DNA from: Medicago truncatula | Lineage: Eukaryota; Streptophyta; Magnoliopsida; Fabales; Fabaceae | Assembly (NCBI RefSeq): GCF_003473485.1 | Contig: NC_053043.1 | Location: 7,264,001 to 7,328,000 of the forward strand | Length of the DNA stretch: 64,000 nucleotides | Direction of reading: 5' to 3' | Shown: positions 1 through 64,000 of the stretch, piece after piece | Layout of the letters: each line of letters begins with the position of its first letter | Numbering within the stretch: the stretch's first letter is position 1 | Notes under the pieces: model-generated | The model's input: the letters and a program-made list of their open reading frames with translations, nothing else | Told to the model about the DNA's origin: nothing | The model's database searches: none | Made by a program: the position numbers and the translations under genes

Positions 1-631
1 ACAAAAATTCAGATACAGTAAAAATTGCCGCAAGAAGAAAATTGTTTATGTTGTTTTCTGGGATTGTGTTTGAAACGAAGATGATGATAATTTTGTGTTT
101 GGTAGAGAGTGAAATAGAGGAATATGGATATCAGATTGGAGCAAAAAAAATGAGAAGAAAGGGAAGAGAGAGTTTGAATTTGAGTTAACCCTTTCACAAC
201 AATTAAAAGAATTTGGGAGTAAAATAAAGTTAGGGTTTGAATAACATTCATGTGAAGGTAGTGAAATAAAGTTAGAGTTTGAATTTGAATTATGGCTTCT
301 CTTTCTGAGGCACATGAGCTGACTGATTTAGCGATTTATTTGCAGAAAAAAAGAAAAACAAATCTTGAAGAATATAACCAAACAAGCATCAATGTAACTC
401 TGTCCATACCATATGCTATCACAGGCAACGAAATATATCTGATATACAATGTGCATTCATCTTATAACCAATAACTAGGCATGTCAGCCTCGTTGTCCAG
501 ACAACAAGATATTCATAATATAAATATAAATATAATTTATAAATAATCTAAAAGGAAAGTGAAAGAGCTTTCCAGCTCCTCACAGACTGCAGCAGTGCCG
601 ACTCCATCTAGAACGCCATTAATCAATAGAT

Positions 632-3732
<3,101 letters not shown>

Positions 3733-3765
3733 GTTTTGCTTAACAAAAAGTGAATTAAATTATAA

Positions 3766-5849
3766 ATTTAGATTACTATTTAAAATAACACGGACTCAGA
3801 CACCAGACACGTCACTAACACATGTGTAGAGTGTTCAGTGTAGACACTAGTAATAATCAAGACAATGGTATTAAATAAACGTAACCACCTGTGTCAGACA
3901 CCAGATAGGCTATCAAGTCTCGGTCTGAAGGGCTAGTACTACATAGATCATCCTTTAGAGGCTATGAAAGTGATTATGTGCTTGCATGTTGAATACTTTC
4001 CTTGAAAAAAGGCTAGGAACAAACAATATGATTAGTGCTTGCATGTTGAATACTTGTCATAGTTTCTCTCATCTCATCTCAGTACTACATACAACTATGA
4101 CACATTTTTAGGCCACTTTGCTTAGGTGTCAAATTCTTAAGCCATCATTGCCAAATCATCATTTTAAAAAGTTAAAATTTTAACCACTTTTACATTCCTT
4201 CATCAAGAAACATCATTTTCACAAGTTTTTCAATCACTTTCATTCACTTTTACACATGAAATTTGAAACCAAATATGCCATATTTCAGGCGTTTTTTCAG
4301 AAACAAACAAACAAACTCATTAAATCACCACTGTACAACACACAAAGAGACAAAACATGCCAGAAGCAACAGCTGGTTTACAGCACTTTGCATTGCAAAA
4401 AACCAGGTTTTCTTCCTTAAATGTATAGTTGCTATACTCAGTAATAAGACCATACAAGGTAAAGCTAAAATTAATTGATTTACTTTCATACTTTGTTTTG
4501 GTTTGTGAAGAAAATATTCAAATGTTTAAAATTGCACTACAGGGTCCTATAAAAGGTTTGTTGCAAATATGGACTTGGTGACATCTAAAGCGATTGGTTA
4601 GTGGTAAATTATTTTTTCTGTAGTTTTAACAGCATGTCATGGCTTCATTTTGTATAGTTCTTCTCTTTTTGTGTCTCTCACTCATACAATAAAAAGTAAA
4701 ACCATGACCATCTGTATTAGATACATTTCAAGTTTTTATGAGCATTGAATATGACTGGTGAAGTTCCCATTTTCTTTGCAAAGCCTCAAACTTGCATGAG
4801 TATGAGTGGTGAAATAGTAAGGAATTAAAATATTCTACTTCCTAGTACAAGTTTTTGTCATTTAAAAAAAAAAAAAAACTGAATTAGGGTGGGACTGATT
4901 TCATTTGTTTTGCCTTTTGAAAGCTGCCTTTCTACTTGCTCTAACTATAGAATCTAGTAGGTTGTAATAATAAAAATATCAAGTTGAAACTATAGTAACT
5001 ATTGATTGAAAATTCCAACATAGTGCTGAAAGATTTGAGTTTCAAGACAAATTAGATTTCAATTGATTTATGATGACTTAGTATTCTCTTTTAGACCTCT
5101 TTGATGAATTGTCAAGCTCTAAGGAAAGTGTTGTTACAATTATACATGTCTCAGTTGAAGGACAATGTTGCTACATCTAAAGGCTTGACTTAATTTAATC
5201 TTATGAAGCATATTGAAAGGGTTACCTGTGAGTGAGTAGGGACTCTAAAACCAATAAAAAATTGCAGGAGTTTGCTACATTATTTTGAGTGTTGCGTGTA
5301 GCTTTATGCCTTTATCTATTGTTGCACTAATGAGTAATGAATATGTGATAATTAGCACAAATTAGATCCACACCTATGTTAAATACCAAGCAAGATTATT
5401 TAAATTTGGTGGGAATGGCTAAACCTTTGCTGTCTTTAAATTATCATTCATGAGCTTTATCGACTCTTCCAGATAGTTTTTATCTTTAAGCTTATCGAAA
5501 CCATATTAGATAGTAGCCATTTATAAAATTATTCTAAGTGTCTGCACTCCTTAGTCAGGAATCCATGTTGTTTTGTCGTGTGTTCCATTATTTCTATTAC
5601 CTTTAAAAATTATTTCAGGCCAAATTGTTAAATATATTTTGTCTACTTTTTTCTCCTGTTTATTGTTTTACATGTCTGACATGTGGATACAGGGACTAAG
5701 CAGAATGTATAACACATGTAAGTAGGTTCTGATAAAATTATGATACTTTCTTTTTAGAGAAACTTTTGGCAAATTACTTGGGTTCTGATATTTCCTTGCT
5801 CTTAGGCAAAGCAAACAAAAATATATGCTCTTACAATATTTGATCTTTT
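3766..5849. other. Intergenic, no gene seen
   Basis: AT-rich sequence upstream of the first GS2 copy. A short direct repeat (GTGCTTGCATGTTGAATACT) occurs near 3976 and 4035. Near 3789-3850 there is a GACAC/GTGTC-rich stretch like those in GS2 introns of this window. No coding frame of convincing length or similarity and no RNA gene were recognised. It must hold whatever promoter drives the divergent GS2 copy. Confidence 0.6.
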
Positions 5850-6840
5850 AAATAATTGGTCCCTTCATGCAGAACATATTGAACTCGTTAAAATTATTGA
5901 AGACTTCCTCCCTCTTACACTGTTTAGTATCTATATCTGTCAGTTCAGCTACCGCAGTATCCGTTGCAAGTTTCATATTTGAACTCCATACCTTAAAATT
6001 GGACAGTTCAGGAAGCCATGGGTCTTGCTAGATTCTAACTTTCTTGCCATCACCAATACACCATCTCATGCCACGCTCAAGAACGCTTCTGGCATTTATC
6101 AGACTTCTCCATGCATAACTTGATTGGTATCCAGTTTGGGCCACTAAGAAGTATGATCTTGGAAAGTATCTACTCTTTAGGACTCTAGCTAAGAGAGAGT
6201 TCTCATTTGACACTAGCCTCCAACATTGCTAGGTAAGCAATGCTTTATTGAACTCACTAAAGCCTCTAAATCCTAAGCCGCCTTTGTTTTTACCTCTTCC
6301 CAATCTGTCCCAGCTCATCCAATATATATTCCTTTGATTCTCAGAGGAGCCCCACCAGAATTTTGACAACATGGACTCAATATTGCTGCAGCACCCTTCC
6401 GGAATCTTGTAGCAGCTCATGATATAGTTTGGAATGGCTTGGGCCACTGCTTTGATCAAAGTCTCTTCCAGATGCGCTCTTGTACAAAAGAAAACCTCTT
6501 TCTTGGATCTACCAAAAATCACCGGAAGTCCTAAATTCTCTGTGAGATGTCACAGCCATTACACCTATCTTATTACAGATAATATCTTTCTCATTTTCTG
6601 GCACATTTCGGCTAAAAGACACTTCAGACTTATCAAGACTAACCAGTTGCCCGAAGGCTAGCTGATACTTGGTAAGGACAAAGTTGATGGAGTCGGCTTC
6701 CTTTTGGTTAGCTCTACCAAAGAACAAGCTATCATCTGCAAAGAGAAGATGTGTGACTTTTGGGGCATTTGTAGCCACTTGGATACCGTGGATATTATTA
6801 CAACAAGCTTCCTTATGCATCAAACCAGCTCCTCGTAGTC
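5850..6840 (-). mobile_element. L1-type LINE fragment
   Basis: Reading the minus strand, the piece holds the reverse transcriptase catalytic block FADDSLFF (near 6740), the following stretch with Q-L-V-S-L-D-K-S, and the downstream plant LINE region (KFWWGSSENQRNIYWMSWD, then KGGLGFRGF) and a tail with R-S-Y-F-L-V-A. The frames shift at least twice and stops interrupt it, and most of ORF2 and all of ORF1 are missing, so it is dead. The high end abuts GS2 3'-flank sequence at 6841 without an obvious poly(A) tract there. Confidence 0.85.
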
Positions 6841-8231
6841 CAGACAACAAGATCTTCATAATATAAATAATCTAAATGGAAAATGAAAGAGCTTCCCAGC
6901 TCTCCTCACAGAATGCAGCAGTGCTGACTCTGTCTGTCTAGCAAGGTCATTGCTCAATAGATTTAGACCTTCAATGCAAGCTACTGAGCTGCAAGAACTT
7001 CGGCCTCTAGAGTTTGTTCCCACAATAATGTACTCTCTGCCAATAATGTTGTTACCACATATGGATCCATGTTCGAAACCAGGGGCCTGTCTTCCAAGTA
7101 ACCTACAATCAAGACAATATGTTCAGAATTCAAACTGTGAAAACTAGCAGAACCGCTAACTTATTGATATTTACGGATAAAAAAATATATGGTAATACAT
7201 CCTCTCTGTTGAGAGTATTTATAACTTGTTGTAAATAAACCAAGCATGCATTAAAATAATCAACTCGCAGTCAATTCTTACACACTTAGATTGGTATACG
7301 ATTTAAACTGTATTATTATCTCAAACGAGAGTGGGAATTCCAAGAATGACTGTTAATTTAGACTGAAACTCCCATATTTGTATTCGGTAATATGAAGAAA
7401 CATGTAAATGTTTGGTTCCTCATCAAGGTAATTGTCCAAAGTTTTCTGGTATAGAAAACAATGAAAAATAAATCTAAATGTTAACAATGGCATAAAAGTA
7501 TTGTTTGTGACTCACCTTTTCCGTTCTTCTCAGTCTCTTCCCAACACAGATTGAGCATCAGAGGTTAGCAACTCCCTGCCCTTGATGTTCATATTTGATT
7601 ACTCGTTAAACAAGAACATGTATTAAAACTTTGAAGCAATACCCAAGAAAATGTGTTGATGCTCACAGTCTCATGCTTTACTGTCAACTTTCTCTCATTT
7701 CCTTCGTTATTACCTCAAATCCTACATCTTCCCTCATACTCTTTGTACTTAAAAATAATTATGATTCATGACAAAGACATGTCAAAAAACCTGACATCCC
7801 AGCACCATTCTAGTCACCCTGTCAAGCTTCAAACCAAAGCAATTTAGCGTAAATAATTAGCATAAGGTAAGAAGAAATGACAACTAAAGGATTACAGTAC
7901 CTCAATTGGTTGTGGATTAAGTGTGAGCAGCACAACACCAGCTTGTTTAGCAATTCTCTGTCAGAACAAAGTGCAATTGCAATATATTCAATTAAAAGAT
8001 ACAATGGTATTTTCTTTTTGGACAGAAAGATACAGTAGTCTTCAATAACACATTATTGAACCAAAAGGCTCTACAAAATTAAGAGATTGTGACATTATCT
8101 AAGAACTGATTGTTTCAGAAGCTTAGCCCCTCTCTGTGTGCGGGCGCGTATAAAAAAAAAAATCAAAACTAGGTTAAATGAAATTACCTCAAGGATGTAC
8201 CTTGAACTTTGAAGCCCAGATATGATCACCA
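6841..8231 (-). pseudogene. GS2 pseudogene remnant (exons 8-13)
   Basis: Similarity to both complete GS2 genes begins in the 3' flank (CAGACAACAAGATCTTCATA), continues through the last exon (6960-7103), exon 12 (about 7515-7576), exon 11 (about 7643-7747), exon 10 (about 7791-7822), exon 9 (about 7902-7958) and ends inside exon 8 near 8231. Exon 11 has lost about 57 bp, exon 10 is shortened, exon 8 carries a small insertion, and exons 1-7 are absent, so no GS protein can be made. It is a third unit of the tandem array. Its 3' side runs into the LINE fragment, which may have taken part in the truncation. Confidence 0.88.
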
Positions 8232-9019
8232 TCTTTAACAGAATTTGCAAAAGCCATAGACCTAGTACCTATTTTCTACAAATAGGTAAGCTATTGAAAC
8301 TTGCTCTTCAGATAGAATTCAAATTTGGGATGAAAGTGCCATTAAACAATGAAATGCAACCTGAACATAGAGAGCCAATATGAAATAATTGATAATAATA
8401 GAAAACATTTAGTGAGAGAGAGAGAGAGAGAGGGAACGCATTACCATTAGGATGGTGGAGAAATGATACTAGAATTGTCTAGAATAGCAATTCTTTGCTT
8501 TTGGCAGATACATATCACTGTAACTATAGATCAAAGAAACTTCACATTGCTTCAGACATCCCAACACAATGCGGTTTTGCAGCACAACAATGCAATTTTT
8601 ATAGCGATTGGCATCCATTTTAACAAACATACAAGTGATTGGGCATAACATTGAATTCCAATTTGGAAAACCAAACCACTACATATATATTGAAATGCAC
8701 GATGAAAGAACAAACAACAAAACCCGATTCATCGAATAAATCAAACCTAACACGCCAATTTCTCACGTCACAAATGTCCTCGAACAATATTTAACAACAA
8801 TCCATGAGGTAACAAGTAAACATACAGTACGTAACAGAAAATTGAAATAGAAATTCACATATAAGTTGCAAATAATTCAGTGGATGAGTTCTTCATAAAC
8901 TTCATAGCATTACTGCTATTACAAACATAAGGTACATAACAAAAATGAAAATTTAATAAAAAAGCTGCAACTATGTATCCTTCATAAATCCATGCTCATG
9001 TGACAAACACATTTTGCTA
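8232..9019. other. Intergenic with GA microsatellite
   Basis: No gene recognised. A GA run lies at about 8412-8433. The stretch separates the GS2 remnant from the 3' end of the F-box gene and probably holds that gene's 3' UTR at its high-coordinate end. Confidence 0.55.
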
Positions 9020-10394
9020 TTAAGAACAAAGTGATATCAAACTCTGTTGGTAGACTTGTGGAACCATCCAACCATCTGTGCTTTGGATTTCAAGACTCTT
9101 AAAAGTACCATCCCTAGAATTGTAAAGAACCAACTTTGACTGACACTCTAGCAGCACTTGATCATCCTCATAAACATAAAATGCCTTGGTATAAGGACCA
9201 GAACCAACACCTTCCATGTAAGGAACACGGAACAATCTAGCCCAAGAATTTTCATTTCCAAACTCCTTCATAACCCAAACATCAGAAAATGTACCACTAT
9301 GACAAAGCAGGCACATGCAATCCATCAACACCTCTAAGGTTAAAGCTTCCACATTCATCTCTCCAAAATCAGGAAACAACAGCGCTCGATAAGACTCATT
9401 CTCCAAATCAAGAGAAACAATGACCGCTGGAGAAACTGAATCAGTAAAGCCAATCCAATTACAAGATCCACTAACAAAATATTCCTGTTCCCGTAAAGGG
9501 AATTTTAAAAGGGAATTCCGTCTGAATCCTTCTCCAACAATTAGTACCCATAGTATGAACATTAACTAGGGTTTTCAATTGGTAAACCCCATTATCTATA
9601 TTTGATGTACAAAAAACGGCAACCACCTTGTAAGTATCAGAGGAGTGATCATAGCCAAAGGCATATGTTGGGTTGATAAACTTGTTCTGTGGAAATTCAA
9701 AAGAGGGTAGTTTTGTAAATTTTCTAATAGATGGGTTCCAAAGAACAGGGAAACTGAGATTGCATTGGATACAGAGAATGCCGTGGCAAGAGCCAACCAT
9801 GCTATCAGACTCGTCTCTATTGTTCAGAGGATATTCTAGCTGTGTGAAGGTGGGAGTCATTTCGGTGAAGACAGAGGAGAGAGGGTAAGATTTGATGACG
9901 AGCTCCGGTGAGAGTTTGGAGAAGGTTAAGAGGAAGAGATGGCGTGTGTTTGACACGCGAAGGTGTTTCTTCACGAAATCGGGTTTCGAAATTTGGGATT
10001 TCCATAATTTGCACACACACTGGAATTGCATGAGGTACTTGACGGGAAGCCTGGAGAGAATTTCTACCTGGATTTCGAATGGAAGAGTTGGAAGTGGAAG
10101 TGGAAGGGAATCTCCGGGAGTGATAGAGGAGGAAGATGGTGAAGTTAGGGTTCCGGCGGAGGAGTTTGGATCGGACAAAGCGGCGTCTTTTGGTTCATCG
10201 GTTTCATTACTCGGCGGCGCCATTGTGAAAGTAGTGCCTCCGTCCCCCATTCTCCCGAGCGCAAATCTACAATCCTGATGCCGTTGTTGTTGCGTTTTTC
10301 GTCGTTGAGCGGTGGTGGAAAATGACGGTGGTTTGGGGGCCGATGGAGTGGTGGGATTGGAAGATGACGGATGAAATGATAGGAAGGAATCCAC
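9020..10394 (-). pseudogene. F-box protein with FBA-type C-terminus, frame broken
   Basis: F-box proteins of this class recruit targets to SCF ubiquitin ligases. Frame A from the ATG at 10394 gives a low-complexity N-terminus (residues 1-100), an F-box at about 101-145 (LPFEIQVEILSRLPVKYLMQ, then C-V-C-K-L-W-K-S) and the first half of an F-box-associated domain (LWNPSIRKF, YAFGYDHSSDTYKVVAVF). It stops after residue 307 near 9471. The rest of the domain (FVSGSCNWIGF to SLISLCS) continues in another frame down to 9020. The switch falls near 9480-9500, where FPFKIPF should run into EYFVSG. One indel would restore about 460 aa, so this is a recent pseudogene, a sequence error, or a gene that makes only the short form. 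Met49 or Met58 could also be the start. No intron is evident. Confidence 0.75.
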
Positions 10395-10739
10395 GGTGTG
10401 TGTGTGGAATTGAGAAGGTTAATGGGTAATGTATAATAACCGGTTAATACAAAATGGTAACCGACCCGTTTTAATTTTTAGTTGTGTACTCCATTCTAAG
10501 ACAAATTGTTAGTATTAGGAAGAAATATATTTGAAAAAAGAGTAATAAATGTATCTAAAAATTGGGTAATGATCTTATTTATGGACAATTTTATTTTTGC
10601 TGTAAAATGTTGTATAGAAAGAGACGGATGAAGTACTCATTTAAAACAGATATACAATTATGAAAAATTAACATTCGCTCAAACAAAATATGAGAAATTA
10701 ATAAAGTGTTTTAAAATCGGACAGCTGATCGACCCGTTC
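10395..10739. other. Upstream region of F-box gene
   Basis: AT-rich spacer with a TG-rich patch just before the F-box ATG. No gene or clear promoter element was recognised. Confidence 0.5.
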
Positions 10740-10754
10740 AAAGTTCTGGGTTCC

Positions 10755-10837
10755 GTCCTCGTGAGCTTAGCTCAGTTGGTTTGAACAATGCATAATATAT
10801 GCAAAGTCTGGAGTTCGAACCCGACCACCACCAAAAA
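10755..10837 (+). mobile_element. Short tRNA-derived retroposon, copy 1
   Basis: About 75 bp of tRNA-like sequence (A box TAGCTCAGTTGG, central ATGCATAATATATGCA, B box GAGTTCGAACCC) followed by an A run. It is flanked by AAAGTTCTGGGTTCC (10740-10754) and AAAGTTTTGGGCTCC (10838-10852), a 15-bp target duplication with two mismatches, so it is an older insertion. The ends do not pair as an acceptor stem, so it is not a functional tRNA gene. Confidence 0.8.
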
Positions 10838-10852
10838 AAAGTTTTGGGCTCC

Positions 10853-11548
10853 AAATTCGGACAAACTTTGACCGCAAGTAGCAAAACAACTCTCTAAGCT
10901 TTTGTCGGGCCGAAAAGATAGGGTCATTTTTCATACTTTTCTATTGTCCTATGAATGACTCTTATGGTTAGGGTTAGTTGCATCGCCATATTAGGCTAAG
11001 AGTAACCGCAAAAGAGAGTTTAGGCACCACGTCTTTACTCAAAACCAAGACATTAGCGAGTGGACCTCTCACTTATATTATGTTCCATATGCACTCTTCT
11101 ATAGAATGGGTGAGTTTAACTCTCACAACACAACACTATCTATCCACACTTGGTGACATTTTCCACTTAATCCACTAAAATGCATATATTCGAGTGAACT
11201 TTTTTGTGTATCAAAGAGTATAAAGGTAAAATTCAAATACACTGACATGAAGAAAAGGGATATTGCAGATTCAAACTCCCGCATCAACTTATCAAATTCT
11301 AACCTTTTAATTCTGCAAAGTTGGATTATGCTAATTTAGATCACTGTTTTGAAGTTTTTCTACTGTGTTATGTTGCATAAACTCCCTTTGTCCAATTTTG
11401 AATATCATTTTAAATTATTTCACATAAATTAAGAAAAACTACAAATGAAAGAAAGTGAACAATAATTTAACTAAATTAATCTTACTATTAAGTATTGAAA
11501 ATTAAAAATGATATTGGCTCTATTCCATTATAAATGTCCTCGGTGAAA
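10853..11548. other. Intergenic, no gene seen
   Basis: Spacer between the first tRNA-like retroposon and the 3' flank of the second GS2 copy. No convincing coding frame, RNA gene or named repeat was recognised. Confidence 0.5.
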
Positions 11549-15040
<3,492 letters not shown>

Positions 15041-15372
15041 ACTCATAATAGAAGTTTATGTTTGATACTAAGCAAACAAATTATATAGCATTCTATTAGC
15101 TGTCCAGCAACCATTCTCAAATTTGACTAACATAAATTTGACTAACTCATAATAAAATTTGTCTAACATAAATAAAAGCATTTTAAAGCAATTATCTAAT
15201 CCTTCTTAAACATAATTAGTGTGCAAAAAATTATCAAAACCTGAGCTATTATTTTACTAGATATCATCAAGATAAAGCACAAAATAGTATTATGATCTAG
15301 AAAATACTCAAAGATGACTACTTAATATCATGCTGAAAATTAAACTTCTTATTTAAACCTTACATGACATTT

Positions 15373-15458
15373 GTCCTCGTGAGCTTAGCTCAGTTGGTAG
15401 AGACAATGCATAATATATGCAAGGTCCGAGGTTTAAACCCCGGCCAACAAAAAAAAAA
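15373..15458 (+). mobile_element. Short tRNA-derived retroposon, copy 2
   Basis: Same family as 10755-10837: starts GTCCTCGTGAGCTTAGCTCA, has the ATGCATAATATATGCA centre and B box GGTTTAAACCCC, then a long A run. The flanks AAACCTTACATGACATTT (15355-15372) and ACCTTACATGACATTT (15461-15476, continuing out of the A run) form an exact duplication of at least 16 bp. It lies inside the probable leader intron of the canonical GS2 gene. Confidence 0.85.
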
Positions 15459-16212
15459 AAACCTTACATGACATTTTAATCGGTGTAAGGAGTTAGTTAT
15501 GTTAGTTACAATCAGTTAGAGTTAGTTGAATTAGTTATATGTCAACCAACTCTCTCTTTTTCTGTGTATCTCAGTCAATACAAAAATGAATCATTTTCTT
15601 CAGAATCACTCTAATAATCAGATTCTTCACCACACTCAATAAGATGCACATTCTATAATTATATCAGATCAGACACAAAAAATCAACAAAAAAATAAATC
15701 ATCACTCAAGAAAATGTGCAAGGATACTTTGATAGTCAAATAAAATATACTTGTCTAACAAAGAATATTTCTTTTTGGAATATGTATATGCATAAACAGA
15801 GTCATTAATCAGATCCATGAAATATAGTAACCCAAATTTTCATTGCTACTAAAAATCAATTTACTTTCCTATATTTTTTCTTTTTGTGTGATCACTACAA
15901 AAACTAAAATGATGAAAAAGTTAGTTCTACTTTGGAATATGCAGATAAATGAAGACACATTAATAAAGAATCATATATTTTGACCAAAAATAACCACTAC
16001 ACTTTATTTTTAATTTAAAAAAAAAAAAAAAACATAAGAATCATTATTTGACAAAAATAAATAAATGTTGAGATTTACTGAAAACTGATAATATCATCAA
16101 AAAGCTTCTCATTTATTAGTTACACAAGAAAGATGCACAAAGTTACAAAGCAATAAATAAACTCTTTACCATAAGAATGAAAATGGGATTCAGAGATACT
16201 AAAGAAACTCAC

Positions 16213-16302
16213 CAATACAGAGTTGAAAAATGGCAAAAAGCTGCAAACTTAGGAAATGGGTTCAAGTGAATGAGAATGAGCCTTGTGTCAGTGAACCATA
16301 TA
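16213..16302 (-). promoter_or_regulatory. Likely 5' leader exon and TATA box of canonical GS2
   Basis: On the minus strand the sequence TCAACTCTGTATTG is followed by GTGAGT (donor at 16207-16212), a good partner for the AG acceptor just before the GS2 ATG. This would give a leader intron of about 1.2 kb. A TATATGG box lies at 16296-16302, so transcription would start near 16270 and the noncoding first exon would be about 16213-16270. Inferred from signals only. Confidence 0.55.
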
Positions 16303-18154
16303 GAGTGAGAGAGTTATGTAAAATAAAGGTTGGTGGCTATTCTAATAACGATAGGGGTGTGCTATGAGTGGATGAAGTTTGTTTTTGGTCCCTTAAAGAG
16401 CACCAAGAGAAGCTTAGACTTATAATATTTTAGATAAGGTTCTTTTGTTTTTCTTTCTTCTTTTATACAATATAATATATGTATGTAATGTACCTTTTAT
16501 TAAACATAACTTGTTGATGAGATGGGAAATTAATTTACTACTATATTAGCTTAGATTCTATGATAATAATGATCTTAATCATTGTAACTTATTACACTAT
16601 TTCATAGCTTGTTTAGATCTTAGGTTGCTTAGCTCATGACAATTTGAGCTTTGAAGACAAAATATTTTAATGGACTTTCATATTTCTAATTATGTATTCC
16701 TTAATCCTTCTAATTTTTCTATGTATTGTATTGTATTGTCCCATTACAGCCAACTGTTTTTTAATAAGCAACTAGATTTATTGAATACCAAAAATTGAGA
16801 AAAAAATAGCATAAAAGTTAAAAATAATTATATACTAACAATATAAAAACAAACTATATATGTTTTTCTTCTCTAAATTTGTAGACGAAATAATAAATAC
16901 CATTTAAAATTCACACACAACTATGAGATCCCGTATTCAAATCTAATGAAAATGTTTGGCCTAACAATACATCTCAGTTAAGTTAGCATTGTGGGCAACT
17001 ATACATCAATTTAATTATACTTTATGTCTTAACACATCATAGTATCATCTTTTAAATCATTTTTTACTGCCATAATAAAATGATAAAGCATATAGTTTAC
17101 ACCTTGAGTTATTTGACTCTTGCAACACTAACATTTTAGAGAATACAAAAATCCTTTAGTTTGGCAAGAATTATCTTACTCTTGACATTTAACATTTCAT
17201 TCCAAGGTCTCAAGTGTTAAACGTGTAACTTTGTAATCACCTTTAAATATAAATCCCTTCTAGAAATATTGTAAAATTATATTAGTGGTTAAAGTCACCG
17301 TGGTTGATCCGTAAGAGATATTTTAAATGGTTAAATAATTATTCGTAGTTAAAGTCAATGTGACTATAGAATGTAAGTTTAACTCAACTGATAATGTCAA
17401 GATTGTTAGGTTGATATTTATCATAGTTATTCGGTTCAAATTTTATATTTTTCTTCTGTGAGTGTGACTTTTTTAAATAATGTGTATCACTCCATCTACA
17501 AATTGAGAAAAAGTCAATGTAAAAATTATAATTTATCATAATAGTTAAATAATTCTCTTAAAAATGAATAATATAGTTCCGTCAAAAGGAGAATAATAGT
17601 TAAACAAGTAAATATAAAAAACTATACAGTTAATTAACTTTGCTATATCTTAATACATCATAGGTTTTGCAAGTTGGGAGGCAAAGGTGGATGGGTGGAT
17701 GGAAATAGATGATAGTCTCTCACCTTACATGGAGTTCATTTTGTTTCCAAGGACTAAAATTACCAATTTAAAATTAATTCCAAAAATAATTGGGAAAAAA
17801 CTATGAAAGGTTTTGGAGGGCTTTAGAGTTTTTTTTTACCCTTTTTACGTACTCTCACAAAAAATAGTCATAAATTTTTCCTCTCATTCCTTATAAAATT
17901 ACCCTCCCAAAGCCATTTCATTCATTTTCTTCCTCCAAAACAGTACCTAAAGTGTAATGTTTTTGAAGAGTACCTAAGTGTTTTGTTAATACACCTTTTT
18001 TATTACAATTATTAGTCCTTCAGTTTTTTTTTTTAATATGCATTTCAAGATAACGGGGCACTACTGAAGAGTGATTTCATTGAGAAACCAAATGATGTAC
18101 ACAAAGCCATTAGATTAGAAAAATCACACGTGTTTAATAGCATGTGTACTATCT
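16303..18154. other. Intergenic, no gene seen
   Basis: AT-rich. Upstream part of the canonical GS2 promoter region. Near 17811-17942 there are facing GGTTTTGGAGGGCTTT and CCTCCAAAAC motifs about 130 bp apart, possibly the ends of a small MITE; no target duplication was found. Confidence 0.45.
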
Positions 18155-18420
18155 TAGAAATCGTGGTTGAGCTTAACGCAACACCACAAAGTCGATTTGT
18201 AAGGTGAGACCCGATAGCAGAAACTTAATAGTATGTGATACAATGGATCTTGGGATTTTGGAGAGGCTCTAATACCATTTTAGAAATCGTAGATGGATCT
18301 AACACAACCTCACAAAACCGACTTATGAGGTAAGGATCGCCCCCAACTTATAAATACATGTTCATGTTGTATTTTGTCTGATGTGAGACTCTTTAATACT
18401 ACATCATAACATCAATATCC
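18155..18420 (-). mobile_element. LTR-retrotransposon or TRIM fossil
   Basis: Two related stretches beginning TAGAAATCGT (18155 and 18281) resemble a repeat end. Next to the second, the minus strand reads ATGGTATTAGAGCC, close to the initiator-Met tRNA primer site TGGTATCAGAGC used by many plant LTR elements. A related fragment lies at 61489-61555. No coding sequence is present. It is an old, broken remnant. Confidence 0.55.
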
Positions 18421-19879
18421 AAGAGCTTAAGTCCATCAAACGACTATCTTTCAATTTGCATTCTTTGCATCAGAAAGTGTGAGGGTGGAGGAGATGAAAG
18501 TTGAAAAATAAAACTTAAGAGAAAAATTAATAAGAGAGACATATACCCTTTCCTTCACATGATATACATCCAAAAGCTGTATGAACAGAGGAGATAGTGT
18601 GTGATGATATAAAGTTCTGAAAGAATGAATATCACTTTCAAAAAAATTGTGAAAGAATATTAGCAATCGATACACATAACATCGTACCATTAATTTAGAA
18701 ATGATACACATAACATTACTTAGATTGTGCAATTGAAAAATAAACAAAATAATTAAAATTGTATTGGAAATTAAATGTGACAATTTTGTTGTGTGTTAAC
18801 TCCCTAGTCATGGAAATGAGATCTTGTAATTTGGAGTTCAGTCCAGAGGTATGTAACGTTTGATCATCGAACTTAAATTTTACTAAATAATTCGTCATTT
18901 TGGTGGAGCTCATTAACTATAAAGTTCAATGATTTGATTCTAAACGTAACAATCTTTTTAGGCTAAATATTTTTTGCAAATATGATAAATATCGTGGGAC
19001 AGTAGTAACATTCTTTTATGTTCAATCTTTTTTCTTGAAGGGGCATGGGTTTTATGCCCAATGTTTTTTTTTTTTTACAAAATTTAGATCTTAAAGTTTA
19101 AAAAACATTGAAAGATATATCATCAACCAAAGAGTTTTGTACATCGATCACACCCTTATACGGTATGAGTCAATTATTTATGAATTGAATCAACGTTTAT
19201 TTTTTACTTCGGTAGAAAGCACCATCGACCCCAAGGGCACAAATTAAATCATGTTTCTCCACTTCGTTTCTTTGCTAGATAGAGAGAAATGGAAAAGTGT
19301 GGTTCCCTTAGAAAAAAAAAAGTGTGGTTCCATTTGATTATGCTCTCTTTTTATCATTACGATACGGTTCCATACGCAAGAAATTGCATCTATCAATTCA
19401 AATTTTCTCATTGATGCTTCACTATTTAGCATTTCATTAATATGCACATATGTTTAGATAATATTTACATTAGAGTAAACCAACTTTTTTTACCTAAAAT
19501 TAGAATTATCTTTTAACTTGAGACTAAAAATTTACGAAATATCAAATTGCTCCTTAAACTGTCTAACATCAGTCTAGTCTAGATAATCTCTCGACAACTA
19601 GTTCTATTAGACATGTTGATGTGGCGTTAAATGACAGTGTGACTTATTCAAGTTGATGTTACGTCATAGAGAATCCTAAACCCACAATGTCACTTAAGTG
19701 CTCGTGTTACATTAAGTTACATCGAGACATCAACGTAGATAACCCATGATATCGTTTAACATAACACACCATCATCATCTATAAAAGAATTACTTGACAA
19801 ATGGAGCAATTTGACTAACTTTAAACAATTTATGGGAGCAATTTCATATGATGTATATTTAGAGACTCAAATCATCGTA

Positions 19880-19939
19880 CACTACAAAATACGTAGTAGG
19901 TTACTCTATACATTACCTAAATAACTTTTTCTTGTAGTG
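19880..19939. mobile_element. 60-bp CACTA-type terminal remnant
   Basis: Starts CACTACAA and ends TTGTAGTG, with the inner sequence CTTTTTCTTGTAGTG resembling the usual CACTACAAGAAA terminus of En/Spm elements in reverse. Only 60 bp separate the ends. No three-base target duplication is obvious, so this may be an internally deleted element or chance similarity. Confidence 0.4.
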
Positions 19940-21946
19940 TGGACATGGTATACTATCATGAACATAATGTCATGAGAGATCACAAATTCACGATGACCAT
20001 GTAACATAGCACATACTTTAATTTGAATTTGAAAGTGAAATTAGCACATGATCATTATGGCAAAGAGCAAATCAATGACCATATGATATATGATGCATGA
20101 CAGTGAGGCTTATCTGGCTTTTCCACCTCTCAACATTGGCCATACAGTTATTGGCAAATGGTTGTTGGTGGCGACTGGGGAGTAAGACCTTTAAACATTA
20201 TGCTTTGGCCTTGGGGGACCACAATGGATAAGGAGTCTAATAGAGAGACATCTGTGTGTATAAAAAAAATAGTACTACTATTTTCAAGCATGAATCTCTA
20301 ACCTTATTACGGTTAAGAAGTCACCTTCTATAATTCCACTGTCTTTTCCCTAAAAAAAAAAAAACAAAACCACTTTGTCCTACGATCACTATTTGCTTGA
20401 TGTTAATGTCTAACCTTTTTTTTCTTTCTTAATCATATACCAAATTATTAATAAGAAGGCATTAATACTCAAAATAAGCAAAGCAGTCGACTGTAATATT
20501 ATTAAATATACAAATATTATTATTATTTTTATGTTAACCATCCGGTTCTCAAGAAAAAATATATCATAATTTACGGTTCATCTAAAATATAAATAAAATC
20601 TTGCTAAGAATCACTTCACAAATTATTTTTCTTTTTTTTAAGAAAAGAAAATGAAATATATTAATCAACGGAGCACCATACCAGCACAAAGAATGTCGGG
20701 CAACGACTCAAAGAAAGATACAATCACATGCATGAATCCAAAGTCAACACTAACAAAAGCTAGCTAGGCATATAAGTAAAACACTAAATAAGATTAATCC
20801 ATGAGTGATGAAAATCGAAATATAAGTTACTAACTCTACTTTTCAAAAAAAAAAAAAAAAAGTTACTAACTCTAGCTTGTAACCACCTAAAATATAATAG
20901 CTTCACTTTATCCACATCTTAAATTTTTTCAAAAACATCTTATATTTTATAATTTTAATTTCACATCTTAAATCAATATTTTCAACTATAAGGTCAAAAA
21001 GTTACTTATCATGATTTTTGTGAAAAACTATTAACAAAAAAAAGTATGAGATATACTAATGAGTGAAGTGGTATCATTTTCTTTCCAAGTTCACATGCGT
21101 ATATATGTATATCCCTCCAAAGGAGTAGTAATATGACAAGTCCCGGTCGTGTTTGTTTATTTTCTTTTAAACTTCTTTGACTGCCACACCAAAGAGACAT
21201 GATTTTTTTTCAACACAATAATCTCTCATGACCGTAGCTAACTCATGTCTTCTTCAATATCTTTGTTTGTAGTAACAAAAACACCATATGTAAAGTTTTT
21301 CATTGGTTCATCAACAACAACGAGGATCATCGATTGAACCAACGGTTGAGATCACATGTTTTTGTGTTTCTTTTTGGATGGATAAAGGTCTAATTTTACC
21401 ACAGTTACAACGCATGAGTAGTAGTATTAAAGAAATGGTTGGTTGTGCTCAAGACTCAAGTTACAACCTTTTTTTTTTCTTTTCTAATAAGAACTCAAGT
21501 TTTTACCTCTACTTTCCTTCAACATATTTCATCTATTTCGGCAAGCAAGAAATAGTTGATTGTGCTTAAAGTTTTTTTCTTTTATTTCCATTTTCTCATT
21601 ATGAAATTTCATTTTGATTACCATAAATAATGCAACCTTTACTAAATATTTTTGAATGAGGTTTATATACCGATTTTCTAATAATTAATTAGCATTCTTG
21701 CAGTTGCAGAGGTTGTTGCAAGAAAGTGTAATGTGATATTTTTTAAATTTTTTTGTGTAAATGTTATCACTCATATCTTGTAGAGTCAATTGCTTCAAAC
21801 AAGTTACTTAGCATATTATATTCATGTTACTAAACCATCAAATTACTCTCTGATTTTGTAGTCCTTTTTTTTTGTTGAAAAAATGATTTTGTAAACCGTT
21901 GGCAAATAGATCTTTAAGATTATGAATGATATTTTAAAAAGATTTT
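19940..21946. other. Intergenic, no gene seen
   Basis: Mostly AT-rich. A less AT-rich patch at about 20100-20230 has no long open frame. No similarity to a known gene, RNA or repeat was recognised. Confidence 0.45.
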
Positions 21947-22193
21947 GGCTCTGTTTGGTAAAAATAGCGGATAACTTATAAATTAGTTGATAGTTGATGA
22001 CTTATAGTTGATAAATTAATTGAAGTGTTTGGGAAAATTAGCGGTTCAATGGTTGATAAATATAAAAGGATTTTTTTTATCATTCTAATTTCTATGAAGA
22101 CAAAAACAATTATCATTTTTAGGCCATAAAATTTACGTTACTATTAAGCCATACAATTTTGTTAAAAAATTTACGATGATATCATTGGAATTT

Positions 22194-22460
22194 TTTGTTT
22201 GCTCTACTGTTTTCAATTATCATGTTAGACACATTTGTTCAAGTGTTTATTATTTTGTTAAATGCCACTTTTGTTTTTGAAACTTAAATATGGTGGTCAA
22301 GTCTTTGGCTTGTTTGGGCATTGGCTAACTACCGAAAGTTGTTTTCCTCTTGACTTTGTTTCCTTGTATATTGATAGTAGTCTTTTAAGCACATCTTGTA
22401 CTAAGAGATTGCTATTATTTTTGATAATATAATTTCATTTTGACTTGTTCAAAAAAAATT
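22194..22460 (+). mobile_element. 5'-truncated LINE tail
   Basis: Ends TTTTTGATAATATAATTTCA then TTTTGACTTGTTC and eight A, typical of plant L1-type 3' ends. It is bracketed by a near-identical stretch of about 37 bp (22156-22193 and 22461-22497, both containing GATGATATCATTGGAATTT), read as a long target duplication. No coding domain remains. Confidence 0.55.
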
Positions 22461-22625
22461 ATTTTGTTAAAAAGTTTAGATGATATCATTGGAATTTACG
22501 TTAGTATCCTGCATTTAATAAATACATCATTATTTAATTTTATAATAAATTATAAAGGGTAAAAAGGGATTTTAATAATAATAGTAAGGGTAAAAGTGGA
22601 AGAAAAAACAATAAGCTATAAACTA

Positions 22626-22917
22626 CTCCCTCCGTCCCATAATAAGTGAGTCATTTGCAAAAAATAAGTGTCCCAAAATAATTAAATCATTTCACTTTTC
22701 AATACAATATTAATTACTTTTTCCCTTTTATAACTCTAATTAATACTACTTTCACAACTCTCAATTCAATATATTCCACTTTACATTTATAATAAAGAAG
22801 AATGCACCAATATTTGATAAAGGCACTCAAAATCATTTTTCTCTCTATTTCATTTATACATTTTTCTTAATCTGTGTGAAATGAGAAAATGGCTCAATTA
22901 AACTGGGACCGAGGGAG
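22626..22917. mobile_element. Stowaway (Tc1/mariner) MITE
   Basis: 292 bp starting CTCCCTCCGTCCC and ending GGGACCGAGGGAG, the hallmark Stowaway terminal repeats, with TA on both sides (22624-22625 and 22918-22919). Noncoding, so it needs a mariner transposase in trans. Confidence 0.92.
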
Positions 22918-23736
22918 TATAAGCACAAACGCTACTTGGAATAGCTTCTGAAAAATAGCTTATAAGCTCGTGAAATAAGCTATAAGCTCATGGTCAAAAA
23001 GTATTATCAAACAGAGTTTTTTTTATCAAACGAGCTTATAAGCTAATTGAGATGTGTTACCAAACAGTCTCTTTGACTCTATTAAACATTTAAGTTAGTC
23101 CTTATATATGACTACTTACTATCGGTTAAGTTTCTATATTTTAATAACTTACTATCAATTTGATCCTTATAGTCAATCATTTACTATCAATTTAGTCCTT
23201 AACATACAATAAAAAGGACTATTACGAGTAAAATTTGACAATATCCAAGACATTTTTAAAATATTAATACACTCATAACTATTTGAGCGCACTTTACAAA
23301 GTTATGGATGAATTTGATAATTTACTCATATTCATGTTGTGGAAACATTATTCTTATTTTTCATATATGTATTTACTCCTTTTAAGACAATTTCTAAACA
23401 AACACATTATTCTCGTTAACAATATACTATCCATACACCTTTTACTCTTAAAATCAAACTTATAGGCTCTGATTGTGCAGTAGTTCAATATTAAGTGTTG
23501 AAGGGGCATGTAATCTTCAAAAAAATACATAAGTTTACAAAGTTCAGTTTGATTAGTTATTCATACTCACTCAAGTCTCAACCATGTCATTATTACTTAT
23601 TTTAGAAGGGCACTAATGGAGATGATCAAATAAAAGTCCAACCCAATTTATGTCTTTTCAAATAAAAGTCTAACTCATATCTAGGGTTTCTTTAATAGCC
23701 ATGTTACAATTTTTATCCTTTATATTTATATATTCT

Positions 23737-23929
23737 CTATAGAGGGGTAACTTTGGCACAACTGGTAAAGTTGTTGTCATGTGACTGAAAGGTCATGGGT
23801 TCAAGTCTTGGAAACAGTCTCTTGTGTAAAATACAGGGTAAGGCTGCGTACAATACACAAAAAATGGTGAGATCCCTTCTCGGACACTGCGTATGCGAGA
23901 GTTTTAGTGCACCAGGTTGCCTTTTTTTT
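23737..23929 (+). mobile_element. Au-type SINE
   Basis: A tRNA-like head (ACTTTGGCACAACTGGTAAA, then GGTCATGGGTTCAAGTC) is followed by the Au SINE core GGGTAAGGCTGCGTACAATA, a CGGACACTGCGTATGC block, TTAGTGCACC and a terminal T run. The flanks TATATTTATATATTCT at 23721-23736 and 23930-23945 form an exact 16-bp target duplication, so the insertion is complete and fairly recent. Confidence 0.93.
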
Positions 23930-23945
23930 TATATTTATATATTCT

Positions 23946-25538
23946 ATTTAGATGAACAATAATTATTACAACACACGTCACATTCGCATTAGTCGCTGAG
24001 GAAAGAAGTCGAGATTCAAAGAAAATGAATTACTCAATGACAAGTCAAAGACTCATGTGGAGATACATAAAACCCAAATTAGAGACTCATAAATCCAAAA
24101 CCCAACTTCGGAATCCGCCGTTCAAATCTTTAAACTTTGGCATTTCATGTATAACCGGATGAGTGTTTGTCTTCAAATCGTCAATTTTCTTCGAAACTCA
24201 ACGTATTTCCTTAAAGAGTATAACATGTGTGTGTTGTGTGTTAGAATAATGATCGCTAAAAAAATAACCTGCACAAAAAAAAACCAAATAAACAACCATA
24301 TGTTTGAAAAAATGTGAACTAACCTTTTGTTTAGTGTTGTGAAAGGTCTTAAAAGCGTTGTACTTGTACAACTTGACATAAAAAAAAATTACATAATGTA
24401 GCAAGGTTCATATTTTGAATGGGGTGGGGTGGGGGTTGAGAGTATTTTGTGACAAAATATGTAACTGAAGAAGGGAGAAAAGGAGGTTGGACAAGACTTT
24501 TATATTGACATGATTCAAATTATATAATTTGAAACAAAATAGAAAAATCGAGGAATGCTTTGTAGCATGGAGCCATTAAATAACATAAAATAATGGTACA
24601 TGCCCTAAAAAATGAAACAGCGGTACATTTAACCGATCCATGATACTCATGCAACAAATAATCAAGCACTTATTCTTTGAAAAACAAAAAATAAACACTT
24701 TGTTGTCATCAAATTTACAAATGAAATATAAACTTATAAATCAATATCAATTATATATATTTTTAATATTATCATCAAATTTATTTTTTGAGAGGATTGT
24801 CATCAACTTTTTTAGTCCCGTGATTTAATCAACAAAACCTATAAGTACAAAAGTGTATTAATCAGTGCAAACTCTTTGGTATTAAGTCGATATTTCCTAA
24901 GTTGACAAATAAATTTTCAAAGTACGTAGTAGGACCCAACTATAATTGTTCACTGTTGCTAGCTATCATTGAATATGACTATATGAGTCTTAGTATAAAA
25001 AAATTCAAAAAGAGTGAGAGATAGAATTTCCATATGCTGGATTGCACGAGTAATGATTAGTCTGAATAATTTGAAATACCATTGCAATGCACATTGTTGA
25101 ATTTGAAACTAAAATTAATGAAACCTTCCATTCAGTCACCAGCTAGCATAGGTATGCCACCAAGTAGGTTAAACACAATCTGTACTTGCTTGGAATTTTG
25201 GTTTGTGGCAGTGGCAGCCAGGTTGACAAAAACAACAACATTTTAATGTTTTATTTTGATTTTGTTTGATTGTTTTTTCCAACAAAAGAAAAGAAACATA
25301 AACATAGTAATTGGAAGGAAACAGAAGACAATAAGAGGTTGGTTGGTCCATTCCCTTTTTCTTTCTGTTTTCTATTCTTTAATTCTTCTTTTTTGTCTCC
25401 CAGTTGTCACTTGGAATTTCTCTCTCCTAATTTCTCTTTACCTTGTAACAAGTGCAAATACATTATGACATCACATTGATAAACATTTGCTTAAAGTCTT
25501 CAACACCTGAAATTTATCATCTTTGATTATTTCAAAAC
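23946..25538. other. Intergenic and hydrolase promoter region
   Basis: AT-rich with no supported gene. The last few hundred bases before 25539 are pyrimidine-rich and probably contain the promoter and 5' UTR of the hydrolase gene. Confidence 0.5.
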
Positions 25539-28500
25539 ATGGAACAACTTGTTAAGTTCATCATTCGTCCACCAAGGTATTGATTTCATATCATCTTGCT
25601 CTAATGGAGGTGTAACTTTTTCAACATTTTTTTTTATTTTTTTTTTTATTGTGTTGGGTGTTCATATTTCCTGTTTTTCTCTTTAAATTCTCAGATGGGT
25701 TTCTGCTTATGCTTCTTCTAGTTCAGTTTGAATTTGATGGATTATAAAGTTTTGGTTTTTAGTCTTTTTGTAAACTTCAATTCAACTGGGCACAATTGAA
25801 TCTTGGTTTATAATTATGAATCACACTATTCTTTTTATTTGCTATAGGCTGTATAGCTGTATAATCAATGTTTTCACTTCCTTTGCATCACCATATGAAT
25901 TATGAAACTATCTTTGTTTTGGTGGAGTGTGCTATTACATTGTGTTAACTTTGTTTAGTTTGAAATTTTAGATCTATTTTTCAGTACCTCTAAAACTTTT
26001 ACTTTCTGTTATCTAACTCTTACTTTTCATAGTACTGTGAATCTGAGATTATAAAAACTTATATGCACAGCAAATTTCTTCCACTTATAGTCAAACATAA
26101 GATGAACTAGCATCGACTTCTGTTATCTACAATTCTCACTTTTGTGATAATATGATTGTTACTGTTATGGCATGCAGAGCTGAATATGATCCAAAAAGTG
26201 ATCTATTGGATAATGAGTTCATGCTGAAAGGGAAATGGTTTCAACGGAAGGATGTCGAGGTATGCATGGTTAAACAATAAATTTATAATTATGTCATTAA
26301 AAGAATTGGATCAATGGAAATGCTTCAAGAAAAATGTCTTATTTCATAGTTAATAACTAAAGTGTCAACAATATACTCATGTATGTGATGCTCTAGTTCT
26401 ATATTTCAATGTAATTGGAGAGTTCTTGTTGATGAAGTGAATAATCAGGCTGTCATGTAATATTTAATATTTTGCAGATAAAAAACGACCGTGGTGATGT
26501 TCTTCAATGCAGTCATTACATGCCTATAGTCAGTCCTGATGGAAAGCCGCTACCGTGCGTGATATACTGCCACGGAAACAGGTGACTCTCGGACAATATG
26601 CCTTTTTCTTTTCTTTTCTGGTCAGCATACAAGTTGACGCTTCAACGAGTTCTATTGTACATTTCTGAATTTTATTTGAGATACATTTCTTTGTTGTAAA
26701 ATATCCACTTGTTTGTTGATGCTTCATTGATTACAGTTTTATAAGGTTGTGCTTACTTTGTGCAATGTTTTTGACAGTGGATGCAGGGTAGATGCCAGTG
26801 AAGCTGCTATGGTTTTACTTCCTTCAAATATTACAGTTTTTGCTTTGGATTTCTCAGGATCTGGAATTTCAGGAGGGGAACATGTCACTCTTGGTTGGAA
26901 TGAAGTAAGTACCTGCTCAGCGAATGTTTGAAAGAATACCGTTACCAAGTGGCCCATATTAATCTTGATAACATATTAACAGGAATACTACATTGACAGA
27001 ATAAAACTCATCATGTCACAGTAGAAAAGAAATGTAATCCTTATTTTTAGAAATTGCTTATATCACAGTAGAAAAGAAATGTTTGAGTTTGTACTCTGCT
27101 GGGAGTTTGCATTCTTTGCCGTTTTTTATTACGAAATTCGTTTAACATTCTTTGCTGTTTTCAGAAAGACGACCTTAGGGCTGTGGTTAACTATCTGCGG
27201 ACAGATGAAAATGTATCCCTCATTGGCTTATGGGGACGCTCAATGGGCGCTGTGACTAGGTTAGTTTTCGTTATTCACTTTTTCAATGGACTAATCAAGT
27301 TATCCATCATGTATGCTTGCTTGTTTTTGTTGTGTAAACAATCTCATTTTCATGTGTGATTTTAAACCCTTCTGACCATTCCCAACAAATAAACTCATTC
27401 TTCTCATCAGCAGTGTACTACTCACGCGCTTTTGAATCTTAAAATCAATTTAAAATGCATATGGCTTTAGTTCTTGCTGATGATGATGTTGTTCCTTGCA
27501 GCCTTATGTATGGTGCTGAGGATCCTTCAATTGCAGGGATGGTTTTAGACAGTCCCTTCTCTGATTTGGTTGATTTGATGATGGAACTTGTAGATACATA
27601 CAGATTCCGTCTGCCCAAATTCACTGTAAGTGCACTCTAGTTTTGGATGTAAATGTGAATACCTTCATTAAATGCATCTCTATATAAATTTTAATATATC
27701 TTCTCATTGAATATTTTAATGCATCTTTACAATGGCGTCAATGAAACTATCTTTGCCCGTCAGGCCTATTAATGGATCTATTACACTTATTATGACCAGA
27801 AAGTTTGATTGAAAGGAGGTTTTGTTATAATACTAATGAACGTCCCTATTCATTCCGGCTGGAAATTTTTATAGCATTTCTTTGATATTTATTTATTTTA
27901 AAATATATAGTTATTGTGCGATATGCTGCAGGCTACACTCGAGAAATAATTACAAATTTATGCTAGGATCTGGTGAATATCTGTAGTTTGCAAGCAACAT
28001 ATAAATATGTTTAGGCATTATGCATTTTTTAAAAACCTTAAACACTTGGCTGTCATCTGATTTTACAGACCTTGTTTATCTTATTAGAGTTTATCTTCAT
28101 TTCCCTATGATCTCCCTATTTATCATTAAATGAATAATATGCACAAGAAATTAAGCACAATTGCTTAAATTTTTGTTGAAGACCATGAACACATGGAACT
28201 ATTGCTCCGTAATTTTATTTCCCACGTTACAGGTGAAGTATGCAATTCAATACATGCGGAGAACAATCCAGAAGAAGGCAAAATTTGATATAACGGACTT
28301 GAACACCATTAAGGTTACTTTTTCCTTTTGATTTTTTTCCTATAGAAGTTAGTTTAATGAAAAAGAAAAATTTCAAGAATTTTGATGCATAAAATCCATG
28401 TTGAGAAGGAATAAATCTGTATGTTGGCTTTCACACGTTTAAAACCTTCATGTATTCATTCATTATTTGTTTGCATTGCAGGCAGCCAAATCTTGCTATG

Positions 28501-30222
28501 TTCCTGCTCTACTAGGGCATGGCATTGATGATGATTTCATACGTCCTCAACACTCAGATCGCATACTCGAGGCTTACAAGGTATATATGTCTCTAAGAGC
28601 TATTTATTCCTTTTATTTTTCATATTTAACTGATAAACTATTTTTTGGTGGTGTATATTTAACTGATAAACTGATTTAAAATAACAAGTCTTTATGGTGA
28701 ATCTCGGCTACTTTAGAGCATGATTTCTGCTTTCATACGGCTTCATCTGCTTTTTATTTTGTGGCTGTTTATGCTTGTAGGGAGATAGAAACATAATAAA
28801 ATTTGACGGAGACCACAACTCGCCACGTCCTCAGTTTTATTTTGATTCCATAAACATCTTTTTTAACAATGTTCTTCAACCTCCAGAGGATGAGCTCGGG
28901 GAATCTTTTTTTGACTTTACTAATGATTACTTTGGTAAGGTAAATTCACCATTCATGCAGCTCTTCAGTTCCATTTTAGTCAAAATACAAAATTCCATTC
29001 CACAACATTATTTTGAAGCCTAGTGTTTATACTCAGGACATTTGGCGATCTGTGCATGAATTAGGCTATGAAAATGAACCGTCATCTGAAAACAAAGGTA
29101 TTGCTCAAATACCTAGTGTCGTCAACTGTTTTGTCAGCATTTTTTATCCATGAGGATCTGCATATAGTGACCTTATTTGTGGAAATCTCTTAATTGTTTC
29201 TTTGGTGGTTGCAGAACCATCGAGAAGTACCGTGGACGCCGTTAAGCAAGTCCATTTAAAAAGACCAATGAGCAGGATGGAGGTTTGTATTTATTTGCTC
29301 TTAACTAATTTCAGAATAATAGCATGCAAACAGGCCATTGAGTTAGTAAAAACTATTATTAGTGAAATAGTAAATTTATAAATAATAAGTTTAATCAAAG
29401 GCATGATATGAAGGGAGTAGGTTAGGAGATCAAACTTAGGAACTAGATTTCACTAATTTTGAATGATATTCTTGTTCAACAGGAAGAGAAATGTGATGAT
29501 TTTTCCTCATCATCGTCAACAATGCTTAGCTTTGAACTATCAAATGGTAATCTATATGATCCTCGCGTTCCTGCCACGTTGGATGATGATCAGTATGTGG
29601 AATATCATCTTGATGACCTTACCGGCATTCCATCTAATGCAGAGGAAGAACAAAGAGTAAGTCTACTTGTTGGCTATCATACACATAGTTTGAAGTTTTG
29701 AATGCATGATATTATTATACAATAAAAGATGAATTGTTGTTTTTATTCTCTTCTCCATATTATATTCAGATGTTGATGGAAGCATTGATAGAATCTCTAA
29801 AAGAACCCGAAATACAATATCTGCAGGTAGAACAATCGCTGTTAGAACCATCGGATAAAGATGACTCACATGCTTCTTCACACGAGATTTCCAAACCTAT
29901 GGAGACAGAATCGTCTTTAGTCAAACACAGTGCGCATTCAGCAGCAAAAATCACTAATGCAGCATTTAATGTCTGTGAGCCATCGAAAGCTGAGTCAAAT
30001 GCAGCCTCATCACCATCGTCACTGGACACTTCATCCGGCAATACATGTTCTTCACATAGTGATAGTTCTGCTAGCTCAAAATGTTCATCAGAGATTGACA
30101 TATCACATAAAACAAAAGCCACGTTAACTGTCACTAGGAATCCAGCAGGGCATGTCATGAATGGCTTAATGCGTCGATGGGATTTCAACTTTCTTAGAAA
30201 CAGTCACAAACAGCTAAAATAG
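25539..30222 (+). CDS. Alpha/beta-hydrolase with C-terminal UIM-like motif
   Basis: Serine hydrolase-fold protein of the plant BEM46/ABHD17-like type; substrate unknown. Thirteen exons: 25539-25576, 26178-26259, 26478-26581, 26778-26904, 27165-27259, 27502-27625, 28233-28313, 28482-28580, 28781-28939, 29037-29097, 29215-29282, 29483-29656, 29770-30222, giving 554 aa with every junction in frame. Visible: HGNSG oxyanion motif (about 72-76), nucleophile elbow GRSMG with Ser143, acid in GHGIDDD (233-235) and catalytic His262 in FDGDHNSPR. The fold ends near residue 290. The tail of about 260 residues is Ser- and acid-rich and holds EEEQRMLMEALIESL (400-414), which fits the ubiquitin-interacting pattern (A409, S413, E416). 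No signal peptide or membrane segment is seen. A degraded copy of the last exon lies at 43750-44545. Confidence 0.92.
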
Positions 30223-30533
30223 TTAAGTCTTATTTATCGATATAGGAGGTTATACATTGTTTTTGTCACTATATAGGAAAAAGTTTGTAGTTTGTAAAAT
30301 GCTTGACAAAAGAAACGAGTTTTTGTGTGTAAGTTTAGCAGGTGTGAATTATTATTTTACAGATCAGTTAATGTTCTTTGACTGTAAGAGAGGATTGTTG
30401 TGATTTTACACTCATACAACAAAGGTTTATGGATTTCTCAATTTATTGCCTCAGGCTTATGTTCATGCATGATGTTTTTTTAGCTTTTCTCGGATGCATT
30501 TGTTAAATTTTGCCTCATTTTTCCTTCCATGTA

Positions 30534-30647
30534 TGTATATGTTAGTAATTAGACTAATATTTACTCCTTCATCCGGGTTTTAACCCAAGATCTCGAACTC
30601 CTTATTCCTTAGCTCAAATCAAACCATTTGAGCTACCCAACCCTCCT
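30534..30647 (-). mobile_element. tRNA-derived SINE behind hydrolase gene
   Basis: On the minus strand: GGGTAGCTCAAATGG (A-box like), GAGTTCGAGATCTTGGG (B-box like), then an AT-rich tail. CTTCCATGTA flanks it (30524-30533 and 30648-30657). The duplicated 3' flank at about 44384-44396 reads CCTTCCATGTAATATTG with no insert, an empty site. It is 114 bp long. Confidence 0.78.
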
Positions 30648-30657
30648 CTTCCATGTA

Positions 30658-31341
30658 AATAATATTGCCTATTCATAATTATTGGGAAGATTTTAGTCGC
30701 TGCAATTATAGTGATTTTTTTTGTTTGTTTTAGTCTCTAAGTTTTTTTGTTTAGATTCAATCCTACAAATTCAATCAAATATTGTTGCTTTTAATCCTTA
30801 TTGTCATGCGTGGCCTTGAATAAGTCCAGAAATTAAGCTGTGTATCTTGTTAAGAGACGTATAAGTCCAGAAATTGGTCTTGACCAGTACAACGAAAAAA
30901 CATTATAAATAGAAAATAATTTTGAATGTTGAATTTCTAACACCATGAATGGGACTGCATGTGAACTGTGGAGTAGTAGATTGGTTAATATGTCAATTGA
31001 TCAATACTTTGGTAGTAAATGCAAGAGTAGTAGTGGAATTGGTAATTCAAGGGGAAAAACAAAAAGGGAGTTTGAACTCTGAACAATTTAACTTGTTGGA
31101 ATTCGTAGAGGAAGGTGAATGGTCTTAATGGGATTTTAGGCAGTAACCAAGTTTTGTGTCATTTACTAGATTGAAAGTGGTATAGGAAAAAGGAAAAGTC
31201 CTGCGTATTAATTGGTGTGTTTAATTTGGGAAATGTAAAAGTTTATTACTGGTAAAAAATGACGTTTAACTCTAAATTTATTCAAAAACAGATGAAGCGT
31301 AACCAAGAGTTTCAATCCAACATCACTTTGAGATAACCAAT
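30658..31341. other. Intergenic, no gene seen
   Basis: The first about 170 bp still match the duplicated hydrolase 3' flank near 44400-44545. The rest is AT-rich spacer before the F-box pseudogene start. Confidence 0.5.
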
Positions 31342-31831
31342 ATGAAGAGAAGAAGGCATAACCATAAACAAGACAGACTCAGCGATTTACCCGAGTCTGT
31401 TCTTCTTCACATACTCTCCTTTTTGGACCCAAAAGAAGCAGTACAAACTTGTATACTCTCCACAACTTGAAAGAATCTCTGGAAATCTCTTTCCATTCTT
31501 AAATTAAATTCTCTACACTTTAGGTATCGCAAGGATTTCACCAAATTTGTCTCTAACATTTTGACTCATCGCAATGACACAATCGCATTGCACACCCGTC
31601 ATGGTACCATGAGTCCTCTCTCATACTCAAAAGAATTTTGAAACATGCTTTTTCACATAATGTCCAGCGATTACAAATTTTGAAACATACTTTAACATCT
31701 CTTCAACTTTCTCCTGGAACGGGGGCATTATTTCCTAATTCTCTTAATTTTCCAGCAATTACAGACCTGTAACTTCACAAGTTTACCTTCTGTGTTAGCA
31801 ACGATGGTTGTGCCAACCCCTTTTCGGCATT

Positions 31832-32054
31832 TATAGAGAATGGACTTAAATTGATAATTCATTGATTAATGTGGTAAACAATTACACGAATATATACAGC
31901 AAAGAATTGAGAAACTGAATGCTAATAATAAGGAGTGGAACTACCAACCTATTCCACTAACGTTACTGGCAGGAAAGTAGGAAACTAATTAATGACCTAT
32001 TCCACTAATGTGACTTGGCAGGAAAGTAGGAAACTAATTACTAACTACTTATTA
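31832..32054 (-). repeat. 3' LTR of the copia element
   Basis: 223 bp, no difference seen from the partner LTR at 36253-36475. It is the downstream LTR because the element is on the minus strand. Confidence 0.95.
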
Positions 32055-35000
32055 CCCCCCAGCAAGCTGATGATTCTGAAGAACTCGAAGCTTGGAACGA
32101 AGAAAAGAAACTCTATCTTTGGAAAGTGGTTTGGTGAATATATCGGCTAGCTGATCAACGGATGATACGTGACCAATTTTCAGAGTACCGGAATCAACCT
32201 GGTCACGAATGAAGTGAAAATCTAGCGCAATATGCTTGGACCGTGTGCTGATAACTGGGTTCTTGGTCAAGAAAATTGCACCAACATTGTCGCAGAGAAG
32301 CAACGGAGGACCAGTAATAGGCACATGAAGCTCAGAAGCAAGAAGATTGAGCCAAAGCAGTTCGGCGGCGGTGTATGCCAGGGATCGATATTCCGCCTCA
32401 GTGCTTGAGCGAGCAACAACTTTCTGTTTGCGGGAAGTCCAGCTGATGAGATTAGATCCATGGAAGATTGCATATCCAAACTGAGAGCGGCTGTCGTCGG
32501 AATCCGAGATCCAACCGGCGTCGGAATATGCTAAAAAAGAAGTTGCTTGAGTTGGACTGAAGTGGAGAGAGTGTGACAGAGTTCCAGCAAGATAGCGAAG
32601 TATTCTTTTGACAGCACGCCAATGATCAAGTGTCGGTGAGTGCATAAATTGACAAACGCGATTCACCGCATACGTAATATCAGGTCGGGTGATTGTGGCG
32701 TACTGGAGAGAACCGACTGTGCGTCTGTATAAGGCTGGATCATCGAATGGTTCACCCGCTTTGACTAGACGATGATGTGGGTCAGCAGGTGTTGTTATAG
32801 GAGCAGCAGCAGACATGTTGGTGGACTCCAGAATATCTCTAACATAACCTTCTTGAGTGAGTTGTACCCCAGAACTGGTGCGTGTGATTTGAAGACCGAG
32901 GAAATAATGCAATTCTCCCTGATCCTTTAAAGCAAACACCTTGTTAAGGTTAATGATGAAGTTATCAATCAAACTTGAATCCGTGCCGGTAATGATCAGA
33001 TCGTCTACATATACAAGGATGTAGATGGTAGCAGCAGCAGAATGATGAACAAATAGGGACGTGTCGGATTGACAAGCCCGAAAGCCCTGCGTGATAAGAT
33101 AATGCTTAAGCTTGGTAAACCAAGCTCTGGGTGCTTGTTTGAGCCCGTAAAGAGCCTTCCGCAATTGACAGACATGATTAGGATGATGAGAATCCTCAAA
33201 ACCCTTTGGTTGACGCATATAGACAACCTCAGAGAGCTCACCATTCAAGAATGCATTGTTGATGTCCAATTGCCGAAGACACCATTGGTTGGATAAGGCA
33301 ATGGACAAGACAAGTCGAATAGTTGTTGGCTTAACCACTGGGCTGAACGTCTCAAAGAAGTCTTTACCTGCTTGCTGACTAAAACCTTGTGCCACCAAAC
33401 GAGCCTTGTGACGCTCGATACTCCCGTCGGATTTGCGCTTTGTCCTGTAAATCCACTTACAACCCACAACATTAACATTAGTAGGACAAGGAACAAGAGA
33501 CCAAGTACCATTTTTCACAAGGGCATTATATTCTACAGTCATGGCATCTTGCCAATGTTTATGTTTGAGGGCTTGTTTGTATGTACGAGGATCAGGTTCA
33601 GGTTTAAGAGTGGCAGCTAGGATTTTTGGTTTGAGTTTGCCGGTTTGGGCGCGTGTGGTCATGGGGTGAGTGGAAGATTCGGCTGGTCTGTAGTGTGAAG
33701 GAACAAATGGGTGATGTTGTTGTGGGGCCGGCGGAGAAGGGAAATGAGGTGATGAATGAGAAGTGGGATGAATTGTGAGTGAGGGCTGAATGGTAGGCTG
33801 AATTGTAGGTGCAGGTTGGAATGTGGCCGAAGGTGTGTACAGCTCAGCAGCTTGCTCTAACAAATTAGAATCTAATTCTGGAGAAGTAGGAGTAGATAAG
33901 ATAGGCGCCGAATTATGTGAAGAAATAGAATATGGGAATATACTCTCATTAAAAACAACATGCCTTGCAATATATATACGCTCAGTAGGTTTATGAAAAC
34001 AAAGATATCCTTTGTGAGAAGTACTGTAACCAATAAACACACATGGAAGAGAACGAAAATCAATTTTGTGGTTGTTATATGGACGAAGAAAAGGATAACA
34101 AAGACATCCAAAAGTTTTTAGAAAACCATAATTTGGATCTTTGTGATATAATTGTTGATATGGAGAATGGTAGTGTAAGGTGGGAGTAATGGTTCTATTG
34201 TGGAGATAAGTTGCAGTTTTGAAAGCATGTTCCCAAAATTCGTGAGGTAAAGATGATTGAGCCAAAAGAGTGAGGCCTTTTTCAATGATAATACGATTGC
34301 GTCGTTCAACCGCCCCGTTTTGCTCTTGCGTGTATGGACATGAAATACGGTGAGAAATACCGTGTTGTTTTAAAAAAATAGAGACATTTCGAAATTCACC
34401 CCCCCAATCGGATTGAAGATGTTTGATTTTTGCATTAAATTGTGTTTCAATCATAGTACGAAATTGCACAAAAGTAGTGAAAACCTGTGATTTGTGCGAT
34501 AGAAAATAAATCCACACATATTTGGTGCAATCATCAATAAACAAAACGAAATACCGATTTCCATTGATTGAAAATTTGGGAGATGGACCCCATACATCAG
34601 AGTAAATCAGTTCAAAAGGAGTAGACGACGCAATATGCGATGATGCTAAAGGAAATCGATGACTCTTTCCAAGTTGACAAGAGTCACAGACATTGGGAAA
34701 TTTATTTGAAGAAATTGGTAAATTAAAAGAGGAAATAAGACGACGCAAGAGAGGTTCATGAGGATGAGCAAGCCGCTGGTGCCAGCCGTGGACAGACGTA
34801 CGGACGCCGGTGAGAGCCAGGGTTGGTCGAGCTTTATTTTGGATGGAGTTAATGCAGTAGAGGCCGTTGTTAATGCCCCCTCGAAGAATGGTTTGACCCT
34901 GAAAAGTTTTGACAAGGCAATGAGAAGGCCAAAATTCTATATAAACCTGATTATCCTTTGTAAATTTGGATACACTGAGAAGGCTTTTTGTGAGTTTAGG

Positions 35001-36233
35001 AACAATGAGAACATTAGGCAAGCGCAAATTATGTAAAGTAGAATTGCCAATGTGAGAAATAGATAAAAGGTTACCATTGCCCACTTGCAGCTTGTCATTG
35101 CCTTTGTAGTCATCAGAGATGGTCAGCTTCTGAAAATCTGGAGAAGCATGATCAGTGGCACCGGTGTCGAAATACCAAGAAGGATCGATGGCACTTGAAG
35201 ACGGAGCCTGAGAAGCATAATGAGCCTGCTTTGATGTATTGCGTGGGTTGGGCTTGCGTGAGGGAAAATCAATCTGATTATCACGTTGCCAACAATCCAC
35301 AGCCTCGTGACCTGGACGCCCACATAATTGGCACTGGGGACGGCGACGGCGGAACTCACCACCGTTTGCTGTACGAGTGTCACCTCTGGAGTCGTTCCGG
35401 GAATCACCGCGAGAATAGGCGCCACCGTAATTGTTGGTATTGTATGAACGGCCAGATTGCCGACTGGCGACGTGGGCAGAAGAGATTGGTGCTGGAGATG
35501 AAGGAGCCAGGGGAGCGATTGTGGATTGGCGAGCCAGTTCTTGAGCGAGTCGTGCTTCCTCCTGAAGCAATTTGCCCACGAGATCGTCAACAGAAGCATC
35601 ATCACAGTGGATCATGAATGCAGTGGCGAAGGCGCCGTAAGAGCTATCTAGCCCAGAGAGGATGTGACCGATTAGGTCCTCATCGGAAACAGGGTGCAGG
35701 TTTGCAGCGAGGGAGTCAGCAATTGAGCGTTTTCGCTCGATGTACTCCATGATAGAGAGAGACCCCTTAGGTAGGGATTGTAATTGCAATTTCAGGGACA
35801 TCCGCTGAGCACGAGTCTGTGCCTGGAAAGTTTTGTCGAGTGCTGTCCAGGCCATGTGGGAGCTGGTGCTACGAGCAACGATGGCGAGTGCCCTCTCGGA
35901 GAGAGTTGATTTTAACCACAGCAGAACCAACTTATCGCGACGCTTCCAGGCGAGATAGTCAGGGTTGGGTTCTTGGGTGATATTTCCATCGTCAGAAGCA
36001 ATGGAGCGAGTCTGTGGCGGTGGATTTGGTGCCAGCAAATGAGGCTCAAGATCAAAGGTTTCGAGAGCAGAGATGACAGTGGTGCTCCAAAGACAGTGAT
36101 TTTCATTGTCAAGAGTGATTTTGATTGGAGGAAGTTGAAAATTGATCTGGGAAGATGATGAATTGGCTAGGGCCAGTAGGTTGGGGATATTGCCAGCCAT
36201 GGGAGTGAATGTGGTTGAAAAAAAAAAATTCAA
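32055..36233 (-). CDS. Copia gag-pol polyprotein
   Basis: A single frame of up to 1393 aa on the minus strand. In order: a UBN2-type gag, a CCHC zinc knuckle (CQLCGRPGHEAVDC), an aspartic protease (DTGATDH), integrase (HGWHQRLAHP, then the D,D-35-E core), copia reverse transcriptase (YVDD box) and RNase H (YSDAGW, STEAEY). The start may be the internal M-A-G-N Met rather than the first Met. Fused gag-pol in one frame is usual for plant copia elements. It is an element gene, not a host gene. Confidence 0.93.
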
Positions 36234-36252
36234 CCTAAAGCTCTGGATACCA

Positions 36253-36475
36253 TATAGAGAATGGACTTAAATTGATAATTCATTGATTAATGTGGTAAAC
36301 AATTACACGAATATATACAGCAAAGAATTGAGAAACTGAATGCTAATAATAAGGAGTGGAACTACCAACCTATTCCACTAACGTTACTGGCAGGAAAGTA
36401 GGAAACTAATTAATGACCTATTCCACTAATGTGACTTGGCAGGAAAGTAGGAAACTAATTACTAACTACTTATTA
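36253..36475 (-). repeat. 5' LTR of the copia element
   Basis: 223 bp, upstream LTR in element orientation. It is followed on the minus strand directly by the primer-binding site at 36241-36252 and is flanked outside by GCATT at 36476-36480. Confidence 0.95.
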
Positions 36476-36827
36476 GCATTAAACAAATTAATTAGTTTGG
36501 TCCTTGAAAGTTGTATTGTTAGTAATGAACAAAAACTTTCCATATCAAGTGCCACACTCACCTATTTAACAATACTAAATCTTTGTGTTGGTTTCAAATT
36601 TGAATTATCCACTCCAAGTCTTTCTAATTTTGTTGTTTATTGTGGTGCTTCTCTTCAGAAATTGTGTGGGAGCACGTGCAATCTCCCTTCCATCAAACAT
36701 GTAAATATCATCATTCATGGAAGAAGGGAGCTGAATTTGGCGGATACTCCTTTGGTTCTATTCAGCTGGCTGATTGAGCTTGCTAATATTGAATCATTGA
36801 TGGTTTGTTTAGATACTCCTTTGGTTC

Positions 36828-37340
36828 TAAGAGTGTGTTTGGATGGAGTATTTAAGAAATTTTGAAGAATTCAAATGATTCAATTAAATTGCTTTCATTC
36901 TTAAATATTATTGTTTGGATGGAGTAATAAAAAAAATTTATTGTCATCATTTTTGGGGCCAAATTTGAAAAATGAAATTAGGGGTCAATTAGTAAATTTC
37001 AAATTTTTTGAGGGGCCAAATTATAATTTTTGGAAAATTTGAGGGGTCAATTTGCAATTTTTTATAAATTTATTGGGGTCAAATTGAAAATTTTGGTAAG
37101 TTTGAGGACCAAAATGTAAAATTTGAAAAAAATATGACAATGAAGAATTTTGAAATTCTTAATTTTTAGGTGTCATTTGAAATTTTCTACATTTAACTTG
37201 AACAAAATACTTCATAAATTTCCATCATTTTGAAAATTCTTCAAACTATTATCCAAACAATGAAATTTACCTCAAGGTATTTAAATTCCTTCAAAACATT
37301 ACATTCTCTCAAAACATTTCCCCATCCAAACACACTCTTA
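36828..37340. mobile_element. MITE with 19-bp perfect inverted repeats
   Basis: TAAGAGTGTGTTTGGATGG at 36828-36846 is exactly mirrored by CCATCCAAACACACTCTTA at 37322-37340. The interior has repeated GGGGCCAAATT / GGGGTCAATTT phrases and no coding frame. If TAA/TTA belongs to the target site, the class would be Tourist-like. It lies in the 3' part of the F-box pseudogene. Confidence 0.8.
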
Positions 37341-39020
37341 AGGTATTTTACAAAATGTTTCTTTTGAGAAAATTTCAGCAGCATCGCTTTAAAGTTCTGA
37401 TCCCTTCTGGTTGAAATTTCAGTTTTTACTTTTTAATACAACTTTTCTATGTAAAATACTTGCTTTTTAGTTCCAATTTATATAAAAAATTGATTTACCT
37501 TAAGTTGATCCTGATTCAAGGTTGTCTATCATTGATTAGCATCTCTCCTCAGTTCCGGATTTATTGAACCTTGAGTTCCCTTCCTTGTATAACTTGAAAT
37601 CACTGAAGATAGAGACGGGTTCATCGGATTCCATAGTACCCAAGGAAGTAGTGGACTTTTTGCTTCAAAATGCACCATCGGCAAAGGTTGATATTCGACA
37701 TTGATTAAGGTAAATGTGTATTCAACTTGTTAAAACAATATTTTTCTGGTTTGATTTTTGCTTCCCTCGGTCTCCATTTACATGTGTGACAATATGTTGA
37801 TAATATTGTTTAACTCATTTGCATCTGTTTTGTTATACATGTTTGATAAAATATTAATTAGTTGATAAGTTTTAGTTACTGTTTGCCCCGACTTTTTTTT
37901 TTCTTCAGTTTTTCTACGTTTTTAAGGAGAAGTTAGGCCAAACACAATATCAATAAAGTATCTTCGAAAAAAAGTACTTTTTTTAGAATGCATAAAATTG
38001 AATGGAATGAGCTTTAACCAAAAGTTATTGAATGCTACTTCAAAAAACTATTTCTCCCTAATTTATTTCACAAGCACCTCCCTTCAACTCCCGCCGGCAA
38101 CCTTTTGTTTTATTTTTTCAATATGTTTTTTCTTCCATTTTATTTTATTTTATTTTATTTAACCGGTCCATTTAATTTTTTAATGAGGTTCCATTTAAGT
38201 TTATTATCTATTTTTTTAAGGAATTTTATTATCTTTTTATCACTTATATATTAATTTCAATATATTTTGATCATCACAACCTCGCAAATATTTGTATTCA
38301 CGCTGTCAATGAATGACACCGAATATTTTTATTCCCTTTCTTCAACCATGGAAATACACACATATGTTAGCGTTTAGAGTAATACTTTATGTTCATCTTT
38401 CTGTTTTTTTTTTGTTATGCTAATGCGTATAATTTTTGTTAGTGTTGTGTAATGCGTATAATCATTTTTATAAAATTTTGATTTTAATTAAAAGTACAAG
38501 TGTAGTTGCCTAAAAAAATTATACTTATATATAATTTACACATTTGTATGGTAACAAACTATGCATATCTTTTTCTTATTAAAAAAACTAAAGATATCTT
38601 TTTCAATGACACCAGCAATGTAACAAATATAATATTATATAATATAAATTCTTATCTTTTTGACCAACACTAAAAATATGATATTCTTATAACAAAATTT
38701 GTTATAGAGTATAATTGGAAGAAAAAAAAATCAATTATTCTCATTATATATACACTCATATACATATTATAGATATATTCTGCAGCTCCACAATTCTTTT
38801 CACTGAGGCACCTTGCAAATATCCTCTTGCCAAAATCAATCAGGTTCTTTCTTTTCATTGTTTTGTTAATTTAACTATTTATTTTATAACATTCTTTTTT
38901 CAATTGCTCATAGTTGATACCTATTAGATGTATATTATTGTATTGTATAATAATTAGATTGTTCCATGCATGTTTTATTTTTTAATCCGCTTACTCTATT
39001 ATCTATATATAAATGCAGCT

Positions 39021-40352
39021 ATGACTACCAAAGAAAATATTTCTTCTAAATCTGAAAATTTAGAAAAAGCAAAGTGGAACAACCCATTTTATACCAAAGT
39101 ATTACTTGACATTTGTATGGATGAGATTCGAAAATGTGGGAAACCGAGAATTGCTTTTAAGAATAAGAAATGGGAAGAAATACGTGACGAATTCAATAAA
39201 AATGCTAGTAAAAACTATACTAAAAAACAATTGAAAAATAGAATGGATAATTTGAGAACATATTGGACTACCTGGAAACAATTAATTGGTAAAGAAATAG
39301 GGCTAGGATGGAATACCGAAATAGGAAATATTGATGCTGATCCTGCTTGGTGGGACGCAAAAATTAAGGTGAGTATTATGAATATTTTAATTTTATTTGG
39401 TGAACATTGAGTAAAAGAAGGGTTTGTCTAAATCTCCTTTATTGGCAATGCAGGAGAATGTGAAATATGCAAAATTTCAAAGTCAAGGATTGAAATTTCG
39501 TGAGGAATTGAAATTTATATTTGGAGAGATTGTGACAACAAGTCAATGCCAACGGACACCAGCTTTAGGGATGCCACATGAATCTAGTGGAAAAAATGCT
39601 ATTGATGATGTGTCACTAGAACTTATTGAATCAGAAGAGGATGATATTATCCCTATGGAAAGTAACAAATCAAGAAAGAAAAAAAAGGTTTCACCAGATA
39701 TGGGTGAGAAAGTTACAAAGGGTAAGACCAAGGTTGGGACTGCAACAACTATGAGAAACACATTTGAGCGATTAGTTCAAGCATCAGAATGTCATAATGA
39801 AATTGAGAAGGCCGAAATTGCAGCAACATCTAATGTTCTTGGACAATATTCAATTCCTGATTGTGTTACAATATTGAAAAGTGCGAAGGAGGAAGGACAT
39901 TTGAATAATCGACAATTTAGTTATGCTTTGGTGATGTGTCACTAGAACTTATTGAATCAGAAGAGGATGATATTATCCCTATGGAAAGTAACAAATCAAG
40001 AAAGAAAAGAAAGGTTTCACCAGATATGGGTGAGAAAGTTACAAAGGGTAAGACCAAGGTTGGGACTGCAACAACTATGAGAAACACATTTGAGCGATTA
40101 GTTCAAGCATCAGAATGTCATAATGAAATTGAGAAGGCCGAAATTGCAGCAACATCTAATGTTCTTGGACAATATTCAATTCCTGATTGTGTTACAATAT
40201 TGAAAAGTGCGAAGGAGGAAGGACATTTGAATAATCGACAATTTAGTTATACTTTGGTGATGCTTAAAGATGAAGATAATAGAATCTTACTGATGTCCTT
40301 AAAAGATTCTATGGATGCTTTGGTAGACTGGATTCTATACAAGTATCAATGA
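39021..40352 (+). pseudogene. Harbinger ORF1, Myb/SANT-like DNA-binding protein, disrupted
   Basis: In PIF/Harbinger elements this protein helps bring transposase to the element ends and the nucleus. Exon 1 (39021-39368) encodes a Myb_DNA-bind_3-like domain (W-N-N-P-F-Y-T-K-V-L-L-D at residues 15-26, then NRMDNLRTYWTTWKQLIG and D-P-A-W-W-D near the end). An 85-bp intron (39369-39453, GT-AG) leads in frame into exon 2. Residues rich in Lys/Arg (KSRKKKKVS) look like a nuclear signal. A 326-bp direct tandem duplication (39606-39931 and 39932-40257) is out of phase, so the frame stops at 39945; the second unit carries the proper C-terminus (MDALVDWILYKYQ) to 40352. The ATG at 39021 follows a TGCAG, so an upstream noncoding exon is possible. 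Confidence 0.8.
39606..40257 (+). repeat. 326-bp direct tandem duplication
   Basis: Two adjacent 326-bp units (39606-39931, 39932-40257) with about two differences (an A/G in the Lys-rich stretch and G/A in TTATGCTTTGG against TTATACTTTGG). The short shared sequence TGATG lies at both borders and after the second unit, which fits slippage or microhomology-mediated duplication. 326 is not divisible by three. Confidence 0.92.
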
Positions 40353-40592
40353 GACAAATATGAGTGACAATAAAAACTATCTAATTTTAAGTTTAGATTC
40401 AACTTTTTATTTTCTATTTGCTTTTAGTTAAGATTCAATTAAATTCTATATTCTATATTATCCTTTCTTATTTGGTATTTGTTATTGAGCATTTGGCTGA
40501 GAATTTTGCATTGAGATTTATGTTTATGCATTTGAACTAATTCAATGATTACATATTCACATGTCTTTTCTTGTTATAAAATTATCTTACAG

Positions 40593-41908
40593 ATGCCTTC
40601 TAATCAAATCAATAAGCATTAGAGAAAAGTAAAAAAAAAAAAATGCGGGTTTTATAAGATATGCTATGCTGCAGCAGCAATCGCTTATGATTATCACATG
40701 AAGTACTTAATAAAGCAAGGTAATAGATTTCTTTATTCTCGTGGATGGACTTGGGTTCGAGAAACTCTTAACACTAGGGGTGAAAGTTATAACATGTTTA
40801 GGATGGAATCTCATGCCATATTGAAACTTGAAAATTTATTGGTGAGTAAAAGATGGTTACATCCATCTAAAGAAATGACATCATTGGAGGCACTTGTTAT
40901 GTTCCTTTGGACTTGCGCACATAGTGAAACTAATCGAAATGTTCAGAATAAATTCGGAAAATCAGGAGAGACTGTGAGTAGAAAGTTTGGGGAAGTTTTG
41001 GAAAGTTTATGTTTATTAGCAAAGGAAATTGTAAGGCCTCCGGATTTTAACTTCGCAGAAACTCCCTCTAAGATAAAAAATGATCGTAGGTATTGGCCTC
41101 ATTTTGAAGGGTGCATTGGTGCAATAGATGGAACACATATTCCAGCCATTGTTCCTACTAAAGATCAAATTCGTTATATTGGTAGAAAATGATTTCCAAC
41201 ACAAAATGTCATGTTAGTGTGCAACTTAGACATGTTATTCACTTTTGTTGTTGTTGGTTGGCCCGGTACTGCACATGACACTCGTATTCTTTCATCTGTG
41301 ATTGAAGAAATGAAAAGTGTGTTCCCACATCCTTCTGAAGGTACGCATAATTTCATTTTATAATAAATTTCAAAACACGTGTATCTTTAAATTTAAGTTT
41401 ACACATAAACTAACAATAAATTATATATTTTTTAGGAAAATATTATTTGGTTGATCCTAGATATCCAAACATGAAAGGGTACCTTTCACCATACAAAGGT
41501 GAAAGATATCACGTTCCTGATTTTAGAGATGGTAGTCAAGCAGAAGGTATCCATGAAGTGTTCAACCATGCACATTCTTCATTGAGAAATGTCATTGAAA
41601 GAACAATTGAAGTTTGGAAAAAAAGGTGGCATATCTTATGTGATATGCGACCATTTTCACTAATCAAACAACAAAAGATCATAGTTGCAACAACAGCACT
41701 CCACAACTTTATTCGAATGTGTGGAGTTGAAGATGAAGAGTTTAATAAATGTGATGTTATCTCTGAATATATGATTGAGCATGACGAAGAAAGCAATATA
41801 AATGAAGAAATCAGTTCATATAATCCAGAAAGAGTGCAAGATGGAGGCTACATGAATAAAGTTAGAAATCAAATAGGAGTTGCGTTGATGGAGAGTAGAA
41901 ATGTTTGA
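40593..41908 (+). pseudogene. PIF/Harbinger DDE transposase, with internal stop
   Basis: HARBI1-like nuclease that cuts and joins the element at TAA/TTA sites. The recognisable frame runs from about 40698 (RGWTWVRE) through the helix-turn-helix-like region (NVQNKFGKSGETVSRKFGEV) to the DDE core: first Asp in GCIGAIDGTHIPA, second in GWPGTAHDTRI, Glu in HSSLRNVIERTIEVWKKRW. An intron at 41341-41435 (GTACGC to TTTTTTAG) sits between P-S-E and G-K-Y-Y-L-V-D, a usual place for this family. TGA at 41190-41192 replaces the codon after Y-I-G-R-K, where a Gly is normal. The N-terminal part before 40698 also has stops. It ends at 41908. Confidence 0.82.
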
Positions 41909-42216
41909 GTTTGTAATGATTTATGTCTTTTTTTAAATAAAAAAAAGATGATTATTGTTTTTAATTTTCCAAACTACTTTGATATTATTTATGTTATTAT
42001 TTGAGCCTCCTTAAATTATTTCTCCTATTCAAATATTTAACAAGTCGTTTATATGATGATACAAATTTGTATTCATGTTACACAAAATAAACGTCATTGA
42101 GTAAATATAGTATTGGTAAAAATATATCTTTTATATTTTAAACATTTTTTCTCTTCAAAAAATATTTTAGACATTTTTTTATTTATTATGTTAATTCATA
42201 ATGAATTCAAAGTTTT

Positions 42217-42287
42217 TTTATTTATAGACAATGCATAAATATATGCAAGGTCCCGGGTTCGAACCCCAGACACCACCAAAAAATAAT
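42217..42287 (+). mobile_element. Short tRNA-derived retroposon, 5'-truncated copy
   Basis: Retains GACAATGCATAAATATATGC, AAGGTCCCGGGTTCGAACCCC and ACACCACC plus an A run, matching the two copies at 10755 and 15373, but lacks the A-box half. The flanks AATGAATTCAAAGTTTT and AATAAATTCAAAGTTTT form a 17-bp target duplication with one mismatch. Confidence 0.72.
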
Positions 42288-42420
42288 AAATTCAAAGTTT
42301 TGTACAATATTTTGCCAAACAGCTTTTAACTCAAAAATAACTTTAGAACTAACAAAAAATAAAGAAACCAAACAGCTTTAGCTTTTTTCTTAAAGAGCTG
42401 ACCAGACGGTACTTGTCTCA

Positions 42421-43749
42421 CTAACCTTTTTGGTTCCTATTTTCCTTTTTATTGGTAATTGATTCGGTTTTCCGTTTGTGCAATACGTGCGTCTTGATTT
42501 TAAAGATTCTAACATAAAAGGATTGGCTTCCTATTTTCTCGATTACTTGATGTTTTACTTTTTTGATAAAATGAAACTGGTCTTTTTGTCTGAGATTGTG
42601 GGCAAGTTCATACTCTTATTGATGTTAATTTTTTCATTTGAAACCAGAACCAAGTCTACTCAAGAATAGAAGTTATAGATGTTGGGTTTTGCAAAAAAAG
42701 GATGGTGGAGAATACAAAAGGTGGTGAAGAATCTGTGAAGCATAAGTTTTGCCATGAGACCGGATTTAAAATTTGATGGCAATGCATGAATGCACTTTAA
42801 CAAGAACTCACAATCCAAGAGAAATCTTTCTAGTATGTTTAAGATAGTATTTATTTTTTTGTATTTGACATACTATCGTTCTTGATTTGTTTAGCTTCTT
42901 TTACTGTTTAGGAGATTCATATGTTTGAATTTTTTCGGGACCATGCGTTTTATTCTTGTTTGCTAAATTTGGAGAGCATGGTATGATATGGATTAGAGTC
43001 TCGTGTATTCTATTCAACTATTTTGTTACAAAGCTGTGTGTTATGTTGCCAATCTATGGGTTTTATTTGTTGTCTTGCCTCTTTTTCTATGCTCTGCATG
43101 TTTTCATTGCGGAATCAATCTAACAATATTGCTTCTGTCACATCTTTGGTTAGTATATTTCAAAGTAGTAGAGAACACTTCAAAATTTGTGCATTTGACA
43201 GTAAGTACAATACTATAATGTTGTTTCCTTGAGAAGTAGCTTGAGAATACATAAAGCACGGATGAAGTAGAATATGGATCGAGTAAGTAGCTTGTAGGCA
43301 GAATATGGATTTTTTTATTTAAACCCTCTTGTTTAAACTAGTGAGCTACTAAAACATTAACTTGTTTAAACTTTTGTGTTTAAATGCTTCGTATTCAATT
43401 GTTCCTGTGCAATAAACACTTCTTGTTCAAAGTTTGCTGCATATCAACATTTTTGTTATGGTTTTTTTATCTGTTGTAGACTAGTTACCATAGTTTTTAC
43501 TTTTAATCTTTTGGATATGTTTTTTTTCCAATTTGTGGGTTAAGTACACTTTGTAATTCTCTCGTTATGTATGAAATTTTGATGTCAAAAACAAATAAAT
43601 AAACCAAGTTTTGAAACTTCAGCACTAACAAATAAATCGTCATACTACTTCAGTCCTTCACGGACAATGACCTAAAGATTAAAAACAGATGCACATTAAA
43701 ACAGAATATAAAGATAGGAGAAAAAGAATAACTATGTGACGTTATTACA
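42421..43749. other. Intergenic, no gene seen
   Basis: AT-rich sequence without a convincing coding frame or recognised repeat, between the Harbinger element and the degraded hydrolase exon copy. Confidence 0.5.
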
Positions 43750-44545
43750 TATCGAATCTCTAAAAACTGAAATATAAAATCTGCAGTTAGAAACAGCAGA
43801 TAAAGATGACTTACATGCTTCTTCACGAGATTTCCAAACAATAAAGATGACTCACATGCTTCTTCACACAAGATTTTCATACCCAAGAATACAGAATCCT
43901 CTTTAGTCAAACACAGCATGCATTCATCAGCACAATCACTGCTTCAGCAATTAATGTCTGTGAGCCGTTGAAAGCTGAGTCAAATGCGGCATCATCGCCA
44001 TCATCATTGGACACTTCACATAGTGATTGTCCTACTAGCTCAAAATGTTCATCAGAGATTGACATACAGGAAGGCATGTCAGGAATGGCTTAAAGCATCA
44101 ATTGGATTTCAACTTTCTTAGAAACAGTCACAAACAGAAAATAGTTGAGTCTTATTTATCAATATAGGATGATATACATTATTTTTGTTTCTAAGTTTAG
44201 CAGGAGTGAATTATCATTTAAAAGATCAGTTAATGTTCTTTGACTGTAAGAGAGGATTGTTGTGTTTTTACAACCATACAAGCAAAGGTTTATGGATTTC
44301 TCAATTTATTGCCTCAGGCTTATGCATGTTGTTTTCTTGGCCTTTCTAGGATGCAGTTGTTAAATTTTGCCTCATTTTACCTTCCATGTAATATTGCCAC
44401 ATTTTACCTGGCAAATAATTCATAATATTGTAAAGGTTTATATATGAAGATTATAGTCTCTGAAAGATTTTTTGTTTAGATTCAACCATGCAAATTTAAA
44501 AACCGTTGCTTTTAGTTCTTGACGTCGTATGTGGCCCAATAAAAT
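43750..44545 (+). pseudogene. Duplicated last exon and 3' flank of the alpha/beta-hydrolase
   Basis: From GAATCTCTAAAA near 43753 the sequence follows exon 13 of the hydrolase gene (29790-30222): GATAAAGATGACT.ACATGCT, TCTGTGAGCC, GCTGAGTCAAATGC, AAATGTTCATCAGAGATTGA, AACTTTCTTAGAAACAGTCA. It continues into the 3' flank as far as GTGGCC near 44536 (original near 30817). It has deletions and a stop in GGCTTAAAGC, and a local duplication of about 40 bp around 43800-43875. Exons 1-12 are absent. Not expected to make protein. Confidence 0.88.
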
Positions 44546-45734
44546 CACATCACGCAGTACAATAAGCTGATGCTTTGGGTTAAAAGCAACCAATTTTTGA
44601 ATTTGCAGAGAATAAATCCAAACAAAAAATCCTACAGGAATAAAGCCAAAAAACTTCATAATTGTAGAGATTAAAATCATATGTAAACCTCTTGTAAATT
44701 ATTAGTCATTTTACTTGGAAAATGCATGTTGTTAGCAAACATTTCAAATAATGTGACAAAATCAAAGTGAAAAAAAAAAGCTTGTGTATTGTTGGAAATG
44801 CGATAATAATCTTTATGATTATAATTAATTTTGAAATAAAGTGATTGTGTTTGTATGTTTTTATTTTCAAAGTAAGTTTGCAATAAAACTTACGTGTACA
44901 TCTTTTTTAGGTGTTAACCTTCGGGTTCATAGAGAAAATTATTCTTATTAATTTAGAGTTTTGTTGAGTCGATGAGTAAAATTTGTTTAATAATTGTTTT
45001 TACCAAGAGTCAAACTCAGTTTCTCCTACGATTCGTCTTATTTTCTTTCTTCTTTTTTTCTTCCTAATAGTTCGTCTTATTTTCCAACACAATTAAAACT
45101 TTTAATTTTTTTTTTATCACTTATTCCCGTCTATTTATCACTTTTAAGTATCAAAATTGTTATCCTAACCTCATACGGACACAAATTAACATGCAAGATA
45201 TATAGTACTTTTGGCTAGGGGTAGTTGGCTGAAGTTGAATCGGTTGATGATTGCTCAATAGACCCTTCAAATTGCTCAATCCATTAAGTCATAACTTCCA
45301 ATCAGGTTAGTTTGTATGTGAACTTTGATGCGGCCGTGTAACTCCCTCCCGATCAATTTTTTTTTTTAGAAATGTGAACAATTTTAAGGGTCTATTTAGC
45401 AGCCATCAAATTGTTTTAAGGGGGCAAGTTAGGCAGGTCGGTTCACAAGCTAAAATGAATTTCTTTGGGCTCACGCAACAAATCAAAATGATCCAATTAC
45501 ATGAATGCTGAATGTGTAACGTGAGTGAGAAGATAGTATCTCATTCTCAGTAATAATTAACCTGATTTTGAGGATTCAGGTCATGACGTGTCACTTAAAC
45601 ACAGCACCAACCAAATCTGGAACCAACAACCTAGGACTGCTCACACACTCACTCAAACATCGATTTGTTTAGATCTCTCTCTCTTTGTTTTGTTCCATTT
45701 TTTTTTTCTTTTCATTTCTAGGGTTTCAATTTCA
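44546..45734. other. Intergenic and EF-Tu promoter/5' UTR
   Basis: AT-rich spacer with no supported gene. The final about 100 bp (CTCTCTCTCTTTG and T-rich) look like the 5' UTR of the EF-Tu gene. Confidence 0.5.
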
Positions 45735-48691
<2,957 letters not shown>

Positions 48692-49235
48692 AATCGTGAT
48701 CTTGAGTCCACAAAGTTTTTGTCCAGTAATTTGTAATTAAGTCGCGAATAGGGATTGAGACCAGCATGCAGAGAGGAATCTATAATTCGACTATTTTTGA
48801 CACTTGATGTGTCGGTTCCATTTGAATATGTTTGTTTTATCTGTCTGAGAATTATAATAGTAGATTTAGATATTTGGATAAGGGTTAAATTCTCTTAGAT
48901 TCAGTTAATAATGCCAAATTTTCTTTGGTGCGATGTTAGAATAATTTCATTTGTTGCCTTGATCATAGTATAAGCAAAAAATGTCAAATTGATAGTATAT
49001 TTTGAATTTCAACGCTGGAAGCTATGTATTTATAAATGGAAACTATGGATAATTTAATTCAAATAATAATATTGAATTAGAACGAAAAAAAATTAAAGAA
49101 TAAATTACTGAGTCAGGCTATTTTTTCAGCCCTGAAAGTTTCACACACATATGTACAGCACAATTAGATTATTACAGTGATTGCTTTGCATCAACATGGA
49201 TTATTGATCTTGCAATAATGTACTCTTTGATTATT
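48692..49235. other. 3' region between convergent genes
   Basis: About 540 bp separating the EF-Tu stop from the ARM-protein stop on the other strand. It should hold both 3' UTRs. No other feature is seen. Confidence 0.55.
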
Positions 49236-52093
49236 TTACTTGTCTTCCAGCAACATCAATGCTGTCTCAACCAGTGAGTGAATTGTTAGACTGTGCCGAT
49301 TTAGACCGACAGTACCAGAGAAAACGTTAAAGCTTTCAAGCTCTGATGTGGTCTCTAATACACCCTCCAACACCTCTTCCATTTGAAGATCCTTAAAATT
49401 ACTTATGTTTTCTTCTTTGTCTATCATCATCCAAATAGCCAGCTCAATCACAAACCTCCTTATCCTTGGAACCTTTGTTGCTGGATATTGATGTTTCTTT
49501 AGAATCTGGACTAATTTTTTAGCCAATTCAACCTCAGTGATTCCAGCTTCTTTAAACACAGTTCTTGATTCAGAAGAAGCCATGAATGTGAAAACATTTG
49601 CTGCTAGTCCAACCATCACTTCTTGTAGCTTATTCTCTTGTGACATGATTGCCTGAAGTATCTGCAAGGTTGAGGAATGGTCAAAGATGATTTTTTTTAA
49701 TCATCGGTAGACATTTTGCTGAATAGAATAGAAACATAGGGTCTATTTGATAGGGTCTATTTGAATCGACTTATTTTAGCATATCTATGGACATAAGCTC
49801 TTGAAAGACCATTTGATAGAGCCTATGAAATTGTGAAGAGCTTCTAAAATGTCCATAGGCCATTTTCAGATAGTTTTCATAAGCTATCCTAGATAGCTTA
49901 TGAAAACAGCTTAAAGCTTACATAACTTTACGAATCTCACATGCTTGGACTTGGTTGATAAAACTTGTAATTGTTTAATTAATAAAAATTGAAAATAACA
50001 CTTACTGTTGGAGCTGCTGCTGTAACTCCCTTTAACTGGTTGAAGCATTCTGATCCACTGTAGTTGCATAAATTTCTTAGAATTCTAGCGGCACTGACAC
50101 GAATCAGTGGTACTTTCAATGCTTCAATAAGCCTTTCGAGCACTCTCAACTTCAAAATCCGATGACAGTTGCTCTTGCTTTCTAATGCCAGCATTGATAA
50201 GGCCTCACCAGCAACAGTTGTTACATCTTTCTGGTTTTCAGGAATGTTTTGTCTGAAAAATATGTTGAACAATTCTTTAAGCACTCCACCTGTACCTCCA
50301 ATCCTTTCTGATGCCTCATCTTCCAATGCAAGACTTGTTAAAATTTCTATGCTCAGTTTCTGTAACAAGGGGTGTTTCTCACCATGTCTTAAAATATCTC
50401 TGATATTGCTGATTGTGAAAACTACCTCAGAAATCTCTTTTCTAAGATGTTTTCCATATGTTCCTGTTGTGCTAGCCAGCATTTTCACCAGCTGCAGGGA
50501 TCTCTTCACTGTTAGAATTTGTGAGGGAGTAACATTTTCATTCTTCAGCAGGCTTTCTTCTGCATGTGTGAAATCTACGATCTTTGGAAGTAGGCCTCTT
50601 GTATTTCCAATCTTTCCACAATTGTCGTGATCGTGTGCGAGCTTTTTCAGAATGAGTAGTCCTAAATGGTTAAATGTCCAGAACCCGTAATTCGGGTGAT
50701 CAAATATGAGTTTCTTTTCTGCAACTTCATCAGCAGCATGCATACAATTCCTGTTAGTTTGTAGAAGAGACGATATTGATTCCATAGCTCCCGGTATCCC
50801 GGCTATGCGTAGAGAGTTCTGCTTCTTGCCTGCTAGTTTTGATAAAATCTCCGCAGCAGACATCCTAATTTCTTCCTCCTTGTGGTCTGTCCAATTCAAC
50901 ATCTCAACTAGTCTCTCCACCAAAGATATAGAAATTCCAATCTTTTGAAGTGTATCGTCTGAAAACCTCTCACTGTTAGCAAATTGTCGAAGAATTCTCG
51001 CTCCAATGAGCTTCTCATCAGGTGAGTTTGAGGCCAAAAGATCCATAGCAAAAGACACCATATCCATTTTCAATCCATCAAAGATACTCCCATTGACACA
51101 CCTTGAATAAGCATCATAAAAGAATCTCCTGATAGAAACCATCCCTGACGGTCCTAACTCACACTCTTTGTTAACCTCATCCAATAGTTCACAGTAGCTT
51201 AATTTCCACTCCCAATAAGCCTTCTCTGTTAAGAACAACAAAGCTTCTGCAAGAGCCAATGCATAAAAGATGTCGAGAGCAGATTCGCGGTTCCTCTTAT
51301 CGGTATCTCCCTTGGCAATCACTCCATAATTATGCCTGATGAGCTTTGTCGAAGACAGAACCACGCAAGCTGTTGCAGAAAGAAGCTGAAGCCAATACAG
51401 AACCTTGCTGATATGCCCTGAAATGAAAAACCATTTAGCATATGGTAAAAGTGGAACGTCTGAACTAATCCACGTCCTAGTCGTTGTCCTTGTGATTCTG
51501 TTATCCAAAAACCTCGGTACAATGACATTAGCCTCCACGGTGTCTTTTCTGTGCTTCTTTACGGCGGCATTAATAGGTCTGCAAAGATTCTTTATACTTT
51601 GAAGAATGGAATTTGAACTTGATCTCAGCATCCGAAAACTATGCATTCCTGACTCAGTAATAGACCATGTGGCTTGGTGCTGCCACTCAAGCTCATGACT
51701 CCTGCTGAAAATCCGTGTCCCTTCAATCAAGAGTATGATTGTGATGAACCAAAAGTCTGTTTTGTCTAAGGTAATGGCGAAACCACCGAGAAGGACAACA
51801 GTCGCCCATATAAAACCAAGAGTTCCCAAACCAGTTGCTGCTTTTTCAAGCACGGCAAGGCGCAGAGCAAAGAGAGTAAGTTTCTTTTCCGGTGCTCTAA
51901 CTGTTGTTGAAGACTCATTAGAATCTTCTTTATCACCTTCACCACTATCTCTCTTCTCTAGACTGCTAAGGCCACGACGAGGCTCAAACATTGTGGCGCA
52001 TTTGCTCGTTGTCTCGCTTAGCCTCCTAAGTTCACCAACTTCTAGATGAATGCTTCCTCCTCCTTCTCCATCTACACAAATCTTATGATCCAT
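49236..52093 (-). CDS. Plant ARM-repeat protein with membrane segments
   Basis: Function unknown; plant-specific type. Two exons, 50006-52093 and 49236-49661, joined in frame (ACA|gtaag ... cag|ATA) give 837 aa. After an acidic N-terminus of about 75 residues come hydrophobic segments: GLGTLGFIWATVVLLGGFAI, FWFITIILLI, LYWLQLLSATACVVL and a weaker one near ALALAEALLFL. The remaining about 500 residues are helical repeats resembling armadillo units (S-A-A-E-I-L-S-K-L-A-G; L-S-I-E-I-L-T-S-L-A-L-E; SAARILRNLCNYSG). Membrane-anchored ARM scaffolds of this layout are known only as uncharacterised families. The intron (49662-50005) carries a fragment related to the GS2 MITE. Convergent with EF-Tu. 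Confidence 0.88.
49735..49930. mobile_element. MITE fragment in ARM-gene intron
   Basis: GGGTCTATTTGAATCGACTT followed by ATAAGCT and GCTTATGAAAACAGCTTA resembles the left half of the 3030-3300 MITE (GGTCTGTTTGGATTGACTTA, GCTTATGAAAATAACTTATA). No right end or target duplication was found, so it is probably a degraded relative. Confidence 0.45.
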
Positions 52094-54674
52094 GATGATG
52101 ATGATATTATATATGTTGTTTGAAACTCAATGTAAATGTTTGTGGTACTATCTATGAAAAAAGACAAAGGGTGAGTGTTTGTGGAAATTTAATGAAGATA
52201 GGTTTTTTATTTATAAGTAGAAAAATAGAATTGAAAGAATTAGAATGGAGAGCTTAGAGGGCACGCTTATTATGTGGCATATTAATTGGTTATGCTTTGC
52301 TAGCAATTTTAGTAACTTGGGGAAAGGGTTAACTTCTTTCACTATCTCTTCTTGACTTGTGAAGCTTAATTGCTTTCTTTTTCTAGAAAGTTTCTTGTTA
52401 GCTTCCAAAAAGGTAGAGTATGTAAGTCAGTAGCTTGTCGTCTTTATCTATTAATGGCTAGATTAATGCTCAAGTGGATTTCTCATATGCAACACAACAC
52501 TTGTGTATTATTGGATTGGAGGATCTTTTATCTCCAAAGTAGTTACAAGACAAATATTTTGTTTGTTAACCATTTCCCTCTTTTACTCTTTTAGTCACTT
52601 TATTGACATAAAGTATATGTTGATTTTGTCGAAGACTAATCTTTACATGAGAACTTGATTGATCATATTTAGTGGAATCTTCCTTTCCAAATACATTTTT
52701 TCATCGACAAATATGATATATTGCTTAAGAGATCTAAATTTAGTCATACATGCATAAAAATCATTAAAACCACATATTGCAAGTCTTAATATATTGAACG
52801 CTTTATTTGTTTGTATTTTTATTTTTATTCAAGGACAATAGCACTAGTTAGTTAATTTCTGAATAACAATAGAATTAAGAACATTACCAAGGAATTGATT
52901 GAAGAGTATTTTTTTGACAGAATTAATTAAAAAATTGTTAAAATGATTTTTGGTTAAAGTACATTAAGCTTAGCAAATGATGAAGCATGTGAAATTAAAA
53001 AGAAGATTACGCCCAAAGATCACAATTTCTATTATTAGTTTCACCATATATATTTTGTTAAAATGATGTTTCTTATGGAGAAACTCTTTGTCGCTTGGAG
53101 TGCACGATTGGGCTGTGAATCATATGATATGATACAAAAAATAATTTATGAAAAATGAGCTGCTGATGCCATAGCTTATGGCTTATTACGTTGCTCATGC
53201 GTGCTGTCCATGATTTTATTCAATAAAAAAATGTGAATATTTGTTGTAGTCATCTATAACATAGAGCCTTAATTTCGATCAATACAAGGCATTAATCATT
53301 TGGAACATAGCCAGGTGGTCATGGCCATTCATTTTGATCACTTAACAATGAAATAACAATTAATTAGTCATTAGCAAAATAGTACGGTTCATAATCGATA
53401 CTATTATTCCTGAAAAGGGAAAGACAGAGATAGCTCTATATTGACTCAATGACTCCTATGAGCAAAATTATAAGGTGTACGTTAATAAATTGGGGTCTCT
53501 GTCATTGTCAATGCTTCTTTCATTTTCGTTTCTGGGTCCCAGAAAGCGTAGGCAACATGAGAAAAATGAATGAAAGACAGAATATTAAGATTAAGGCTAT
53601 GGAATAAAGCAAAAGGAGAAAATAAGGACCTCACATTAATCACATCTTCATGCTTCAGGTTCCACGCATGTCATGTTGCTTGTGGTACATGCTTTTTAGT
53701 TTACGCGTACACGTAAAACTCAACCGAGTGTTTTTTTTTTGCATGTGTTTATAAAATCATACTTCATTTGGTCTATTTCAATTTTCATTTTGTTTTAATT
53801 TACGGATAACTCATGTAAAGTAAAATACAATCTTGATTTCATAAAAAAATAATTAAAATTTACGTAAGATTTAAAGCACTGTATATCAGATACGTTTTAA
53901 ACAAAACGAAAACTACTTAATATGAATAAGCACAGAACAGATTATTAAAAATTATTTGATCGCAAACAGTTGTTTTTATATCTCTCAAACACAGAAGAAA
54001 TTGAAATCAGCTTCCTTTTCTTATGGAATCATCTCTGATGATCAGAGATAGAATTAATAATAGTACTTATTTTTCTTTTGATGAAAAACTGGTTTTACTT
54101 TGCATATGTAATTTTCAGCACTAAAATTCACCCCAGAAAAATATTGAAGAAATAAAGAAAAATATAAGCCCTTTCTTGCAATAGCTCAGATATCTACATT
54201 CTTACTTTTTTTATGTTAACCATCCGGTTTCTAGGGAAAGAGGCCTAGTAATATGAAGTTCAACCGAGTTAAAAAAGTTTGGTAAAAAATTGTTACCCCA
54301 AGTGTCATTCTTTAGAATTAATAAGTGATACAAGACAAATTAAAATGACCACAAAATCCAACTCTTTCATATTCAACCATTTCTCTTTCAGACCAAATAA
54401 ATTTTTAGCCTACCTCGTTTTCGGACCAAATAGTCCCACTAAGTAGCCATCAATTTTATTTAGATTTAATAAATATTGAAAAACACTAAATAATTTCCGA
54501 TGAGGAACCAAATTATACTTGTGCAATACTTAAGAACTGTTGCAACATACAACAGCTGACTGTCGGCATAAATTCAAACTATGAATGACAGTCAGGTTTA
54601 ATATCTAATTTTAAAACCTAAGTGTAATAATTCACAAGGTAACTGTTATAAATTTACCAAACTCTTGTTAAACA

Positions 54675-54750
54675 AGATATCTCAATTGGATTTATCAGAA
54701 ACAGAGATATCTCAATTGGATTTGTCAGAACCAGATATCTCAATTGGTTT
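54675..54750. repeat. Short tandem repeat, about 30-bp unit
   Basis: AGATATCTCAATTGGATTT occurs at 54675 and 54705 and, shortened to AGATATCTCAATTGGTTT, at 54733. Units are 30, 28 and 18 bp. Noncoding. Confidence 0.85.
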
Positions 54751-55331
54751 AGATATAAACAGTTAACATTTTAATAAGTTGACAGTATTACAAAACAACT
54801 GTCACAGCTAGTCCAGAAAAAGATCAGGCCTGTTGTAAATCTAATGTGGATATCTGAGTTTATAGTTATAAAACATTTGCAGAAGGCCAAGTTAACTACT
54901 AAACCTATGGCTTACAGTGTGTATGGATTGGTATTGAGAGAAACCAAACAACCATTGAATCCACAGCAACTATCTGTAAGCACTGGGCGTGCTTTGGACG
55001 ACCAATGGTAAACCAAAAATTATTAAGCAATATTCACATAGTCACCTACTCCAACCGATATTCTCCAGTCCACAACTCCCACTTATATATTTACAATCTC
55101 TATAGTTAATTTTCTAATCAATGCTATAACATTCAGCTCCCTAAGGCCGGACTTTCAATAAATAAACGCTATAACACTCGGCTATGATATAGAAATTTTA
55201 ATTTTATTCTTTAACAAAATCACCCGATCCCCTTGCTCTTCTAAGTTTTTCTGGCTATTAAGAGAAGGGAAATAGAAAGGAATTCTACGCATAGATCTGC
55301 AGCCTGCAGGATATAGAAACCCCAATCAAAT

Positions 55332-55402
55332 TGCAGAGTAGAAATTCACACAAATCACAATCCCTTTGCAGAGTAGAATATTCACACAAATCACAATCCC
55401 TT
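55332..55402. repeat. Two-unit tandem repeat, 35-36 bp
   Basis: TGCAGAGTAGAA(AT)TTCACA then CAAATCACAATCCCTT, present twice in a row (55332-55366 and 55367-55402) with a 1-bp length change. Noncoding. Confidence 0.85.
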
Positions 55403-56242
55403 CAGAAGAATGAGATTAGGCGTTTCAATTTTCAAATAAGAGAATAGCACATGCTAGAGTAAAGTTTGCAATCCAACCCCTCCTTCTCTCTAATAACCTT
55501 GAATTTCAATGAAGTTCATCCCCAATTTCCTAACTTTAATGGCCAAAAATTTCACCAAATAACCACTGCATAGTGAAACTTATGATGAAAACATGATAAA
55601 TCTTGTAGTACAATGATGATAACAACAATTTAAGCTTATAAATTTCATGAAAAATACTAATCTTTTCCACCACAAATAGACATTGAATGAAATATACATC
55701 AAAACAAAGGAAAAAAATTATGGCTTGAACCTTAAGCCGAAATCCTCTATGATTACTGAACTAAAAAAACTCAAAATGAGCAGTGATCAATTCAGGAAAA
55801 TGCTTGATAGCGGTTGAAACAAACTAACTTAAAGAAATGAATAACAGAACTTATATAGGAGTTACTAGGATCTCTATTGAATAATTCACAACCCTCTTTT
55901 CCACCTTTAACTAAGCCATGATAAATTATATCAAGTAAACTCAAATTCATCAAATTAATCTATTGGGTATTACAAAGTTCATTAGAAAGATTACATGAAG
56001 TATATCATCAGAGCGTGTCAGTTTAGCTGAATGTTCTGATCAACTAAATTCATTTTGGTTTCAATAACACAAAGATATCCTACCCAAATAAACAAATGAA
56101 ATAAACAACTGATTGGAAAAATAAGCACAAACAATGTATTACCTATGAAGCACTAACAGAAACACGGACACTACCACCGGTGATAATCCGAGGAGTGTAT
56201 TACCAAAACAAATAAATATCATCTATTCATCTATGAATGAAT

Positions 56243-57133
56243 CTATAAATTGAGAGTCCTTTGACAGACCTTAGCTTTCTCAGCATCAATAATAGACTCC
56301 AACAATTTCACAGCATTCTCAAGCTTACCCTTAGCATTGACCACAACATAATCAAAATTCCTAACATGCTTCATCTCCTCTTTTGCAGTCGCAATCCTAA
56401 CAAGCAAACTCTCCTTCGTCTCAGTATTCCGATCCACCAACCTCTCCACCATCGCCATTTCACTCTCCGCCATCAAAAACACAAAAACCGCCGATTTCCC
56501 CAAAACCTTCCTCAATGTCTCCGCACCTTGAATATCAACTCTCAAAACAACATCACATCCCTTCGCCATAAACTCCCTAATCTGACTCTTCGGTACGCCT
56601 TTATAATCGCCGTAAACAAGAGCGTATTCGAGAAATTCATCCTTTTCGATGGAATGGATGAATTCTTGTTTAGAGAGGAAGAGATAGTCTATGCCGTGAG
56701 TTTCGGTGGGACGAGGAGGACGAGTGGTGGCGGTGACGACGAAGTGGATGTTAGGACGGGAAGAGCGGAGGTTTGAGATGAGAGCGTCTTTGCCGACGCC
56801 GCTAGGACCGGAGATGACGAGGATGAGAGGGTTAGGGTTAGGGAGGAAGGGGGAAGAGGAGAAGGAGGTTCCGATGGAAGATTCTAGAGCACGGAGGAGT
56901 TCGGAGCGGTTGGAGTTTTCGAGAGAGGGGATTGGGACTGCAGAGGGTCTTCGAGCATCACCCATGCGGGAAGAAGAAAAAGAATTGAGAATTTGGAATG
57001 AGAAGTTGTTAGGTTTTGGTTTGGGTAATGGTGATGGGAGAGAGGGAATGGGACGAAGGGTGAGAGAAGAGTTCAAAATCCTACGAATCATGTTAGAAGT
57101 AATTAAGATTGAAGATGAATGAAGGTTGGTCAA
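56243..57133 (-). CDS. Guanylate kinase, organellar type
   Basis: Phosphorylates GMP to GDP with ATP. Intronless, 296 aa. An N-terminal extension rich in Ser, Pro and Arg (residues 1-56, with internal Met15 and Met57) looks like an organelle transit peptide. The P-loop GPSGVGKDAL is at 109-118. GMP-binding and lid features follow: TATTRPPRPTETHGIDYLFL, EYALVYGDYKGVPKSQI, VVLRVDIQGAETLR. The C-terminus ends in CQRTLNL. It resembles the plastid/mitochondrial GK class (rice VIRESCENT2, Arabidopsis GK2/GK3) rather than the cytosolic enzyme with its extra N-terminal domain. Which organelle cannot be decided here. The start at 57133 is the first ATG; Met15 is a possible alternative. Confidence 0.92.
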   Translation of the reverse strand: MTNLHSSSILITSNMIRRILNSSLTLRPIPSLPSPLPKPKPNNFSFQILNSFSSSRMGDARRPSAVPIPSLENSNRSELLRALESSIGTSFSSSPFLPNPNPLILVISGPSGVGKDALISNLRSSRPNIHFVVTATTRPPRPTETHGIDYLFLSKQEFIHSIEKDEFLEYALVYGDYKGVPKSQIREFMAKGCDVVLRVDIQGAETLRKVLGKSAVFVFLMAESEMAMVERLVDRNTETKESLLVRIATAKEEMKHVRNFDYVVVNAKGKLENAVKLLESIIDAEKAKVCQRTLNL

Positions 57134-57998
57134 AATTTTAGTAATTCAAATTATAATATACTACCAGTATTATTATTGTTTTGGTATTTACTTTCAATCA
57201 CTCATGAATCATGCATTAGTCGGTATTTTGGTACTTTATGTATATGGATTTTCAGAAAATTCTTCATTACTTAAGTGGTCAATGTTGATCCAACCATTAC
57301 CAATATACCGACTACTGCAGAGAATTATTCATTTCAATCAAAGATACCTGCTTAACAGTTTATTGTTTTAACAAAACCTGTTTTAACTGTTATATTATGT
57401 ATGTATGGATATCACTTATCAGTTGTGAATCACAGACCAAATAGAATATTTGGAAGGAGATATCATATCATAGTGCACTTGTGAAATTCAGTAAGCTTAT
57501 ATATATGTAAAACGGCTTGAACGAATTAGAATTATTTACGCACTTATTCGATCTCTTGTTTGTTAATACCAAAATAAGTTACTCGTAGAGAAAAGGTGTA
57601 ACTTTTTGACGACAAATCAATCTCTTTTAAAATACATTAACTTTATAATTGTACCCAAGATAAAGTAACAACTTCAATTCTGCATTGAAGCAGACGCTCT
57701 AGCTTCAAGTTCATGAGTTATCAGGTCTAATGTGCTTCTGTAGTTTAACAAATTAGAGTAGAGTGTAAGAAAATCATCAACTGGACCGGGCGGGTCACAC
57801 TTCTAGTTACTTGTTTTTTACAAGTGAGTCTCTTAATCAAGCTCTACCTTACGTTGATCATTTTCAAGGTTATGCCACTTCAATTTTTGAAGTTCGGAAG
57901 GTCAAGATCAGGTGTAGCGCATGATATCCATGTATCAAGACCATCATGGCACAAAGCAGTTTTCGGCCACATATATATATTCAATGTCATGTCAAAAA
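57134..57998. other. Intergenic, no gene seen
   Basis: Upstream of the guanylate kinase and downstream of the MAP kinase gene. AT-rich. The high-coordinate part (about 57800-57998) is probably the MAP kinase 3' UTR. Confidence 0.5.
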
Positions 57999-63596
<5,598 letters not shown>

Positions 63597-64000
63597 CTCT
63601 GCAACCAAAGCATAAAAACCCTCCAAATAATCTCTTAACCCAAATCCAGATCACCAAACTCTCACTTCAAAAGGGTATAATCAAAATGAAAGAAAAACCC
63701 AAATCCGCAACAAGAAAAAAAAATCAAAAGATGAAAACTTTAAATTCTAGATAGAACATAACTCAATAAAAAAAAAAAAAACACGACCCATATAAGTTAA
63801 ACGAACAATAAAGCTGTTTTGATTGAAAAATAAGGAAAAAAAGACAGGAACACGTACTAGGTTACAACAACTATGTTACAATCGAAAACCCACAAAAAAT
63901 AACGTAGGAAATCTGGAAATGCGTCTTGAAAATTGGTAGTGAAGTGAAAAAAACACCAAGTATCGGATCTAAGAGAAAACGCGTAGTTGAAGTTGAACAA
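63597..64000 (-). promoter_or_regulatory. MPK16 5' UTR and promoter-side region
   Basis: Upstream of the MAP kinase ATG. The sequence is A-rich on the plus strand (T-rich in gene orientation). No clear TATA box or transcription start could be fixed, and no other gene is seen before the window ends. Confidence 0.45.

Follow-up and report, generated by a model that had tools for sequence, protein, structure and literature searches.

The stretch of Medicago truncatula DNA analysed here (the window: 64 kb, C2:7264001-7328000 of the 430-Mb genome) contains three copies of a minimal tRNA-derived SINE family, whose members consist of a 78–79 bp head with box A and box B promoter motifs that runs straight into an A tail. 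We consider it very probable (about 0.9) that this is such a family, that it was moved by L1-type machinery and that it has a common ancestor with a longer SINE of the same genome. The three window copies and their target duplications (TSDs) are as follows:

10740..10754, + strand: TSD on the 5' side of copy 1 (13 of 15 positions match 10838-10852)
10755..10837, + strand: copy 1, full-length body-less SINE with the start of its A tail (A run at 10833-10840)
10768..10779, + strand: box A-like promoter motif of copy 1, TAGCTCAGTTGG, called from the sequence
10812..10821, + strand: box B-like motif of copy 1, AGTTCGAACC, called from the sequence
10838..10852, + strand: TSD on the 3' side of copy 1, its first As overlapping the A tail
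15355..15372, + strand: TSD on the 5' side of copy 2 (18 of 18 positions match 15459-15476)
15373..15458, + strand: copy 2, full-length body-less SINE with A tail, from its sequence and the flank match
15459..15476, + strand: TSD on the 3' side of copy 2, its first As overlapping the A tail
42200..42216, + strand: TSD on the 5' side of copy 3 (16 of 17 positions match 42285-42301)
42217..42284, + strand: copy 3, 5'-truncated body-less SINE with A-rich tail, box A region missing
42285..42301, + strand: TSD on the 3' side of copy 3, from the flank match

The consensus motifs by which box A and box B were called are ones that we take to be standard. The duplications of 15–18 bp given for these copies in the preliminary description were found again (15, 18 and 17 bp for copies 1, 2 and 3, respectively), and all three copies are family members, but copy 3, which it had not set apart, is 5'-truncated: its match to the consensus starts at about position 27, some 26 bp at its start, with box A among them, are absent and 42217-42223 does not match the consensus, which is the pattern expected when reverse transcription stops early. 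In the window ARAGORN called no tRNA, and Rfam at gathering thresholds found no tRNA and no other family.

Several other features lie in the same window. An F-box protein reading frame (PF00646; 9471-10394, minus strand) lies left of copy 1 at a distance of ~350 bp, and a partial protein kinase (PF00069) is at 62259-62762 on the minus strand. Identical 223-bp direct repeats (31832-32054 and 36253-36475, 4421 bp apart) flank a 1393-codon open reading frame at 32052-36233 on the minus strand, and together these have the appearance of an LTR retrotransposon of very recent origin whose terminal repeats are short. A tandem duplication with a 326-bp unit and 98% matches spans 39596-40262 and overlaps an open reading frame at 39424-39945.

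Copies were counted in the whole genome with three patterns. A 43-mer core taken from window copy 2 gave 399 matches with ≤3 mismatches; the 5' 27-mer gave 1838 with ≤2 mismatches, a count that must also take in the long sister elements described below, whose starts differ by one or two bases; and a 26-mer of the 3' end plus A tail, which only the short form can match, gave 700 with ≤2 mismatches. The reversed patterns gave 0 in each case, so these matches are not due to chance; they lie on the long, chromosome-like contigs C1–C8. The tRNA-like retroposon family of the preliminary description is supported. If 700–1800 copies were spread evenly, 0.10–0.27 would be expected in 64 kb, where three are present in a region that was chosen for having them.

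A sample of 118 copies was assembled from eight initial loci, 30 and then 60 of the 399 core matches, and 20 copies selected for a perfect match to the 5' 27-mer. These 20 remain from the top 30 rows of the 27-mer list after the removal of ten, of which seven were already sampled (window copy 2 and one initial locus among them) and three were likewise sampled or were repeats of a cluster on C1. Three members (L017, L054 and L162) were dropped as duplicates by their flanks, leaving 115 copies, in which window copies 1 and 2 are L001 and L009; the 90 core-chosen copies are biased to low core divergence and the 20 others to an intact 5' end.

The short copies are a real body-less SINE family. An A run begins within 50 nt past position 54 in 110 of the 115 copies, with a median length of 9 (range 3–33), as is expected of the A-rich tail of a tRNA-derived SINE. 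The A run sets in after a length of 78 bp in 44 copies and of 79 bp in 35. The element had been correctly described as a short tRNA-like head plus an A run, while its length before the run is 78 bp at the mode rather than ~75. The five exceptions are L150, a body-bearing SINE, and L013, L028, L046 and L090, which have no recognisable A run at the expected place. Among the 20 copies picked by their 5' end, 19 have no body (L161 and L162, both among the 19, duplicate one site). Box B, scored as GTTC[AG]A (the AnnoSINE paper prints another motif), is exact in 87 of the 115 copies, and 80 of these also have a run of six As; its spacing from box B is below 20 nt in 74 of the 80 and 20 nt or more in six (median 14.5), as against 56–71 nt in the 28 measurable of 30 copies of the long SINE. 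The head is thus joined directly to the tail and has multiplied in that form, with no region between them as in SINEs of the head-body-tail type, and the earlier suggestion that no tRNA-unrelated body follows the promoter holds.

The target duplications were examined by a local match score between the 5' and 3' flanks of each copy, with the 3' flanks permuted among copies as a control. A score of at least 8 was reached by 83 of the 115 copies (3.7% with permuted flanks) and a score of at least 10 by 71 (0.5%). The preliminary description had called for a genome search and a count of A tails and target duplications, and had made its case depend on most copies having such duplications; most do, and the copies were inserted independently. 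The remaining 32 copies have no clear TSD (score <8), for which their age would be an explanation. In the 71 best copies the TSD has a median length of 15 bp (range 10–20), in keeping with the ~8–20 bp of tRNA-derived SINEs, and it leads with at least three As in 34 of the 71 (4.9% for A runs in the same flanks) and with at least two in 46 (11.7%). The As at the start of the TSD overlap the A tail, and the leading-A test allows for this overlap; the T at position −1 was not used. Since the TSDs so often lead with three or more As, they carry the signature of an L1-type endonuclease and fit its cutting at T/AAA. Dimer-like arrangements occur at L079 and L094, where the first element is followed immediately by another short one that lies at, or next to, the A tail or TSD of the first.

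The tRNA connection of the head was traced through its promoter motifs. The consensus contains TAGCTCAGTTGG and GGTTCAAACC as the pol III boxes A and B of a tRNA-derived SINE. A search for tRNA genes that have the same box A and no intron gave 0 matches; a pattern with a wider gap had 14, which resemble intron-containing genes that we take to be tRNA-Tyr and have the box A region in common with the family. This gapped pattern was chosen for box A CTTAGCTCAGTTGGTAGAGC, which agrees with window copy 2 over 19 bases and with the family consensus over its first 17, and tRNA-Tyr was the sole species compared. A 20-mer scan of bacterial and archaeal genomes gave 25 records, taken as tRNA-type matches.

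The RNA is predicted to fold not as a cloverleaf but as a 5' stem enclosing GAGCU/AGCUC, a centre of UGCAUA/UAUGCA and an extended T hairpin, with z-scores of −4.2 for the G28 consensus and −5.5 for the A28 consensus (named for the base at position 28; below). The ends do not pair as an acceptor stem in this predicted fold, just as had been noted from the sequence, and the cloverleaf with acceptor stem of a tRNA gene is absent from it. Of the changes seen at predicted pairs within copies, 445 are one-sided and 63 two-sided, and pair 5-28 is formed in 65 of 110 copies and pair 54-71 in 57 of 102. Mostly one-sided changes are expected of copies that decay freely after insertion; given these counts and the poorly kept pairs, the fold rests on prediction and on one double change between families (below).

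The tRNA-like boxes and the TSDs would also be found if the copies were tRNA retropseudogenes, that is, separate insertions of processed tRNAs. We regard this as extremely improbable, as the copies have one common consensus that is not that of a tRNA (it has a 5' extension, an altered anticodon region and no acceptor stem) and no tRNA was called by ARAGORN in the window or by cmscan at three loci; in the latter search, run against Rfam at a loose threshold, the only match was one of 13 nt to tmRNA (E 0.23). A further idea, that the CCACCACC end of the element arose when CCA was added in tandem to an unstable tRNA, was dropped: GGACAC stands there both in the A28 group and in the longer sister SINE, so that inheritance explains most of this end.

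The same genome contains a longer SINE in which the ~75 bp head is followed by a body ending in TAGCCACTAGGCTACTTGACC and an A tail. Its tail motif TAGCCACTAGGCTACTTGACCAAAAAA has 2184 matches in the whole genome with ≤3 mismatches. A consensus of 127 bp, with a body of ~50 bp, was built from 25 of 30 loci (five that were cut short or had no head start were left out), and its head is identical to that of the short consensus at 66 of 74 positions, the palindromic centre included. The centre had been thought to be special to the short family, and this does not hold, since the body-bearing sister has a near-identical one. The short family's exact centre occurs in long copies as well (16 gapped matches), and of the 15 of these examined eight start with GTCC like the short family; the long copies with this exact centre look older. 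With near-identical or exact centres in long, body-bearing copies, the palindromic centre is a feature of a wider SINE clade.

In the 23 long loci with a head of the young type (the remaining seven of the 30, truncated or of the older type, were left out of this count), position 1 is always A and position 32 always T; 100 of the 115 short copies have G and C there, a double change that keeps the predicted 5' stem. Divergence is 4.6% in the long SINE, for 25 copies selected by a perfectly matching tail, as against 13.3–19.2% in the groups of the short family at matching sites. The long bodies vary in sequence, yet by inspection they are self-complementary in several copies (CCACAATTAAATTGTG, TTCACCTTAAAATGGTGAA and TTCTCCTTAAAAGAGAA). 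The end of this body in the long SINE copies (L099-L143), read on the reverse strand (AGTAGCCTAGTGGCTAGAGC), resembles a box A, and together with the self-complementary box B GGTTCGAACC it could provide promoter motifs on both strands.

The 110 short copies fall into three groups by the base at position 28, namely G (56 copies), T (38) and A (16). The family differs from the long SINE at shared diagnostic sites, and the A28 group often has the long-type base there: C5 in 8 of 16, G63 in 11 of 16 and A72 in 7 of 16. This group is also the most diverged (19.2%, versus 13.3% for each of the other two, at 35 sites outside the core) and may stand near the split between short and long forms. The short head keeps AGGTC, as do the tRNA-Tyr-like genes, which hints that it is nearer to the tRNA than the long head is; the long form may equally have been the first.

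A 74-bp head in common raises the question of whether the short copies are a family of their own or 3'-truncated by-products that the long SINE produced repeatedly by internal priming or loss of the body. A founder could still have come from an older long form whose head is near-identical, but repeated production is highly improbable, given that hundreds of short copies have their own diagnostic bases and one and the same 3' end. Moreover, the centre of the young long form is followed by a run of eight As 20–38 nt on at only three distinct places in the whole genome (four rows, one place twice), though the long tail has its 2184 matches, a count that comes from a different pattern and is no strict denominator for the three. 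The short centre is followed by such a run 16–36 nt on at no fewer than 33 distinct places among the matches listed, all on one contig; the gapped counts for this pattern, 149 on the forward and 652 on the reverse strand, are not copy numbers, since each A run matches several times and the reverse count is thereby inflated.

We therefore return to a body-less SINE family in its own right, which would have spread as follows. A few source copies would be transcribed from the internal pol III promoter formed by boxes A and B, and the RNA would probably take the form of three successive hairpins and not of a cloverleaf. Its A tail would be taken up by the reverse transcriptase of a putative L1-type LINE, which would nick the target at T/AAA and insert a cDNA copy with a TSD of ~15 bp, some insertions being 5'-truncated; of this scheme, the TSDs, the A-rich nick sites and a single truncated copy have been observed. 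The common head suggests that the short family and the longer SINE came from one ancestor, and the short form would then have multiplied without the body, which would mean that a body is not required for movement in the Medicago truncatula genome.

Two sister SINEs that differ mainly in the body bear on what plant LINEs need in their template RNA, and in this connection relaxed recognition of the A tail has been proposed for plant L1 elements in the available part of PMC3747384. The family also bears on how SINEs are detected. SINE-Finder, as described in the available part of the AnnoSINE paper (PMC8825457), requires 20–500 nt between box B and the tail, so the short family, with a spacing of ~14 nt, would be excluded by it. 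According to the same source, AnnoSINE uses SINE-Finder in its de novo branch; heads of this type might still be picked up by its homology branch. The minimum spacing in tools based on SINE-Finder is thus a possible blind spot for body-less SINEs.

The kind of element is known, since body-less SINEs have already been described: that certain SINEs have no body is an accepted variation in PMC7983390, the accessible part of which gives no plant example. The particular family may be one of the named A-tailed Medicago truncatula families MT_SINE-1, -2 and -3 (Gadzalski and Sakowicz 2011, from the available part of PMC3747384) or a Repbase entry, possibly as part of the longer SINE; the existence of these named families speaks for this, nothing speaks directly against it, and we put its chance at a little short of even. 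For either the short family or its long sister to be already catalogued, the odds are roughly even. Five diagnostic strings of the two families were absent from the text of the open-access papers searched, in which sequences are often placed in figures. Literature searches by phrase for body-less or "simple" SINEs had irrelevant papers among the results listed, and searches on plant SINE surveys listed AnnoSINE, a fungal genome paper, a fungal and a fish SINE paper and others on SINEs from various organisms, with no title on legume SINEs among those listed. In the other case, which we likewise rate slightly below an even chance, this is an undescribed body-less plant SINE family beside a body-bearing sister, and the two form a paired test in which L1-type machinery would need only a head RNA and an A tail; elements of this kind, excluded by SINE-Finder, may then be widely overlooked in plants.

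Among known systems, MT_SINE-1, -2 and -3 resemble the short family in being A-tailed and in coming from the same species, and are compared here, from a partly available source, by name and not by sequence or length. The long SINE has the head, the palindromic centre and the A tail in common with the short family, and differs from it in its ~50-bp body with a self-complementary stretch and in its lower divergence in the sample. Rodent ID elements are derived from a tRNA and have no body. As described in the available part of PMC1978531, these elements, whose master gene is BC1, are short and pol III-transcribed, have an A-rich tail and form subfamilies that differ by a few bases; they belong to another organism, and the likeness is one of analogy, with no homology claimed. 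Body-less SINEs in general, as characterised in the accessible part of PMC7983390, are like the short family in that no body separates the head from the tail.
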